DNA of 64,000 nt from Ruania alba. Its GTDB lineage: Bacteria; Actinomycetota; Actinomycetes; Actinomycetales; Beutenbergiaceae. The notes under the pieces are model-generated. The model did not search any database. It had not been told where the DNA came from and saw only the letters and a program-made list of their open reading frames with translations. Numbering within the stretch: position 1 is the stretch's first letter; every line of letters begins with the position of its first letter. The position numbers were made by a program, and so were the translations under genes. The DNA lies in the NCBI RefSeq assembly GCF_900105765.1, contig NZ_FNTX01000002.1:124001-188000 (forward strand), read 5' to 3'. Of the stretch, positions 1-64,000 are shown piece by piece.

Positions 1-807
1 CAGCAATGGAGCGAGCACCACCTCGCGCTTGGCCTCGGGCCGGTCCTCGAGGGCCGCACGGGCGAGCTCGACCACCTGGGCGCTCCAGCTGCCCGGGACG
101 TACGTGGCCTCGGTATCCAACCGGAGTCGGCGCATGCTGTGCTCGCTGAGCAGCCGGCCCACCGGGTCGGTCTCGTCCGAGGCAGTGACGCCGCGACGCG
201 GTCGGGCGCGACGGCCTGGACCCAGTCCATCCAGTCCGGAGATCGGATGCAGCACGCCGTCCTCGGCGAAGAAGCCGCACCACGCGAACAGGTGTTTGGC
301 CATCACGCGGGCCACGGCAGCCACCGCCTCGGACTCGTTCTCCTCGGAGAGGACCTCAGAGATCTGCGCCATCGTCTCCAGGGCGATCCGGGACCGGTGG
401 TCCAGCCCGGGTTGAACCGTGTCGGTGGCGGCGTCGGCACTGATCTGGACCGCAACGAACCGGGTGCCGCCAGGAATCGGGTGCGGGGTGAACTCGGCGA
501 CGATCCCGATCTGGAGCCCGTCGGCGCGTACCACCGGCAGGGTGAGGGTGAACGGGGCGTCATCATCGACGTGCTCCTGCAGGCGTGCGTGGACCACCGA
601 CCCCAGGCCGGGTGCGATCAGGTCACGCCCGCGTGCCTCGGGCAGGGTGTAGCCGGTGACGCGTTGGAACGCACGGTTGACCCACTGCAGCACGGTCGTC
701 TCCGGGCCCAGGTCCACCACGGCCACGGCGGCCTGTCCCTCGAGCATCACGTGAGCCGCCAGCTCGCGGGGGTCCACGGGGGAATCGCCCTCCTCTGGGT
801 GGTTCAA
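1..807 (-). CDS. PAS-GAF sensor protein, probably N-terminal part of a PP2C/RsbU-type phosphatase (partial)
   Basis: The reading frame runs off the left edge, so only the N-terminal ~269 residues are present. Residues ~20-125 look like a PAS fold (WVNRAFQRVTGYTLPEA, then FTLTLPVVRADG). The stretch after ~140 (ETMAQISEVLSEENESEAVA, then AKHLFAWCGFFAEDG) looks like the start of a GAF domain. In actinobacteria this order usually leads into a SpoIIE/PP2C phosphatase that dephosphorylates a STAS protein, and a STAS gene lies divergently 84 bases away; the catalytic domain itself is outside the window, so this is inference. TTG at 807 is chosen because GAGGAG precedes it by about seven bases. ATG 822 has no ribosome site; GTG 777 has a more distant GAGGAGG. 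Confidence 0.7.
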   Translation of the reverse strand, partial: MNHPEEGDSPVDPRELAAHVMLEGQAAVAVVDLGPETTVLQWVNRAFQRVTGYTLPEARGRDLIAPGLGSVVHARLQEHVDDDAPFTLTLPVVRADGLQIGIVAEFTPHPIPGGTRFVAVQISADAATDTVQPGLDHRSRIALETMAQISEVLSEENESEAVAAVARVMAKHLFAWCGFFAEDGVLHPISGLDGLGPGRRARPRRGVTASDETDPVGRLLSEHSMRRLRLDTEATYVPGSWSAQVVELARAALEDRPEAKREVVLAPLL

Positions 808-890
808 CGCACCGCTCCTCATCGTCTACGGTGTGACCTACTGTGGACCACGCGGACGCGCGCGGCCCGAGACGCCCGCAAGGAGGCCCT

Positions 891-1271
891 GTGCCAGACG
901 CTAACAGCAGCGGTCAGCCGTCGCGCTCTGCCGGTGGCGGTCGCGCGGAGACCGGTACGGTGCAGACCCTGCTCGAGTCCGCCTACACCCGTTTGGTGCT
1001 TTCCGGCGAGGTGGACGTGGCACTGAGCGAAGAACTCACCGAGGCGGTCGCCGAGGCCGAGGCCGCTGGGCTCCCGGTGCGCGTGGACGTGCGCCACGTG
1101 CAGTTCATGGACTCCTCCGGGATCGCGTTGCTCGCCCGCTTGGCGAGTCGTACCCCCGGGCGGCTCACCCTGATCAGGCCGCCGGACGTCGTCAGGTTCC
1201 TGCTCGAGGTGACCCGGATCGGGGACCTGGTGGACATCGTGGAGGAAGAGCCCGCCGACCAAGGCGCCTAG
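891..1271 (+). CDS. STAS-domain anti-anti-sigma factor
   Basis: A 126-residue protein with a STAS fold: beta-strand VRVDVRHVQFMDSSGIALL contains the DSSG motif whose serine is phosphorylated by anti-sigma kinases in the SpoIIAA/RsbV family. The first ~20 residues are Ser/Gly-rich and probably disordered. GTG 891 is chosen because AAGGAGG ends five bases upstream. The gene diverges from the PAS-GAF protein, the usual partner type in a partner-switching module. No anti-sigma kinase or sigma factor gene is visible here, so the controlled sigma factor is unknown. A hairpin follows the gene at 1297-1339. Confidence 0.85.
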   Translation: MPDANSSGQPSRSAGGGRAETGTVQTLLESAYTRLVLSGEVDVALSEELTEAVAEAEAAGLPVRVDVRHVQFMDSSGIALLARLASRTPGRLTLIRPPDVVRFLLEVTRIGDLVDIVEEEPADQGA

Positions 1272-1296
1272 CTGCTCCTGCACATCCGTCTGAACC

Positions 1297-1339
1297 TCGG
1301 CAGGGCGACACACCGACGGCGGTGAGTCGCCTCTGCCGA
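1297..1339. terminator. Hairpin after the STAS gene, probable terminator
   Basis: Stem arms 1297-1309 (TCGGCAGGGCGAC) and 1326-1339 (GTCGCCTCTGCCGA) pair with one bulged base around a 16-base loop. It sits 25 bases after the STAS stop and before the next promoter. There is no clear T tract, as is common in actinobacteria. Confidence 0.5.
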
Positions 1340-1415
1340 TGAGGGGTCAGCAGGTCGGGGCTCGGCAGAAAATACCGCGACCAGCGTCGGTGCTGCTCCC
1401 TACAGTGGGTCCGCC

Positions 1416-4400
1416 ATGACTTCGACCGCGACCCCGACCCCTGCGCCCCCGATGCCCACCGAGACTGCACCGCGCCCCGCCGACCCCGCGCGGCGGATCG
1501 ACTGGCGGCGCCTGCGTCGGCCGGCCGCGGTGATCGCGCTGGTCGGCAGCGCCGGCGCCGCCCTGGGGCAGACCCTCGGGACCCACGTCGCCGGGCTGCT
1601 CGCTGAGGACCCCACCACTCGATTGGTGGGCGTGTTGGCGCTGTGCGTGGTGGGTGCGGCCCTGCTGGACACCGTCGGCCGGTACATCTGGAGCGCCGTC
1701 GTGGACCGCGCGGAGGGGCGGCTGCGGGGCGACCTGCTCACCGCTGCCCTGCGCCAGCCGTTGGCCACGCTCTCCGAGCAGGCGGTGGGCGAGATCCTCG
1801 ACCGCGTCGACGACGACACTCACGATGTGGGCACCCTGGTGCGCCTGCAGGTGTGGCAGTTGATGCGCACCGTGTTCGCGGTGCTGCCGATGTGGATGCT
1901 CGCCGGGTTCACCTGGTGGCCGGCGTTCCTGCTGTTCCCGGCGGTGGCCGCGGTGACGGCGCTGGTGGTGCGTCCGCTGCTCGCTCCGATCGCCTCCCGG
2001 AAGGTCATCGAGGAGATGGCCTGGACCGATCATGCGGCTGCGCTCGAGGAGGGGATCGCCGGGCGGGACGACCTGCGCACCAGTCTTGGGCAGGCCTACG
2101 TGGTGCGCCGGGTGGCGCAGCTCTCCGCCGAGGTACACGCCAAGTTCGCCCGGGTGATCCGCCTGGAGTCCCGGCTAATCCGGCGCTCCGGGCTGCTGCT
2201 GCATGGCCTGCTGGTGGGCGTGGCGGTGACCGGGGTGGCACTCGTGCTCGCCGACGGGCTCACGGTGGGCCGCCTGGTCACGCTGTTCCTGGTGACCACC
2301 ATGTTCGTGGGACAGATCTCGCACCTGGCGGAGCAGCTGCCGGACCTGCAGGCAGGCGTGGGGGCGGTGGTGCGGCTTCGCCAGATGTTCGCTTCCCCGC
2401 CCGAGCCCGACGGCGGCCGCGACCTTCCCGAGGGCGACCTCGCCGTGGAGCTGCGCGACCTGCACTTCGCCTACGACGAGGGCACGTTCGCCCTGAACGG
2501 GGTGAACCTCGAGGTGCCTGCCGGCACCACGATCGCCCTGGTCGGGCGCACCGGATCGGGGAAATCGACCCTCGCGGCGTTGCTCTCCCGCGCCGTCGAG
2601 CCCGAGCCGGGCTCGGTCTTCCTGGGCGGGGTGGACGTGGGCGAGCTCGACCTGGAGCAGCTGCGGTCCGCCGTCGGGGTGGTCAGCCAGCGCACCGACA
2701 TCCTGGCCGGGACGCTCGCGGAGAACATCACGCTGTTCGCCGACCGGCCCCGCGCCCAGATCGAGGCGGCCGTGGCCGAGCTCGGCCTGACCGCCTGGGT
2801 GCAGGGGCTGCCGGACGGGCTGGACACCGAGCTCGGCGCGGGTGGCACCACCCTCTCGGCCGGTGAGGAGCAGCTGGTGGCGTTCGCGCGTCTGCTGGTG
2901 CGGGACGTGCGGGTGGTGATCCTCGACGAGGCCACGGCGCGGATGGATCCGCTCACCGAACGACGGGTGGTGGCGGCCGCCGATCGGTTGCTCCGGGGTC
3001 GTACCGGCATCCTGATCGCGCACCGGTTGAGCACCACGGAGCGGGCCGCCACGGTGGCTGTGCTGGAGCAGGGACGGGTGATCCAGCAGGGGCCTCGCGC
3101 CGAGCTCGCCCGCGCCGAAGGCCCGTTCCGACGCCTGCTCGAGGCGAGCAGCTCGGCCGCTCCAGCGCCGCTGACCGAGGCACCGGTCGCGGTGACCGCA
3201 TCCGACGATGCCATGGCCGCGGAGGACGGATCGCCCGCCCCGGCAACTGGCGGGAGTGCCGGGGAACCACACCAGCTGGGCCACCGCCGTCGGACCGGGC
3301 CACCCCCGGACCGGGCCGACGTGGGCACCGGACCGAGCCTGACCCGCGGAATCACGAGCGCGTTGCTGGTGCGGCCGGCCTGGGGCGTGGGTGGCGCGGT
3401 CGGCTTCCTGCTCACCGCGCTGGTCGGCGCCCACGGTGCGCTGACCGGGTTCGTGTGGGGTCATCTGGTGGTGGCCGTGCGCGAGCACACGGACGTCGCG
3501 ATCCTGATCGGCGCCCTGGTGCTGTGCCTGATCGCCGCTCCGCTGCTGCTCGCGGACGCCATCTGGCGCTACCCACGCTGGTGGGTCGAGGTGCTGCTGC
3601 GCACCAGGATGTCGGTGCTGCGCGGGCAGACCCGGCAGCGCCGTCTGCCCCGCACACCTCCCGGCGAGGTGGTGGCGCGCAGCATGGATGCCGACCGCTA
3701 CGCCCGCTACGCCGACCGGTGGGTGGACTTCATCAATGGCCTAGTGATCGCCGCAGCCACCGCAGCCTTCGCCGGCAGCTGGCTAGCCGGCGGTGTGCTG
3801 CTCGCGGTGATGGTCGCTTCGGCACTCGCCTCCACCGTGGGTCGGCCGATCGCAGGCAGGTCTGCTGCGGCGGCGTCACTGGCGCGGGCCGGATTCGGAC
3901 GGTCGCTGGTCTCCGCGCTGGAGTCCGCCCGCACGGTCAAGCTCGCCGGGGCCACGCCCGACGTGCACGCGCACCTGCAGCGGGTGGACTCCGGACGAGT
4001 GCGCGCTGCCGTGCGTGAGCACCGCGTGCAGGCGGTGCTCGACGGGGTGCCGATCGTGATGGTGCAGGCCGGAGTGGTGACCGCGTGGGCGGCCGTGCTC
4101 TGGGACTGGTGGGGGCTGGCGACGGCGCTGCTGGTGGCGAACGCCGTGAACGGGTTCGACTGGTTCGGCCGGGTCGCCGGCTCCGTGGTGACCGAGGCAC
4201 CGGGCACGCGTTCGTGGCAGCAGGCCACCAGCGCCTTCGCCGGCGGTGTGGACCTGATGCACCTGCCGGACGAGATCGACCTGCTCACCGGTGCGGCACC
4301 ACCGGCCGCGCCACCGAGCAGGGAACGCCTCGAGCACCTGGAGCTGGCCGGCGTCACCGCCGTGCACGACGACGGCACCATCGGTGTGCTGGATGTGAAC

Positions 4401-5009
4401 TTGCAGGTGGAGGCTGGCGAGCTGGTGCTGCTGGTGGGCCAGGTGGGGTCGGGCAAGTCCAGCCTGCTCGCCTCGCTGGCGGGGCTGACGTCCCACCGCG
4501 GGGAGATCCGCTGGAACGGGCGTGCCGTGGCCGATGCCGAGATGTTCCTGCGCCCGGGTCAGGTGGCACACGTGGCCCAGGTGCCGCGGGTGCTCTCCGG
4601 AACGTTCGCCGACAACATCCGGCTCGACCACGATCGCGACACCGTGCGACCGGTCGAAGACGCCCGACTGGCCGAGGATGTGGCCTCCGCCGGTGGCGTG
4701 GAGGCGTTGGTCGGGCATCGTGGGGTGCGGCTCTCCGGCGGTCAGGTGCAGCGTCTGGCGCTGGCTCGCGCCCTGGCCACCGATACCGATCTGCTGCTCG
4801 CGGACGACGTCTCCAGCGCGCTGGACGCGACCACGGAGCTGGAGCTGTGGGCGGCGCTGCGGGAGCGGCGCACCACGGTGATCGGCGCCACGTCGAAGCG
4901 GGCTGCGTTGGCCCTGGCTGACCGAGTGGTGGTACTTGAGGACGGTGCGGTGGCAGCGGTCGGTCCGTGGAGCGAGCTCGAGGAACGGTTCGCACACCTG
5001 GCGGGCTGA
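1416..5009 (+). CDS. Fused full-length ABC exporter (TMD-NBD-TMD-NBD) with one degenerate ATP site
   Basis: At 1197 residues this is two ABC half-exporters in one chain. Half one: membrane domain ~55-310, Walker A GRTGSGKST (~380), signature LSAGEEQ (~478), Walker B VVILDEAT, switch histidine in IAHRLS. Half two: membrane domain ~650-900, Walker A GQVGSGKSS (~1006), signature LSGGQVQR (~1105), Walker B LLLADDVSS with Asp in place of the catalytic Glu, and GATSKR where the switch His should be. So NBD1 Walker motifs plus NBD2 signature form one good ATP site, and the opposite site is degenerate, as in heterodimeric exporters. A Pro/Gly-rich linker (~575-640) joins the halves. A likely -10 (TACAGT, 1401-1406) lies just upstream of ATG 1416. 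The substrate is unknown and no partner gene is adjacent. Confidence 0.88.
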   Translation: MTSTATPTPAPPMPTETAPRPADPARRIDWRRLRRPAAVIALVGSAGAALGQTLGTHVAGLLAEDPTTRLVGVLALCVVGAALLDTVGRYIWSAVVDRAEGRLRGDLLTAALRQPLATLSEQAVGEILDRVDDDTHDVGTLVRLQVWQLMRTVFAVLPMWMLAGFTWWPAFLLFPAVAAVTALVVRPLLAPIASRKVIEEMAWTDHAAALEEGIAGRDDLRTSLGQAYVVRRVAQLSAEVHAKFARVIRLESRLIRRSGLLLHGLLVGVAVTGVALVLADGLTVGRLVTLFLVTTMFVGQISHLAEQLPDLQAGVGAVVRLRQMFASPPEPDGGRDLPEGDLAVELRDLHFAYDEGTFALNGVNLEVPAGTTIALVGRTGSGKSTLAALLSRAVEPEPGSVFLGGVDVGELDLEQLRSAVGVVSQRTDILAGTLAENITLFADRPRAQIEAAVAELGLTAWVQGLPDGLDTELGAGGTTLSAGEEQLVAFARLLVRDVRVVILDEATARMDPLTERRVVAAADRLLRGRTGILIAHRLSTTERAATVAVLEQGRVIQQGPRAELARAEGPFRRLLEASSSAAPAPLTEAPVAVTASDDAMAAEDGSPAPATGGSAGEPHQLGHRRRTGPPPDRADVGTGPSLTRGITSALLVRPAWGVGGAVGFLLTALVGAHGALTGFVWGHLVVAVREHTDVAILIGALVLCLIAAPLLLADAIWRYPRWWVEVLLRTRMSVLRGQTRQRRLPRTPPGEVVARSMDADRYARYADRWVDFINGLVIAAATAAFAGSWLAGGVLLAVMVASALASTVGRPIAGRSAAAASLARAGFGRSLVSALESARTVKLAGATPDVHAHLQRVDSGRVRAAVREHRVQAVLDGVPIVMVQAGVVTAWAAVLWDWWGLATALLVANAVNGFDWFGRVAGSVVTEAPGTRSWQQATSAFAGGVDLMHLPDEIDLLTGAAPPAAPPSRERLEHLELAGVTAVHDDGTIGVLDVNLQVEAGELVLLVGQVGSGKSSLLASLAGLTSHRGEIRWNGRAVADAEMFLRPGQVAHVAQVPRVLSGTFADNIRLDHDRDTVRPVEDARLAEDVASAGGVEALVGHRGVRLSGGQVQRLALARALATDTDLLLADDVSSALDATTELELWAALRERRTTVIGATSKRAALALADRVVVLEDGAVAAVGPWSELEERFAHLAG

Positions 5010-5048
5010 GGCCTCACCACCCGCACCCGGCACCCGCACTCGCAAGGC

Positions 5049-5107
5049 GCCGAACGCAACTCTGTGCGGCGAATCACGAGGAAACGCCGCACAGAGTTGC
5101 GTTCGGC
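5049..5107. repeat. Dispersed palindromic element, copy 1
   Basis: Arms 5049-5071 and 5085-5107 are a perfect 23-bp inverted repeat around a 13-base loop that ends in GGAAA. The arm begins GCCGAACGCAACTCTGTG. Related elements occur at 13270-13329 and 51224-51283. This copy lies between convergent genes (ABC exporter and fructose-bisphosphate aldolase), so it may act as a two-way terminator, but copy 2 lies between divergent genes, which argues for a REP-like dispersed repeat. Confidence 0.85.
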
Positions 5108-5132
5108 ACTGCGCAATAGTCGTTGCTGCCGG

Positions 5133-6155
<1,023 letters not shown>

Positions 6156-6239
6156 GGCGTTCTCTCCTAATGGCTTGTGTGTTGTCGGCGCCCAGTCTCC
6201 CACGAAGTCCGGCAGCGAGGCGCCCGCGCGCGGTCCTGC

Positions 6240-8087
6240 TCAGCTCTCGGCAGTGAGCAGCTGCTCGGTGGCCAGGTCGCGGTAGAGGTCGTCGGTGCGG
6301 AGCAGATCCGCATGGGTGCCGATGGCGCGCACCCGGCCGGCGTCCAGCACCACGATCTGATCGGCGCTGGTGACCGTGGACAGGCGGTGGGCCACCACGA
6401 TCACGTTCGTGCGCCCCGCGGCCTCGAGCATCACCTGGCGCAGCGCCGCCTCGTTGGCGGCATCCAGCTGGGAGGTGGCCTCGTCGAGCAGGAGCAGACG
6501 GGGGCGGCGCAGCAGCGCCCGAGCAATCGCCACCCGTTGCCGCTCACCTCCGGAGAGGGTCACGCCCCGAGCCCCGACGGCGGAGTCCAGCCCGTCCGGA
6601 AGACGGCCCACCAGGTCGGTCAGGCGAGCCTGTGCCACCACCCGTGCGACGTCGTCGTCGGTGGCCTCAGGGGCCGCCATGATGAGGTTCTCGCGCAGGG
6701 TCCCGTGCAGCACAGGGGCGTCCTGCTCGACGTAACCGATCATCGAGCGCAGCTCGCGCAGGGGCCAGTCCCCGATGTCTCGTCCATCCACGCGCACCGT
6801 GCCGGCCGTGGCCGGATAGAACCCTTCGATCAGGGAGAAGATCGTGGTCTTTCCAGCCCCCGAAGGGCCCACCAGGGCGGTCAGCCCGGTGCCGGTGGCC
6901 GTGAACGAGACGCCTCGGTGGACCGGGGCGAGGTCAGCCTCATAACGGAACTCCACGCCGTCGAACTCCACCCGAGCTGCCTCGGTGGAACTGCCGGCAG
7001 CGCTGGTGGGGGCGCCGTCGGAGAGATCCTCGGCATCGAGGTGATCCACCTGCTCCACACGGGCCACCGCGGCCAGGCCGGTCTGCAGCTGGGAGAGCGC
7101 CTGCACCAGGGAGCCGATCGGGCCCATCAGGTAGAACAGCATCAGCAGGAATCCGATCAGCGAACCGATCGTCATCGCGCCGTCGGCCACGCGAGCACCG
7201 CCCAGGCCGAGCACCACCAGGAAGGCGATGTTCACCGGGAGGAACGCCAGCACACCGGCGAGCGCCTCCCAGACGGCAACGGTGACGCCCTTGTCGCGGG
7301 CCTCCACGGCTGCCTTGTCGAGAGAGGCCATCTCGCGGCCCTCGGCACCGGAGGCCTTCACGGTGCGGAAGGCGCCGAGCAGCCGCTCCAGGATGCCGCC
7401 CATGTCACCGAGCGCCGTCTGGGACTCCCGGGTGGCAGCGCCGATCCGGGGCATCACCACGAGCATCACCAGGGTGACCACGGCGGCCATCGAGAGGGTG
7501 ACCGCGAACAGCACCAGGTCGATCCAGGCCATCACGGCCAGCCCACCGAGCAGCATGAAGATCGCGGTCAGTCCCCCGATCACCGTGGTGGAGGCGACTG
7601 TGCGGAGCAGGTTGGTATCGGAGGTGAGCCGGGAGACGAGGTCACCGGACTTGAGGCGATCCACCTCGGGGACAGTCAGGTGCACGAGCTGGCTGACCAA
7701 CCGCCGGCGCACGGTCAGGATGATGTTCTGCCCGGTGCGCTGCATCAGGTACGGCCCGAAGGCCTCCAGGACGGCACCCACGAGCACGGCCCCACCGAGG
7801 ATCCAGAGCAGGTTGCCGAGCGGATCGCCGTCACCGAGGGTCTCGATGATCGACATCGCGATCACCGGTTGAACGAGCCCGACGATCCCGCCGAAGAACG
7901 TGAGCGTTCCGCCGATCAGGAGGATGCGCAGGTGCGAGCGTGCGTAGAACCACAGCCGGCTGATCCGGACCGGCCGCTCCTTGGCCTCGGCGTCCACCGT
8001 GTCCGGTGGCATGACCTCGACATCAGGCTGTTCGGTGCCCGCAGGTTCGGACGTGGTGGCGTCGGTGCTCGACGGTGGGGTCGTCAT
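6240..8087 (-). CDS. ABC exporter half-transporter (membrane domain plus ATPase)
   Basis: A 615-residue half-exporter. After a ~50-residue Thr/Pro-rich cytoplasmic start, a six-helix type IV membrane domain spans ~60-340, followed by the ATPase: Walker A GPSGAGKTT, Q-loop EQDAPVL, signature LSGGERQR, Walker B LLLLDEAT and switch His VVAHRLST, all canonical. It would work as a homodimer, unlike the fused exporter at 1416-5009. GGAG precedes ATG 8087 at a normal distance. The substrate cannot be told from the sequence; multidrug or lipid export is typical of the family. Confidence 0.88.
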   Translation of the reverse strand: MTTPPSSTDATTSEPAGTEQPDVEVMPPDTVDAEAKERPVRISRLWFYARSHLRILLIGGTLTFFGGIVGLVQPVIAMSIIETLGDGDPLGNLLWILGGAVLVGAVLEAFGPYLMQRTGQNIILTVRRRLVSQLVHLTVPEVDRLKSGDLVSRLTSDTNLLRTVASTTVIGGLTAIFMLLGGLAVMAWIDLVLFAVTLSMAAVVTLVMLVVMPRIGAATRESQTALGDMGGILERLLGAFRTVKASGAEGREMASLDKAAVEARDKGVTVAVWEALAGVLAFLPVNIAFLVVLGLGGARVADGAMTIGSLIGFLLMLFYLMGPIGSLVQALSQLQTGLAAVARVEQVDHLDAEDLSDGAPTSAAGSSTEAARVEFDGVEFRYEADLAPVHRGVSFTATGTGLTALVGPSGAGKTTIFSLIEGFYPATAGTVRVDGRDIGDWPLRELRSMIGYVEQDAPVLHGTLRENLIMAAPEATDDDVARVVAQARLTDLVGRLPDGLDSAVGARGVTLSGGERQRVAIARALLRRPRLLLLDEATSQLDAANEAALRQVMLEAAGRTNVIVVAHRLSTVTSADQIVVLDAGRVRAIGTHADLLRTDDLYRDLATEQLLTAES

Positions 8088-8246
8088 CGGGTCTCCGGTG
8101 GTTGTGGCGGTGGAGCGACGGTACCCAGGTGTTCAGCGCTGGCGCATCGCCCGTGCGGAGGATCTGGCGGCGGCAGCCCTCCTCCTTGAGGCGTGCGCCG
8201 GGCGCTGGGCGAACGGTGCGGGCCACGGCGTGGATAGGCTGCTGGG

Positions 8247-8285
8247 GTGAGAACCGAGCACGCCCACCAGACGAGGCCCCGATGA
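8247..8285 (+). CDS. Possible 12-codon leader peptide overlapping the Rrf2 gene
   Basis: TAGGCT (8235-8240), six bases, then GTG 8247 fits the leaderless start pattern seen many times in this window. The frame reads VRTEHAHQTRPR and its TGA overlaps the ATG of the Rrf2-family gene (ATGA, 8282-8285), so translation of the two could be coupled. No composition bias points to attenuation by a particular amino acid. This is a hypothesis from position and pattern only. Confidence 0.35.
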   Translation: MRTEHAHQTRPR

Positions 8286-8737
8286 GGATCTCGGCGAAGG
8301 CGGACTACGCCGTCCGGGCTGTGGCCGAGTTGGCCGGCGGTGGCCACACGCCGATGCCCGCCGAGGCGCTCGCGCGCGCGGCCGGAGTGCCGCACCGATT
8401 CCTGGAGGGGATTCTCAGCGATCTGCGGCGGGACGGGATCGTGATGAGCCGCCGGGGCGCCGGGGGCGGCCACGTGCTGGCTCGGCCACCGGCGGAGGTA
8501 ACGCTGGCGGACGTGATCCGTGCCGTGGACGGACCGCTGGTGTTCGTCCGTGATGAACGGCCCGGCGAGATGGCCTACCAGGGCGCCGCGGCGGTGCTGC
8601 CGCAGGTGTGGGTGGCCTTGCGTGCGAACGTGCGGGCGGTGCTCGAGCAGGTGACGCTCGCCGATCTCGCGGCTGGGCACGTCCCTGCCGTCGTGCAGGA
8701 GCTGACCGCGGACGAGGACGCCTGGCGCAGCCCGTGA
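8282..8737 (+). CDS. Rrf2-family transcriptional regulator
   Basis: A 151-residue winged-helix protein. MRISAKADYAVRAVAELA followed by the recognition helix (LARAAGVPHRFLEGILSDLR) and the wing (SRRGAGGGHVLARP) is typical Rrf2. The three cysteines that bind an Fe-S cluster in IscR/NsrR are absent (the region reads GPLVFVRDERPGEMAYQG), so it probably senses something else, as CymR-type members do. ATG 8282 has a weak GAGG five bases upstream and overlaps a possible leader peptide. It lies upstream of, and codirectional with, a TauE/SafE exporter whose promoter carries a dyad; control of that gene is a reasonable guess. Confidence 0.85.
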   Translation: MRISAKADYAVRAVAELAGGGHTPMPAEALARAAGVPHRFLEGILSDLRRDGIVMSRRGAGGGHVLARPPAEVTLADVIRAVDGPLVFVRDERPGEMAYQGAAAVLPQVWVALRANVRAVLEQVTLADLAAGHVPAVVQELTADEDAWRSP

Positions 8738-8774
8738 CCTGAGGTCGCGCGCCGATCGGGTTCCCCTGTCGTCC

Positions 8775-8884
8775 GGAATCACACGTCGATCTGGCGGCTC
8801 GGGATGACCGGATCGACGTTCGATTCCTGTGCTGGGTGCTCCCTGGTCGCCACATCGACGCTTGATTCCGTCCGGGCGACCAGG
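8775..8884. repeat. Cluster of short inverted repeats
   Basis: A 17-bp unit, GATCGACGTTCGATTCC, occurs at 8811-8827, inverted at 8775-8791 (two mismatches) and again at 8853-8869 (three mismatches). A perfect 10-bp inverted repeat CCTGGTCGCC/GGCGACCAGG (8842-8851, 8875-8884) flanks the last copy. No coding frame of quality crosses the region. It may be an operator array or a small structured RNA; function is unknown. Confidence 0.6.
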
Positions 8885-8910
8885 ATGTGGACTCGCCGAA
8901 TATCCCCCTA

Positions 8911-8936
8911 ATCCGACCAACTCACTCGGATATGGT
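8911..8936 (+). promoter_or_regulatory. Dyad and probable -10 upstream of the TauE/SafE gene
   Basis: ATCCGA-N9-TCGGAT (8911-8931) is a perfect 6-bp inverted repeat that runs into a -10-like TATGGT (8931-8936), about 40 bases before the start codon. This is where a repressor would block RNA polymerase. The adjacent Rrf2 protein is a candidate ligand; that link is inferred. Confidence 0.4.
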
Positions 8937-8978
8937 CGTGGCGTCCGGTCGAGACATCCGACCACGAGGAGACCACCT

Positions 8979-9881
8979 GTGACCACGCTCGTTCTGCTCG
9001 CCCTCGTCGGGCTCGGCGCACAGCTCGTGGACGGCAGCCTGGGGATGGGGCACGGCGTCACTTCCACCACGCTGCTGCTCGCCATCGGCCTCCAGCCGGC
9101 GTCCGCCTCAGCGACCGTGCACCTGGCACAGATCGGCACCACGCTCGCCTCGGGCGTCGCGCACCGCAAGTTCGGCAACGTGGACTGGCAAGTGGTGCGC
9201 CGACTCGCGATTCCAGGTGCTGTCGGAGCGTTCCTTGGTGCGACCGCGCTCTCCCGCCTGCCGGTGGCGGTGGCCGCCCCCGTGATGGCTGTGCTACTCC
9301 TCGGGCTGGGTGGCTATGTGCTGGTTCGGTTCTCGATGCAGGCGATCCGGACTGACACGCTCGGCAGGCCGCTGCGGCGCCGGTTCCTCACCCCGCTCGG
9401 GTTCGTGGCCGGCCTGGTGAGTGCCATCGGCGGTGGCGGATGGGGGCCGGTCGGGACCACGGCGATCCTGGCGAGCGGTCAGCTGGAACCACGCAAGGTC
9501 GTGGGCTCCATCTCCACCAGCGAGTTCGTCGTGGCGGTCGCCGCCAGCGCCGGGTTCCTGATCGGGATCGGGACAGCAGGGATCCGCCCGCAGTGGGCGC
9601 TGGCACTGCTCGCCGGCGGCGTCGTAGCTGCCCCGCTGGCCGCCTGGCTGGTGCGGCTGGTGCCCGCTCGGGTGCTCGGCACCGCCGCCGGGGCCCTGAT
9701 CGTACTCACGAACGTGCGCTCCTTGACCGAAGTCATCGCCATTCCCGACGGCGCTCGATGGGCCGTCTACGGCATGGTCGCCGTGGCCTGCGCTGCGGCC
9801 GGCTGGTCCGCGATCGTGGCGCACCAGCGGGAGCGCGCGGCGGCCGCCGGTGAACGGACGCCCGAGCAGGTACCGGTCTGA
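8979..9881 (+). CDS. TauE/SafE-family membrane exporter
   Basis: A 300-residue integral membrane protein with about eight hydrophobic segments and the glycine-rich family motifs VDGSLGMGHG near the N-terminus and AIGGGGWGP in the middle, which mark the two halves of the internal repeat. The family exports small sulfur or carboxylate anions (sulfite, sulfoacetate); the substrate here cannot be told. GTG 8979 is chosen because CGAGGAGA lies six to ten bases upstream; an open frame extends back to 8829 but is not membrane-like. It follows an Rrf2 regulator, a family often tied to sulfur or redox signals. Confidence 0.85.
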   Translation: MTTLVLLALVGLGAQLVDGSLGMGHGVTSTTLLLAIGLQPASASATVHLAQIGTTLASGVAHRKFGNVDWQVVRRLAIPGAVGAFLGATALSRLPVAVAAPVMAVLLLGLGGYVLVRFSMQAIRTDTLGRPLRRRFLTPLGFVAGLVSAIGGGGWGPVGTTAILASGQLEPRKVVGSISTSEFVVAVAASAGFLIGIGTAGIRPQWALALLAGGVVAAPLAAWLVRLVPARVLGTAAGALIVLTNVRSLTEVIAIPDGARWAVYGMVAVACAAAGWSAIVAHQRERAAAAGERTPEQVPV

Positions 9882-9925
9882 CCCCTGCGCTCTGGCACGG
9901 GTGACGCGCGGCGACCGTCCACCAG

Positions 9926-10170
9926 TAGGTGCCACTCGCCGTCGGGATCCGCCCTTCGCCACGGCCACCCTCCGTCGGTAGGTGCCGTTTGCCGTCGGGA
10001 ACCTCGCCCCGCGGCGACAACCGGTGGCACCTCGGCCGGGCGACCTCCGCGCGAGATGCCACCCCTCGTCGCCTCCAGGGCACCAGAGCGACCAGACGTG
10101 GCACCTGCACCGGGTGACACCCGCAAGGTGCCATCCGTCGTCGCTCCCGCGAGGTGCCACCCGTCGTCGC
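9926..10170. repeat. Intergenic array of degenerate GGTGCCA repeats
   Basis: The 9882-10239 gap carries no convincing gene. It holds five direct copies of a unit close to GAGGTGCCACCCGTCGTCGC (starting near 9926, 9979, 10053, 10125 and 10151) and two inverted GGCACCT copies (near 10025 and 10100). Spacing is irregular (26-74 bases). The array lies between convergent genes (TauE/SafE exporter and SPOUT methyltransferase). Confidence 0.7.
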
Positions 10171-10239
10171 TTCGCTGGCGCCGGAGAGACGAACACTGAC
10201 ACCTCGGGGAGCAGGCAGGGGCCCCGACCGTTGCACCGA

Positions 10240-10872
10240 TCAGCGAGAAGTCGGCCCCGGTATCTCCGCATGCTGGGTGATCCACGCGTGCATCGCGATC
10301 GCCGCAGCAGCGCCGGCATTGATGGACCGGGTGGAGCCGAACTGGGTGATGTGCAGGATCACCTCAGCCGCCTCGCGGGCCTCGGCGCTCAGGCCCTGAG
10401 ACTCCTCGCCGAAGAGCATCACACCCGCTCGCGGCAGCTCGCGCCCCTCGATCGGCACCGAGCCCGGCACGTTGTCCACCCCGAGGATCGGTAGCTCCTC
10501 GTCCGCGCACCATCTCGCGAAGGAAGCGACGTCCTCCCAGTGCTCCAGGTGCTGGTAGCGGTCGGTGACCATCGCTCCACGACGGTTCCACCGCCGTCGG
10601 CCGATGATGTGCACCTGGGCGACGGCGAAGGCGTTCGCCGTGCGCACGACGGACCCGATGTTGAAGTCGCGGCCCCAGTTCTCGATCGCGATGTGCAACG
10701 GATGGCGGGAGGTGTCCAGGTCGGCGATGATCGCGTCCATCCGCCAGTACCGGTAGCGGTCGACGACGTTGCGCCGGTCTCCCTGTGCGAGCAGTTCGGG
10801 GTCGTAGCGGGGATCGTCCGGCCACTGCTCGGGGCCGCCCGGCCACGGGCCGACGCCCACCTCAGTCTCCAC
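10240..10872 (-). CDS. SPOUT (TrmH/SpoU) family RNA methyltransferase
   Basis: A 210-residue S-adenosylmethionine-dependent 2'-O-ribose methyltransferase. The three SPOUT motifs that form the knotted cofactor site are present: NIGSVVRTANAF (motif 1), VMLFGEESQGLS (motif 2) and TQFGSTRSINAGAAAAI (motif 3). There is no N-terminal L30e-like RNA-binding domain; ~60 residues precede motif 1. The target (tRNA or rRNA position) is not determinable. GTG 10872 fits a leaderless start (GATACT, six bases, GTG); GTG 10860 is an alternative. Confidence 0.85.
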   Translation of the reverse strand: METEVGVGPWPGGPEQWPDDPRYDPELLAQGDRRNVVDRYRYWRMDAIIADLDTSRHPLHIAIENWGRDFNIGSVVRTANAFAVAQVHIIGRRRWNRRGAMVTDRYQHLEHWEDVASFARWCADEELPILGVDNVPGSVPIEGRELPRAGVMLFGEESQGLSAEAREAAEVILHITQFGSTRSINAGAAAAIAMHAWITQHAEIPGPTSR

Positions 10873-10970
10873 GGTCCCAGTATCGCTTCTTGCGGCGCCA
10901 GGGTGCGCGCGGCTGCGCCGTAGGCTGTTCGGAGGGCGCCAGCCCGCTCAGATCGCCTGGAGGAGACGAG

Positions 10971-11747
10971 ATGCCCGAGATCGCCAACTGGCTCACCGAT
11001 ATGGACGGCGTGCTGGTGCATGAGGAGCAGCCGCTGCCCGGCGCCGCGGACTTCGTGGCGGCGCTGCGGAAGAAGGAGATCCCCTTCCAGATCCTCACGA
11101 ACAACTCGATCTACACCCCGCGCGACCTGGCGGCCCGCTTGCGGCACTCCGGGATCGACGTGGAAGAGGGGTCGATCTGGACCTCGGCGCTGGCCACGGC
11201 CACCTTCCTGGCGGACCAGGTGCCCGGCGGGAGCGCCTTCGTGATCGGCGAAGCCGGGCTCACCACGGCCCTGTACGAGCAGGGTTACACCCTCACCAGC
11301 TCCTCCCCCGACTACGTGGTGCTCGGGGAGACCCGGACCTACTCGTTCTCGGCCATCACCAAGGCGATCCGGTTCGTGGCCGACGGCGCCCGGTTCATCG
11401 CCACCAACCCGGACGTGACCGGGCCGTCCTCGGAAGGGCCGCTACCTGCCACCGGCGCCGTGGCGGCGATGATCACGGCGGCAACGGGCCGCAAGCCGTA
11501 CTTCGTGGGCAAGCCGAACCCGGTGATGATCCGCACCGCGCTGAACCGGATCGACGCCCATTCGGAGCAGACCGCGATGATCGGGGACCGGATGGACACC
11601 GACGTGGTCGCGGGGATGGAGGCCGGGTTGCGCACCTTCCTGGTGCTCAGCGGCTCCACGAAGGCCGACCAGGTGGAGGCCTATCCCTACCGGCCCTCCA
11701 CCGTGGTGGACGGGATCGGCGACTTGATCGGGATGCTCGACGCGTAA
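10971..11747 (+). CDS. HAD-IIA family phosphatase (NagD-like)
   Basis: A 258-residue haloacid-dehalogenase hydrolase. Motif I is LTDMDGVLV, motif II ILTNNS, motif III Lys in FVGKPNP and motif IV MIGDRMDTDVVAG; the ~100-residue C2 cap lies between motifs II and III, as in NagD and 4-nitrophenylphosphatase-like enzymes. It would dephosphorylate small sugar phosphates or nucleotides in the cytoplasm. ATG 10971 has a strong GGAGGAGA. A TAGGCT -10 lies at 10921-10926, implying a leader of about 40 bases. It diverges from the SPOUT methyltransferase gene and ends at a strong terminator. Confidence 0.9.
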   Translation: MPEIANWLTDMDGVLVHEEQPLPGAADFVAALRKKEIPFQILTNNSIYTPRDLAARLRHSGIDVEEGSIWTSALATATFLADQVPGGSAFVIGEAGLTTALYEQGYTLTSSSPDYVVLGETRTYSFSAITKAIRFVADGARFIATNPDVTGPSSEGPLPATGAVAAMITAATGRKPYFVGKPNPVMIRTALNRIDAHSEQTAMIGDRMDTDVVAGMEAGLRTFLVLSGSTKADQVEAYPYRPSTVVDGIGDLIGMLDA

Positions 11748-11751
11748 GCAG

Positions 11752-11799
11752 ACACAGACGAGGGGCTGAGTCCGGTCGGACTCAGCCCCTCGTCTGTGT
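11752..11799. terminator. Strong bidirectional terminator hairpin
   Basis: Perfect 23-bp arms (11752-11774 and 11777-11799; inner part GAGGGGCTGAGTCCG/CGGACTCAGCCCCTC) around a 2-base loop. It lies five bases after the HAD phosphatase stop and 24 bases after the convergent LemA stop, so it can serve both. Confidence 0.9.
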
Positions 11800-11823
11800 G
11801 TTCGGTCAGCGGTTCGGCACCGA

Positions 11824-12576
11824 TCAGCCTTGCGGCGGGTACTGCCCCGGCTGCTGAGGCGGGGCCGGTGACTGCTGACCGTGGCCCTGCGCCGGCGGCT
11901 GGTAGCCCTGCGGCTGGGTGCCCGGCTGTACCGGTGAGTCGGTCGGCATCGGCGCACGGGTGGGCTGCTGCTGGGAGTAGACACCTACATTTCCGCCCTT
12001 GTCCTGGAAGGACACTGACGGCGCAGTCCGCACGGCCGGGTCGTTCACCTCGAAGTACTCCGCGCGGGAGAAGGTGAACATCTTGGCGATGATGTTCGGC
12101 GGGAAGGTCTCCACCTTGGTGTTCAGGTCGCGCACGTTGGCGTTGTAGAACCGGCGGCCGGCGGCGATCCGGTCCTCGGTGTTGGTGAGCTCGGCCTGGA
12201 GCCGGGTGAAGCTCTGTACCGACTGCAGCTGCGGGTAGTTCTCCGCCACGGCGAACAAGCGCCCGATCGCCTGCGAGAGCATGTCCTCCTGCGCCGCCTG
12301 CTGGGCGGGCGTGGAACCCGGCGTGGCCGCCTGGGCGCGGGCGCGGGTCACCTCGTCGAAGACGGCCCGCTCGTGCGCGGCATACCCCTTCACTGTCTCG
12401 ATCAGGTTGGGGATCAGGTCGTACCGGCGGTGCAGCTCCACGTCGATCTGGCGCCATGCCTCCTGCACCAGGTTCCGCAGCTTCACGAAGCCGTTGTACG
12501 TGGCCACCGCCCAGATCACGACGATCAGTACGAGCGCCAGGACGGCCAGCAGGATCACGATGCCGACGATCTCCAT
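11824..12576 (-). CDS. LemA-family membrane protein
   Basis: A 250-residue LemA protein: one N-terminal membrane helix (IVGIVILLAVLALVLIVVIW), then the conserved helical domain (YNGFVKLRNLVQEAWRQIDV; RRYDLIPNLIETVKGYA; AENYPQLQS; TEDRIAAGRRFYNANVRDLN). The last ~50 residues are Pro/Gln-rich and low-complexity. The role of LemA is poorly defined in bacteria. ATG 12576 is selected by GGAGG eight bases upstream; an upstream frame to 12633 lacks a good site. Downstream of pyrE on the same strand with an 84-base gap. Confidence 0.88.
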   Translation of the reverse strand: MEIVGIVILLAVLALVLIVVIWAVATYNGFVKLRNLVQEAWRQIDVELHRRYDLIPNLIETVKGYAAHERAVFDEVTRARAQAATPGSTPAQQAAQEDMLSQAIGRLFAVAENYPQLQSVQSFTRLQAELTNTEDRIAAGRRFYNANVRDLNTKVETFPPNIIAKMFTFSRAEYFEVNDPAVRTAPSVSFQDKGGNVGVYSQQQPTRAPMPTDSPVQPGTQPQGYQPPAQGHGQQSPAPPQQPGQYPPQG

Positions 12577-12660
12577 GGTGCTCACCTCCCTCTCATTCGC
12601 TCCGGCAGAGCCGTCACTCCCCCGGCGGGGCACGGTCGGCGCCCCCTTTCTGCCTCGAGC

Positions 12661-13248
12661 CTACTGGGGCGCAAGGCCCAGGTCAGCAGCGGAGAGCACC
12701 CAGAGGTAGGGCAGTTCTGCCCCTTCCAGCGCCTCGCGCGCTCCGGTATCGCGATCCACCACGGAGGCCACGGCCACTACCTCGGCGCCGGCGTTACGGC
12801 AGGCCTGGACCGCCGTCAGGGCGCTACCGCCGGTGGTGGAGGTGTCCTCCAGGACGACCACGCGTTTGCCCGCGACATCGGGTCCTTCGACCTGGCGCTT
12901 CATCCCGTGCCCCTTGGCCTCCTTGCGCACCAGGAAGGCGTCCAGGTCCAGTCCGCGGCTGGCCGCGGCGTGCTGGACGGCGCACACCACGGGGTCCGCG
13001 CCCAGGGTGAGGCCCCCGACGGCGTCGATCTCGCCAGGACCGTAGCCGGACTCCTCGAGCCGGTCCAGCAGGAGGTGGCCGATCAGCGGGGCGGCCTCGT
13101 GGTGCAGGGTCACGCGGCGCATGTCCACGTAGTAGTCGGCTTCCTTGCCGCTGCTGAGCATGACGCGTCCGTGGACGACGGCGTGCTCGTTGACGAGGTC
13201 GGCGAGCCGGTGGGCGGGGGTACCAGGGGCGGGGGTGTCGGTGGTCAC
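12661..13248 (-). CDS. pyrE: Orotate phosphoribosyltransferase
   Basis: A 195-residue enzyme of de novo pyrimidine synthesis that joins orotate and PRPP to give orotidine 5'-phosphate. The PRPP-binding motif VVVLEDTSTTGGSAL and the LSSGKEADYYVDMRR segment are clear, and the length fits the family. GTG 13248 (VTTDTPAPGTP) is taken as the start; the frame continues to 13314 through palindromic element copy 2, which is unlikely to be coding. Start confidence is moderate because no good ribosome site is seen. It diverges from the exonuclease III gene. Confidence 0.92.
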   Translation of the reverse strand: MTTDTPAPGTPAHRLADLVNEHAVVHGRVMLSSGKEADYYVDMRRVTLHHEAAPLIGHLLLDRLEESGYGPGEIDAVGGLTLGADPVVCAVQHAAASRGLDLDAFLVRKEAKGHGMKRQVEGPDVAGKRVVVLEDTSTTGGSALTAVQACRNAGAEVVAVASVVDRDTGAREALEGAELPYLWVLSAADLGLAPQ

Positions 13249-13269
13249 GGCCGTCAGGGTATCCAATCC

Positions 13270-13329
13270 GCCGAGCGCAATTGTGTGCGGCGTTCCGGCG
13301 GGAAGACGCCGCACACGGTTGCGCTCGGC
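13270..13329. repeat. Dispersed palindromic element, copy 2
   Basis: Arms 13270-13292 and 13307-13329 form a 23-bp stem with two G-T wobble positions around a 14-base loop that ends in GGAAGA. The arm begins GCCGAGCGCAATTGTGTG, clearly related to copies at 5049 and 51224. Unlike the others it sits between divergent genes (pyrE and exonuclease III), so it is unlikely to be a plain terminator. Confidence 0.85.
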
Positions 13330-13363
13330 AGGAGGTCGGGGCGATCGGAGTTACCGTGATCGC

Positions 13364-14134
13364 GTGCGAATTGCGAGCTGGAACGTGAACTCCATCCGTG
13401 CCCGGGCCGAACGAGTGGTCGCCTGGTTGGAACGCACCGACGTCGATGTGCTGCTGCTCCAGGAGACGAAGACCAAGGATGAGGCGTTCCCCCATCTGCC
13501 GTTCGAGGCGGCCGGCTACGAAGTGGCACACCATGGCGTCAACCAGTGGAACGGCGTCGGGATCTGCTCGCGGGTGGGCCTGGACGCCGTGGAGCGGTCC
13601 TTCGAGGGCCAGCCGCAGTGGAAGGAACACGTGGAGGCTCGCGCCATCGGTGCCACCTGCGCCGGGATCCGGCTGTGGAGTGTGTACGTGCCGAACGGCC
13701 GCACGCTGGAGGACCCGCACTACGCGTATAAGCTCGAGTGGCTGGACGCACTGCGCGGGGCGGCCACCACGTGGGCGGCGGGCGGTACGCCGGTGGGCCT
13801 GCTCGGGGACTGGAACGTGGCTCCGCAGGACGAGGACGTGTGGGACATCGAGGTATTCGACGGCGCCACACACGTCTCGACCGCCGAACGACAGGCGTTC
13901 GCCGCGTTCGCGAGCGCCGGGTACCGCGAGGTCACCCGTGAGCACATCGCGCAGGCGTACACGTATTGGGACTACCAGCGGCTGCGCTTCCCGAAGAACG
14001 AGGGGATGCGGATCGACTTCGCCTGGGCATCCGTGCCTCTCGCCGACCGGGTGCGAGTGGTGACGATCGACCGGGACGAGCGTAAGGGCAAGGGGCCCTC
14101 GGATCACGTGCCGGTGGTGCTCGAGGTCGAGTAG
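13364..14134 (+). CDS. xth: Exodeoxyribonuclease III (AP endonuclease)
   Basis: A 256-residue exonuclease III/AP endonuclease of base-excision repair. Motifs: IASWNVNSIRAR, LLLQETKTKDEAF (metal Glu), WSVYVPNGR, LLGDWNVAPQDEDVWD and the terminal GPSDHVPVV with the catalytic Asp-His. GTG 13364 begins the conserved VRIASWNVNS; TACCGT lies exactly six bases upstream, so the transcript is probably leaderless. The frame extends back to 13145 but overlaps pyrE and the repeat, so it is not used. Confidence 0.92.
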   Translation: MRIASWNVNSIRARAERVVAWLERTDVDVLLLQETKTKDEAFPHLPFEAAGYEVAHHGVNQWNGVGICSRVGLDAVERSFEGQPQWKEHVEARAIGATCAGIRLWSVYVPNGRTLEDPHYAYKLEWLDALRGAATTWAAGGTPVGLLGDWNVAPQDEDVWDIEVFDGATHVSTAERQAFAAFASAGYREVTREHIAQAYTYWDYQRLRFPKNEGMRIDFAWASVPLADRVRVVTIDRDERKGKGPSDHVPVVLEVE

Positions 14135-14146
14135 GAGCGCCCGTGC

Positions 14147-14221
14147 CCGCACTCGCTGCTTCGCGAGTGCGGTGAATCTCGCTCATATCTCACGAGGTGA
14201 GCGAGATCCTCCGCACTCGCG
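14147..14221. repeat. Compound inverted repeat (CCGCACTCGC unit)
   Basis: CCGCACTCGC occurs at 14147-14156, inverted near 14163-14172, and again at 14211-14220. The largest fold pairs 14162-14185 with 14198-14221 (22 of 24 positions); an alternative small hairpin pairs the first two copies. It lies just after exonuclease III and 46 bases before the convergent SRPBCC gene, so it may stop transcription both ways. The sequence is unrelated to the 5049-type element. Confidence 0.75.
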
Positions 14222-14266
14222 CAAGGGGGTGGGTGGCCGGGTGGCCGGGTGGGGGTCAGTTGATGG

Positions 14267-14746
14267 TCAGGCGCCCATCTCCTTGCCGGTCTCCACCAGG
14301 GTCTTCAGGCCGGAGAGGCACCACGGCCAGCCACCGCCACCCTGGGCAGGCTCCCCGCCTCCGGCGACCTCGGCAGCCAGCTCCGGTGCCGCCGTCAGGT
14401 CATGCGTGAGCACCACCTGGGTGAGGCCCGAGGGGTACTCGGTGAGCTCCCAGGTCAGGCGGGTCGGCGCCTTGTCCGGGTGCCAGGCAGGGGACCAGTC
14501 GAGCACGAGCTTGGTCGGCTCGTCGGCCTCCACCACAGTGCCGCTGACGGCGACATCACCCATTCCCATCTCCCTCATCTCGGGTGTGGTGAGGTTGCGG
14601 TACGCCCCACCGGGCCGCAGGTCGTACTCCGACTCGCCGCCGTACCCCCAGCGGGTGGTGTACTCCGACTCGGTGATCGCCTTCCAGATGGTGGCGGCAG
14701 GTGCGTGGATGTAGATGCTGTAGACCTGGATCAGGTTCTCGCTCAT
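14267..14746 (-). CDS. SRPBCC-family protein (AHSA1-like)
   Basis: A 159-residue START/Bet v 1-fold protein of the AHSA1-like group: IYIHAPAATIWKAITESEYT, GGESEYDLRPGG, and LTWELTEYPSGLTQVVLTHD. Such proteins have a hydrophobic cavity; the ligand is unknown. ATG 14746 overlaps the stop of the upstream ArsR gene (ATGA, 14743-14746), giving a two-gene operon of the common ArsR-SRPBCC type. A second module of the same kind lies at 62273-63132. Confidence 0.87.
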   Translation of the reverse strand: MSENLIQVYSIYIHAPAATIWKAITESEYTTRWGYGGESEYDLRPGGAYRNLTTPEMREMGMGDVAVSGTVVEADEPTKLVLDWSPAWHPDKAPTRLTWELTEYPSGLTQVVLTHDLTAAPELAAEVAGGGEPAQGGGGWPWCLSGLKTLVETGKEMGA

Positions 14747-15153
14747 TGTTCGTCCTTCGGTTCAGGGTCTGACCGGTTCGGTCGGTCCGGCTGGTCCGAC
14801 GCGTCCGGCTGTTCCGACGCGGTTCTCTCGATCGTTTCCTTCATGCCGAGCAGGACGGACGCGATCCCCGCCCGCTCGGTGTACTTGCCGATCCACCGCC
14901 GGTGGATCTGCTGGATCGGCACGGGGTTGAGGTAGTGCAGCTTCGTTCGCCCGTGCTTGCGCGTGACGACCAGGCCTGCCTGCTCGAGCAGGCGCAGGTG
15001 CTTGGCAACACCGAACCTGGTCATCTCCACGTGCTCGTTCACGGCGCCCTCCAGCTCACCCAGAGAGCGACCCTCCCGTTCGAACAGCACGTCCAGGAGC
15101 AGCCGGCGGATCGGGTCCGCCAGCGCCTTGAACACGGGGTCATCGTCGAGCAC
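14743..15153 (-). CDS. ArsR-family transcriptional regulator
   Basis: A 136-residue winged-helix regulator: VFKALADPIRRLLLDVLFE, the recognition segment MTRFGVAKHLRLLEQAGLV, and the wing VTRKHGRTKLHYLNP. No metal-binding cysteine cluster is seen. The longer frame to ATG 15174 is rejected because a TTGACA-N18-TATTGT promoter lies across it; transcription from that promoter would start at GTG 15153, giving a leaderless message. The C-terminus is Asp/Pro-rich. It probably represses its own operon through the dyad in the promoter spacer. Confidence 0.85.
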   Translation of the reverse strand: MLDDDPVFKALADPIRRLLLDVLFEREGRSLGELEGAVNEHVEMTRFGVAKHLRLLEQAGLVVTRKHGRTKLHYLNPVPIQQIHRRWIGKYTERAGIASVLLGMKETIERTASEQPDASDQPDRPNRSDPEPKDEQ

Positions 15154-15159
15154 ACGGCC

Positions 15160-15189
15160 ACAATAGGTGACCATTCAGTCACATGTCAA
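15160..15189 (-). promoter_or_regulatory. Promoter with operator dyad for the ArsR-SRPBCC operon
   Basis: On the minus strand, TTGACA (15189-15184) and TATTGT (15165-15160) stand 18 bases apart. The spacer contains GTGAC-N6-GTCAC (15182-15167), a perfect dyad where a dimeric ArsR repressor could sit. The predicted start of transcription coincides with GTG 15153. Confidence 0.65.
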
Positions 15190-15232
15190 CGGATGAGATC
15201 CACACCTGCTGCATGCGGGCTAAGGTCGTCTC

Positions 15233-16273
15233 ATGAACCACTCCGGGGAGCCCGAGCAGCCGGCGCCCGAGCACGCTCCTGGGCCAGAGCAGGGCGTATG
15301 GGCGGATCCGCACAGCTGGGGCGCCACGGGCGCCGAATGGACCAGGCCCGAACCCTCGCCGGCGCATCCGCAAGCCCCCGCTGCCGGCGTTGAGAACCCT
15401 CCGGCCGGAGGCACCCCCTACGCGCCCCCGTCGGGTCAGGCGGCCCCTGATGCGCCCCCGCCCGGCCAGACACCCCCCTACGCACCACCATCCGGTCAGG
15501 CGGCCCCCTACACCGGACCTGGCCCGGCCGCCGACCCCACCCTCCCCCCGATCCCCCAGGCGCCGCAGTCAACACCGCAGGGCCCGGTCGGGCAGAGCAT
15601 GTACGGCAGCCGTCCCGCGCCAGAGCCCCACGCAGCGCAGGGTTCCTATGGTGAATTCACCTTCCCGGTCCTGCAGCGCGCGAAGGTCGAGCCCACCGCC
15701 GTCGCTTCGGTGGCCACCGCCCTGCTGGGCCCGGTCGCCGTCGCACTAGGGCTGGTGGCCCGCGGACGGGTGCGCCGTCATCGGCGCCGCAGCATGGGCC
15801 TGGCCTGGACCGGCATCGGGCTCGGCGCATTCTTCACGATCGCATGGGTGCTCCTGACTGTGGTGCTCGCAGGAAACGGCACCATCGACCGAATGGTCGA
15901 ACGCCCGGAAGCAGGCGACGTGACCGAGGCCCGCACGGTCGGCGCGAGCAATGTCGCGGTGGGCAACTGCATCGAGTTCTTGCCGCCGGGACAGATCGTC
16001 GGCGAAGTGCGGTTGGTGCCGTGCGAGCAGCAGCACATCGCCCAGGCGATCTCGAGCCATCCGCTCACCGGTGACTTCCCCGGCACGGACGCTGTCGCTG
16101 AACAAGCCCTGGAGGCCTGTGCACCGGCCGTGAGCGAACTGGCCAGCAGCACGCCGTTGACCCCGTGGTACCTCGCTCCGTCAGAGGAGGCCTGGAACCA
16201 GGGAGTGACCGAGGTGCTGTGCGTGGCCCGGGGCGGTTCCGGTCCGTTCGAGGGCGACCTGCTGGCGGGGTGA
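15233..16273 (+). CDS. DUF4190/septum-formation-type membrane protein with Pro-rich N-terminus
   Basis: A 346-residue protein. Residues 1-~140 are Pro/Ala/Gly-rich with imperfect repeats (YAPPSGQAAP). Two membrane helices follow (~152-170 and ~190-215: AVASVATALLGPVAVALGLV, GLAWTGIGLGAFFTIAWVLL), typical of DUF4190. The extracellular C-terminal part (VGNCIEFLPPG..VRLVPCEQQHIAQ..CAPAV..VLCVARG) has paired cysteines and resembles the septum-formation domain family. ATG 15233 follows TAAGGT by six bases (leaderless). The next gene has the same design, so the two may have arisen by duplication. Confidence 0.75.
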   Translation: MNHSGEPEQPAPEHAPGPEQGVWADPHSWGATGAEWTRPEPSPAHPQAPAAGVENPPAGGTPYAPPSGQAAPDAPPPGQTPPYAPPSGQAAPYTGPGPAADPTLPPIPQAPQSTPQGPVGQSMYGSRPAPEPHAAQGSYGEFTFPVLQRAKVEPTAVASVATALLGPVAVALGLVARGRVRRHRRRSMGLAWTGIGLGAFFTIAWVLLTVVLAGNGTIDRMVERPEAGDVTEARTVGASNVAVGNCIEFLPPGQIVGEVRLVPCEQQHIAQAISSHPLTGDFPGTDAVAEQALEACAPAVSELASSTPLTPWYLAPSEEAWNQGVTEVLCVARGGSGPFEGDLLAG

Positions 16274-16338
16274 GCATGGGGAGTTCTCCTCCCGACCCGG
16301 CCTGGCATCGAGAGCACCTGCACTCATAGGCTGCGAGC

Positions 16339-17217
16339 ATGACGACGCCCTGGGATCCGAACCAGCAACCCGGACAGCAGCCCCAGCAGCCTGGCCAACA
16401 GCCGGGATACGGGCACCCGCAGCAGCCTGGCTACGGGCAGCCTGAGCAACCGGGATACGGGAACCCGGGCCAGCAGCCCGGATACGGCCAGCCACACCAC
16501 CCGGGGTACGGGCAACACGGCCAGCAGCCCGCATACGGCCAGCCGCAGCAGCCGGGATACGGACAATCCGCCTATGGCCAGGGATCTCCCTACGGTCAGG
16601 CACCACCGCCCGGCGGTCCCACGCCCGGCTCGAGCAAGGCGCCGATCATCGTCGGCATCATCGTTGTCGTGCTCATCCTGGCCGTCGGTGGCTTCTTCGG
16701 GATCCGCGCCCTGATGTCCGGCGGCGATGATCCAGACCCGACACCCACGGTGGCCGACCCCACCTCAGAGGAGCCCACCGGTGCGGAGCCCGAGCCCGCG
16801 GGTGAGTTGAACAACCCGAACGACGTGGCCGAGCCCGCGCCCGTGCTGGACGTGGACCTGTTGCCGGGGAACTGCCTGGAGTCGACCGAGCGCGACAGCC
16901 AGCAGAACTTGCAGCAGGTTCCGTGCAATGAACCGCACGCCGCGGAGGTCTACACCGAGCTCGTCGTGGATGAGTCCACATATCCGGAGTTCCCGGGCGA
17001 AGACGTCTTCCAGGACGAGGCGGACCCGTTCTGCCTCGAGGAGCTCCAGGGGATGCTGCCCGACGGCATGGACACCACCGGGCTGACCTACCTCGCCCTC
17101 TACCCCTCACAGTCCACCTGGGACGCCGGCGACCGCAAGTTCACCTGCATCGCCGCCGTCAGCGAGGGGTCAACCATGCAGGGGACGTTCGTCTCCGGTG
17201 ACGTGGAGATCAGCTGA
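16339..17217 (+). CDS. Gln/Pro/Gly/Tyr-rich membrane protein with septum-formation-type domain
   Basis: A 292-residue protein. Residues 1-~90 consist of QPGYGQ-type repeats, probably disordered and cytoplasmic; one membrane helix follows (PIIVGIIVVVLILAVGGFFG). The outer part has an acidic Thr/Pro linker and a four-cysteine domain (LPGNCLEST..QQVPCNEPHAAEVY..FCLEELQG..FTCIAAVSEG) resembling the C-terminal domain of the preceding gene. ATG 16339 follows TAGGCT by six bases (leaderless). A strong terminator lies 26 bases past the stop. Exact function unknown. Confidence 0.75.
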   Translation: MTTPWDPNQQPGQQPQQPGQQPGYGHPQQPGYGQPEQPGYGNPGQQPGYGQPHHPGYGQHGQQPAYGQPQQPGYGQSAYGQGSPYGQAPPPGGPTPGSSKAPIIVGIIVVVLILAVGGFFGIRALMSGGDDPDPTPTVADPTSEEPTGAEPEPAGELNNPNDVAEPAPVLDVDLLPGNCLESTERDSQQNLQQVPCNEPHAAEVYTELVVDESTYPEFPGEDVFQDEADPFCLEELQGMLPDGMDTTGLTYLALYPSQSTWDAGDRKFTCIAAVSEGSTMQGTFVSGDVEIS

Positions 17218-17243
17218 CGCAGCAGACCGCTCACAGAGGAATC

Positions 17244-17280
17244 GCTCGTCGTTCTGGTCAGAGCAACCAGAACGACGAGC
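17244..17280. terminator. Bidirectional terminator hairpin
   Basis: Perfect 15-bp arms GCTCGTCGTTCTGGT (17244-17258) and its complement (17266-17280) around CAGAGCA, with a further imperfect outer stem. It lies between the convergent membrane-protein gene and clpB. Confidence 0.88.
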
Positions 17281-17301
17281 CATTCTCTGCGGAGGGGACG
17301 A

Positions 17302-19896
17302 TCAACCGGCCCTGAGCACGAGCCCGGACTCGTTCAGCACTTCTGGCCGGTCGACCGCCACGGTCCCGCCGTCAGCGATCTCGCCGGCGAGCAGCATCTT
17401 CGCCAGCTGATCGCCGATCTCGCGCTGGATGAGGCGGCGCAGGGGCCGCGCCCCGTAGGCAGGGTCATACCCTTCCAGCGCCAACCACTCGCGGGCGGCG
17501 GCGGTGACGTCGAGGGTGAGCCTCCGGTCGGCGAGCCGGGCCGCCATCCGCTCCAGCTGCAGGTCCACGATGCTCCCCAGCTCGTCGACGCTCAACGCGT
17601 CGAAGACGACCACCTCGTCGAGCCGGTTCAGGAACTCGGGCTTGAACGCGGCCCGCACAGCCTCGAGCACCCGCTCCCGCTTCTGCGCCGTCTCCAGAGT
17701 GGCGTCCACGAGGAACTGGGACCCCAGGTTCGAGGTGAGCACCAGGATGGCGTTGCGGAAGTCCACGGTGCGCCCCTGGCCGTCGGTGAGCCGACCGTCG
17801 TCGAGCACCTGGAGCAGGATGTCGAAGACCTCCGGGTGCGCCTTCTCCACCTCGTCCAGCAGTACCACCGAGTACGGGCGACGGCGAACGGCCTCGGTGA
17901 GCTGACCACCCTCCTCGTACCCGACGTACCCGGGCGGGGCACCGACGAGACGAGCCACGGAGTGCTTCTCCCCGTACTCGCTCATGTCGATGCGCACGAT
18001 CGCGCGCTCGTCGTCGAAGAGGAAGTCCGCCAGCGACTTGGCCAGCTCGGTCTTTCCCACCCCGGTGGGCCCGAGGAACAGGAACGATCCGGTGGGCCGG
18101 TCGGGATCGGCGATGCCCGCACGCGAGCGGCGCACAGCATCGGAGACGGCGCGCACCGCATCACCCTGACCGATCAGGCGGCGGCCGAGTTCGTCCTCCA
18201 TGTGCAGCAGCTTCTGGGTCTCCCCCTCGAGCAGCCGGCCCGTCGGGATCCCGGTCCAGGCACCGACCACTTCGGCAATCTCTTCGACGCCCACATGGTC
18301 AGCGATCATCGGATCCGTCGTCGCACTCGTCTGCGACTCGGCCGCCTCGGCCTCGGCGATCTGCTGCTCCACTGCGGGGATCTCCCCGTAGAGCAGGCGC
18401 GAGGCCCTCTCCAGGTCACCTTCCCGTTGGGCGCGCTCGGCCTCGGTACGCATCGCATCGAGCTGGGCCTTCAAGTCTCCGACCCGGTTGTGCCCGGCCT
18501 TCTCGGCCTCCCACCGCGCGTTCAGTGCGGCCAACTCCTCCGACCGGTCGGCGAGGTCGGCGCGCAGCTTCTCCAGTCGGGCGAGGGAGGCGTCGTCGTC
18601 GGACTCCGACAGATAGGACTCCTCCATCTTCAGCCGGTCCACGGCGCGGCGGAGCTCGTCGATCTCCACCGGGGAAGAGTCCAGCTCCATCCGCAGGCGG
18701 GATGCTGCCTCATCGATCAGGTCGATCGCCTTGTCCGGCAACTGCCGGCCGGTGATGTACCGATCGGAGAGCTGCGCGGCCGCTACCAGCGCGCCGTCGG
18801 CGATCGTCACCTGGTGGTGCGCCTCGTACTTGGGCGCGATCCCGCGCAGGATCGCCACGGTGTCATCCACTGACGGCTCCCCGACGAACACCTGCTGGAA
18901 CCGGCGCTCCAGGGCAGGGTCGGACTCCACATGCTCGCGGAACTCGTCCAGCGTGGTGGCTCCGACCATCCGCAGCTCACCACGGGCGAGCATCGGCTTG
19001 AGCATGTTGCCGGCGTCCATGGACCCCTCGGAGGCGCCGGCTCCGACCACTGTGTGCAGCTCGTCGATGAAGGTGACGATCTCGCCATCGGAGCTCTTGA
19101 TCTCATCCAGCACGGCCTTGAGCCGCTCCTCGAACTCGCCCCGGTACTTCGCACCGGCCACCATCGCGGCCAGGTCGAGGGAGATGAGGCGCTTGTCACG
19201 CAACGAGTCGGGGACGTCGCCGTCCACGATGCGCTGCGCGAGACCCTCCACGACGGCCGTCTTGCCGACGCCGGGGTCGCCGATCAGCACAGGGTTGTTC
19301 TTGGTCCGCCGAGAGAGCACCTGCACTACCCGACGGATCTCGGAGTCGCGCCCGATGATCGGATCGATCCTGCCCTCGCGGGCGGCCGCCGTGAGATCGA
19401 CGCCGTACTTCTCGAGCGCCTGGAAAGTGCCCTCCGGATCCGGAGTGGTCACCCGAGCCGAGCCACGCACCTGCGGCAGCGCCTCGAGCAGCTGATCACG
19501 GGAGGCTCCGGTTGAGCGCAGCGCATCTCCGATGGTCCCGGCGTCCTTGGCCAGGCCGAGCAGGAGATGCTCGGTGGAGACGTACTCGTCCCCGAGTGCC
19601 TTGGCCTCGTCGCCGGCAGCCTCGATGGCGGTGAGCATGGCACGGGACATCCGCGGCTGGGTCACCGAGGTGCCTGCCGCGGCAGGGAGAGCGGCCGTGA
19701 TCCCCCGCACCTGCTGGGCCAGGTGGGTCCGATCGGCGCCTACGGCGCCGAGCAGGGCGACGGCGACCCCGTCAGTCTGTTCGAGAAGCGCACCCAGGAG
19801 ATGCACGGGTTCGAGTTGCGCATGCCCCGCCTGGGTGGCGGACTGCACGGCGGCGGCAACGGCTTCTTGGGACTTGGTGGTGAGCTTGGTGTCCAT
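17302..19896 (-). CDS. clpB: ClpB disaggregase chaperone
   Basis: An 864-residue AAA+ protein that, with DnaK/DnaJ/GrpE, pulls proteins out of aggregates. Order: N-domain (~1-145), NBD1 with Walker [11 protein letters not shown] and Walker [11 protein letters not shown], coiled-coil middle domain (~400-525), NBD2 with Walker [11 protein letters not shown], Walker [14 protein letters not shown], and a C-terminal arginine segment ([14 protein letters not shown]). Length is normal. ATG 19896 ([13 protein letters not shown]) is preferred over the frame extending to 19962 because GGAGGA stands just upstream. A HAIR operator lies 47 bases upstream, so HspR probably represses it together with the dnaK operon. 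Confidence 0.96.
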
Positions 19897-19942
19897 CAAT
19901 CCTCCGGATAGGTCAGTGTCTGACCGGTGCAACGGGACCAGG

Positions 19943-19963
19943 GTTGAGTCTATTCCACTCAAC
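19943..19963. promoter_or_regulatory. HAIR operator (HspR site) upstream of clpB
   Basis: GTTGAGT-N7-ACTCAAC matches the HspR-associated inverted repeat, consensus CTTGAGT-N7-ACTCAAG, with a compensated change at both ends. It lies 47 bases upstream of the clpB start. The HspR gene is at 52148. Confidence 0.85.
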
Positions 19964-20098
19964 TCTGATCGTGGCTCTTCGCCTCGTCTTCACCCGCGGT
20001 TCACCGGCCCCGCGATGCGTCCGTGACCGAAATGAGACACACTGTGGCGCAGGGCACTATTCCGGTGCCTGAACCGTCCCGAGGAGAGGGAGATCCGC

Positions 20099-20275
20099 AT
20101 GGTGGGATTCGACGACATCAAGAACAAGGCCTCCGAGGCGCTCAAGAACGAGGAGCAGACCGACCAGGGCCTCGACGCTGCCGCGAACTTCGCTGACGAG
20201 AAGACCGGCGGCCAGCACTCCGAGCACATCGACAAGGGCAGGGACTTCCTCGACGGCAAGCTCGGAGAGAACTGA
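20099..20275 (+). CDS. Small antitoxin-like protein (MT0933/Rv0909-type)
   Basis: A 58-residue acidic, helical protein: MVGFDDIKNKASEALKNEE, then QGLDAAANFADEKTGG and HSEHIDKGRDFLDGKL. This layout matches small actinobacterial proteins annotated as MT0933-type antitoxins. No toxin gene adjoins it, so a toxin-antitoxin role is doubtful; it may be a stress-related structural protein. A purine-rich GAGGAGAGGGAG precedes the ATG. A hairpin terminator follows. Confidence 0.7.
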   Translation: MVGFDDIKNKASEALKNEEQTDQGLDAAANFADEKTGGQHSEHIDKGRDFLDGKLGEN

Positions 20276-20288
20276 ACCACTCTCTCGG

Positions 20289-20315
20289 ACGGCCGGCCCG
20301 GCACGGGTCGGCCGT
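20289..20315 (+). terminator. Hairpin terminator after the small antitoxin-like gene
   Basis: ACGGCCGGCCCG / CGGGTCGGCCGT form a GC-rich stem with one offset base, followed by TCTTC, 14 bases after the stop codon. Confidence 0.65.
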
Positions 20316-20468
20316 TCTTCATGTCAGGAACATGTGGGCCCGGCCGCCTCGCCCCGTGCAGACCCGGGTGATGAATGTCTCGATCGGAGCCGGCAGCGTC
20401 TCGCATCCGCAATATCCACGCCAGGGGCGTTCTCCCCAGCGACGGCACGCGCCTGACACGATGGCAGC

Positions 20469-20915
20469 ATGGTCAGCATCGACGGTGCACCGTGCACGTT
20501 CTGCCGCATCGTCAGCGGCGACCTCGAGGCGCACGTCGTCATGGACGAGCCGGACGTGGTCGCCTTCCTCGATGCCCGCCCCGTCTTCCAGGGGCACACC
20601 CTGCTCGTCCCGCGCCGGCACGTCCCCACCCTGCCGGATCTGCCGGCCGACCTGGCGGGCGCGTTCTGGTCCGCCGGGCAGCGGCTGGCCAGCGTCATCC
20701 CCACAGCCCTCGGGGCGCAGGGCACCTTCGTGGCGGTTAACAACGTGGTCAGCCAGTCAGTGCCGCACCTGCACCTGCACGTGGTCCCCCGGACCAAGGG
20801 CGATGGGCTGCGCGGGTTCTTCTGGCCGCGCACCCGCTACGGCGAGGGCGATGCCACGAGGTGCGCGACCGCGATCCGGCAGGCACTGACCGGCAGATCA
20901 TTCAGCGACGGGTGA
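20469..20915 (+). CDS. HIT-family nucleotide hydrolase/transferase
   Basis: A 148-residue histidine-triad protein. The catalytic motif is HLHLHVVP; CTFC near the N-terminus is half of the zinc site seen in Hint-type members. LDARPVFQGHTLLVPRRHV is the usual core strand-helix. It would cleave nucleoside phosphoramidates or related adducts. ATG 20469 follows CACGAT by six bases (a weaker leaderless match). The lipoprotein gene follows after 12 bases and is probably cotranscribed. Confidence 0.88.
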   Translation: MVSIDGAPCTFCRIVSGDLEAHVVMDEPDVVAFLDARPVFQGHTLLVPRRHVPTLPDLPADLAGAFWSAGQRLASVIPTALGAQGTFVAVNNVVSQSVPHLHLHVVPRTKGDGLRGFFWPRTRYGEGDATRCATAIRQALTGRSFSDG

Positions 20916-20927
20916 CACACTCGGACC

Positions 20928-21563
20928 GTGAAGCGAATCCTGACTGCCCTGGTCGCCATTCTCGGCCTCACCCTGCTGGCCGGCTGCCTCCGGGTGGAGG
21001 GCGAGGTGACCATCTCGGAGACGGACACGCTCTCCGGGGAGGTGACGGTCGCCGTCGAGCGAGCCTGGATGATCGAGCAGGGGCAGGACCCGGAGAGCCT
21101 GGTGGACGGGATCGAAGAGGACCTCGCCGCGGCCCCGGACGAGGGGGTCACCGGGCAGCGCTACGACGACGGCGAGTACACCGGCATCACCCTCACGCTC
21201 ACCCGCACGCCCCTCGACCGGGTGGCCTCGGCCACCGGGAACGCGCTCACGATCACCCGGGATGGGGACGAGTACGTGGTGACCGGAGACTTCAGTGAGC
21301 TGAACGCCACCGAGGACGCCGCGCCGTGGTCGGTGGACCTGACCGTCACCTTCCCGAACGGCGTGACCGCTCATGACGGCGACCTGTCCGGTTCGTCCGT
21401 GACGTGGCACCTGAGTTCTGACGACCCTGCCCTCCGGGCGACCGGCCCGGTTCCCGGTGCCGGCGAAGGGCTCAACGTGCCGTGGATCCCCGTGATCGGG
21501 GTGCTCGTGCTGCTCTCCGGGGTGGCGTTCGGCTGGTTCTCCTGGCGCAAGCGGCGCCGCTGA
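20928..21563 (+). CDS. LppM-like lipoprotein with C-terminal membrane anchor
   Basis: A 211-residue exported protein. The signal peptide ends in the lipobox LLAGC (Cys20). The outer domain begins LRVEGEVTISETDTLSGEV and resembles the LppM domain found in actinobacteria. A C-terminal helix (VPWIPVIGVLVLLSGVAFGW) and a basic tail suggest a second membrane tether. GTG 20928 is 12 bases after the HIT gene; CACACT six bases upstream offers a possible extra leaderless start. In mycobacteria LppM relates to cell-envelope lipids; transfer of that role here is inference. Confidence 0.8.
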   Translation: MKRILTALVAILGLTLLAGCLRVEGEVTISETDTLSGEVTVAVERAWMIEQGQDPESLVDGIEEDLAAAPDEGVTGQRYDDGEYTGITLTLTRTPLDRVASATGNALTITRDGDEYVVTGDFSELNATEDAAPWSVDLTVTFPNGVTAHDGDLSGSSVTWHLSSDDPALRATGPVPGAGEGLNVPWIPVIGVLVLLSGVAFGWFSWRKRRR

Positions 21564-21654
21564 GGCTGCTCTCGCCTGGCCGGCGATTCCCGGTCGGACT
21601 TCACACAGCCGCCTGCTCGCGCCGTCGGCCGTGGCAGTGTGTGAAGCCACCGAT

Positions 21655-21689
21655 CCTTATTGAAGGTTATGAGATAAATTTCAATAAGG
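21655..21689. promoter_or_regulatory. AT-rich inverted repeat overlapping the fic ribosome site
   Basis: CCTTATTGAA (21655-21664) and TTCAATAAGG (21680-21689) are a perfect 10-bp inverted repeat with an AT-rich 15-base centre, striking in this GC-rich DNA. The right arm contains the start of AAGGAGG (21686-21692), the ribosome site for the Fic gene. It could be an operator, or an RNA hairpin that hides the ribosome site. Confidence 0.6.
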
Positions 21690-21700
21690 AGGCGATGGTA

Positions 21701-21906
21701 GTGAATGAAACGACACCGCCATTTCACTGTGACTGGCCGACGCTCACGTATGAGACCCATGACTGGCAGCCTGCCGACGCCAGCTGTTCTCGCATCGCAG
21801 GCGCCGGGCCGCGAGTGGGCCCTACGAGTCTGCCGTCGTCCCGCCGATCACAGACCTCTCTGTTCTCGTTCCATCTGAGCTGGCCACGGAGGCCGAAGAT
21901 GCGGCG
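21701..21906 (+). pseudogene. N-terminal part of the Fic gene, separated by a single-base frame break
   Basis: GTG 21701 has an ideal AAGGAGG eight bases upstream. It opens a frame reading HCDWPTLTYETHDWQPADA, which looks like the tyrosine/tryptophan-rich start of large Fic proteins. Near 21780 the homologous reading passes into the -1 frame (QLFSHRRRRAASGPYESAVV, then PPITDLSVLVPSELATEA), which runs directly into the Fic core. Restoring one C (GCCAGC to GCCCAGC) would join them. So either the gene is recently broken or the base call is wrong. Confidence 0.6.
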
Positions 21907-22920
21907 GTGCAGGTCGCACGCTTCGACAACGCCGCCTCCGAGGTTCTCGGCGACCGGGAGATCGCCCCGATCAGCGCGGTACTGCTGCGCTCGGAGTCGG
22001 CGGCCTCCTCACAGATCGAGAACATCACCGTCGGCGCCCGCCAGCTCGCCCTCGCCGAACTCGGTGAGGAGGCCAGTGCCAACGCACGCCTGGTCTCCGG
22101 CAATGTCTCGGCGATACAGGCCGCTCTGAATCGTGCCAGCGACATCTCCACTGAGACCATCGTGGAGATGCACGCTGCGCTGATGGCGAGGCAGACGCTC
22201 CATACCGGAGGCACGTGGCGGACTCAGCAGGTGTGGATCGGCGGCGACGCCGCGGGGCCACACCGCGCCACCTTCGTTCCCCCTCATCACAGCCGCGTCC
22301 AGGCTGCGATGGATGATCTGGTCACGTTCACCGCTCGTACCGATCTCCCTGCATTCGTGCATGCGGCGATCGCGCACGCTCAGTTCGAGACCATCCACCC
22401 CTTCACCGACGGCAATGGGCGCACAGGCCGGGCGCTCGTGCATGCCATGGTCCGGCGTTCGGGACTTTCACGTCGCGTCACCGTGCCCATCTCCGCAGGA
22501 CTGCTCACCGACACCGCAGACTACGTGAGAACCCTGACCGCATATCGCGAAGGCGATCTTGCTCCCCTGCTGGTAGGGATGATCGAAGCCACCTTCCGGG
22601 CGCTGGCCAACGGCCATCAGCTTCTCGCCGACATCCATGAGATCGACTCACGGTGGCGGGAAGCGATCACGGCACGTCGCGGTGCCGCCGTCTGGCGCAC
22701 CATCGACGTGCTCATCGGCCAACCGGTCGTGACAGTGCGGCACATCCAGGCACAACTCGGCGTTTCCGCCCACACCGCACAGGCCGCCATCGACGCGCTC
22801 GAGTCGGTCGGCATCCTCACCCAAGCGGTCGCGGGCCGCCGCCGCAACCGCACGTGGCACGCCCGCGAGGTGACTCAAGCCCTCGACGCGTTCGCGGAAC
22901 GGGCGGGCCGGCGCACGTGA
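21907..22920 (+). CDS. Fic-domain protein (AMP transferase type), core
   Basis: The 337-residue open frame holds the whole Fic core. The active site HPFTDGNGRTGR (165-176) is fully canonical, so it should transfer AMP (or another nucleotide group) to a hydroxyl side chain of a target. An inhibitory-helix motif S-x3-E-N (SSQIEN, 34-39) lies N-terminal to it, which would hold the enzyme off by blocking the ATP gamma-phosphate. The last ~90 residues form a winged-helix-like region (VVTVRHIQAQLGVSAHTAQA). GTG 21907 is merely the first start in this frame; the real start is probably GTG 21701 with one missing base between. No separate antitoxin gene is seen. Target unknown. Confidence 0.8.
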   Translation: MQVARFDNAASEVLGDREIAPISAVLLRSESAASSQIENITVGARQLALAELGEEASANARLVSGNVSAIQAALNRASDISTETIVEMHAALMARQTLHTGGTWRTQQVWIGGDAAGPHRATFVPPHHSRVQAAMDDLVTFTARTDLPAFVHAAIAHAQFETIHPFTDGNGRTGRALVHAMVRRSGLSRRVTVPISAGLLTDTADYVRTLTAYREGDLAPLLVGMIEATFRALANGHQLLADIHEIDSRWREAITARRGAAVWRTIDVLIGQPVVTVRHIQAQLGVSAHTAQAAIDALESVGILTQAVAGRRRNRTWHAREVTQALDAFAERAGRRT

Positions 22921-22991
22921 TGGTGGTGAGGGGCGAACACCATGGTCCGCCTGGTCCTCGGCGGGATCGCTGTGCCCGCATGGGCTGATCG

Positions 22992-24439
22992 TCAGCTCAC
23001 CGGTGGCCGGCGGTCCGCCCAGGGCATCGCTTCCTCCAGCGCGGCCGCCAGGGAAAGCAGCCGCTCTTCGCCACCCAGCCCCGCACCCAGGGCCACGCCG
23101 AACGGGAGGTCGGGGCCGCCGTCGGGAGACGCTGGCGCCCAGTGCACCGGCAGAGAGATCGCCGGCCACCCGAGAATGTTCCAGGTGCTGGTCCACGGGG
23201 TGAAAGCGCACTGCGCCCAGAAGTCCGCCTCCGGGTCGGCGTCGTTGCGAATCGAGCCGATCGGCGCGGGCGGCTGCGCCAGGGTCGGCATGCAGATCAC
23301 GTCGAACTCGGCCCACCGGGCGGCCGCCTGCCGGGTGCGCTGCTGCCCGGCGCCGATCGCGCGGGCGTACGCCAGGCCGCTCACGCCCCGGCCGCGCTCG
23401 CGCATCCACTGGGTCAACGGCACCAGCAGGTGCTCGGCCTCCGGCGGGATCGGCGCAGTCGCCGCCATCACCGACCACACGTCCAGGAATGGGGTCCACT
23501 CCTCCGGCTGGAACGGCACCGGCGCCTCGCTCACCTGGTGGCCCATCTCCTCCAGCACCCGGGAGGTTCGCTCGACGGCGGCCCTTGCCTGACCATGCAC
23601 CGGCGCCTCGGGCGTGATGAACGGCGTGGTCACGACCCCCACGCGCAACCCTTGCCCACGCCGCTCACATGCATCGAGGAAGGAGGTCTGCGGGCCGGGC
23701 AGCAGCGCCGAGTCGCCAGGCCACGGGCGGCTGAGCAGGTCCAGCGCCAGTGCCGTGTCCCGCACGTCCCGGGTGAGCACACCCTGCGTGGCCAGCGCCG
23801 CCCCGTCCACGCCGAGCGGCCCGTTCGAGACCCGCCCACGGCTGGCCTTGAGCCCGACCAGCCCGCACGCACTGGCCGGGATACGGAGGGAGCCGCCACC
23901 GTCGCTGCCGTGCGCGATCGGCACGATCCTGGCCGCGACGGCCGCCGCGGCCCCGCCGGAGGAACCACCGGCGGATCGGGTCAGGTCCCAGGGGGTGCGG
24001 GCCGGGGGTGCGATCTCGGGTTCGGTGTAGCAGGGCAGCCCGATCTCGGGGTGTTGGTCTTGCCGACCATCACGCTGCCGGCCTCACGGAATCGGGTGAC
24101 GATGCCGTCGTCGGCCGGCGGGACGAACCCATCCATGGCGGCGCTCCCGGCCCGCATCGGCACGCCGGCCACCATGGTGAGGTCCTTGATCGGCAACGGG
24201 ACGCCGAGCAGCGGGTGCTCGGCGGCGAGCGTCTCGGCGTCGTGATCGGCGAGGAGGCGTGCCGCGTCGTCAGCCTCTGTGCGAGCGAGCTCGGGGGCGG
24301 CGGTGACGAAGGCACCGATGCGCTCGCCGAGCTCCTCCATCCTGGCCTCGGTGTGGGCCAGCACCTCCGCCGGTGAGGTCGTCCCGGAGCGGATCGCAGC
24401 GGCCAGTTCGCGGGCGGTCAGATCATGCAGATCGGCCAT
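22992..24439 (-). pseudogene. Amidase-signature-family enzyme, frame broken by one base
   Basis: Two adjoining minus-strand frames together encode a full ~480-residue amidase. Part one (24439 to ~24050) starts MADLHDLTARELAAA, contains the catalytic Lys in GVPLPIKDLTM and reaches GKTNTP. It then goes out of frame; the -1 frame continues EIGLPCYTEPEIAPP, SAGGSSGGAAAA (cis-Ser and nucleophile Ser) and GSDGGGSLRIPAS through to the stop. Adding one G in CCCCGAG near 24050 restores the family sequence. All catalytic residues are intact, so the break may be an assembly error. ATG 24439 follows TAGTCT by six bases (leaderless). Substrate unknown. Confidence 0.8.
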
Positions 24440-24500
24440 GGCTCGAGACTACGTGTCAGCCCGCGTCGGCGACACCCTCGAAAGACACTGATCGGTCACG

Positions 24501-25142
24501 TCAATGAGGCGCGTACGGCCGTTGCGGGTGCACGCGGATGTACCACCAGATCGCCCCGCCGAGCGTCATCCCGACACCGGCCACACCCAGCGCGATCGCG
24601 GCGAACACCCCGAAGACACTGCCGAAGAGACCACCGAAGAAGCCCTGCATGTCATGCCCCTCCGCCACCACCACGGTGGCCCAGGGGGTGGCCGCGGAGT
24701 CTGCGAGCGCCGGGGCAGCCACCGTGTACTCCCCCGCAGCGTCAGTCCGGAAGGCGAACACGTCCTGCGCCGTCACCCCGTTCATTGTCGAGCTGCTCGC
24801 CGGTGCCGGGATCCCTGCCACCGGCGTGCCACCAGGACCGGTGACGGTCACCGCCTCGGCCAGCTCGACGCCGTCGAGCCCACTCGGGTGGGCAAGGTAG
24901 ACCACATAGGTGCTGTCCGCCGTCAGCTCGAGACTCACGGTGCCGGGCACCTCGGTGCCACCGGCTGCGTCCGGGCCGGGCGCGCCGTCGGCGGCCACGA
25001 CGCCGAACGGGAGCACGGAGAGGAACAGCCGCACCACCACCACGATCACCGCGATGGCCAGTACGAGGACCGCCGCACCGGAGAAGGTGAGGATCTTCGG
25101 CCCCGTGGTGGAGGTCGGGGCGGGCGGCGGGGGTATCGACAT
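24501..25142 (-). CDS. Hypothetical protein with two membrane helices
   Basis: A 213-residue protein I do not recognise. It has a Pro-rich start, one helix ([20 protein letters not shown]), an outer domain of ~110 residues rich in Ala, Thr and Val with beta-sandwich-like strands ([31 protein letters not shown]), and a second Gly/Phe-rich helix ([20 protein letters not shown]) near the C-terminus. TAGCGT lies seven bases before ATG 25142; the ORF can also begin at GTG 25151. It may be cotranscribed with the amidase downstream (61-base gap, which holds the amidase -10). Confidence 0.65.
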
Positions 25143-25262
25143 GATCCCCACGCTAGCGCCGGCGCCGGCTCACGCAATGGACACCTCTCCCCTGCGGCCG
25201 GCCCGCTCGGCACCCTTGATAGCGTTCCACCATCTGGACACACGCCAGGAGGATCCTCAGCG

Positions 25263-26318
25263 ATGAAAGCCCTCTACAAGGCCGGCCCGCACCCTGGGCT
25301 GGAGCTCGTCGATCGCCCCGAACCTGAGCCCGGCATCGGGGAGGTGAAGATCCGGGTGCACACCACCGGGATCTGCGGCACGGACCTGCACATCCTGGAC
25401 TGGGACCCCTGGGCCGCATCCATGGTGCCGGCGCCGCTGATCCCGGGGCACGAGTTCTACGGCGAGGTCGTCGCCGTGGGTGAGATGGTGCACGACGTCG
25501 CGATCGGCGAGCTCGTCTCCGGCGAGGGTCACATCGTGTGCGGGATGTGCCGCAACTGCCGGGCCGGGCGCCGTCAGCTCTGTATCCGCACCGTCAGCGT
25601 GGGCGTGCAGCGGGACGGGGCGTTCGCCGAGTACGTGGTGATCCCGCAGGAGAACGTCTGGTCGCACACCCGCGAGGGCGGGCACGCCGTCACCGCCGAC
25701 CTCGGGGCGATTTTCGACCCGTTCGGCAATGCGGTGCACACGGCACTGAAGTTCGGTGTGGTGGGCGAGGACGTGCTGATCACCGGGGCCGGCCCGATCG
25801 GCCTGATGGCGGCGGCCGTGGTGCGCCACGCAGGTGCGCGCTACGTCGCGATCACCGATATCTCACCCGAGCGTCTCGCGATCGCCGAGCGGATGGGGGT
25901 GGACCTGGCGCTGAACGTCTCGGGCACACCGGTGGACCGCGCCCCGGAGGTGCTGCACCTGCGGGAGGGCTTCGACGTCGGCCTGGAGATGTCCGGCCAC
26001 CCGAGCGCCCTGCCGGAGATGATCCGGGTGATGAACCATGGCGGGAAGATCGCCCTGCTCGGTCTGCCGAGCCAGTCGATCGACCTCGACTGGTCCCTGG
26101 TAGTCACGCAGATGCTCACGCTGCAGGGCATCTACGGGCGGGAGATGTTCGAGACCTGGAACGCGATGAGCTCGATGCTGCAGACCAGCGATTGGCTGCT
26201 GCACGCGATCACCTCAGTGGTGACCGACAGGCTGCCGGCTACCGAGTGGGAGGCCGGGTTCGCGGCCGCTCACGCCGGGGCGGGCGGCAAAGTGGTGCTG
26301 GACTGGACGACCCTGTAG
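25263..26318 (+). CDS. tdh: L-threonine 3-dehydrogenase
   Basis: A 351-residue zinc-containing medium-chain dehydrogenase that oxidises L-threonine to 2-amino-3-oxobutanoate with NAD. Catalytic zinc motifs ICGTDLH and PGHEFYGEV, the structural zinc cysteines [15 protein letters not shown], and the nucleotide motif [10 protein letters not shown] are visible; [12 protein letters not shown] and [11 protein letters not shown] are typical of Tdh. AGGAGG precedes ATG 25263. The next gene, kbl, starts ten bases after its stop and takes the unstable product onward, so the pair forms the threonine-to-glycine pathway. Confidence 0.95.
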
Positions 26319-26327
26319 GAGGAGCCC

Positions 26328-27557
26328 ATGTACGCGATCGCTGGAGAACTGCAGGCCGAGCTGGACGAGCTCCGCTCGGCCGGCCTGTACAAACAGGAAC
26401 GGGCGATCTCCTCGCCCCAGTCCGCGCACGTGCTGGCCGGAGCGCCCGACGGCGGCCCTTCCGCAGGCAGTCAGGGTGCACCTGCCGAGGTGCTGAACTT
26501 CTGCGCGAACAACTACCTGGGTCTGGCCGATCACCCGGACATCCTGGCCGCGGCGCACCGGGCGTTGGACGAGCGCGGCTTCGGGATGGCCTCGGTGCGG
26601 TTCATCTGCGGCACCCAGGATCTGCACCTGGAGCTGGAACGACGCGTCTCGGGATTCCTCGGCACCGACGGCACGATCCTGTTCTCCTCCTGCTTCGACG
26701 CCAACGGTGGCGTGTTCGAGACGCTGCTCGGCCCGGAGGACGCGGTGATCTCGGACGAGCTGAACCACGCCTCGATCATCGACGGGATCCGGCTGTGCAA
26801 GGCGAGGCGGTACCGGTACGCGAACCGGGACATGACCGACCTGGCCGCGCGGCTCGAGGAGGCACGGTCCACTGGGGCCCGGCGGGTGCTGGTGGTGACC
26901 GACGGCGTGTTCTCGATGGACGGCTACCTGGCCCCGCTGGAGCAGATCTGCGACCTGGCCGAGCAGCACCAGGCGCTGGTGATGGTGGACGACTCCCACG
27001 CCGTCGGGTTCATGGGCGCCACCGGCGCCGGCACCCCGGAGCACGCCGGGGTGGCCGACCGGGTGGACATCCTTACCGGCACCTTCGGCAAGGCGCTCGG
27101 CGGTGCATCCGGCGGATACGTCGCCGGGCGGGCCGAGATCGTGGACCTGCTGCGCCAGCGCGCCCGCCCGTACCTGTTCTCGAACTCGCTGGCACCGTCA
27201 ATAGTGGCGGCCACGCTCACCGCCCTGGATCTGGTCAGTGGTGCCGGTGAGCTGCGTGAGCGGCTGGCGGCAAACGCCGCACAGTTCCGGGAACGGATGA
27301 CGGCGGAGGGGTTCGACCTGTTGCCTGGCGAGCACCCGATCGTGCCGGTGATGTTCGGTGATGCGTCCGTGGCCGTCGCGGTGGCCGAGGCCATGCTCAC
27401 ACGTGGGGTGTACGTGACGGCTTTCAGCTTCCCGGTGGTGCCGCGGGGGAAGGCCCGGATCCGGGTACAACTGTCCGCGGCACACACACCGGAGGACGTC
27501 GAGGCGTGCGTGACCGCGTTCGTCACCGCCCGGGACGCGGCCCGCGCAGCCCATTGA
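26328..27557 (+). CDS. kbl: Glycine C-acetyltransferase (2-amino-3-ketobutyrate CoA ligase)
   Basis: A 409-residue PLP enzyme of the alpha-oxoamine synthase family. It cleaves 2-amino-3-oxobutanoate with CoA to glycine and acetyl-CoA. The PLP lysine is in [15 protein letters not shown], with [10 protein letters not shown] and [12 protein letters not shown] upstream. It is about ten residues longer than usual because of a Gly/Ala/Pro insertion near residues 38-54 ([15 protein letters not shown]). AGGAGG precedes ATG 26328. It forms an operon with tdh. Confidence 0.95.
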
Positions 27558-27634
27558 GCGCACATCGGATCGATGAGTTTCACCGGCACGGCCGGTCTAC
27601 CTCAGGACAGCACTAGCTAAAAGGGGAACCGCTC

Positions 27635-28222
27635 ATGTTCGATCTCACAGCGACCACCGCCCGGACCGCAGGCCTGGCAACCCACGTCCAGGACGACCAA
27701 CTGGCCGACCCCACGCCCATGGACGCACCGGTGGAACAGCTCGTGCAGCACCTGCTCGGCCTGAGCGTGGCGTTCCGCGACGCCGCGGCGAAGATCGACG
27801 GGCCCACCACCAACACGCCACCGCAGCCGGTCACTGAGCCACTCCCGCCCGGCTGGCGAGAACTCCTGGCCGAGCGGCTCACCGAGCTGGCGGAGGCCTG
27901 GCAGGAGCCGGCGGCCTGGGAGGGCATGACGCGGGCCGGCGGGGTCGAGCTGCCGGGTGAGGTGTGCGGCCTGATCGCCCTGGACGAGGTGCTGCTGCAC
28001 GGCTGGGACTTGGCCGTGGCCACCGGGCAGGCGTACCAGCCGGGGACGGACGAGCTGGAGGCGATCGTGCCGATCGTCACCCCGAACCCGGACCCGGAGC
28101 AGGCCGCCGCCGAACGTGAGGGGATGTTCGGTGCACCCGTGGCGGTGGCAGCGGACGCACCGCTGCTGGACCGTGTGCTCGGGATGGCCGGGCGCGACCC
28201 CGCCTGGCGATCCGGGCACTGA
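27635..28222 (+). CDS. TIGR03086-like metal-binding (DinB/maleylpyruvate-isomerase-type) protein
   Basis: A 195-residue four-helix-bundle protein related to mycothiol-dependent maleylpyruvate isomerases. Likely metal ligands are the His in VEQLVQHLLGLS and the His/Asp in LLHGWDLAVATGQ, the family signature. Members include thiol-dependent transferases, but most have no known substrate. AAAGGGG precedes ATG 27635. It is 77 bases after kbl and may be read through from it. Related proteins occur at 47757 and 61728. Confidence 0.75.
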   Translation: MFDLTATTARTAGLATHVQDDQLADPTPMDAPVEQLVQHLLGLSVAFRDAAAKIDGPTTNTPPQPVTEPLPPGWRELLAERLTELAEAWQEPAAWEGMTRAGGVELPGEVCGLIALDEVLLHGWDLAVATGQAYQPGTDELEAIVPIVTPNPDPEQAAAEREGMFGAPVAVAADAPLLDRVLGMAGRDPAWRSGH

Positions 28223-28262
28223 GGCGACGCGATCGTCCCGGGCGAGCGGCCGCCGTCGGGCA

Positions 28263-28670
28263 TCAGCGCACCATGTGCGCCCAAGGATCCTCCCGATCCA
28301 GGTCCCCACGGAGCACGCAGAACTCGTTGCCCTCGGGATCGGCGAGCGTGACCCAGCCCCCGCCGTCGGGGTTGCGGTGATCGGCCACCTGCGTGGCGCC
28401 TAGCCCACGGACCCGGTCTACCTCTTCGTCTCGGGTGAGGTCAGTGGGTGCGAGGTCGAAGTGCAGCCGGTTCTTCACCTGCTTACCCTCGGGCACCTCG
28501 ATGAAGAGCACCTTGTGCCTGCCGTCCCGGGAGAAGATCATGCATTCCTCGTCCCCGGGCAGGTCAGGGTTCTCCGGATCCTGGGTATAGCCGAGCACCT
28601 GGCTCCAGAAGACCGACTGGGCGTAGGCATCGCGGGAGTCGACGGAGGTGTGCGAGATGCGTGAGGTCAT
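28263..28670 (-). CDS. VOC-family (glyoxalase/dioxygenase fold) protein
   Basis: A 135-residue two-module VOC protein: an N-terminal beta-alpha-beta unit (SVDSRDAYAQSVFWSQVLGY) and a C-terminal one ending WVTLADPEGNEFCVLRG, the usual metal-Glu strand. NRLHFDLAPTDL supplies a His. Activity unknown. ATG 28670 follows TACGCT by six bases (leaderless), and the divergent neighbour at 28751 uses the same hexamer and spacing, so two back-to-back leaderless promoters share an 80-base gap. Confidence 0.82.
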   Translation of the reverse strand: MTSRISHTSVDSRDAYAQSVFWSQVLGYTQDPENPDLPGDEECMIFSRDGRHKVLFIEVPEGKQVKNRLHFDLAPTDLTRDEEVDRVRGLGATQVADHRNPDGGGWVTLADPEGNEFCVLRGDLDREDPWAHMVR

Positions 28671-28750
28671 GGCGCGAGCGTAGGAGCGGGCTCACCGCGG
28701 GGCCAGCCTTTTCGACGCATCGCGGCGGCTCGCCACCCTACGCTGAGGTC

Positions 28751-29287
28751 ATGCCCGTGCTCCTCGTGGGTGCCAACCCGATCGTCGTGCTGAAGGATGA
28801 CGCGCACGCCACCACGGCGATCGCGTCCGTGTGGGTCTGCGAGTGGTCCACCCACGGCACCGGCACCGCCCTGGTGCTGTGGTCCGGTGGGCGGGTGCGG
28901 CTGCTCGGTGCGGATCCGGTGCTGGCGCGCTGGCTGGAGCGCGACTTCACGCGTCACTTCCCCGAGGTCGACGGGCTCGCGTGGCCCGAACCGATGGTGG
29001 AGGAGGTGCCCGTGAAGGTGGACCTCGACCTGGACTCCCTGCACGCCAGGGCCGGGGACATCGAGGTGCGCGCCAGCGGTGTGCTGGACCGGCGTACGTT
29101 CGGGACCGGCTCCTTCGACCTGGGCGGGAGCCCGCACGCGCTATCGCTCGTGCTCGCGCCGACGGCGCAGGGCAGCATCAGCGTGGCCGGGTCACCGTTG
29201 CCCGGGCAGGTGGTGGCCGACTCGACGGCGCAGCGCCCCACCTCCTCGGCGTTCCTGACTGCGGCGGAGGTGTGGTCGGCCGGGTAG
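28751..29287 (+). CDS. Hypothetical protein
   Basis: A 178-residue soluble protein that I do not recognise. Strand-rich segments (ASVWVCEWSTHGTGTALVLW, GGRVRLLGADPVLARWLERD, KVDLDLDSLHARAGDIEVRA) suggest an alpha/beta fold. No catalytic motif is evident. ATG 28751 follows TACGCT by exactly six bases, so it is probably leaderless; the frame extending back to 28661 is not used. It ends 14 bases from the convergent DapA-family gene. Confidence 0.7.
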   Translation: MPVLLVGANPIVVLKDDAHATTAIASVWVCEWSTHGTGTALVLWSGGRVRLLGADPVLARWLERDFTRHFPEVDGLAWPEPMVEEVPVKVDLDLDSLHARAGDIEVRASGVLDRRTFGTGSFDLGGSPHALSLVLAPTAQGSISVAGSPLPGQVVADSTAQRPTSSAFLTAAEVWSAG

Positions 29288-29301
29288 TCGCTGACCGAGC
29301 C

Positions 29302-30174
29302 TCACCCGTGCTGTGCCACCGCCGTCCTGATCTCCGCCTGAGTGGCAGTATCGACCGTCGGCAGCGCCATCCGGCTGGACCAGGACGCACCGCTGCGAGC
29401 CGCGAGTGCCGCCTTCAGCCGGGTCACGCTCGGACCGGCGAGAGCCACCACGCCCGCGGCGTCGGCCTGTGCGGCGGCGATCTCCTGCTCATCCCCGGAC
29501 CGCAGGGCCCGGGCGAGCCTCGAGAACGTCTCCGGGAAGGCCGAGGAGACCCCCGAGACCACACCGGTCCCGCCCGCGTCCAGTACCCCGGGAAGGGTCG
29601 CATCGTTGCCGGAGTACAGTTCCTGGCCGTCCCGCAGCACGGCGGCGTACTCGGCGATCTGCTCCGAGGCGCCACCGGAGAGCTTCACTCCGACCATGCC
29701 CGGCAGCGCCATCACGCGGCCGAGGACCTCGGCGGAGACGTCCATCCCGGTGCGCTCCGGGAACAGATAGGCATAGACGCTCGCTGCGGGGTGCGCCCGG
29801 CAGAGGGCGTCGAAGAACTCCACCACGCCGTCGTCGTCGGTAGGCAGGTAGTACGGGGAGAGCAGGGCGAATCGGGAGATGCCCAGTGCCGCGGTCCCCT
29901 CGGCCAGCCGGAGTACCTGCCGCGTGCTGCCGTGCCCGAGGTGGGCGATCACCCGGTCGGCTCCGAGCACGTCCACACCCACCCGGAACAGCTCCAGCCG
30001 CTCGGCGTCGTCCAGCGCCGGGAACTCACCGGTCGTGCCCGCGATCAGCGCGCCGTCCACGTGTGCGTCGATCGCGCGGAGGGTGGCGGCGAAGGTGTCC
30101 GTGTCGAGATCACCAGCCGGGGTGAACGGGACGGGGACTGCGCTGATGATGGAGCAGGTACGGGATGCGGTCAC
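29302..30174 (-). CDS. DapA-family aldolase/lyase (possible N-acetylneuraminate or 2-keto-acid-sugar lyase)
   Basis: A 290-residue class I (Schiff-base) TIM-barrel lyase. GTTGEFPALD matches the family carboxylate-binding loop, SPYYLP and YLFPERTG hold the conserved tyrosine and Pro-x-x-T-G, and GVKLSGG carries the Schiff-base lysine. The family includes dihydrodipicolinate synthase, N-acetylneuraminate lyase and keto-deoxy-sugar-acid aldolases. Its place as last gene of a sialidase-transporter operon favours a catabolic lyase over lysine synthesis. GTG 30174 overlaps the sialidase stop by four bases (GTGA). Confidence 0.85.
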   Translation of the reverse strand: MTASRTCSIISAVPVPFTPAGDLDTDTFAATLRAIDAHVDGALIAGTTGEFPALDDAERLELFRVGVDVLGADRVIAHLGHGSTRQVLRLAEGTAALGISRFALLSPYYLPTDDDGVVEFFDALCRAHPAASVYAYLFPERTGMDVSAEVLGRVMALPGMVGVKLSGGASEQIAEYAAVLRDGQELYSGNDATLPGVLDAGGTGVVSGVSSAFPETFSRLARALRSGDEQEIAAAQADAAGVVALAGPSVTRLKAALAARSGASWSSRMALPTVDTATQAEIRTAVAQHG

Positions 30175-31264
30175 GCGGGGTTCCTTCCTAGGACTTTCTC
30201 GAGCGGCACGGTCACCGCGACGATGCCGCGGCGCTGCCAGGTGTAGGTGATGAGCAGGTCGTGGCCGTCCAGCACCGCCGCCGGATAGGAGTACTCCCCC
30301 ACGCCGGTGGTGCGGACGCCGTCGTCGGCCGCGTCGAACGGGTCCGACGGCGGAAGGCTCGGTGGCAGGTCCGGGTGCACGGGCGTGCGCCCATCCTCCA
30401 GCACGACGGCGGTCCGCCAGGTGTGTCCGTCATCCTCGCTCACCGAGAGCACCAGCGGGCACCGGGGCGCCCAGTCCCCGAGACCGGGTTGTGCACGCAC
30501 GCCATCTGCCCGTCGGGCAGGGAGAGGGCGGTCAGCCCGGAGTTGTTGTTCGGCAATGAGGTGGGCGCTGCCGGAGACCAGGTGCGGCCGCCGTCGGTGG
30601 ACTCCGATCGGTACACCGTCCCTTCGGTGCTGCGCATCAACGCCAGCACGCCCCAGGGGCGGGCGACGAGCGTCGGCTGGATCAGGCCCGGCCCCCGCAG
30701 AGCGGCCCGGTCCACGGGGATCGGCACAGGCGTCCAGGTGCGGCCGCCGTCGGTGGAGCGGTCCACGAACGGTTCCCACCGGGCGGGCTCGTCGGTGCCT
30801 GAGGTCTCGGTCGAGGCGGGGGCCAGCCAGGTTCCGGGGAGCCACACGGGAGGGTTCTTCACCGGTCCGCGCCCCGCAGCACCGTCCGGACCGAGGACGA
30901 GCTCGGCCGCCTCGGACCAGGTGCGGCCGCCGTCGGCCGAGCGTCGCACCCAGGTGCGCCAGGTCGAGATCCGGCTGCCTCGTTTGAAGAACAGCCAGGT
31001 CTGACCGCCCGGGCCGGTGGCGAGCACCGGATTCCAGTGCGCTACGTCCCCCTCGGCGACCACCTCGGGGGCGGACCAGGCGCCAGAATCCCGGCGGGCC
31101 ACGAAGATGCGGTTGTCCGGTGTGCCCTCCCGGGTGCCACCGAACCACGCGACCAGAGCTGCGCCGTCGGCCATCAGCACGCTGGAAGCGTGCGCCTGCT
31201 GCCAGGCGGGAGAATCGACGGCGACGAACTCGCGCTGGAGGAAGTCCGGGACAGCGGTGCTCAC
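30171..31264 (-). pseudogene. BNR-repeat sialidase-family protein, frame broken by one base
   Basis: About 364 residues in two frames. Part one (31264 to ~30485) starts MSTAVPDFLQREFVAV, includes AWFGGTREGTPDNRIFVARR, and has three Asp-boxes (SADGGRTW, STDGGRTW, STDGGRTW). It ends out of frame just after CVHNPVSG; the -1 frame then continues GDWAPRCPLVLSVSEDDGHTW (a fourth Asp-box) to GEYSYPAAVLDGHDLLITYT and the stop at 30171. One extra G in the GGGG run near 30478-30481 would repair it. The gene ends overlap both neighbours by four bases (31261-31264 and 30171-30174), as expected of an intact operon, which argues for a base-call error. No secretion signal is seen, so it would act in the cytoplasm. 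Confidence 0.8.
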
Positions 31265-32772
31265 GTGCGGTCCACCTCGACGGGCTGTGCGGTGGTGTTC
31301 ATCTTCCGGGCGGCCCGTGCTCGGCGAATCAGGGGCATCGCCAGGGAGAAGACGGCGAGCAGCAGCAGGGCAGCGGCGATCGGCTGGGTCACCAGAGTGC
31401 TCGGGCCGTCGATGAGCAGCGCGCGGCGCAGGTTCGACTCCGCGAGTGGGCCGAGCAGCAGGCCGAGCACGACGGGGCCGGGCGGGAAGCCGGTGCGCTT
31501 CATGATCACGCCCGCCACGCCCGAGAGCAGCATCACCCAGACCGTGTACATGTTGTTGGACGTGGTGTAGGTGCCGACGATGCAGAACAGCAGGATGCCG
31601 ACCCAGATGTAGTGCCGCGGCAGGTCGAGGATCTTCACCATGCCCTGGCTGCGCACCAGGCTGATCCCAAGGGAGAGCACGGTGGCGATGATCATGATCC
31701 CGGCAATGGAGGCGACCAGCTCGGGGCGCTGCACGAACATCGACGGTCCGGGCTGCAGGCCCCAGATGAGCATCGAGCCGAGCATCACCGCCATCACCGA
31801 GTCTCCGGGGACGCCGAGGGCCATGGTGGTGGTGAGGGAGCCGCCGAGCGTGGCTGAGGAGGCGGTATCGGCAGCGGTGAGGCCCTCCAGGGACCCCTTG
31901 CCGAACTTCTCCGGGTGCTTGGACATCCGCTTCGCCCGGTCCCAGCCGATCAGCCCGGCAATGTCACCGCCGGCTGCCGGGACCGCTCCCACGACGGTGC
32001 CGAGCACCGAGGAGAGTGCGAACGGGCGCGCCATCTGCTTGTACTCGGCGCGGGTGGGCCACCAGCGGCCGAGGCTGGAGACGATCTGGGCCGTCCCCGG
32101 GTGGTGGGTGAGGAGCTGGTCGAAGAGCTCAGCGATGCCGAACAGGCCGATGATCACCGCGATGAACGGCAGGCCGCTGTTGAGGTCATTGAGGCCGAAG
32201 ACGAAGCGCTCGTCTCCGGTGATCGGGTCACGGCCGATGGTCGCGATCGCGAGGCCGGCGATGCCTGCGAGCGCCCCCTTGAGGAGCGAACGGGAGGAGA
32301 TCGAGATCATCACCGTCAGGCCGAAGACCACCAGTGCGAACATCTCCGCCGGCCCGAACTCGAGTGCGATCGAGGCGATCGGCCGTGCCGCGAAGATGAA
32401 CACCACGACCGAGAGCAGGATGCCGCCGGTGGTCACGATGGCTGAACTCACCAGCGCCAGACCGCCCTTGCCCTGTTTCGCCAACGGATACCCATCGAGG
32501 GTGGTGGCGATCGCGGCGGGCGTGCCGGGGGTGTTGACGAGGATCGCGGGGATGCGGTCCCCGTAGTTGGCGCCCACGTAGATGGTGAGCAGCACGGCGA
32601 GGCCCTGCACGGGATCGAGCGTGAGCGTGAACCCGGCGGCCAAAGCCACCGCCATCGAGCCCGTGACGCCGGGGAACATCCCGACCAGGGTCCCGATGAG
32701 GAGACCGACGAGCAGGCAGACGGCAACGGTCGGGTCGAGCAGGGCGCTGAGGCCCTCGGCGAACGCACTCAC
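31261..32772 (-). CDS. tctA: Tripartite tricarboxylate transporter, large permease TctA
   Basis: A 503-residue permease with about twelve membrane helices. Family motifs include GMFPGVTGSMAVALAAG, ILVNTPGTPAAIATTLDGYP and AADTASSATLGGSLTTTMALGVPGD (two glycine/proline-rich re-entrant loops, the second quoted in part). It imports an organic anion delivered by the binding protein, driven by an ion gradient. GTG 32772 overlaps the tctB stop (GTGA), so translation is coupled; the upstream frame to 33093 is not used. It is fourth of six overlapping genes. Confidence 0.9.
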   Translation of the reverse strand: MSAFAEGLSALLDPTVAVCLLVGLLIGTLVGMFPGVTGSMAVALAAGFTLTLDPVQGLAVLLTIYVGANYGDRIPAILVNTPGTPAAIATTLDGYPLAKQGKGGLALVSSAIVTTGGILLSVVVFIFAARPIASIALEFGPAEMFALVVFGLTVMISISSRSLLKGALAGIAGLAIATIGRDPITGDERFVFGLNDLNSGLPFIAVIIGLFGIAELFDQLLTHHPGTAQIVSSLGRWWPTRAEYKQMARPFALSSVLGTVVGAVPAAGGDIAGLIGWDRAKRMSKHPEKFGKGSLEGLTAADTASSATLGGSLTTTMALGVPGDSVMAVMLGSMLIWGLQPGPSMFVQRPELVASIAGIMIIATVLSLGISLVRSQGMVKILDLPRHYIWVGILLFCIVGTYTTSNNMYTVWVMLLSGVAGVIMKRTGFPPGPVVLGLLLGPLAESNLRRALLIDGPSTLVTQPIAAALLLLAVFSLAMPLIRRARAARKMNTTAQPVEVDRT

Positions 32773-33272
32773 AGCGGAACCTTCAGGACGAGGTGGAACA
32801 GGGCGTAGGTGAAGCCCGTCATGGCCACCGGGAAGACGGCCAGGGTTCTCCAGCCGCGGCCACCGAAGAGCCAGGTGAGGACCACCAGCATCGGCAACGT
32901 GGCGATCAGATACCCGGTGAGCGGCCAGAGGACGAGGTAGACCACCGCGATGGCGAGGGACACGACGAGTCGCACCCATCCGACCCGGGTGGCGGACTCC
33001 AGATCGTCCCGGGAGAACGGCGGACGCAGCACGGCTACAGCCGCGAGGACCACGCCGAACGTGAGGGCAGCAGCACCGAGCACGGTGGGCCACCAGCGCG
33101 GGTCGATCCCACCGGTCTCGTTACGCACCTCGATCTGCTGGGCAGCGATCACCAGCAGCGCACTCCCCGCGATGGCGATCACCGCACAGACGATCTCCAG
33201 CCGCCGGGACGGCCCGGCGGCCAGCGCCTGGTTCTCAGGCGCTGGTGCCGGGCCGGTCTCCGAACTCTGCAT
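32769..33272 (-). CDS. tctB: Tripartite tricarboxylate transporter, small permease TctB
   Basis: A 167-residue membrane protein with four predicted helices, including LEIVCAVIAIAGSALLVIAA and PLTGYLIATLPMLVVLTWLF. The segment GGIDPRWWPTVLGAAALTFG is characteristic of TctB, the small subunit that pairs with TctA. Its start shares a base with the tctC stop (33272) and its stop overlaps the tctA start. Confidence 0.88.
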   Translation of the reverse strand: MQSSETGPAPAPENQALAAGPSRRLEIVCAVIAIAGSALLVIAAQQIEVRNETGGIDPRWWPTVLGAAALTFGVVLAAVAVLRPPFSRDDLESATRVGWVRLVVSLAIAVVYLVLWPLTGYLIATLPMLVVLTWLFGGRGWRTLAVFPVAMTGFTYALFHLVLKVPL

Positions 33273-34249
33273 CAGCTGTCTCCGAGCAGCCCACCGAAGC
33301 GCTCGTACTCGGCGTTGACGAACTCGGTGAACTCGTCGGCGTTCTTGTACACCGCGATGGCGCCGGTGTTCTCGATCGTGCTCACGAAGCTCTCCGAGGT
33401 GGCGGCCTCCTCGATCGCGGACTCGAGCGTGGAACGGACCTCGTCCGGGAGGTCGACGGGAGCGTAGATACCGCCCCAGCCACCGAACTCCAGCTCGTAG
33501 CCGGCCTCGGCGGCGGTCGGGATGTCCTCCAGCGCCGGGTGGCGCTCGTCGTGGAACACCGCCAGCGGGCGCAGCTGGCCGTCAGCGTAGGCGGCGGAGG
33601 TCTCTCCGGTGCCACCGACGGCGGCGTCCACCTGGCCCCCGATCACTGCCGTGACGGCCTCGGCGCCACCATCGAACGGGACGGAGGTCAGCTGCGCGCC
33701 GGAGGAGTCGGCCAGGCCGAGCGCCGCGGCCTCCCAGATCGAGCCGGCGCCGGAGTTGGCCACCGAGAGCGGCTCGGACTGCGCCGCGGTGACGAGGTCG
33801 TCGAGCGTCTCGTACGGGCTGTCAGTGGGCACCGAGATGACGCCCGGAGCGAGCATGATCTGGCCGAGGAAATCGTAGTTCGCCGGGTCCACGTCAAAGT
33901 TCTGGTGGCCGAGCATGGCGATCTCGACCGGGACGAACCCGATGGTGTAGCCGTCGGGGTCCTGATCGGCCACGTACTGCATCGCCGTGGAGCCCGACGC
34001 CCCGGGCCGGTTCTCCACCACGATGGAAACTCCAAGGATCTCCTCCAGCTCGGTGGCCAGTGCCCGGGAGGAGAGGTCGGAGCCGCCACCGGCCGCGGCC
34101 TGGACGATGAGGGTGATGTCTTCCTCGGGGAAGGCTCCGGCGTCGGCATCGGAGTTGGCTCCGGTGTCATCGCCGCTGCTGCAGGCGGCGAGCGTGAGGG
34201 CGGAGGCCGCGAGTGCGGCAGTGGTGGCGATACGGGGGATGCGGTTCAT
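33272..34249 (-). CDS. tctC: Tripartite tricarboxylate transporter, substrate-binding lipoprotein TctC
   Basis: A 325-residue binding protein anchored by a lipid: signal peptide ending LAAC (Cys23). Family motifs are ITLIVQAAAGGGSDLSSRAL, VVENRPGASGSTAMQYVA and DGYTIGF; the first of these forms the loop that holds a substrate carboxylate. It captures an acidic solute outside the cell for TctAB. In context the solute may be a sialic acid, another keto-sugar acid or their breakdown product; this is inference. ATG 34249 overlaps the gntR stop (ATGA). Confidence 0.9.
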   Translation of the reverse strand: MNRIPRIATTAALAASALTLAACSSGDDTGANSDADAGAFPEEDITLIVQAAAGGGSDLSSRALATELEEILGVSIVVENRPGASGSTAMQYVADQDPDGYTIGFVPVEIAMLGHQNFDVDPANYDFLGQIMLAPGVISVPTDSPYETLDDLVTAAQSEPLSVANSGAGSIWEAAALGLADSSGAQLTSVPFDGGAEAVTAVIGGQVDAAVGGTGETSAAYADGQLRPLAVFHDERHPALEDIPTAAEAGYELEFGGWGGIYAPVDLPDEVRSTLESAIEEAATSESFVSTIENTGAIAVYKNADEFTEFVNAEYERFGGLLGDS

Positions 34250-34956
34250 GAGGACAACTCCTTCGTTGGCGTGGTGTCGAAGTGACGGGTGTAAGCGGCG
34301 AGCATCCGGCGGCGCGAGCCCTCCAGATGCTCGTTCAGGAGGTCGAGGGCGTCGGTGGAGCGGTCGCTGATCTTCTGCAGCAGCTCCACGTGGTCGCGGT
34401 AGGTAGGGCCGAGGTCACGGTCCTCGGCGTTCGTGACCGAGAGCATGGTGGCGAAGGTGGGGCGGTACTGCAGCCACACCGACTCCAGGCGGCGGTGCCC
34501 CGCGACCGTGTAGAAGGCACTGTGGAAGTCGAGATCGGCGCGGGCGAAATCGGCCGAGTCCTGACGGTCGGCAGCCTGGGCCATCTGCTCGATGGCACCT
34601 TGGGCGGCCGTGAAGTCGCGCTCGGGTCCCTCCATGCACAAGGCGACAGCGTGGGCTTCGATCAGCCGGCGGAGAGAGTAGAGCTCGTCGATGTCGTCGA
34701 TGCTGAGGCCGATCACGAAGACTCCGCGACGGCGGGACTCCACGAGGCCCTCAGTCTCCAGCAGGCGCAGAGCGTCCCGGATCGGGCCGCGACTCACGTC
34801 GAAGGTGTCGGACAGCTGTGCCTCCACCAGGTGGGTGCCGGGCAGGAGCTCTCCGGTGATGATGAGCCGGCGCAGGTGATCGACCACGTGCTGGCCGAGC
34901 GCGGGCGCCGGGCGCACTGCGGCGACGGACCCACGCCAGGCGCTACGGCTGTCCAT
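34246..34956 (-). CDS. GntR-family regulator, FCD (FadR) subgroup
   Basis: A 236-residue regulator: winged helix ~20-90 (VVDHLRRLIITGELLPG; LSDTFDVSRGPIRDALRLLE; VFVIGLS) followed by an all-helical FCD sensor domain ~100-225 with metal/ligand histidines (EAHAVALC, DLDFHSAFYTVAGH, YRDHVELL). It is first in the operon with tctCBA, sialidase and lyase genes, and probably senses the imported acid or an intermediate. AGGAGG stands seven bases before ATG 34956. A dyad-rich upstream region (34981-35013) is its likely operator. Confidence 0.88.
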   Translation of the reverse strand: MDSRSAWRGSVAAVRPAPALGQHVVDHLRRLIITGELLPGTHLVEAQLSDTFDVSRGPIRDALRLLETEGLVESRRRGVFVIGLSIDDIDELYSLRRLIEAHAVALCMEGPERDFTAAQGAIEQMAQAADRQDSADFARADLDFHSAFYTVAGHRRLESVWLQYRPTFATMLSVTNAEDRDLGPTYRDHVELLQKISDRSTDALDLLNEHLEGSRRRMLAAYTRHFDTTPTKELSS

Positions 34957-34980
34957 CCAACGACCTCCTCGTTGAGTACG

Positions 34981-35013
34981 TACTGTCTCGTTGACGGTTA
35001 ACCGTAGACAGTA
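34981..35013. promoter_or_regulatory. Candidate GntR operator upstream of the tct-sialidase operon
   Basis: TACTGTCT (34981-34988) and AGACAGTA (35006-35013) are a perfect 8-bp inverted repeat. Nested off-centre is the perfect palindrome ACGGTTAACCGT (34994-35005). The site lies 25-57 bases upstream of the regulator start, suiting autorepression. Confidence 0.6.
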
Positions 35014-35161
35014 ATCGGTTACAAGGCAAGTCGTTTCGTATCGAGATGCGGAAGCCCGACGGCGGAGGTGTGGGCCCGACAGACCTCCCCCGCAGGATGG
35101 AGTTCACAGTTCACTCCGCCGGCGGATGGATCCACGCCTGCGGGACCATAGCGTCGTGGCC

Positions 35162-35311
35162 ATGGAAAACATCGCTTTGTACCTCATGTTCGTCCCGGCC
35201 CTCGTCGTCAGCATCCTCACGTCGATCGGCGCGAAGAAGCGCAATGCCGAGTGGCGCGAACGCCGGGCCCGTCGCGCCGCGGAGCGTCCGGCCACCGCCA
35301 CGACCGTCTGA
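35162..35311 (+). CDS. Small single-helix membrane protein
   Basis: A 49-residue frame: MENIALYLMFVPALVVSILT forms one membrane helix, followed by a basic, Arg-rich cytoplasmic tail (KKRNAEWRERRARRAAERP). TAGCGT lies seven bases upstream of ATG 35162, close to the leaderless pattern. Function unknown; the clear hydrophobic/basic layout supports a real gene, but nothing else does. Confidence 0.45.
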   Translation: MENIALYLMFVPALVVSILTSIGAKKRNAEWRERRARRAAERPATATTV

Positions 35312-35363
35312 TTCTCATCGCCGACCACCCGGGCAGTCGCACGCCGCACGCCCCGTAGGCTGA

Positions 35364-37457
35364 GTGCTCCACCCGATCGGAAGGACGTGCGGTGACCGAC
35401 TCCCCCAGGACCCCTACATCTGGCTCGAGGACGTCGAGGGCGAGGACGCTCTCGAGTGGGTCCGTGCCCGCAATGCCGAGCAGGCCACCGCCCTGGCCGG
35501 GAGCGAGGAGTTCGTGGCCACCCGGAACCGGATCCGCACGATCCTGGACTCGGACGAGAAGATCCCGGACATCTCCAAGGTGGGCGAGCACTACTACAAC
35601 TTCTGGCGGGACGCCGAGCACGAGCGCGGCATCTGGCGGCGCACCACCCTGGAGTCCTACCGCACGGACGAGCCCGAGTGGGAGATCGTCCTCGACGTCG
35701 ACGCCCTGAACGAGGCCGAGGATGCCAACTGGGTATGGCACGGCGCGAGCGTGCTGCGCACCGGCCCGGACGCGTACCGCCTGGCCATCGTGGACCTCTC
35801 CCGCGGCGGCGCCGACGCCGACGTCTCGCGTGAGTTCGACCTGCAGACCAAGGAATTCGTCGACGGCGGCTTCTACCGCCCCGAGTCCAAGGGCGGCACG
35901 TCCTGGATCGACTCCGACACCCTCTTCGTCTTCACCGACACCGGCGAAGGCACGATGACCTCGTCCGGCTACCCGCGGATCGCCCGCCGGTGGCGGCGCG
36001 GTACACCGGTGGAGCAGGCCGAGGTGGTCTACGAGGGTCGCGAGGATGACCTGTACATCGCCGCGATGCACGACTCCACGCCCGGGTTCGAGCGGGACTT
36101 CGTCTCCCGGGCGCTCGCGTTCTACAACGACGAGCTGTACCTGCTCGGCGACGACGGCGAGCTCACCCTGATCGACATCCCGAACTCGGCGAACGCCGGC
36201 GTGCACCGCGAGTGGCTCACCGTGGAGTTGCGGGAGGACTGGACCGTCGATGACGTCGACGGGGCCGGACGCACCATCACGCAGACCTACGCCGGTGGAT
36301 CACTGCTGGCCCTCGGGTTCGACACCTTCATCGCCGGTTCCCGCGACTTCCACGTGCTCTACGAGCCGACCGCCGGTACCTCCCTGGCCGACTACACCTG
36401 GACCCGGCACCATCTGGTGCTGAACATCCTCGACGACGTGAAGAACCGCCTGGTGGTGCTCACTCCCGATGCCGGCCGGTTCCGTTCCACGGAATTCGTC
36501 GGCGCCCCGCACGCGGGCACCGTGGCCGTGGCTCCGGTGGACTCGCGACGATCGGACGCCGTCTGGCTCTACGCCACGGACTTCCTCACCCCGACCACCC
36601 TGTCCATCGCCGAGATCGGCTCCGAGCCGGAGCCGCTGAAGGCGATGCCGCAGTTCTTCGATCCGTCGGGGCTGCTCATCGAGCAGCACTTCGCCACCTC
36701 CGACGACGGCACGCAGGTGCCGTACTTCCTGGTGCGCCGGGAGGATCTCACCTCCGACGGGTCGAACCCGACGCTGCTGTACGGGTACGGCGGGTTCGAG
36801 ATCTCCCTCACCCCCACCTATTCCGGGGCGATGGGCAGCGCCTGGCTGGAGCGCGGCGGGGTGTACGTGCTGGCGAACATCCGCGGCGGCGGCGAGTACG
36901 GGCCGGCCTGGCACCAGGCGGCGCTGAAGGAGAACCGGCACCGGGCCTACGAGGACATGGCCGCCGTCGCCAAGGACCTGGTGGCACGAGGCGTCACCAG
37001 TGCCGAGCATCTCGGGGTGCAGGGCGGCTCGAACGGGGGGCTGCTTACCGGGAACCTGCTCACTCAGTACCCCGAGCTGTTCGGCGCTGTCGTGATCCAG
37101 GTGCCGTTGCTGGACATGAAGCGCTACTCGCAGCTACTCGCCGGCGCCTCCTGGATGGCCGAGTACGGCGACCCGGATGACCCGGACCAGTGGGAGTTCA
37201 TCCGGACGTTCTCTCCGTACCACCTCTTCGATGCCGAGGCCGACTACCCGCCGGTGCTGCTGACCACCTCCACCCGGGACGACCGGGTGCATCCCGGGCA
37301 CGCCCGGAAGATGGCGGCGCAGCTGCTCGCCGCCGGCAAGGACGTGACCTACTACGAGAACATCGAGGGTGGGCACGGCGGTGCGGCTACGAACGCGCAG
37401 GCCGCGCACATGAGCGCCCTTGCGTATCGCTTCCTCGCTGAGCGCCTGGGTCTCTGA
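35364..37457 (+). CDS. Prolyl-oligopeptidase-family serine peptidase (S9), start probably disturbed by a missing base
   Basis: About 690 residues: a beta-propeller half (DPYIWLEDVEGEDALEWVRA onward) and a C-terminal alpha/beta hydrolase. The catalytic triad is visible: Ser in GGSNGGLLTGN (~556), Asp in TRDDRVHPGHA (~638) and His in EGGHGG (~670). It cleaves peptides after proline or basic residues in the cytoplasm. The natural start looks like GTG 35392 (AAGGA six bases upstream, TSS expected near 35368 from TAGGCT at 35356-35361), giving VTDSP then QDPYIW. That needs one more C in the CCCCC run at 35402-35406. As written, the frame only opens from GTG 35364, upstream of the predicted transcript start. 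Confidence 0.85.
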   Translation: MLHPIGRTCGDRLPQDPYIWLEDVEGEDALEWVRARNAEQATALAGSEEFVATRNRIRTILDSDEKIPDISKVGEHYYNFWRDAEHERGIWRRTTLESYRTDEPEWEIVLDVDALNEAEDANWVWHGASVLRTGPDAYRLAIVDLSRGGADADVSREFDLQTKEFVDGGFYRPESKGGTSWIDSDTLFVFTDTGEGTMTSSGYPRIARRWRRGTPVEQAEVVYEGREDDLYIAAMHDSTPGFERDFVSRALAFYNDELYLLGDDGELTLIDIPNSANAGVHREWLTVELREDWTVDDVDGAGRTITQTYAGGSLLALGFDTFIAGSRDFHVLYEPTAGTSLADYTWTRHHLVLNILDDVKNRLVVLTPDAGRFRSTEFVGAPHAGTVAVAPVDSRRSDAVWLYATDFLTPTTLSIAEIGSEPEPLKAMPQFFDPSGLLIEQHFATSDDGTQVPYFLVRREDLTSDGSNPTLLYGYGGFEISLTPTYSGAMGSAWLERGGVYVLANIRGGGEYGPAWHQAALKENRHRAYEDMAAVAKDLVARGVTSAEHLGVQGGSNGGLLTGNLLTQYPELFGAVVIQVPLLDMKRYSQLLAGASWMAEYGDPDDPDQWEFIRTFSPYHLFDAEADYPPVLLTTSTRDDRVHPGHARKMAAQLLAAGKDVTYYENIEGGHGGAATNAQAAHMSALAYRFLAERLGL

Positions 37458-37467
37458 CCACCCCGGG

Positions 37468-37504
37468 CGCCCGCCTGTGCCGCCACACATGGCGCAGGCG
37501 GGCG
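37468..37504. terminator. Bidirectional terminator hairpin
   Basis: Arms CGCCCGCCTGTGCC (37468-37481) and GGCGCAGGCGGGCG (37491-37504) pair at 13 of 14 positions around a nine-base loop, between the convergent peptidase and GH2 genes. Confidence 0.75.
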
Positions 37505-37510
37505 ACGCCG

Positions 37511-39958
37511 TCAGGACAGGTCGTTCAGCGCCCGTAGCGTGGGTGCCTGCGTCCACCCCGGATCGCTCGCGCTCACGGTGGTCCGCACGTGGAACGTGTG
37601 CTCCTCGCCGGGCAACAGGTCAATGAGCTGCGAGTCGACCACCGAGTCGGGGTCCACCCGGTCGCTGAGCAGCGTGAGGTGCCGCACCATCGTCTGCGCC
37701 ACCACACGGACCGCGACCCCACCGTCAGTAGGCTGCGCCGTCGCCTCGAAGGCCGCCAGCGGGTACTGCATCTGGATATCCTCGAGGAACGGATACACCA
37801 CGCGCTGCCCTGCCCACTCCACCACGAGCAGCTCTCCCGCGGCGTGGCCGGGGGTCGCGATGCTCTCCGGGATCGAGACCGTAGCCTGGCTACCGGCGCC
37901 CACCTCGATCGAGCGCTTGTCGTCGGCGAGCAGGCGCCCGTCCAGGTCGCACCGGCCGATGGACAACGGCCCGGTGGCGGCGGTGACGCTGTCGTTGAGG
38001 AGCCGCACCGCCCGGCCGTCGCCCTCGGGCTGGACGGTCGCGAGGCGCTCGGCGTAGACGCGTCGCAAGGCGTACCAGAGGAGCTTGCGTCGGCCGTCAC
38101 CGTCGATCGCCGCCCAAGATGTGACGGGCCAGCAGTCATTGAGCTGCCACACGATGGCGCCCATGCAGTGGGGGCGTAGGGACCGGTAGTACTCGATCCC
38201 GAATGCCACCGCCTGTGCCTGGTTCAGTTGCATCAGGTAGTGCCAGTCGTCCATCGAGTCCACCACCGGCAGGTGCGGCGCGGCCCCGTCGGCCAGCTTC
38301 GCGTTACCGTCGTCGGCCTTCTGATGGTGGAGCATCCCCGGGGAGTCGGGCCGCAACGGGTCGTCGGAGAGTGCCCGGTCGATCGTTGCCCAGTTGGCTG
38401 GCCCCTGGTACCCGAACTCTGAGACGAACCGCGGCCGCTCATCCCGGTACGCCGTGTAATCCTGACGGTTCCAGACCTCCCACGAGTGATGGTTCCCGTG
38501 CTCGGGCTCGTTGGGGTGGCGGTCCGGGGATCCGGAGTAGGGCGAACCGGGCCAGTAGGGACGCGCCGGGTCGAGCTCGGCGACGACCGAAGGGAGCACC
38601 TCGTTGTAGAAGCCCCACCCCCAGTCGCGGCCAGCGAGCGGCTCCTGCCATCCCCAGTCCCAGAATCCCCAGATGTTCTCGTTGTTGCCGTTCCACAGCA
38701 CCAGGCTGGGGTGCGGCATGAGCCGCACCACGTTGTCCCGTGCCTCGGCCTCCACCTCGGAGGCGATCGGCTCGCCCTCGGGATAGGCGGCGCAGGCGAA
38801 CAGGAAGTCCTGCCAGACCAGCACGCCGAGCTCGTCGCAGAGGTCGTAGAACTCGTCCTTCTCGTAGAGCCCACCGCCCCAGATCCGCAGCAGGTTCATG
38901 TTGGCCTCGATGGCCCCCTCGATCCGCTCCCGATATCGGTCTCGGTCGACCCGGGAGACGAAACAGTCGTCCGGGATCCAGTTCGCGCCCCGGATGAAGA
39001 GGGACACACCGTTCACGGCGATCTCGAAGGAGGTCCCGGCCGAGTCCGGCTCAGTGGTGAGCGTGACGGTCCGGAACCCGATGCGCCGGCTCCACTGGTC
39101 GAGATCGGCGTGCCGCTCGTCCTGCAGGCGGACGTCGAGCTGGTAGAGCTGCTGGTCGCCGTGCCCACGCGGCCACCAGAGCTCGGCCTCGGGAACAGTG
39201 AGGTCCACGACGGCGGAACTCGCCCCGGGTGCGAGGGTCGCCGATGCTTCGTGACCGGCGACCTCTACCTGGACGCTCAGGGGAGCGTCCGCGCGCGGCG
39301 CGCGGTCTACCTCGATCTCCACTCGCACGGTGCCGACACCGTCCTGCACGCCCACGATGGGGCGCACCCGACCGAGGCGAGCGGTCCGCCACGACTCGAG
39401 ACGCACCTGCTTCCAGATCCCCGCTGTGACGAGGGTGGGGCCCCAGTCCCAGCCGAAGTTGCAGGCCATTTTGCGTACGTACTGCGACGGCTCGGGATAG
39501 ACGTTCGGACGCTCGCCGAGGGCCTCGCGCACCTGGTGGGCGTACTCCCGGACCGGGTGGAACGTCACCGCGAGATCGTTGGCGCCGTCGCGGAGCGCAT
39601 CCGTGACGTCGAAGCGGTAGGCGCGGTGCATGTTCGCGGTCCGGCCCACCTCCTCGCCGTTCAACGTGACAGCAGCCACCGTGTCCAGGCCGTCGAATGC
39701 CAGCTCGTAGCGGACGCCGGGCTCCGGGTTCGCCTGAACCGAGCGCCGGTAGACCCAGGTCGAGTGACCGATCCAATGCTGGGTCTCCTCGTTCTGGTCC
39801 AGGTAGGGATCCTCGAGAAGACCCGCAGCCATCAGGTCGGTGTGCACGCAACCCGGCACCGTGGCCGCGGCGGTGACGCCCGCCCGCACGGGTGCGTCAT
39901 CGGTCAGGGTGAGGGCGGTCAGCGACCAGCCCTCGTGCAGCTCATGACTTACCAGCAA
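37511..39958 (-). CDS. Glycoside hydrolase family 2, beta-mannosidase-like
   Basis: An 815-residue cytoplasmic GH2 enzyme: sugar-binding domain (~1-190; GIWKQVRLESW), immunoglobulin-like domain, TIM barrel from ~300, and C-terminal beta domains. The acid/base Glu is in LVLWNGNNENIWGFWDW and the nucleophile Glu in RFVSEFGYQG. NFGWDWGPTLVTAG and the long insert match beta-mannosidases better than beta-galactosidases. TTG 39958 is chosen because GAGAGGA stands eight bases before it, right after the GH28 stop. It is last in the glycan operon and would free terminal sugar residues from imported oligosaccharides. Confidence 0.88.
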   Translation of the reverse strand: MLVSHELHEGWSLTALTLTDDAPVRAGVTAAATVPGCVHTDLMAAGLLEDPYLDQNEETQHWIGHSTWVYRRSVQANPEPGVRYELAFDGLDTVAAVTLNGEEVGRTANMHRAYRFDVTDALRDGANDLAVTFHPVREYAHQVREALGERPNVYPEPSQYVRKMACNFGWDWGPTLVTAGIWKQVRLESWRTARLGRVRPIVGVQDGVGTVRVEIEVDRAPRADAPLSVQVEVAGHEASATLAPGASSAVVDLTVPEAELWWPRGHGDQQLYQLDVRLQDERHADLDQWSRRIGFRTVTLTTEPDSAGTSFEIAVNGVSLFIRGANWIPDDCFVSRVDRDRYRERIEGAIEANMNLLRIWGGGLYEKDEFYDLCDELGVLVWQDFLFACAAYPEGEPIASEVEAEARDNVVRLMPHPSLVLWNGNNENIWGFWDWGWQEPLAGRDWGWGFYNEVLPSVVAELDPARPYWPGSPYSGSPDRHPNEPEHGNHHSWEVWNRQDYTAYRDERPRFVSEFGYQGPANWATIDRALSDDPLRPDSPGMLHHQKADDGNAKLADGAAPHLPVVDSMDDWHYLMQLNQAQAVAFGIEYYRSLRPHCMGAIVWQLNDCWPVTSWAAIDGDGRRKLLWYALRRVYAERLATVQPEGDGRAVRLLNDSVTAATGPLSIGRCDLDGRLLADDKRSIEVGAGSQATVSIPESIATPGHAAGELLVVEWAGQRVVYPFLEDIQMQYPLAAFEATAQPTDGGVAVRVVAQTMVRHLTLLSDRVDPDSVVDSQLIDLLPGEEHTFHVRTTVSASDPGWTQAPTLRALNDLS

Positions 39959-39971
39959 GACAGGATTCCTC

Positions 39972-41312
39972 TCAGTGCACGTTGACGGCGTCGAGACCGG
40001 GGTGCGCAGCCTCGCCACGCAGGTTCTCCAGCACCAGGTCCTCGACGTCGATCGCCTCCAGGGCGTGGCTGAAGTTCGCTGGGCGCGATCCCCACACCAC
40101 CTCGCAATTGCGCACCGTCACGTCAGTGGCCTTGTCGATGTGGAAACCCGAGGTGTCGTGGGCATAGATCGCCTCACCGCTGGTGAACGGGCGGCGGTCG
40201 TACTCCCCACCGGGCCAGCGTGACCAGCGGTCGAGCTCCACGCGGACGTTCTCGAGCACCACTCCCCGGACGTGATCCTGGGTGAGTCCGCCGATGTAGA
40301 CCCCGTTCTCGGACCGGGCCAGGATGTTCCGGAACCGGACGTTGCTGACCGTGCCGACCTTGTCGTGCCACGGGACGGCACTGACGTAGATGGGTTCACC
40401 GTGCCCCCACCACGCGTCGTCGAAGTGCCGTGACTCCACGATGCAGTCGGAGAACAGGATGTTGTCGAAGTTGCCCTCCTGGCCGAGGTTCACGGAGAGC
40501 CCGCGGTGCGAGGAACGGATCACACAGTTGGAGACGATGACGTTGCGGATGTCCGCGACGGCGTCGACCCCGACCACCACCGCGCTGGAGGTCGACTGCA
40601 ACGTGCAGTTGGTGATCACGACGTCCTCGGTGATGCCGTACTCGGGAAACTCCTCGCACGTCTTCAGGGAGATGGCGTCGTCACCGCTGGAGATCTCGCA
40701 GTCGCTGATCCGCACCCGACGGCAGCGATCGAGGTCGATCCCGTCGGCGTTCGGGTACTTCAAGTCGGTGTCGATCTGGATCCCGGTGATCAGGACGTCT
40801 TCGCACCCACTGAGGCGCACGCACCACAACCCGGCATCCCGCAGCCGCACGTCGCGCATCGTGACGGAGGTGCAGCCCATCAGGAAGACGGTGAACGGCC
40901 GCTGGTTCGGGCACCGGTAGATGTAGCCGAGGTCCTCCTCGATGAAGTGCTTTCCACCTCCTTCGATGGTGCCGGCACCGGTGATCGCCACGTCCTCGGC
41001 GCCGTCGGCCGTGATGAGCATGAGCGTGTCGTCGCTGTCGTCCCGCACGACGCCCGAGGAGAGAGCGCTGACCTTGGATCGCGCGTAGTCCGCTGGGTCG
41101 GGGCTGCCGGCGATCACAGCACCACGTTCGACGTGCAGTTCGACGAACGAGCGCAAGGCAATGGTGCCGGTCAGGTATGTGGCCCCGGAGGGCACGACGA
41201 CGGTGCCACCACCGGCCTCGTGGCAGGCGTCGATGGCAGCTTGGATGGAAGCGGCATCGTTGGTGACGCCGTCACCTACGGCACCGTGCTCACGAATGTC
41301 GAAAATGGGCAT
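39972..41312 (-). CDS. GH28-like right-handed beta-helix glycosidase
   Basis: A 446-residue parallel beta-helix protein opening with the pectin-lyase-fold start FDIREHGAVGDGVTNDAASI. GH28 motifs NADGIDLD and SSGDDAISLKT supply the catalytic aspartates. The third motif, usually GHG, reads SSHRGLSVNLG, and no clear RIK motif is seen, so specificity may differ from polygalacturonases. No signal peptide: it acts in the cytoplasm on imported oligosaccharides. Weak AAAGG precedes ATG 41312. It sits between the importer genes and the GH2 gene. Confidence 0.82.
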   Translation of the reverse strand: MPIFDIREHGAVGDGVTNDAASIQAAIDACHEAGGGTVVVPSGATYLTGTIALRSFVELHVERGAVIAGSPDPADYARSKVSALSSGVVRDDSDDTLMLITADGAEDVAITGAGTIEGGGKHFIEEDLGYIYRCPNQRPFTVFLMGCTSVTMRDVRLRDAGLWCVRLSGCEDVLITGIQIDTDLKYPNADGIDLDRCRRVRISDCEISSGDDAISLKTCEEFPEYGITEDVVITNCTLQSTSSAVVVGVDAVADIRNVIVSNCVIRSSHRGLSVNLGQEGNFDNILFSDCIVESRHFDDAWWGHGEPIYVSAVPWHDKVGTVSNVRFRNILARSENGVYIGGLTQDHVRGVVLENVRVELDRWSRWPGGEYDRRPFTSGEAIYAHDTSGFHIDKATDVTVRNCEVVWGSRPANFSHALEAIDVEDLVLENLRGEAAHPGLDAVNVH

Positions 41313-41357
41313 GGGAGACCTTTCAGATCGTTCGGGTAGGTCCGCCGCAGCGGATGG

Positions 41358-42242
41358 TCAGCTCTTGACGGCGCCCTGGACGAGCGCCTCCTCCATACGG
41401 CGAGAGAGCAGTATGTAGGCGACGTAGACGGGGACGAGGGTGATCAACGTCCCCGCCGCGAGCACGCCGTACTCGGTATTGGTCTGGGACACCAGCGTCG
41501 GCAGCGCGACCTGGATGGTCCGCACCCGGGGGTCCGGGCCGCCGAGGATGAGAGTGAAGAGGTACTCGTTCCAGAAGTTCAGCATGTTCAGGATCGCGAT
41601 GGTCGCGACGCCGGGCATGGCGATCGGGAGGAAGATGTGCCACAGCACCGCCCACCTGTTCGCCCCGTCGAGCGTGGCCGATTCCTCGAGCTCGGCCGGG
41701 ACAGTTCGCATGAACTGCGTGAGCAGGATGACCGAGAGCGGGAGCGCCGTGGCGGGCATGAACAGGATGAGGAAGCCCCTGGTCTGGAACATCCCGATCG
41801 CGATCGCGAGCAGCACGGTCGGGATCAGCGCGGCGAACCCGGGGATCAGGAAGCCCAGGCTGAACAGACGCTCGATCGCAGTGCCGAGGCGTCCTCGCGC
41901 ACGGGCCAGACCGTATGCGGCGGGGATCGCCAGGGCCAGACTGAGCACGAGGGACGATCCGGTGATGAGGAGCGAGTTCGACAGTGCGGTACCGAGCTGA
42001 GCACGCGACCACGCCGCGACGAAGTTGCTGAAGCCGAACGACTCCGGGAGGGCGAACGGGTTGGCGAAGATCTCCAGGTTGGGTTTGAAGGCTGAGACGA
42101 GCAGGTAGTAGAGCGGGATGACCAGCAGCAGCGCATACGCCCAGGTGAGGACGTGCGCCGGCAGCAGCGCGAGCCCGCGGGTTGATCGTCGGGCCCCGCC
42201 CCGCGCCAGGCGGGGTCGGTTCGGGCTTGTGTGGATTGCCAT
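41358..42242 (-). CDS. Carbohydrate ABC importer permease (MalG type)
   Basis: A 294-residue permease with six helices. The cytoplasmic EAA loop that docks on the ATPase reads EESATLDGANRWAVLWHIFL-P. It pairs with the MalF-type permease upstream (nine-base gap). No ATPase gene lies in the operon; as is common in actinobacteria, a shared MsiK-type ATPase elsewhere probably energises it. Confidence 0.9.
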   Translation of the reverse strand: MAIHTSPNRPRLARGGARRSTRGLALLPAHVLTWAYALLLVIPLYYLLVSAFKPNLEIFANPFALPESFGFSNFVAAWSRAQLGTALSNSLLITGSSLVLSLALAIPAAYGLARARGRLGTAIERLFSLGFLIPGFAALIPTVLLAIAIGMFQTRGFLILFMPATALPLSVILLTQFMRTVPAELEESATLDGANRWAVLWHIFLPIAMPGVATIAILNMLNFWNEYLFTLILGGPDPRVRTIQVALPTLVSQTNTEYGVLAAGTLITLVPVYVAYILLSRRMEEALVQGAVKS

Positions 42243-42251
42243 CTCGAACTC

Positions 42252-43190
42252 CTAGTAGTTCTGCCGGAACAGGCGTCGGATGCCGAGGAGACTGAACACA
42301 CCCACAGCGAAGAGGATCACGCCGACTGCCTGGCTGTATCCGACCTGCGACTGGACGAAGGCCTTCTCGTAGACCAGGAAGGACAACGTCGTCGACGAAC
42401 TCCCCGGTCCGCCATTGGTCAGCAGCAGGACCACACCGGCCGAGGCGAACGCGTTCCAGAGGAACTGCAGCATCGTCAGGACCCCGAAGTAGTCCTTGAT
42501 CACCGGGTAGGCGATCCGCCACATCCGCTTCCAGTGCCCGCAGCCGTCGAGCTCGGCCGCCTCGTAGATCTCGGGCGACACCGACGCCAGACGTGCCGAG
42601 AACAGCACCGCCGTGTACCCGATCCCGGACCAGAGAGAGACGGCGATGATCGTGAACAGCGCCGTGTCAGGGTTGGCCAACCACGGTGTTGCGAGGGAGC
42701 CCAACCCGATCGCCTCAAGCGTGATGTTGACCATGCCGGTGGGCTGGAAGATCGCGTAGAAGACCGTCCCCATCGCTGAGAGTGAGATGAGGGCCGGTGT
42801 GAACAGCACCACGCGCAGCACCCGGTGGCCCGTCGGCTTGAGCGTCAGGTAATAGCCCAGCATGAACGCTGGTGGGATCATCAGCGGCAGCACCAAGCCG
42901 ACCTGGACGGCGGTGTTCCGCACCGCGGTGTGAAAGACCGTATCGGTCAGTACGGTGCGGAAGTTCGCCAGTCCGGCCCAGGACGGCTCGGCGAGCAGCC
43001 CGCGCCAGGACAGTACGCTGATCACGAAGATCGCCACCATCGGACCGATGGTGAAGACCACGTACCACGCCACGGACGGTGCAGCGAAGGCGGCGACCAC
43101 ACCGTTCTCGGTGCGATGCCGGCGGCGCAGCCCGTCGCGCCGAGCACCCCCGCGCACCGGACTGGTGCGCGGGGTGGTCGATGCAGTCAT
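42252..43190 (-). CDS. Carbohydrate ABC importer permease (MalF type)
   Basis: A 312-residue permease with six helices and the EAA loop EIYEAAELDGCGHWKRMWRI. LTNGGPGSSSTTLSFLVYEKAF is the usual MalF end region (quoted in part). ATG 43190 (MTASTTPRTSP) is preferred over the frame to 43268 because AAGGGA precedes it and the extension overlaps the binding-protein gene. Second in the importer set. Confidence 0.9.
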   Translation of the reverse strand: MTASTTPRTSPVRGGARRDGLRRRHRTENGVVAAFAAPSVAWYVVFTIGPMVAIFVISVLSWRGLLAEPSWAGLANFRTVLTDTVFHTAVRNTAVQVGLVLPLMIPPAFMLGYYLTLKPTGHRVLRVVLFTPALISLSAMGTVFYAIFQPTGMVNITLEAIGLGSLATPWLANPDTALFTIIAVSLWSGIGYTAVLFSARLASVSPEIYEAAELDGCGHWKRMWRIAYPVIKDYFGVLTMLQFLWNAFASAGVVLLLTNGGPGSSSTTLSFLVYEKAFVQSQVGYSQAVGVILFAVGVFSLLGIRRLFRQNY

Positions 43191-43264
43191 CGTCGTCCCT
43201 TCTGAGTCGAGGTCCGAGCCGGGCTGAGCGTGCTCAGCCCGGCTCATCCCCTGGGCCGATCCAG

Positions 43265-44533
43265 TCATCCGACGGTCGCGTAGGCGGCGTCGATCTCGGC
43301 GCAGACGGCATCGGCGTCGTAGTCCGGGCTGTATGCCAGAGAGGTGGCCCGGATCATCGGGTCAGCAACCGCTCCCGGCACGGCCGTGTCCGGCATGACG
43401 GCGAACTCGACCCGGTCGTCGAGCTCCGACACCGCCTGCTGCAGCATCGGGTCGGTGACCTCGGCGTCCTCGGCGTTCGTCGACGCGGGCACCATATTGG
43501 CGGAACTAACGAAGTCCTCCACAGACTCCGGTGCATAGAGCAGCTGGACGAACTGCTCAACCAGCTCGATCTTCTCGGCGCCGTTCTCGCTCACCATCAC
43601 ACCACTCCCGGTGGAACCCTGCATGGCGGTCGGCTGTGTGTAGGCGCCGCCCTCGGGGTTCGGGAATCCGCTGAGCGTGGTAGCCGACCCAATCTCCTCG
43701 GGGAGATCTCCGAACGCCCAGGAACCGGCGGACATGATGGCTGCGTTCCCGGTGTAGTACTCGGTGTTCATCGCGTCGGCGGAGTACCCCTGGGCGTCGT
43801 CGATGAAGACGCCGGCGTCGCGCAGCTCGGTGAAGAGCTCCACCCCTCGGAAGATCTCCGCGTTCTCGCAGAATCCGCCGTTGCTGAACACCTCGCGCGC
43901 CACCTCGGGTTCGGCGTAGGCCTGGACGATCTGCAGGAACAGCTTCTGGCCGGACCAGTCGTTGCCGCCGATCGTCATCGGTGCGATCCCGGCATCCCGC
44001 AGCTGTCCGGCAGCGGTAATCAGCTCGTCCGTGGTGGTCGGGATCTCCTCCACGCCCGCCTCGGCGAGCAGGTCGGTGTTGTACCAGACCGGCCAGGTGA
44101 ATCCCGAGTACGGCAGACCCACCAGCTCGCCCGAGCTGTCCCGCCACTCCTCCACGGCCTCCGGCCGGATCGTCTCGTCCAGGCCCCACTCGGTGAGGTA
44201 GTCCTCGGCCGGCACGACAGCACCGTTGGAGACCCAGTCGACCACCTTCTCCACGTAGTTCCCGATCACGATGTCGGCCTGGTTGCCGGCCGCGACCGAG
44301 GTCTCGTACACGTCGGACATGGACTCACCGGTGTCGAGCCAGCGCACGGAAACGCCGGTCTCCTCGGTGAACTGGTCGAAGACGCGCTGCAGGGCGTCGC
44401 CCTCGTTGGTGCCGCGCGTCCAGACGGTCTGGACCACGAGCTCGTTCTCGTTCGGTTCTGCGTCGTTGCACGCGGCGAGCGGGATCATCAAGGCGGCCGC
44501 CACTGCGGCCGCTGCGATCTTCGTGTGTTTCAT
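43265..44533 (-). CDS. Sugar-binding lipoprotein of the ABC importer
   Basis: A 422-residue extracellular solute-binding protein (family 1). Signal peptide MKHTKIAAAAVAAALMIPLA ends at the lipobox Cys22 (LAAC). Mature features include FDQFTEETGVSVRW, VGLPYSGFTWPVWYNTDLL and GSWAFGDLP with aromatic residues likely to stack on sugars. AAGGAGG precedes ATG 44533. It hands oligosaccharides to the two permeases downstream. Confidence 0.9.
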   Translation of the reverse strand: MKHTKIAAAAVAAALMIPLAACNDAEPNENELVVQTVWTRGTNEGDALQRVFDQFTEETGVSVRWLDTGESMSDVYETSVAAGNQADIVIGNYVEKVVDWVSNGAVVPAEDYLTEWGLDETIRPEAVEEWRDSSGELVGLPYSGFTWPVWYNTDLLAEAGVEEIPTTTDELITAAGQLRDAGIAPMTIGGNDWSGQKLFLQIVQAYAEPEVAREVFSNGGFCENAEIFRGVELFTELRDAGVFIDDAQGYSADAMNTEYYTGNAAIMSAGSWAFGDLPEEIGSATTLSGFPNPEGGAYTQPTAMQGSTGSGVMVSENGAEKIELVEQFVQLLYAPESVEDFVSSANMVPASTNAEDAEVTDPMLQQAVSELDDRVEFAVMPDTAVPGAVADPMIRATSLAYSPDYDADAVCAEIDAAYATVG

Positions 44534-44579
44534 GATGTGCCTCCTTGCACGGGAAGGGATTTCATCGGGGGAGCAACCG

Positions 44580-46568
44580 CTACGGCGTAGCGGTCGAGGT
44601 AAGCACCGGCGGGGTGCCGGTGCTCATGCTGGGTCGGCGCTCCAGGATCTGGACGCCGTACGGGGGTAGCCGCAGCTCCGTGACGGGGGCCGAGGAGTCG
44701 TACAACTCGGCGCCGTCCACCTCGGGGTGCACGGTGAGCTCGTCCTCGGACTGGCTGAGGAACCAGGTGAGCCGACGGCCGTCCTCGTGATCGAGCTCGC
44801 CGACGATGACGCGGGGATCGTCCACGCGCACGGCCGGGCGGGTCCCGCTCTCGGCGGCCAGAGCCGCGTAGAGGCGCCAGGTGGGTTCCGGGTTCACGAA
44901 GGGCGTCTCGGCCGCCATGTATTCGAGGGGGTAGGTGCTGAGCACCATCGCCCCGGTGCCAGTGCGGTGCCGCAGGAGTGCGGGCCGTCCATGGGCGTCC
45001 TCGGCGATCACCTCGGCACCGTCCGGTTCCACCGGGAGGAAGGCGCGGGAGTGGACGTTCCCGGCCACAGCGAAGGTGAGCTCCTCCCCGGCCGCGATCC
45101 CGCCGAAGTCACGCAGGAAGACCAGGCGGAGCTCGTCGTCGGTGATCGGTTCGGGGATCCCGTAGCGCGACTGCCGGCGGACGCCGAACGTCTGATCGAC
45201 GTTCGGCCACCAGGAGCCTCGCTGGGTGGGGTGCGCTCCCTGGAAGTAGGAGCAGTAGACCGTGGCACCGTCTCGGGCCAGCGCACGCAATGTCGACCAG
45301 GTGGGTGCGGTGAGCTGCTTCGCCGACGGGAGCAGATAGAGACCGCAGTCCGTGGGGAGTCCGTCGGCCTCGCGGGCTACCCCAACGGCCAGGTCGGCCT
45401 CCCGGGCGGCCACGTAGGCCTGCCGGCAGACGTCGAACACCGTGGTGGCGTCCTCGGGTTGGGTGAACGGGTACTGGGCCTCCAGGAAGGACGAGACCAC
45501 GAGAGCGATGTCGGAGTCCGGGCGAGAGGTGCGGGCGAGTCCGAGGTGCTCCACCGAACGGGCGAAGTCACGCATCTCGAGCGCTTGGGGCTTGGGGCGA
45601 CCCGACGAGTCGAACAGCCCGAAGTGCATCTCGAACGGGTGGTGTGAGTACGGTTCGACGTTCTCGAGGGCGTCGTAGTCGGTGTTGTTCCAGGCGAGCC
45701 AGCCGGCGGCACCCGCCAACAGGGTGTGGTGCAGGATCTGGCGGTAGTAGTGCCCCGCGTGCTCCTCGCTCACGTAGTCGCTGGTGAGGCCGAACTCCTC
45801 CATCACCACGGGCCGTCCGTCGATGTCGAGCAGCTCGCAGATGAAGGCCGCGCCCAGGTTCTGCCGCACCTGATCGGTCTCCATCCGGTAGACGTGCGGG
45901 CCGAGGAAGTCGGAGAGCTCGGCCATCTCCCGGACGCGGAAGCCGTTGTCGCGCCCGGTGATCTCCACGCCCCAGGCGCCGTCACCGACGGAGACGGGCT
46001 GGTGGCCACCACCGGCGCGCACCGCGTCGATGAGGATCTGGGCCCAACTGCGAACCTGCTCAGCGTCGAGCGTCCCGATCCCGCGGGACTTCCAGTCGCC
46101 ATAGATCGGGATCTCGTTGGTGAGCAACCACGCGGCCACGGCCGGGTGCTCGGCGAACCTGGCCGTCAGCTCTCGGACGTACCATGCCTGCCGCGCCACG
46201 AACCAGACATCACCGAATATGTCGCGGCCTCCGCGCCAGGCCGGGTCCCAGTTCTGACCCGACATGTGGCCCACCAGGAAGGTGGGGATCGTTGACATCC
46301 CCAACTGCTCATGCAGGTCCAGGAAGTGCTGGTAGCGCGCCAGCATCTCCTCGTCGAGGGTGTCCGGCGTGGGCATGAAGTCCGGCCAGTAGAAAAAGCT
46401 CCGGGTCACGGTCATCCCGTGATCACGCAGGCTCGTCAACTCCTCCAGGACGATCTCGCGATCGTAGTCGCGCCACATCCGCGGCCCTCCGGCACGCGAC
46501 CAGTAGTTCACGCCGATCCAGGTCTGCGGGTCACCGTTCACGTGCAGCTTCGCAGCGTTGCGATTCAT
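44580..46568 (-). CDS. GH5-like (clan A) glycoside hydrolase, mannanase/beta-glycosidase type
   Basis: A 662-residue enzyme: TIM barrel ~15-340 with acid/base Glu152 in AAWLLTNEIPIYG and nucleophile Glu in VVMEEFGLT (~258), then a beta-galactosidase-trimerisation-like domain (~355-560; GLYLLPSAKQL, VYCSYFQGAHP) and a C-terminal beta domain. There is no signal peptide. First gene of the glycan operon, so most directly under LacI control. GGAGAG precedes ATG 46568. Substrate (mannan, glucomannan or a host glycan) cannot be fixed; the nearby GH2 favours a mannose-containing one. Confidence 0.8.
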   Translation of the reverse strand: MNRNAAKLHVNGDPQTWIGVNYWSRAGGPRMWRDYDREIVLEELTSLRDHGMTVTRSFFYWPDFMPTPDTLDEEMLARYQHFLDLHEQLGMSTIPTFLVGHMSGQNWDPAWRGGRDIFGDVWFVARQAWYVRELTARFAEHPAVAAWLLTNEIPIYGDWKSRGIGTLDAEQVRSWAQILIDAVRAGGGHQPVSVGDGAWGVEITGRDNGFRVREMAELSDFLGPHVYRMETDQVRQNLGAAFICELLDIDGRPVVMEEFGLTSDYVSEEHAGHYYRQILHHTLLAGAAGWLAWNNTDYDALENVEPYSHHPFEMHFGLFDSSGRPKPQALEMRDFARSVEHLGLARTSRPDSDIALVVSSFLEAQYPFTQPEDATTVFDVCRQAYVAAREADLAVGVAREADGLPTDCGLYLLPSAKQLTAPTWSTLRALARDGATVYCSYFQGAHPTQRGSWWPNVDQTFGVRRQSRYGIPEPITDDELRLVFLRDFGGIAAGEELTFAVAGNVHSRAFLPVEPDGAEVIAEDAHGRPALLRHRTGTGAMVLSTYPLEYMAAETPFVNPEPTWRLYAALAAESGTRPAVRVDDPRVIVGELDHEDGRRLTWFLSQSEDELTVHPEVDGAELYDSSAPVTELRLPPYGVQILERRPSMSTGTPPVLTSTATP

Positions 46569-46595
46569 GGATGTCTCTCCGTCGAAATGGTTACG

Positions 46596-46650
46596 GGAAC
46601 GTTCTACCTCAACTGTGACAGCGAATGCAAGAGGTTCAGTGGAACGTTCT
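46596..46650. promoter_or_regulatory. Two operator copies for the LacI regulator
   Basis: GGAACGTTCT occurs at 46596-46605 and 46641-46650, each with the perfect palindrome GAACGTTC, centres 45 bases apart. The CG-centred palindrome is typical of LacI-family sites. The right copy overlaps the -35 region of the lacI-type gene and the left copy lies just upstream of the divergent GH5-like gene, so one repressor could control both directions, possibly by looping. Confidence 0.75.
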
Positions 46651-46680
46651 CGTAGGCGCCTGGACTGCTAGATTGATTCC

Positions 46681-47712
46681 ATGGCCAGCCAACGACGGAC
46701 CACGATCCACGACGTCGCTGCGCTGGCCGGTGTCTCCCGATCGGCCGTATCCAAGGCGATGAACGGGCAAGAGGGCCTTGCGCCAGGCACTCGGAAGAAG
46801 ATCCTGGCGGCGGCCGCCACCTTGGACTGGTCCCCCTCACCGGCGGCCAGCACACTTCGAGGCAGCCGGTCACGCTCCGTGGGTCTGGTGATCTCCCGAG
46901 GTCCAGACCTGCTCGCCGCGGACGCCTTCTTCGCCGTGCTGATCGCCGGGGCGGAGTCGGTGCTGGCACCGCGCCGCTACGGCCTCCAGCTGCACCTGCT
47001 GAGCACCGCCCAGAGCGCCGAGAGTGAGACCTATCGCCAGCTCACCCGGGACCGACGCGTGGACGGGTTCATCCTGACCGAGTCGCGGATCCGCGATGCC
47101 CGGTTCGAACTGCTCCGCGAACTCGGCGCGCCGTTCGTGCTGATTGGCGAGCCCTGGCAGGACGATCGCGTGGAGCACATCCTGGTCAGTGATGCGATGG
47201 CCGGGATGCGCGATCTCGCCCAGCACCTGGTTCAGGCTGGCCATCGACGCATCCTCTACGTCGGCGGCCCGGAAGACCTCGTGCACACGTTGCGTCGGCG
47301 CGAGGCGTTCGCACGGGCGCTCGAGGATGCAGGCGGACCGCTCCCGCGCGTAGTCTCAGCCGCGTTCGACGCGAAGGACGCCCGGCGAGCGACCAGGGAG
47401 GCTTTGGCGGTCCCGGAACGCCCGACGGTGATCGTGTACGGGAACGACACCATGGCCATCGCAGGTGCCGGCGAGGCTCAGCGCCTAGGCTTCCGCGTTC
47501 CGGAGGACGTCGCGGTGGTCGGATACGACAACCTCCCGATGGGAGAGTGGGTCTACCCCACCATCACCACCGTCGCCCAGGATCTGCACGCCATCGGCGC
47601 CGCGGCTGCGGCGGCCCTGCTCCGGGAGCTGGGAGACACCTCGGTGGAGATACCGCCGGTCGCGCCGTCCACTCTGGTCATCCGCGAGTCGACGACGCTC
47701 GACCGCGCCTGA
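46681..47712 (+). CDS. LacI-family transcriptional regulator
   Basis: A 343-residue regulator. The N-terminal helix-turn-helix and hinge (TIHDVAALAGVSRSAVSKAM, PAASTLRGSRSRSVGLV) are followed by a periplasmic-binding-protein-like sensor domain to the end (DVAVVGYDNLPMGEWVYPTI). ATG 46681 follows TAGATT by exactly six bases, so the message is probably leaderless. It diverges from the glycan operon and probably represses it until a sugar from the imported glycan binds. Confidence 0.92.
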   Translation: MASQRRTTIHDVAALAGVSRSAVSKAMNGQEGLAPGTRKKILAAAATLDWSPSPAASTLRGSRSRSVGLVISRGPDLLAADAFFAVLIAGAESVLAPRRYGLQLHLLSTAQSAESETYRQLTRDRRVDGFILTESRIRDARFELLRELGAPFVLIGEPWQDDRVEHILVSDAMAGMRDLAQHLVQAGHRRILYVGGPEDLVHTLRRREAFARALEDAGGPLPRVVSAAFDAKDARRATREALAVPERPTVIVYGNDTMAIAGAGEAQRLGFRVPEDVAVVGYDNLPMGEWVYPTITTVAQDLHAIGAAAAAALLRELGDTSVEIPPVAPSTLVIRESTTLDRA

Positions 47713-47756
47713 CATCCCGTGCCGCGAACCACCCAGCCAGATGACCAGGCGATCGG

Positions 47757-48509
47757 TCAAGCCGATGGCAGGGCAGAAGGCCACGGGCCGAGCTCGGGAA
47801 GCTCGACCGGGTCCTCCCCCTGGGTGGCGACCGGCGGTTCGGTGAGTTCTCGCCCGGCCAGCCATGCGGTCAGCGAGACCAGGGACCCGGAGATCAGCAC
47901 GGGTGCGTCCCCGTCGCCGGCCACCGTGTAGCTGAACCGCTCCTGCGGCACGTCGAGCACGAACTCCGGCCCGTCGGGAAGGCGCACGGAGAGGAAGTCG
48001 ATCAGGTGCTCGGCCAGGGCCGGCGACCACTCCTCCTCGGCCCGTGCGCCGGCATCCAGGTCGACCAGGTGCACACAGGTCTCGCGCCACCACGCCAGCG
48101 CCACGTCGGCCACGGCCCCGCCACGGAAGGTGACGGGTTCCTCCCAGAGGGAGTCCTCGGCGTCGGGCCAGCTCGCGTGATGCCGGTCGCGCAAGGTGCG
48201 CAACGCCGTCAGGTGCTCGGCCTGGGTGCGTTGCGCGCCCGCTTCCACCGCCTCCTGCAGAGCCGCCTGTCCGCCGTCGATGAAGGGCACCTGCCGCCTC
48301 CTGGCCGCGGCCTCGACCTGCCGCACGAGCGCCTGCCCGACCACGTCCACGTGCGCCAGCAGGTGCCCGCGAGTCCAGCCGGGCAATGGGCACGCCTGGC
48401 CGACCTGCTCGGGAGTGAGCCCGGCGAGCGCGGCGATCGTCCGGTCCAGGGCCTGCTCGGCCTCCGCCGCGGCCAGCAGGTGGTTGCCGGCCGGATCGAT
48501 CGGTGTCAT
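47757..48509 (-). CDS. Maleylpyruvate-isomerase-family (DinB-like) protein
   Basis: A 250-residue protein with the N-terminal metal-binding bundle of mycothiol-dependent maleylpyruvate isomerases (PLPGWTRGHLLAHVDVVGQA; AWWRETCVHLVDLDAG) and a C-terminal MDMPI-like domain (LPDGPEFVLDVP; ISGSLVSLTAWLAGR). It probably catalyses a mycothiol-dependent isomerisation or transfer; the substrate is unknown. ATG 48509 overlaps the stop of the PNPOx-like gene (ATGA), so they form an operon. Confidence 0.82.
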   Translation of the reverse strand: MTPIDPAGNHLLAAAEAEQALDRTIAALAGLTPEQVGQACPLPGWTRGHLLAHVDVVGQALVRQVEAAARRRQVPFIDGGQAALQEAVEAGAQRTQAEHLTALRTLRDRHHASWPDAEDSLWEEPVTFRGGAVADVALAWWRETCVHLVDLDAGARAEEEWSPALAEHLIDFLSVRLPDGPEFVLDVPQERFSYTVAGDGDAPVLISGSLVSLTAWLAGRELTEPPVATQGEDPVELPELGPWPSALPSA

Positions 48510-49159
48510 GGCCACACCAGTCCCTTCTCCCATCCGCCCTCGCAGCGGGTGTAGCGCAGGCGGACCTGCCCGCCTTCGGCGAGCGCGGCCCAGAACTCCA
48601 CGGTATGGGCCTCGACGGCATAGCAACGCCAGGTGTCCGGCGCTTGGTCGGGGTGATTCTCGACGGCGGTGAGCGCCTCCGCGTAGGCGTGGTCGTAGGT
48701 CTCCAGCGAGTCGAGCGGGTCGCTCTGGTGCCCGGTGCGGGCGGCCGCGCGGGACCCGGCGGGCCGGGCCAGGTAGTCGGCCGCCGCTGCCTCGTCGCCG
48801 AGGTCGCTGACCGAGCCGGTCACGCGAACCTGGCGGCCGAGGGCAGACCAGAAGGAGGCGAGAGCTGCCTGCGGGTTCTCGGTGAGGTCGCGAGCCTTCG
48901 GGCTCTCGGCGCTGGTGGCGATCACCCAGGACCCCTCGGTGATGTCCTTGAGGATCAGGGTGCGCGCGCTCACCGCACCCTGCCGGTCGGCGGTGGCCAG
49001 AGTGACGGCGTGCGGGGCGGGGACGCCTGCGGCGGCCGCCTCCTCGATCCAACGCAGGTGAAGGGTGGTCGGGTCGGCCGGCGCCCCGGCAACGTCGAGG
49101 CCGGCGACCTGGTCGCGCTCGAAGGTGGGCAACGATCGCAGCCAGGCACGCACATCCAT
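48506..49159 (-). CDS. Pyridoxamine 5'-phosphate oxidase-family flavoprotein
   Basis: A 217-residue FMN split-barrel protein: VTLATADRQGAVSARTLILK, ASFWSALGRQVRVTGSVSDL and the C-terminal GQVRLRYTRCEGGWEKGLVW follow the PdxH pattern, where the enzyme makes pyridoxal 5'-phosphate. The phosphate-binding residues are not all the standard ones, so another FMN- or F420-linked role is possible. ATG 49159 follows CATGAT by six bases. It diverges from otnK. Confidence 0.78.
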   Translation of the reverse strand: MDVRAWLRSLPTFERDQVAGLDVAGAPADPTTLHLRWIEEAAAAGVPAPHAVTLATADRQGAVSARTLILKDITEGSWVIATSAESPKARDLTENPQAALASFWSALGRQVRVTGSVSDLGDEAAAADYLARPAGSRAAARTGHQSDPLDSLETYDHAYAEALTAVENHPDQAPDTWRCYAVEAHTVEFWAALAEGGQVRLRYTRCEGGWEKGLVWP

Positions 49160-49259
49160 GCACCGATCATGGCACTGGGCGCGCCGCCCGGGGCGACCTC
49201 GACGCAGGAGCACGGATGTGGCATCGTTCCCAGGAGGACGCACTCATCCAGGGAGACTC

Positions 49260-50516
49260 ATGGTGACCTACGGCGGAATCGCCGACGACTTCACCGGCGC
49301 GACTGATCTCGCGGCCGCCTGGCGCTCCCGGGGGCTGCGCACCGCCGTCGTGCTCGGACTGCCCGAGAACGCGACCGACCTGGACGGCCTCGCCGATCAC
49401 GACGCAGTGGTCATCGCACTGAAGATCCGCACCGCCCCGGTCGCCGAGGCCGTCGACGTGACCCGCCGCGCTGCCACGATCCTGCGGGGCCTCGGCGCCG
49501 CCCAGCTCTACAGCAAGTACTGCTCCACCTTCGACTCCACCCCGACCGGGAACATCGGCCCGGTCCTGGACGCCCTCGGCGAGGGCGACTCCACCGGTCA
49601 GGCGAGGGGCGCCGTCGTGGTGGTGCCGGCGTTCCCCGCGGCTGGCCGCACCGTCTATCAGGGGCACCTGTTCGTGGGCGAGCAGCTGCTCGAGCACAGC
49701 CCGATGCGGCACCACCCACTCACCCCGATGACCAGGTCGCACCTGCCCACCCTGCTCGAGCCGCAGACCGCCCGCCCTGTGGGTCTGGTGCCCTGGGCCA
49801 CCGTGCAGGCCGGTGCGGGCGCGGTGCGGTCCGAGCTGGACCGCCTGGGCGCCGACGACGTCCGGTACGCCGTGGTCGATGCACTCACCGAGGAAGACCT
49901 CACAACGATCGCCGCCGCCACCGAAGAGGACTCACTCGTCTCCGGCGGGTCCGGCCTGGCCGCGGGTCTGGCACGGCGGGCGGAGCAGCCCACGGCCATC
50001 CCCGCGGTGCCAGGGCGTCGTGCCGTGCTGGCCGGCAGCGCCTCAGCGGCCACCCGTGGACAGGTGGCCGAGGCTCGGGCGCACCTGCCGCACCAGCGCC
50101 TGAACCTGGACGCCCTGCGTGCGGACCTGACCGGCGAGGTGGAGTGGCTGCGTGCCTGGGCGAGGGAGTGCTGGCAGTCCGAGCCCGACCGGCCGGTGCT
50201 CGTGTACGCGGTCGGGGACCTGACCGACGTCGAGGACGATCCAGGCGCCGCGGCGCTGGTGGAGGAGGCCCTGGCGCGCTGTGCCGTAGCTTTCACCGCT
50301 GACGGCGCACGCCAGCTTGTGCTCGCCGGCGGAGAGACCTCCGGTGCCGTGGCGACCGCACTCGGCGTGCCCGCACTCACCCTCGGCGCGCCGCTCGGCC
50401 CCGGGTTGGCATGGGCGCACGGGGTCGATCGCGACGGCACTGATCTGAACCTGGTGCTCAAGTCGGGCAACTTCGGCACACCCACTCTCTTCGTCGATGC
50501 CTGGGAGGCGCTGTGA
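49260..50516 (+). CDS. otnK: Four-carbon acid sugar kinase (3-oxo-tetronate kinase type)
   Basis: A 418-residue DUF1537-family kinase that phosphorylates 3-oxo-tetronate or a related C4 sugar acid. Family motifs are GIADDFTGATDLAAAW at the N-terminus, SKYCSTFDSTPTGNIG, and the C-terminal ATP-binding region VLAGGETSGAVATALGV and LKSGNFGTPTLF. GGGAG precedes ATG 49260; GTG 49263 is an alternative. It overlaps the next gene, the decarboxylating aldolase, by one base. The partner isomerase and dehydrogenase of the pathway are not in the window. Confidence 0.88.
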   Translation: MVTYGGIADDFTGATDLAAAWRSRGLRTAVVLGLPENATDLDGLADHDAVVIALKIRTAPVAEAVDVTRRAATILRGLGAAQLYSKYCSTFDSTPTGNIGPVLDALGEGDSTGQARGAVVVVPAFPAAGRTVYQGHLFVGEQLLEHSPMRHHPLTPMTRSHLPTLLEPQTARPVGLVPWATVQAGAGAVRSELDRLGADDVRYAVVDALTEEDLTTIAAATEEDSLVSGGSGLAAGLARRAEQPTAIPAVPGRRAVLAGSASAATRGQVAEARAHLPHQRLNLDALRADLTGEVEWLRAWARECWQSEPDRPVLVYAVGDLTDVEDDPGAAALVEEALARCAVAFTADGARQLVLAGGETSGAVATALGVPALTLGAPLGPGLAWAHGVDRDGTDLNLVLKSGNFGTPTLFVDAWEAL

Positions 50517-51178
50517 TGAACCTCGGGACAACGCCGGCCCGCGAGCTTGCCTCCGCCGGGATCGAACTCACGGAGGCCGGTTTGAGCCCGGGATCCTCCG
50601 GCAACGCGAGCGTGCGCATCGGCGCCGAGATGTGGATCAGCCCGAGCGGGGTGCGCCTCGGCAGGCTCGACCCCGAGAAGATGTCCCGCATCTCCCTGGA
50701 CGCCGACACGTGGGGCGAGCACGTCGGCGGGCCGCGACCGTCCAAGGAGGTGCCGCTGCACCTGGCGATGTACCGGCGCGAGGCATCCACCACCTGCGTG
50801 GTGCACCTGCACTCCCCCGCCTGCGTGGCTCTGGCCTGCCTGCCGCCGGATTCTGCGACAAACGCACTCGCCCCGCTCACCCCGTACCCGGTGATGCGGC
50901 TCGGGCAGGTTCCCCTGGTGCCCTATGCCGCACCAGGGAACCCGGCCCAGGCTGAGCACGTGGCCGCCCTGGACCTGCCGTTCCGCGCTGCCCTGCTGGG
51001 CAACCACGGATCACTGGTGGCCGGAGAAGACGTGCGGACCGCCGTCGAGCGGACCCTGGAGCTGGAAGACGCCGCCCAGCTGGACGTGGCCACCCGACAC
51101 CTGCCCGACCGCGTGGTGCTCGACCGGGACCAGATCGCCGAGCTGGTGCACACCTACGGCTCCCCCTGGACCTTCTGA
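50516..51178 (+). CDS. otnC: Class II aldolase/adducin-family protein (3-oxo-tetronate 4-phosphate decarboxylase type)
   Basis: A 220-residue metal-dependent aldolase. Motifs: AGLSPGSSGNASVR (substrate loop), ISPSGVRLG, PSKEVPLHLAMYR with the catalytic Glu, VVHLHSPACVA and LLGNHGSLV with the zinc histidines. With OtnK it would decarboxylate the phosphorylated keto-acid to dihydroxyacetone phosphate. ATG 50516 shares a base with the otnK stop and has GGGAGG seven bases upstream. Confidence 0.87.
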   Translation: MNLGTTPARELASAGIELTEAGLSPGSSGNASVRIGAEMWISPSGVRLGRLDPEKMSRISLDADTWGEHVGGPRPSKEVPLHLAMYRREASTTCVVHLHSPACVALACLPPDSATNALAPLTPYPVMRLGQVPLVPYAAPGNPAQAEHVAALDLPFRAALLGNHGSLVAGEDVRTAVERTLELEDAAQLDVATRHLPDRVVLDRDQIAELVHTYGSPWTF

Positions 51179-51223
51179 CCCTCGCGAGCGCCACCTGCCC
51201 CCTCGCAAACCCACCCTGCCCCA

Positions 51224-51283
51224 GGCGAGCGCAACCCTGTGCGGCGGATGCTCGCTGGAAAGCCGCACAGGGTTGCGCTCGCC
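51224..51283. repeat. Dispersed palindromic element, copy 3
   Basis: Arms 51224-51245 and 51262-51283 are a perfect 22-bp inverted repeat around a 16-base loop ending in GGAAA. The arm begins GGCGAGCGCAACCCTGTG. Base changes relative to the copies at 5049 and 13270 are matched in both arms. It lies between the convergent otnC and DUF4282 genes. Confidence 0.85.
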
Positions 51284-51363
51284 GGAGATGGCGGCGGGAC
51301 AGGCTGACATGGCGGACCGGGCACGGCCAGCAATGATCACCCGACCTACCGGTCGAGCGATGT

Positions 51364-52062
51364 TCAGTCGCGGTCGGCGAGTACCGACGTGTTCTGCGCG
51401 GTCTTGATGGTGGCAACGGTGAACTCCAGGCCCACCCGCACGGCCACCAGGAAGAGCGCCGGCGGGATCCATCCGAACAGGATCGCCAGAACGCCGAAGA
51501 TGACGGTGCCGCCTCCACCGCCGCCGTAAGCGGACATGGCCGACCCCATGCTGGCCATCCCGAAACCACTGAGGATCAGGCCGAGCCACCAGAGGATCGC
51601 GATGATCAGGGCGATGATGAAGATGACCTTCGCGAACGTCAGCGTGACGTACCGGGAGAACGTGAAGTCGAAGAAGGCGCTGAAGAAGCCGTTCCCCTCG
51701 CGCTGCTGTGGGTACTGGCCGGGCCCTGCCTGCGGGTAGCCGGGCTGCTGGCCATACCCTCCCGGAGGGGGTGGGCCGCCCGGTTGCTGACCGTAGGCAG
51801 GTGGCGGGGCCTGCGGTGGTGGTCCAGGCTGTTGACCCGAGGCACCACCGTAGGAGGGGGTACCCGGCGGCGGCGGTTGCTGACCAGACGCCCCACCGAA
51901 CGACGGCGTGCCCGGCGGCGGTGGCTGTTGACCCGACTCCCCACCGAACGAGGGCGTGCCCGGCGGCGGCACGGAACCCGGCGGCGGCCCTGCGGGCTGG
52001 GGCGGCTGCGGGTTCTGGTTCTGGTCGTTCGGGCCACCGGGTGGCGGCGGGGAATAGGACAC
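51364..52062 (-). CDS. DUF4282-type membrane protein with Pro/Gly repeat N-terminus
   Basis: A 232-residue protein. Residues 1-~125 are Pro/Gly/Gln-rich, including three 16-residue repeats near GTPSFGGESGQQPPPP. The C-terminal part has two membrane segments (YVTLTFAKVIFIIALIIAIL; VIFGVLAILFGWIPPALFLV) and ends VATIKTAQNTSVLADRD, typical of DUF4282. GTG 52062 has GGAGG five bases upstream. Function unknown. It follows hspR on the same strand after 85 bases. Confidence 0.78.
   Translation of the reverse strand: MSYSPPPPGGPNDQNQNPQPPQPAGPPPGSVPPPGTPSFGGESGQQPPPPGTPSFGGASGQQPPPPGTPSYGGASGQQPGPPPQAPPPAYGQQPGGPPPPGGYGQQPGYPQAGPGQYPQQREGNGFFSAFFDFTFSRYVTLTFAKVIFIIALIIAILWWLGLILSGFGMASMGSAMSAYGGGGGGTVIFGVLAILFGWIPPALFLVAVRVGLEFTVATIKTAQNTSVLADRD
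51826..51972 (-). repeat. Three tandem 48-bp coding repeats
   Basis: Within the DUF4282 gene, three imperfect 48-bp units encode GTPSFGGESGQQPPPP, GTPSFGGASGQQPPPP and GTPSYGGASGQQPGPP. They are in frame, so copy number could vary without breaking the gene. Confidence 0.75.
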
Positions 52063-52147
52063 AGTGACCTCCAGGAGACAACACGCCCCAACAGGCGCTG
52101 CCCCGACCCTAGCGACCTCGCCACGCGGGAGCGAGGAGCAACGCGGA

Positions 52148-52555
52148 TCAGCGGTGCGGCCGCCAGACCACGAGCGCGCTCGACTGCTCCGCGCGCCGCA
52201 GACGGGTGCCCAGGGGCACCGCCACGACATCTCCTGCGGCATCGGCGGTGAACACCCGGCGGGAGAGGCCCGCGCGCTCGCGCAGGCGGGCAATCTCCAC
52301 CTCGAGCCGCTCGTTCTCGGAGGCGAGCTCAAGGATCCGTTTGATGCCGGCGAGGTTGATGCCCTCTTCCTGGGAGAGTCGCTGCACCTCGCGCAGCACA
52401 TCAACGTCTCGCTCGGAGTAGCGCCGGCCCTGGCCGCGAGCGCGGCGGGGCACCACCAGGCCGAGCCGGTCGTACTGGCGCAGCGTCTGCGGGTGCATCC
52501 CGGCGCGCTCGGCGGCCATCGAGATCAGGAAGATCGGTGCGTCATAGGCCGCCAT
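52148..52555 (-). CDS. hspR: HspR heat-shock repressor (MerR family)
   Basis: A 135-residue MerR-type protein: ISMAAERAGMHPQTLRQYDR is the DNA-binding part, RGQGRRYSERDVDVLREVQR the wing, then a coiled coil (ENERLEVEIARLRERAG). HspR binds HAIR sites with DnaK as corepressor. HAIR sites occur upstream of dnaK (two) and clpB (one) in this window. It is last in the dnaK-grpE-dnaJ-hspR operon, six bases after dnaJ. Confidence 0.94.
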   Translation of the reverse strand: MAAYDAPIFLISMAAERAGMHPQTLRQYDRLGLVVPRRARGQGRRYSERDVDVLREVQRLSQEEGINLAGIKRILELASENERLEVEIARLRERAGLSRRVFTADAAGDVVAVPLGTRLRRAEQSSALVVWRPHR

Positions 52556-52561
52556 CTGCGC

Positions 52562-53590
52562 TCACGCCTTCGCTGACGCAGCCAGATGGGCGCGAGGATC
52601 GGTGCCGTCACTGGCCTCGGCAAATGCAGCGAGCGCCTCACTTGCGGCCTTGCTCAGGTTGCGCGGCACCGCCACCTCGATGGTGACGATCAGGTCGCCG
52701 GTGCCGGACTTCGTGTCCACGCCACGACCCTTGGCTCGTAGGCGCGTCCCGGACTGGGTCCCTGGCGGAACTTTGAGGCGCACCTCGTCTCCGGACAGGG
52801 TCGGTACCGCGATCGTGGCCCCGTACACCGCCTCCGGGAAGGTCACCGGCACGGTCATGGTGAGATTCTTGCCATTCATGGCGAAGACCGGGTGCGGCTC
52901 CACGTTCACCGTGACGATCAGGTCACCGGCCGGGCCGCCACTGGGGCTCGGCTGCCCCTTCCCGGAGAGCCTGATCTTCTGCCCGTCCCGCACTCCGGCC
53001 GGGATTCGTACGGTCATGGTGCGTGAGCCGTCCAGGGTGAGCGAGACGGTGGCCCCCTCGACGGCGGACCGGAACGGCAAGGAAGCGGAGGTCGTGATGT
53101 CGCCCCCCTTGGCGGGGGCGTTCCGGGAGAATCCAGCCGGTCCGCCCGGCCCAGCGCCGCCGAACAGCCCGCCGAGCAGGTCCTCGAACCCGCCCCCGGG
53201 CATCCCGCCGGGCGCACCGCCGGTGCTGTACCGCACGCGCGCACCCCCGGGGCCGGCCTGACCGGGCGCGCCACCGAACATGCCACCGAACAGGTCCTCG
53301 AACCCACCGGCACCAGCGGCGCCACCCGGACCGGAGGCGAACCGGGGTCCGCCTCCGGCCATGGCACGCAGCCCGTCGTACTGCTTGCGCTGCTCAGGAT
53401 CGGAGAGCACCCCGTAGGCCTCGCCGATCTCCTTGAACTTCTGCTCCGCCTTGGCATCGCCCGGATTCTGGTCCGGGTGCCAGGTGCGGGCCAGCTTGCG
53501 GTAGGCCTTCTTGATCGCGGCGGCGTCGGCGTCCTTGGGCACGCCCAGCGTCGCGTAGAAATCCTTCTCCAACCAGTCCTGCCCGGTCAT
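52562..53590 (-). CDS. dnaJ: DnaJ-family co-chaperone without zinc finger
   Basis: A 342-residue Hsp40. The J domain (1-~75; [20 protein letters not shown] with the HPD triad) stimulates DnaK ATPase. A Gly/Phe-rich stretch ([17 protein letters not shown]) follows, then two C-terminal substrate-binding domains. The CxxCxGxG zinc repeats of classical DnaJ are absent, so it is the CbpA-like (class B) type, although it is encoded in the dnaK operon. GGAGG lies close upstream of ATG 53590. Confidence 0.92.
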
Positions 53591-53663
53591 CGCGCCACAC
53601 CTCCTTCGATCATCTTGCCTCGTGTCTCCGCGCTGGTCCCGCCCAGCGAAGCAGTTGCGTGCA

Positions 53664-54352
53664 TCACTGCGGGCCGGTCACCGCCACGCGGGCCGGACGC
53701 ACCACACGCTCGCCCACCCGGTAGCCGGGCTGGAGTACCTGGGAGACCGTCTCGGACTCGACCTCCTCGCTCGCCGAGTGCATGAGCGCCTCGTGCACGT
53801 TCGGGTCGAACTCCTCACCTGCGGCGCCGTATCGCTCCACCTCGAAGCGGGTGGTCAGCGTGGACTCGAGCTTCTCCGCCACGGCAGCCAGCGGGCCCTC
53901 GAGCCCGCCGTGCGCACGGGCGGCGTCGATGTCGTCGAGCACCGGGACGAGTGCCTCGACCACGGACTCCACGCCTCGGCCCTTCTCGGCCTGAGCCTCT
54001 GCCCGGGAGCGCTTCACGAACTGGTTGAAGCGCTGGTCGAGGTTGTACAGGTCCGCCTTGGCGCGGGCGAGCTGGTCCTGCAGGTCGCCGGCCTGGGCCT
54101 GGGCCTCGGCCAGCGGGTCCTGAGTACCGTCGGCCCCCTCAGCAGCCCCGGCGGGGGCGACGTCGGGGATCTCTGCGGCTCCGCCGTCGGACTCCTGACC
54201 AGGCAACGTGCTCGCGGAGCCGGCACGCTCGGCGGCGGCGGTGGCCGCCTCCTCAGCGGCGGCCACCTCCTCCGGCGTACGGAGCTCACCGGTCTGCGGG
54301 TTCAGCCGCCGCTTGTCGCGGATGACCGGCTGCTCGTCAGATCCGGAATCGC

Positions 54353-54356
<4 letters not shown>
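53664..54356 (-). CDS. grpE: GrpE nucleotide-exchange factor
   Basis: A 230-residue protein: a long Ala/Glu-rich disordered start (1-~80), a coiled coil (~82-130; [20 protein letters not shown]), a four-helix bundle and the C-terminal beta domain ([38 protein letters not shown]). It releases ADP from DnaK. ATG 54356 overlaps the dnaK stop by four bases (ATGA). Confidence 0.95.
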
Positions 54357-56224
<1,868 letters not shown>

Positions 56225-56268
56225 GTGTCTGCTGCTCCTTCCGCTCCGGCGTGCGCCGGAAGCGACTA

Positions 56269-56352
56269 GTTGAGTCTTCCGCACTCAAGTGTGGGACGGT
56301 CCGATCCGAAGATCAAATCGAGTCGGCCAAACTTGAGTCTGTACGGCTCAAC
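56269..56352. promoter_or_regulatory. Two HAIR operators upstream of the dnaK operon
   Basis: Site 1, 56269-56289: GTTGAGT-N7-ACTCAAG. Site 2, 56332-56352: CTTGAGT-N7-GCTCAAC, one position off consensus in the second half. They lie 45 and 108 bases upstream of the dnaK start, the arrangement seen for HspR-controlled dnaK promoters. The rest of the gap, 56353-56578, shows nothing I can support. Confidence 0.9.
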
Positions 56353-56578
56353 TATGGGGAGTAGGCATCTATTCCGTGACCGGCTCCACTCGTTCGCAAG
56401 GGGCGCGTACGCGTTGCAAGATCGCCGATCCGCGACGACGCGACCCCACCAGGGCAGGGCGTTCGCTCTGCGAGGACTAGCGACAGTGATGCAGTGCCGC
56501 GAACCCCCACGCTGTCAGACGCTGTGTCTATGCAGGACACGGCCGCACCATGTCCGTCCTCGCCCGATGGTGGCCAGG

Positions 56579-57406
56579 TCAGGACTCACCGTCGGCGGTC
56601 GAAACCAAGTGCGCGTGCGCGTACTCGCACACCAGCGCGTGCCGGTAGACCAGTTGCGGCACGTCCACGTTCGTGTCCATCCACAGGCTCAGCCCGCCCA
56701 TCTTCCAGTGCCGATACGTCTCGTCCTTGGTGAGTACGGCGAGGATCTCTAGGAAGGAGTCGTCGAAGCGCAGCGAGTGGATCGCGCGCCGGAACTCCTC
56801 CAGGCTGAGCGCGATGCAGAACGGGATATTCATCAGGCACAGGGCCGTCTGGATGTCGAGGCGCATCAGCCGCGGGTGCCGGCGCTCCGGGTCCAGCTCC
56901 GGCACGTCGAGCTGGGAGAAGTCCAGACGGTCCGGTGCTTCGACGTCCACGCCCTCCAGCGCGATGAGCACGTCGTAGACGTTGATGTCGTGCTCGACCA
57001 CCGCGTTCTCACCCAGGCCGGCCAGCGTCGTCGGGCGCAGCGTGACCGGTTCGATATCGGCCGGAGTGTTGCGGATGATGAAGTTCACCAGGTTGGTCTC
57101 CACCACGAAGTGCCGGATCAACAGTTCCACGGCATCGGGGGCGACGAACCGGCGCAGGAACCACAGGCATAGCGCGTCCATTGTGCGCAGCGACATCCAA
57201 CGCCCGGGGAACAGGCGCTTCACGGTCGAGAGCACGGCCACCAGCAGCCGCGAGACGATCCGGGCGACCGGGTAGAGCCAGCGCCGGGAGACGCGCCGCT
57301 GGTCTTTGATGATCATCCGCACCAGCGGCTTCTCGAGCGGGATGGAGGGGTCGGCGTAGATCGCCTCCCACATGCTGGGGTCGGACTTCACGAACTCTGG
57401 TGGCAT
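56579..57406 (-). CDS. Unknown protein encoded with KASIII-like and diiron enzymes
   Basis: A 275-residue protein I do not recognise. It is Leu/Val/Arg-rich and probably mostly helical. A hydrophobic/basic stretch (WLYPVARIVSRLLVAVLSTV, ~43-62) may touch the membrane. Later segments hold conserved-looking polar residues: RHFVVETNLVNFIIRN, ENAVVEHDINVYDVLIALEG, RHWKMGGLSLWMDTN and YRHALVCEYAHAHLV. The gene starts two bases after the stop of the diiron-enzyme gene and must be part of the same operon. It could be a partner, carrier or further enzyme of that pathway; no function is assigned. Confidence 0.75.
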   Translation of the reverse strand: MPPEFVKSDPSMWEAIYADPSIPLEKPLVRMIIKDQRRVSRRWLYPVARIVSRLLVAVLSTVKRLFPGRWMSLRTMDALCLWFLRRFVAPDAVELLIRHFVVETNLVNFIIRNTPADIEPVTLRPTTLAGLGENAVVEHDINVYDVLIALEGVDVEAPDRLDFSQLDVPELDPERRHPRLMRLDIQTALCLMNIPFCIALSLEEFRRAIHSLRFDDSFLEILAVLTKDETYRHWKMGGLSLWMDTNVDVPQLVYRHALVCEYAHAHLVSTADGES

Positions 57407-57408
57407 GG

Positions 57409-58113
57409 TCAGATCTCGTCCAGCTCGGTGAGTTGCATGGCGTACAGCCGGGCGACCACCCGGGCACAGGAGACGATCGCGTCGGCAGCCTCATCGTCGA
57501 TCGCCCCGGAGGTGAGGATGGCGTCGAGCTTTCCGGTGTGCTCCGCGTCGGCCTCCTGGTGATAGGTCATGAAGTGGACCTGATTGTCCGCCAGGCCCAG
57601 CACATCCTGGAACTGCTGCGCCCACGCCGCCGCCTTCTGCGCCCCGAGCCCTTCGATGATGAACATCGCGCCGAGGCACCCGACCGGGTTCGGCTGGCTC
57701 GCCTGATGGAACATGTAGCCCGAGAGCGCCTGCGAGCCGATGTTCTTCCGCCCGGCCCGCAGCGCCTCAAGCGACCCACCCACGGCCACGTAGTCCCGTT
57801 CCAGCAGCAGGTGGTCGCGGTGCTCCTCCAACGCGTGGGAGATCGCAGCCGAACGCAGCTCGAAGTGGTCCATGTCGAAGTTCGAGGCAGCCCGCGCGAT
57901 CCACAGCGAACCGTCCACCACCTGCTGGCGCAGGTTGTGCAGCAGACGCTGGTAATCCGCCACGGTCACCTCGCCATCGGCGAGCGCCCGCAGGATCGGC
58001 ACCTCAGCCAACCGGGTCTCGAACTCGGTCCAGACGTCGGCCAGGCGAGCCAGGAGACTGATCTGCTCCGGCTCCGGCGGGCGATAGCCCTCCACGGTCT
58101 CGGCGGTGGTCAT
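57409..58113 (-). CDS. Heme-oxygenase-like diiron enzyme (HDO/iron-containing redox family)
   Basis: A 234-residue all-helical protein of the heme-oxygenase-like fold. Likely iron ligands appear in the HDO order: Glu and His in HALEEHRDH (96-101), Glu154 in FIIEGLGAQ, and H-x3-D-x2-H in YHQEADAEH (185, 189, 192). Relatives activate oxygen to oxidise fatty acids, amino acids or amines (for example UndA, BesC, CADD). It overlaps the KASIII-like gene by four bases (ATGA), so it may oxidise that enzyme's acyl product. The substrate is not known. Confidence 0.82.
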   Translation of the reverse strand: MTTAETVEGYRPPEPEQISLLARLADVWTEFETRLAEVPILRALADGEVTVADYQRLLHNLRQQVVDGSLWIARAASNFDMDHFELRSAAISHALEEHRDHLLLERDYVAVGGSLEALRAGRKNIGSQALSGYMFHQASQPNPVGCLGAMFIIEGLGAQKAAAWAQQFQDVLGLADNQVHFMTYHQEADAEHTGKLDAILTSGAIDDEAADAIVSCARVVARLYAMQLTELDEI

Positions 58114-59240
58114 CGGTTGCTCCTTCGGGGTTCAACGACGGTCAGGTGGGCAAATCCGAACGAGAACCGGCCGGACTCGGGGACTGCGAGCAGGATCGTC
58201 TCTCCCGCGGAGAACCTCCCGGTACGCCAGGCCTCCTCCAGGGCGATGAAGATGCTGGCAGCGCCAGTGTTGCCGCAGGTCTCGAGGTTGGAGAACCAGC
58301 GGTTCGTGTCCAGTCCGGGGACCCGTCTGCTGAGGGCATCGAAGACGACGTCCCGGAAGGCATTGGTGCTGTAGTGGCAGATCACGTGGTCGAGCTTTGT
58401 CAGATCCACCAAGCCGCGATCCACCAATTCCTCGAACTGTGCCAGCCCAGCCGCCGCGAGCTCATCGAGCACCTTCGTCTCCTGCCGGATCTGCAGCAGC
58501 CCCGCCTTCTCCGCCGTGGCCACGTCGGCATAGTCCTGCCACGTACTCCCCGCGACCGCGGAAGGCCCGTCGAGGCCGGCACGCATGCACACCTCGTGCT
58601 CGTGCGCGAGCGAGACCTGGCGCACCCAGTCCACCCGGAGCGAGGGCCGGTCCGGACGAGGCTGGAACTCCACGATCGCAGCACCTGCGCCGTCGGAGAG
58701 CATCCACCGGAGGAAGTGTGCGTCCAGATGGTCGGTGACGCCGTCGAATCGCCGCTGGTGCAACCAGCGGCTGGCCAGCTCCGAGCCCACGACGGCGGCC
58801 CGTGGGTGTTCCCCGAGCCTCACCTTGCTCACGGCTGCGTCGAGTGCGGCGATGCTGGAGGCACACACACCGGCGGCGGTGAGTACCTGCATCGGGCCGC
58901 CGCCGAGGCGGCCGTGCACCATCGAGGCGAAGCCGGGGACGAGCAGGTCACCCTGGGTGGTGGCGCAGGCGAGCATGCCCAGGTCGGTGGCGGCGATACC
59001 GCGATCGCTGAGTGCGTCCTCGATCGCGTGGACGGCGAGCTCCTCGTTCAGCTCGGTAGTGCGCCCCTCGGTGTCCATCGCGTAGTACCGCTGCCGGATG
59101 CCGTTGGCGCTCTGGATGCGCGTGCGGATCCGCTCGGTGCGCCTGTCGACGCCGCCGAGTCGGCTGGCGACCTGGTCGTTGGAGACCGGTTCGCCGGGCA
59201 GGTACCGGCCGAGTCCGGTCAGATATGCGGTCGCTGGCAT
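58110..59240 (-). CDS. 3-oxoacyl-ACP synthase III-like (KASIII family) condensing enzyme
   Basis: A 376-residue thiolase-fold enzyme. The KASIII triad is complete: Cys126 in TAAGVCASSIAALD, His289 in DHVICHYSTNAF and Asn324 in ETCGNTGAASI. It would condense an acyl starter with malonyl-ACP or another acyl unit. It is longer than housekeeping FabH (~320) and has an unusual middle (LRWMLSDGAGAAIVEFQP; a long 195-270 insert), as in specialised pathway members. ATG 59240 is taken; TTG 59258 is possible and neither has a good ribosome site. First gene of a three-gene operon. Confidence 0.85.
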   Translation of the reverse strand: MPATAYLTGLGRYLPGEPVSNDQVASRLGGVDRRTERIRTRIQSANGIRQRYYAMDTEGRTTELNEELAVHAIEDALSDRGIAATDLGMLACATTQGDLLVPGFASMVHGRLGGGPMQVLTAAGVCASSIAALDAAVSKVRLGEHPRAAVVGSELASRWLHQRRFDGVTDHLDAHFLRWMLSDGAGAAIVEFQPRPDRPSLRVDWVRQVSLAHEHEVCMRAGLDGPSAVAGSTWQDYADVATAEKAGLLQIRQETKVLDELAAAGLAQFEELVDRGLVDLTKLDHVICHYSTNAFRDVVFDALSRRVPGLDTNRWFSNLETCGNTGAASIFIALEEAWRTGRFSAGETILLAVPESGRFSFGFAHLTVVEPRRSNR

Positions 59241-59326
59241 GGGCTCATTCAGCCACAACCTGTTGCACTGTGGCGACAGGCACGCCCTCGCCTGTGGACA
59301 GGGCCCTGCTCGGATACCGTCAATCG

Positions 59327-60193
59327 ATGCGCGACCACCCCCTGGCCCGGCTCACTTCCGCGCAACGCGCCCTGCTGGCAGCCTGGCTTCCCGGGCTCAC
59401 GATCCTCGCGGACCTCAGTTGGGAGCTGGTCGAGACCACCGTGCTCCACGCTTCCACAGCGGACGGCACGCAGGTGGTCATCAAGGCAGGTGGACCGTCG
59501 GATCATCACATCGAGCGAGAGATCCGAGCCCACCGGCAGTGGACGACGCCATGGACGGCAACAGGTCACGCATCCCGCCTCCTGCACGGCGACAGTGAGG
59601 CGAAGCTCCTCGTCACCACCTACCTCACTGGCCGCCTCGTTCTCGAGACTCCCGATGAGGACGATCCCGAGGTCTACCGTCTGGCCGGAGAGCTACTGAC
59701 CGCTTTCCACGGCCAGGCCGAACTGATCGACCACGACTGGGAGCGGCGGGAGAATGCCAAGAGCCTGGCCTGGCTGGACCGACCACACCGGGTCGATCCG
59801 GCCCATGAGGCAGTTCTCCGCCTAGCGATCGCCACCTGGCCGACACCATCGGCAACCCTCGTACCGACGCACGGGGACTGGCAGCCGCGCAACTGGCTGA
59901 TCGATGGCACCGAGGTCCGCGTGATCGACTTCGGTCGCGCCGCATGGCGCCCGGCCTCCACCGATCTCGCGCGGCTGGCTGCCCGGAACTTCAGCTGGGA
60001 CCCGGCGCTCGAGCACGCCTTCTTCTCAGGCTATGGCACGGACCCGCGGGAGCCCGAGTCGTGGCTCCGGTGCCGGGTGCGGGAGGCGATCGGCACGGCG
60101 GCCTGGGCGTACCAGGTCGGCGACCGAGGGTTCGAGGCCGAGGGCCATCACATGATCGAGAGGGTTGTCCCACTGCTCCACGAGATGGGCTAG
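59327..60193 (+). CDS. Aminoglycoside-phosphotransferase-fold kinase
   Basis: A 288-residue protein of the APH/ChoK kinase superfamily. The ATP lysine is in TQVVIKAGG, the catalytic loop is THGDWQPRNWLI (H-G-D-x4-N) and the metal motif is VIDFGRA. Substrate unknown; such proteins phosphorylate sugars, choline or antibiotics, and no resistance claim is made. ATG 59327 follows TACCGT by exactly six bases (leaderless), so the frame extending back to 59225 is not used. It overlaps the convergent LLM gene by four bases. Confidence 0.82.
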   Translation: MRDHPLARLTSAQRALLAAWLPGLTILADLSWELVETTVLHASTADGTQVVIKAGGPSDHHIEREIRAHRQWTTPWTATGHASRLLHGDSEAKLLVTTYLTGRLVLETPDEDDPEVYRLAGELLTAFHGQAELIDHDWERRENAKSLAWLDRPHRVDPAHEAVLRLAIATWPTPSATLVPTHGDWQPRNWLIDGTEVRVIDFGRAAWRPASTDLARLAARNFSWDPALEHAFFSGYGTDPREPESWLRCRVREAIGTAAWAYQVGDRGFEAEGHHMIERVVPLLHEMG

Positions 60194-61112
60194 CGGCCGA
60201 GCACCGCCATCACCCGCTCCATCGTCGCCGTCGCCGGCTCGCGCACGACGTAGCGGGTGATACCCAGATCCCGAGCCTGCCGATGGAGCTGTGCGGCCAT
60301 CTCGTCGAGGGTGCCGATCAGGAGGAACGGAGCCTGGGCAAGGTCGTCCACTGACGAACCAGGCAGTCGGTCGACGAGCTCGGCGAGCACCGCCCGGCGA
60401 TCATCAGTCTCCGTAACCACCTGCACCAGTGCCTCGACCTCCGGCACTGTCCCGGCATGGTCCTGCTCCGCCCGGATGATCGCCAGCTGCCGGGCGAGCC
60501 GTTCGGCACTCCAGCGCACGTCATGCCGATGCCCATCCGGGAGGGTCCGGCCGAGGCCGCTCAGGCCGACCACGTCGGCAGTTCGAGCAGCCAGCCGGAG
60601 CAGGTCCGAATGCCCACCCCGACGGCGATACTCACCCTGCCGGCATCAGGTAGCCCCTCGAGGGCAGCGCCCTCGAGCGTGAGATACCGGCCCTGAGACG
60701 AGACACGCTCGCCGCCGAGCAGCCGCTCCACGGCATCCACGAACTCGGCAAGGCGACCGATGCGATCGGCAGGTGAGGGACGCCGTCGGCCGCTCACCTC
60801 CCACTCACCGAAGGTGTGCCCGGCACCCAGGCCGAGAATCACCCGGCCCGGCGCCAGCGCGTCAAGAGTTGCAGCATCGGTGGCCACCTGCAGCGGGTCG
60901 CGGACCCCTGTCTGCAGCACGCAGGTACCGAGCCGCAGGGTCGAGGTGACGGCGGCCGCCGCACCGAGCGCGGGCCAGGGTGATGGCCCGGCACCCGGGT
61001 GGTCACCCATCAGCAACGCCGTGAATCCGGCCGACTCCAGCCGGCGTGCGAGGGTGAGCCAGGACTCCAGGTCCCGCGGCTCGGCCTGGACACTGATGCT
61101 GATGCGCGTCAC
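60190..61112 (-). pseudogene. LLM-class flavin-dependent oxidoreductase, frame broken by one base
   Basis: About 307 residues in two frames. Part one starts at GTG 61112 (VTRISISVQAEPRDLESWL) and runs through MGDHPGAGPSPWPALGAAAA, GRVILGLGAGHTFGEWEVSG and DAGRVSIAVGVG, then leaves the family frame near 60612. The -1 frame continues HSDLLRLAARTADVVGLSG and GRTLPDGHRHDVRW to the stop at 60190. One more G in the GGG run of GTGGGCAT restores the expected VGVGGHSDLL. CACGAT lies six bases before GTG 61112. Homologues use F420 or FMN to oxidise varied substrates. Confidence 0.78.
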
Positions 61113-61173
61113 AGGTGGATCGTGACACGGCCGAGCGGCACGCGCGAGGGGCGCCCCAGCGCTTCTCGCGGGG

Positions 61174-61704
61174 TCAACCCGACGGAGGGCTGTGCGTGGC
61201 GGTGCCGTCGGTGAGTTCATCGAGCAGCGCGAGGTCGTGGACGTCCTGCGGGCGGTGCTGGTAACCGGTGTGGAAGCGGCGCTGCTGCGCGACCGACAGG
61301 CACGGCACGTCGCGGCCGGCGATACACCCGGTCACGAAGACCTCTGGCGGGTAGTCGAAATGAATGCTGTCGGCCTCACCCTGGAGGCCGTGCCCGGCGG
61401 CGTCGAAGGCGACCGGATGCACGTCCACCCATCGACTCCCCGGCGCGGCGACCTCCACGCGGAGCGGCAGCCAGTCCGTCTCGACCTGGTAGCCGAGGTC
61501 AGCCAGCGCGGCCATGCACGCCTCGAGTTGCTCGGCATCGACGGCGAGGTCCAGGTCGCGGTGATCGCGGGTCTGGCGCCCTGCCAGAGCATCGACGCCC
61601 CAACCGCCGGCGACCCAGTGCGGCACGCCGGCCGCGGTCAACGCGTCCAGCACCTGGTTCACCTCGACGTCGCGCACCCGGCCATTGTGCAGCACTGCTC
61701 TCAC
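61174..61704 (-). CDS. Nucleotidyltransferase-domain protein (aminoglycoside-adenylyltransferase-like)
   Basis: A 176-residue protein with the small NTase fold: WVAGGWGVDALAGRQTRDHR-DLDLAVD holds the G-G and D-x-D metal motif, followed by ADLGYQVETDWLPLRVEV and VDVHPVAF. This pattern matches LinB/ANT(2'')-like proteins. It would transfer a nucleotide to a small molecule; the actual substrate is unknown. GTG 61704 is used, with no strong ribosome site; nearby in-frame GTGs are possible. Confidence 0.75.
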   Translation of the reverse strand: MRAVLHNGRVRDVEVNQVLDALTAAGVPHWVAGGWGVDALAGRQTRDHRDLDLAVDAEQLEACMAALADLGYQVETDWLPLRVEVAAPGSRWVDVHPVAFDAAGHGLQGEADSIHFDYPPEVFVTGCIAGRDVPCLSVAQQRRFHTGYQHRPQDVHDLALLDELTDGTATHSPPSG

Positions 61705-61727
61705 GGGGTTGGGTCCCCGAAATAACG

Positions 61728-62276
61728 TCAGCCCAGCGGATCCCGTCCGATGAACCCGAGCAGCTGGGTCTGCGCATCCGCCCCCTGGGGCACGTCCACA
61801 CGTGGCCCGTACTGGCCGCTGGAGCGGATCAGCTCCTCCATCGGCTCCATACCCTCGAGCATCACCCGGCACTTCTCGGGATCCAGCCTCTCGTCCTGTC
61901 CGGTCGCGCGGGCCAGGTCCCAGGTATGCATGAACACGTCGGCCGTGTAGAACTGGTCGATCGCCTGGGCGAGCGGAAGGTCCCCGGTGTGGGGATTGGA
62001 GAAGGTGCGCTCCGCCGTCGCCGGGTCCTCGAGGAGCGCCTGCACGCCATCGGCGTGCACCTGCCACGCAGCCACGGGATCGACATCCACATCGCCGGCC
62101 GGCAGCTCGATCCCGGCGCCGCCACGCAGGAAGCCGGGGAACCAGGTGCCGAGGTGTCGCACCACGTCGCGGGCGGTCCAGCCCTCCACCGGGGCCGGGG
62201 CGTCCCAGTCGCGGGTGCCACGCACCCGGTCGGAGAACACCCCGGCGATCCGGCGGTGCTCCTCGGCTGGAGTCAT
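61728..62276 (-). CDS. TIGR03086-like DinB/maleylpyruvate-isomerase-type protein
   Basis: A 182-residue metal-binding bundle: VEGWTARDVVRHLGTWFPGF and FYTADVFMHTWDLARATGQD carry the signature His residues. ATG 62276 overlaps the stop of the SRPBCC gene (ATGA), making an ArsR-SRPBCC-DinB operon. It is related to the proteins at 27635 and 47757. A thiol-transfer or detoxification role is plausible but unproven. Confidence 0.82.
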   Translation of the reverse strand: MTPAEEHRRIAGVFSDRVRGTRDWDAPAPVEGWTARDVVRHLGTWFPGFLRGGAGIELPAGDVDVDPVAAWQVHADGVQALLEDPATAERTFSNPHTGDLPLAQAIDQFYTADVFMHTWDLARATGQDERLDPEKCRVMLEGMEPMEELIRSSGQYGPRVDVPQGADAQTQLLGFIGRDPLG

Positions 62277-62755
62277 GCCGCACCCTCGGCGAGCAGCTCG
62301 TCGAGCTTCTCGTAACCCTCGTTGATGCCCACCTCCATGCCGCTGGCGAGCATGCCCTGCTGGGCTTCCATCGACTCGACGATCGACTTGGACACGATCC
62401 GGCACCGGCCACCCTCGAGCGGCTCGAAGGTCATGATCTCCAGGGCGACGGCGTCCCGCATCTCCTCGAACCCAAAGGTCTGGACGAGCTTCTCCCCGGG
62501 GATGGCGTCGTGGAAGCAGCCGAAGAAGTGCGCCACCACCTCACCGTCCTGGATGGCGTTGTAGCGGTAGCTGCCGCCGGTCTGGCAGTCCCAGGTGGCG
62601 ATGTCCATCTCGACCGAGCGCGGCCCCATCCACCGCTTGACCAGGTCAGGCTCGGCCCAGGCGCGATAGACCCGCTCAGGCGGGGCGTCGAACTCGCGGG
62701 TGATGGTCACCACGGGGATGTTCGGGTCGGCCTCGATCGTTGCTTCCTTGCTCAT
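62273..62755 (-). CDS. SRPBCC-family protein (AHSA1-like)
   Basis: A 160-residue START-fold protein: VVTITREFDAPPERVYRAWA, VKRWMGPRSVEMDIATWDCQ, FHDAIPGEKLVQTFGFEEM and the C-terminal helix GMEVGINEGYEKLDELLAE. AAGGAG precedes ATG 62755. It overlaps the ArsR stop by four bases upstream and the DinB-like start downstream. Distinct in sequence from the SRPBCC at 14267, so not a recent duplicate. Confidence 0.88.
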   Translation of the reverse strand: MSKEATIEADPNIPVVTITREFDAPPERVYRAWAEPDLVKRWMGPRSVEMDIATWDCQTGGSYRYNAIQDGEVVAHFFGCFHDAIPGEKLVQTFGFEEMRDAVALEIMTFEPLEGGRCRIVSKSIVESMEAQQGMLASGMEVGINEGYEKLDELLAEGAA

Positions 62756-63132
62756 GATGCTGCTCCTTCGTTGGTCGTGACCCTGTTCCGGGTCGCGGCT
62801 GTCGGTTTCTCTTCGTCGGCCATCTCGGCCAGTACTGCGTCCAGGCGTTGGAAGCGTTCCTCCGCCTCGCGCCGATAGCGCTCGATCCACGTCGTCATCA
62901 GGCTGAGCACCTCGGCTTCCAGGTGAACCGGCCGCCGCTGTGCGTCGCGACGGCGGCTCACCAGTCCGGCGTCCTCGAGCACGCGCACGTGCTTGGACAC
63001 CGCCTGCAGGCTCATCTCGTATGGCTCCGCCAGGTCGCCGACCGTGGCATCGCCCGACGCAAGCCGGGCGACCAGGTCTCGTCGCGTCTCGTCGGCCAGG
63101 GCCTGGAACACGCGGGACAGCTGATCCGCCAT
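62752..63132 (-). CDS. ArsR-family transcriptional regulator
   Basis: A 126-residue winged-helix repressor: VFQALADETRRDLVARLASG, the recognition region EPYEMSLQAVSKHVRVLEDA, and the wing SRRRDAQRRPVHLEAEVL. No metal-site cysteines. GAGGAGG stands eight bases before ATG 63132. Two CAAC-N6-GTTG palindromes and a strong promoter lie upstream, so it probably autoregulates the ArsR-SRPBCC-DinB operon. Confidence 0.9.
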   Translation of the reverse strand: MADQLSRVFQALADETRRDLVARLASGDATVGDLAEPYEMSLQAVSKHVRVLEDAGLVSRRRDAQRRPVHLEAEVLSLMTTWIERYRREAEERFQRLDAVLAEMADEEKPTAATRNRVTTNEGAAS

Positions 63133-63146
63133 GAGACTCACCTCCT

Positions 63147-63209
63147 CAACTGATTGGTTGAATACGACGAGCGTAGGACTCGACCAACCTCTTGTCAACC
63201 GTTCGGTTG
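63147..63209 (-). promoter_or_regulatory. Promoter and paired operators of the second ArsR operon
   Basis: On the minus strand, TTGACA (63198-63193), a 17-base spacer and TACGCT (63175-63170) form a near-ideal promoter. CAACCGTTCGGTTG (63196-63209) overlaps the -35 and CAACTGATTGGTTG (63147-63160) overlaps the expected transcript start. Both are followed on the plus strand by AATACG, so they are two copies of one operator. Confidence 0.78.
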
Positions 63210-63240
63210 AATACGCTCACTTGACAGCGTCGGACCTCCG

Positions 63241-63274
63241 TGTCACTGTACTGAGCACTTAATACAGCGAGACA
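63241..63274 (+). promoter_or_regulatory. Candidate operator for the YtrA-type GntR regulator
   Basis: CTGTA-N12-TACAG (63246-63250, 63263-63267), flanked by TGTC and GACA, lies just upstream of the GntR start. Dyads with TGTA/TACA half-sites are usual for YtrA-subfamily regulators. Confidence 0.5.
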
Positions 63275-63285
63275 GAAGGGCGGCC

Positions 63286-63672
63286 ATGGAGTTCGACCCC
63301 ACCTCCCCCATCTGGGGCCAGCTCGTGGCCGAGTTCTCCCGCCGGATCGTCACCTGGACCTGGCCACCAGGGTCCCGGATCTCCGGCGTCCGGGAGCTGG
63401 CCGCCGATCTCAGCGTGAACCCGAACACCGTGCAGCGCGCCCTGGCCGAGCTGGAACGACAGGGCCTGTGCCGCTCGGAACGAACATCTGGCCGATTCGT
63501 CACCTCCGACGAGGCCCGGATCGACGCCCTCCGTGCCGAGCTCGCTCAGGAAGCGGCCGACGACTTCGTGCGCCGGGCACAGGGCCTCGGGATGGTTCCC
63601 ACCCAGGCACTACGACTGATCAAAGAGAGATGGCAGAGCGATGACCACCACACCGACCGCGCTGGAGCGTGA
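63286..63672 (+). CDS. GntR-family regulator, YtrA subgroup
   Basis: A 128-residue short GntR protein. [40 protein letters not shown] and GRFVTSD form the winged helix; the ~40-residue C-terminal helices ([20 protein letters not shown]) replace a large sensor domain, as in YtrA. Such regulators control adjacent ABC genes. AGAAGGG precedes ATG 63286. The ABC ATPase gene begins inside its 3' end. Confidence 0.88.
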
Positions 63673-64000
63673 GCACGAGATGAGCCCCGACCATGCGCTC
63701 CTCAGGATCCGTGGTCTAACCGTCCACTATGGACGGCGGGCCGCCCTGGACGGACTCGATCTCGACCTGCCGGCCGGCCAGATCGTCGGCCTGCTCGGTG
63801 AGAACGGGTGCGGGAAGTCGACACTGCTGAAGACCCTGGCCGGGGTCTATGCCGACTACTCCGGCGAGATCCGCGTGGCGGGCCACTCACCAGGGCCGGA
63901 GTCCAAGGCGATCACGAGCTACCTGCCGGACCGCAGCTCACTCCCCGATCGCGCCCGGGTGAGCTACTGCCTCGACCTGTTTGAGGACTTCTTCGCCGAT
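63641..64000 (+). CDS. ABC transporter ATP-binding protein (partial)
   Basis: The frame runs off the right edge after 120 residues. Visible parts are [20 protein letters not shown], Walker [19 protein letters not shown] and the segment leading toward the Q-loop ([13 protein letters not shown]). This start overlaps the GntR gene by 32 bases; ATG 63680, eight bases after the GntR stop, is an equally good choice. With the YtrA-type regulator it forms a typical stress-responsive ABC operon whose permease would lie beyond the window. Confidence 0.88.

Follow-up and report, generated by a model that had tools for sequence, protein, structure and literature searches.

A conserved trio of ketosynthase, heme-oxygenase-like oxidase and DUF6999 genes as a candidate compact ring-lipid pathway in bacteria

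We describe a three-gene unit encoding a ketosynthase (KS) assigned by sequence to the StlD/DarB superfamily, a heme-oxygenase-like oxidase and a DUF6999 protein (Table 1), located in a 64,000-nucleotide stretch of Ruania alba DNA, the whole of which we call the window. Our analysis supports the view that the three genes form a functional unit and are not together by local accident. We propose, with a probability of about 0.5, that they encode a compact ring-lipid pathway in which the KS would make a ring acid, the oxidase, putatively of an unusual iron type, would oxidise it in the stead of the aromatase DarA, the known flavin-type enzyme, and the DUF6999 protein would act last. An ORF check found the three reading frames where a first-pass annotation had placed them, with the ATGA overlap and the two-base gap that it described. 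We are unsure of the precise start codon of the KS, as an in-frame ATG lies six codons downstream of the TTG and a relative (locus L021) has GTG where the window KS has TTG, plus an ATG six codons further. A scan for promoters and terminators found nothing, and the three-gene unit encodes neither an acyl carrier protein nor a reductase.

Table 1. Positions of the trio genes and their junctions within the window.
Feature	Position	Strand	Details
Ketosynthase (KS), StlD/DarB superfamily by sequence	58110..59258	-	382 aa, TTG start, triad C132-H295-N330
Heme-oxygenase-like oxidase (PF14518)	57409..58113	-	234 aa, variant motif E97-D100-E154-H185-D189-H192
DUF6999 protein (PF22523)	56579..57406	-	275 aa, mostly helical, conserved His/Asp/Glu set
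ATGA overlap, KS stop and oxidase start, 4 bases	58110..58113	-	joint of the fusion in relatives
Two-base gap, oxidase/DUF6999	57407..57408	-	

The trio is conserved well beyond its own genus. In the best 80 of 115 loci, collected through the oxidase protein and spanning seven phyla, a KS gene lies directly upstream of the oxidase gene in all 80 and a DUF6999 gene lies downstream in 77; at the three loci lacking the latter, the contigs stop 2–576 bases past the oxidase gene. KS and oxidase form a single fused protein at 18 of these 80 loci, in six phyla; Flagellimonas and Glycomyces offer examples. All DUF6999-bearing genomes met in three samplings carry the full trio (17/17, including the window's own genome and one centre genome), and the evolutionary distances within the trio, uncorrected for species kinship, mirror each other. 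Homologues of the three genes are therefore not scattered across genera, and the earlier expectation that the genes act together is borne out by the conserved trio, the fusions and the mutually tracking distances. An apparent 1281-aa fusion at locus L095 proved to be an artefact of a wrong upstream frame, the KS–oxidase fusion of that locus itself standing, and a 621-aa ORF at L102 was not counted as a fusion, as that locus encodes KS and oxidase in separate frames. A viral origin was rejected: of 116 pattern matches in viral contigs, not one codes for a related protein.

ORF clustering around 41 loci found no gene outside the trio common to most of them; the procedure picked the longest ORFs, which is error-prone in high-GC DNA, and two of its clusters (F2 and F4) were antisense ORFs over the trio. 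In some alphaproteobacteria an Aas-like gene (MFS-PlsC-AMP-ligase) adjoins or flanks the trio (L086 and L099, called by Pfam; L088, L092 and L103, by BLAST cluster; L095, by in-frame reading by eye), and a gene of the FA_hydroxylase family adjoins the Bacteroidota loci L090, L096 and L106, of which L090 was run through Pfam. These two associations are local.

The window KS carries the Pfam domains ACP_syn_III/_C, and the complete Cys-His-Asn condensing triad reported by the first-pass annotation is invariant in 82/82 aligned sequences. Its closest solved relative is StlD (PDB 5gk0; 2.8e-61 over residues 8–375). It matches the NCBIfam models NF005293 (StlD/DarB; 2e-97, 326.6 bits) and NF053539 (DarB; 7.5e-89, 298.5 bits) below their cut-offs of 450 and 550, and the NF005293 cut-off is reached in 0/14 trio genomes. 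Among 148 Bacteroidota genomes, eight KSs exceeded the cut-off with 511–601 bits, one trio KS scored 439 bits in a centre genome chosen for carrying it, and the remaining KS matches, among the matches listed, scored 48 bits or less. When 82 trio, 11 DarA-partnered and 11 FabH-like sequences were compared, 18 positions were common to trio and DarA-partnered KSs and rare in FabH-like ones, and none of the 61 trio-conserved positions was rare in the DarA-partnered group. A phylogenetic tree groups the trio KSs with DarB and away from FabH-like KSs with a support of 100; a separate trio clade is neither established nor rejected (AU p 0.43), as the tree does not resolve the base of the superfamily. 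Its sequence, then, places the KS in the StlD/DarB superfamily, though under the curated StlD/DarB family cut-offs, and because of these sub-threshold scores its substrates or ring chemistry may differ.

This assignment revises the earlier description of a KASIII-like enzyme longer than FabH: the length is as described and follows from membership in the StlD/DarB superfamily, but the KASIII type does not hold. A role as FabH/KASIII of primary metabolism was rejected, as the KS scores 85.3 bits against a TIGR00747 cut-off of 292.1 and the genome has a separate FabH-like gene, a second ACP_syn_III_C match on contig C1. The assignment also bears on the product. The first-pass annotation had suggested an alkene, a nitrile or a hydroxylated chain, and because the KS resembles the ring-forming StlD/DarB enzymes and not linear-chain KASIII, such products appear less likely than an oxidised cyclohexanedione or resorcinol. 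The corresponding scheme, in which a KASIII- or OleA-like KS makes a linear chain that the oxidase turns into an alkene, a nitrile, or a cleaved or hydroxylated chain, could draw on the precedent of UndA, an HDO (heme-oxygenase-like dimetal oxidase) acting on fatty acids according to PMC13108848, and on the acyl-handling genes near some of the alphaproteobacterial and Bacteroidota loci. However, it fits poorly with the DarA-partnered residue signature and with StlD as the closest solved relative, and no counterpart of the OleA/PpyS glutamate (PMC4578411) was seen in the corresponding GD-xxx-PG stretch when the alignment was inspected by eye; we regard this scheme as unlikely.

The oxidase belongs to Pfam Haem_oxygenas_2 (PF14518; 44.3 bits, cut-off 28.9), and its AlphaFold2 model (pLDDT 92.5) has a heme-oxygenase-like fold, closest to 3dde (Z 25.7, rmsd 2.1 over 215 residues) and CADD (1rcw; Z 24.4, rmsd 2.1 over 208), with PqqC and TenA as further neighbours at Z of about 20–22. 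The canonical HDO metal motif is given as E-H-E-H-(D/E)-H in PMC11363339. The window oxidase has five of the six positions, Asp100 standing at the second (His) ligand position in 82/82 aligned sequences; E97, E154, H185 and H192 are likewise present in 82/82 and D189 in 78/82, with Asn in the other four. The ligand pattern read by the first-pass annotation is therefore right for E97, E154 and H185-x3-D189-x2-H192 but not for the second ligand, which is non-canonical throughout. We searched PMC11965152 for the CADD ligand numbering and found nothing usable. Given the Asp at the second ligand and the D189N replacement in 4/82, the dimetal site of the oxidase is not assured. These same two features, together with the PqqC and TenA neighbours, would suit a helper protein with one metal or none, resembling PqqC, TenA or FlcD (the last is mononuclear according to PMC11363339), that catalyses cyclisation, hydrolysis or aromatisation of the KS product. 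Against such a helper speak the near-complete conservation of all six positions and the presence of the dimetal protein CADD among the closest structural neighbours, and we consider it improbable. The earlier idea that an HDO oxidises what a condensing enzyme makes remains the best reading of this conserved, sometimes fused KS–oxidase pair.

According to PMC5515871 and PMC3949708, DarB/StlD enzymes join two acyl chains into a cyclohexanedione and DarA is the aromatase. DarA-like genes, which we named from their place beside DarB and their mutual similarity, occur at 8/8 DarB loci, where no match to an HDO or DUF6999 was found within 1.5 kb on each side (0/8). Two of these genes were tested; neither matched an NCBIfam model and one had a weak Pfam match. 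A DarA profile (A7; six rows, genes taken as DarA by position beside DarB) detected nothing in 25 trio genomes and found its target in all three DarB control genomes from outside the profile. Among 246 actinobacterial genomes sampled, three had such a KS: two carried trios, one being the window's own, and the third a KS with a DarA-like gene. The genome of Caulobacter vibrioides, a control, gave matches to both the KS family and DUF6999. Because DarB pairs with DarA and the DarA profile finds nothing in the 25 trio genomes, the oxidase probably takes DarA's place and oxidises the ring, although a shared genomic slot is not proof of the same reaction.

The third protein, which the first-pass annotation called unknown, belongs to a named Pfam family (PF22523, DUF6999; 3.9e-93, 311.9 bits, cut-off 27), a family without an assigned function. 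Its AlphaFold2 model is confident (pLDDT 91.7), and the protein has one moderately hydrophobic helix and a set of conserved His, Asp and Glu residues, with H99, H139, D140, D184, D215, H256 and E261 as candidate metal ligands. In Foldseek against the PDB, the best probability was 0.21 and no match passed an E of 0.001; VIA-align reached a best Z of 3.9, and the comparison with viral models likewise gave nothing under that E. Searched against PDB sequences, the profile had no hit and the single sequence one chance hit (E 1.8). These negative searches do not imply a new fold. Kinship with the oxidase was rejected (hhalign of both profiles, probability 0.1), and the idea of an HD-domain oxygenase, prompted by its H...HD...D residues, gained no support from the fold and sequence searches. 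We found no paper on DUF6999, no description of the trio, and no report pairing heme-oxygenase-like enzymes with a ketosynthase or resorcinol in the open-access papers searched.

In the pathway we propose, two thioesters supplied by fatty-acid metabolism, one beta-ketoacyl and the other alpha,beta-unsaturated acyl, would be condensed by the KS, judged by its superfamily, to a 4-carboxy-2,5-dialkylcyclohexane-1,3-dione. The partner exchange and the fusions suggest that the oxidase, instead of DarA, would then oxidise this unstable ring acid with O2, and that the product would be a 2,5-dialkylresorcinol or a closely related compound. The chemistry could resemble that of UndA: the enzyme would abstract H from the neighbour of the carbon that carries the carboxyl group, CO2 would be lost, a C4=C5 double bond would form, and the ring would become aromatic by tautomerisation. 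Channelling of a beta-keto acid prone to decarboxylation would explain the KS–oxidase fusions. Speculatively, DUF6999 would be a metal-dependent enzyme, perhaps associated with the membrane, that takes up the oxidase product in the last step. It also counts against this scheme that by itself it predicts no role for DUF6999 and that it leaves the electron supply unaccounted for.

Alternatively, the KS might form a DarB-type ring that the oxidase hydroxylates, cleaves at a C–C bond or contracts, giving a novel product class, with DUF6999 completing the route. The invariant D100 and the conserved third gene, which was not seen within 1.5 kb at the eight DarB loci, suggest chemistry beyond a plain DarA replacement, and HDO reactions are diverse according to PMC13108848; yet no positive sign points to a particular other reaction and aromatisation explains the replacement pattern more simply, so that we hold this alternative to be less probable. 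Returning to aromatisation, the boldest version of our proposal, a new and widespread ring-lipid class made by a sometimes fused KS–HDO machine, its HDO having a ligand set not characterised before, through oxidative decarboxylation–aromatisation, with DUF6999 and its conserved His/Asp/Glu cluster as a second, new metalloenzyme of new fold, is about as doubtful; we found no description of an HDO performing this reaction on a cyclohexanedione acid in the open-access papers searched.

The review PMC13108848 puts the functionally validated HDOs at about a dozen, mostly acting on fatty or amino acids. Our study ties an HDO lineage in seven phyla to a KS, by fusion in 18 of the best 80 of 115 loci, and because the chemistry of the KS superfamily is known, the substrate of the oxidase can be guessed and tested. 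If our proposal is true, the same aromatisation would be carried out by DarA and by an unrelated HDO that uses O2, a natural KS–oxidase fusion would be added for making resorcinol-type lipids, and DUF6999 would gain a functional context. Dialkylresorcinols are reported as bacterial signals in PMC4578411.

Among known systems, CADD and 3dde are the nearest structures to the oxidase model (Z 24–26), at a low identity of 17–19%. Neither is known to have a ketosynthase partner. UndA belongs to the HDO superfamily, like the trio oxidase, and couples desaturation of fatty acids to CO2 loss (PMC13185094 and PMC13108848), the kind of oxidative decarboxylation to a C=C bond proposed for the trio; whereas UndA acts on free fatty acids, the trio oxidase has Asp for the second (His) ligand and is tied to a ketosynthase. 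The stilbene ketosynthase of the StlD type (5gk0) has the same triad as the trio KS, which however scores below the StlD/DarB family cut-off. The DarA–DarB dialkylresorcinol pathway of flexirubins, arcuflavin and Photorhabdus signals shares with the trio the KS superfamily and the DarA-partnered signature, and in both the KS gene adjoins one whose product presumably catalyses an oxidation; in contrast to that pathway, the trio has an HDO for DarA, fused to the KS in 18 of the best 80 of 115 loci, and an extra gene, DUF6999.

The three trio genes, encoding a ketosynthase (KS, 382 aa), a putative heme-oxygenase-like dimetal oxidase (HDO; 234 aa, PF14518) and a DUF6999 protein (275 aa, PF22523), lie head to tail in a high-GC actinobacterial genome; the first two overlap by 4 bases, and 2 bases separate the second from the third. 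On the same strand, overlapping ORFs in different frames (window 60190-60573 and 60561-61220) resemble by eye the C-terminal and the N-terminal half of a single LLM-class flavin-dependent oxidoreductase, whose gene may be broken or frameshifted.

Features of the Ruania alba trio locus (window coordinates)
Feature	Position	Strand	Place relative to trio	Assignment
Ketosynthase (KS)	58110-59258	minus		family search
Heme-oxygenase-like 'iron-containing redox enzyme' (oxidase)	57409-58113	minus		family search
DUF6999 protein	56579-57406	minus		family search
dnaK-like ORF	54353-56284		294 bases downstream	named by eye
Phosphotransferase-like ORF			other flank, divergent	named by eye

By searching 84,980 species genomes with an alignment of nine oxidases and examining the best 80 of 115 relatives, we found a KS upstream of the oxidase in 80/80 loci and a DUF6999 match after it in 77/80, the order KS-oxidase-DUF6999 being invariable. 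According to record titles, these loci come from Actinomycetota, Pseudomonadota, Bacteroidota, Myxococcota, Cyanobacteriota, Bacillota and Fidelibacterota, and the test proposed in the first-pass annotation, whether the trio stays together across genera, comes out positive among these 80. At the three loci with no DUF6999 match (L030, L079 and L080), the contig ends 2, 576 and 536 bases past the oxidase; L079 and L080 are myxobacterial, as is L083, where oxidase and DUF6999 are 868 bases apart. In Brachybacterium squillarum (L055:8623-9264) the DUF6999 match covers a fragment of about 91 residues, which may reflect a frameshift or gene decay. Searches starting from DUF6999 found it in 11 actinobacterial genomes including R. 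alba (4/396 in a phylum sample and 10/99 in an overlapping sample of relatives) and in 6/289 alphaproteobacterial genomes (counting the centre genome of the sample, picked via its oxidase), all with KS and oxidase. The trio is rare and patchy inside each group, and a plasmid-borne copy with unchanged gene order occurs in Pseudoalteromonas.

Without correction for species relatedness, pairwise distances of the three proteins correlate (r 0.93-0.97 over 78 sets; at most 0.27 in shuffles), which shows that the trio is inherited jointly. KS and oxidase form a single open frame without a stop in 18/80 loci from six phyla, and a quick tree of a subset, with 16 fused and 21 unfused proteins from trios, requires at least four changes of the fusion label on well-supported branches. 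Three fused loci (L090, L096 and L106) carry a gene of the FA_hydroxylase family immediately upstream of the fusion (Pfam for L090, BLAST for the others).

FabH is ruled out as the identity of the KS (85 bits vs a cut-off of 292). The models that score best are those of the StlD/DarB family (326.6 bits) and of DarB (298.5 bits), both under cut-off, and among solved structures StlD is nearest (2.8e-61, residues 8-375). With the family model, 148 Bacteroidota genomes yielded eight KS above cut-off (511-601 bits), one of which was run against the DarB model and passes (670 bits, cut-off 550); the trio KS of the genome at the centre of this sample scored 439 bits, and the rest at most 48 bits among the matches listed. 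Among 61 positions kept in 95% of 82 trio KS, 18 are common to 11 DarA-partnered KS and rare in 11 FabH-like KS, and none is rare in the 11 DarA-partnered sequences. The trio KS may or may not form one clade (AU p 0.43). DarB products are described as 4-carboxy-2,5-dialkylcyclohexane-1,3-diones and that of StlD as a related ring (PMC5515871).

The predicted oxidase model (pLDDT 92.5) aligns with 3dde at Z 25.7 and with CADD at Z 24.4. The known HDO motif is given as E-H-E-H-(D/E)-H, with about 85% of analysed HDO groups following it and strong predictions lacking for about 9% (PMC11363339), and the first two ligands of MboA as Glu86/His89, i.e. E-x2-H (PMC13185094). In our alignment to 3dde, E97 stands opposite Glu and D100 opposite His. 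Counted over all rows (82 oxidases, 79 DUF6999 proteins), E97, D100, E154, H185 and H192 occur in 82/82 oxidases, H93 and H98 are likewise invariant, and D189 occurs in 78/82, being Asn in four flavobacterial fusions (L090, L096, L105 and L106); the alignments for structure prediction and the conservation listing held 49/78, 52/81 and 42/81 rows, picked for spread. The first-pass annotation read the HDO ligand pattern as E/H..E..H-x3-D-x2-H; the predicted ligands E97, E154, H185, D189 and H192 are present, and the place of the second (His) ligand is taken by Asp100. With D100 fully conserved and opposite the 3dde His, one position of the canonical motif is changed in this lineage. Other heme-oxygenase-like proteins occur on Pseudoalteromonas and Vibrio plasmids (L025:10477-12636, L026:7947-8618) in a recurring cluster of 'thermostable hemolysin', AMP-binding ligase, oxidase, SDR and regulators; in L025 the oxidase match sits inside a gene annotated AMP-binding, so the two may be fused.

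The DUF6999 model (pLDDT 91.7) is mostly helical, and a structure search found no PDB match. The conservation of H99, F109, N113, P125 and D140 (78/79, one gap) and of D184, D215, H256 and E261 (79/79) suggests a putative catalytic site, possibly, as a guess, a metal site.

DarA, the partner of DarB, is listed as a DAR-aromatase (PMC3949708). DarA-like genes, which we named by position and mutual similarity, adjoin DarB at 8/8 Bacteroidota DarB loci, with no oxidase or DUF6999 match within 1.5 kb on either side. Of two DarA-like proteins tested, neither matched an NCBIfam model, and a single Pfam match, weak and under the cut-off (E 0.01), is the ground for tentatively calling the genes flavodoxin-like. 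Superfamily KS occur in 3/246 Actinomycetota genomes, two with trios (R. alba and G225) and the third with a DarA-like gene. A DarA profile found no match in 25/25 trio genomes and matched strongly in 3/3 DarB genomes outside its building set. On this evidence, from DarB loci, Actinomycetota and the profile, the oxidase stands in the slot held by DarA in the known pathway.

The DarA arrangement is also present on Streptomyces plasmids, one of which (L107:11712-21288) carries the DarB/DarA-like pair within a larger cluster of FAD monooxygenase, SCP2 protein, FabF, P450, carrier proteins and FabG. An actinobacterial DarB-like KS (L179 / L182, G150:C1:1622000-1636000) has a DarA-like gene 47% identical to the Streptomyces one and, by eye, apparently lies near carrier-protein and polyketide-synthase-like frames. 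Orphan StlD/DarB-family KS on Prevotella and Bacteroides plasmids (L109:8010-9146, L175:6001-7143), directly 3' of a TetR/helix-turn-helix gene, have neither DarA nor oxidase annotated adjacent, so not all KS of the superfamily are paired in this way.

If the KS product is a DarB-type ring acid, the oxidase in DarA's slot would oxidise that acid. UndA couples double-bond formation to CO2 loss (PMC13185094). We infer that a similar step on the 4-carboxy ring would create a C4=C5 bond, and that tautomerisation would then give a dialkylresorcinol. Since beta-keto acids of this kind lose CO2 readily, direct passage of the ring acid from the KS active site to that of the oxidase would be favoured, which the KS-oxidase fusions fit.
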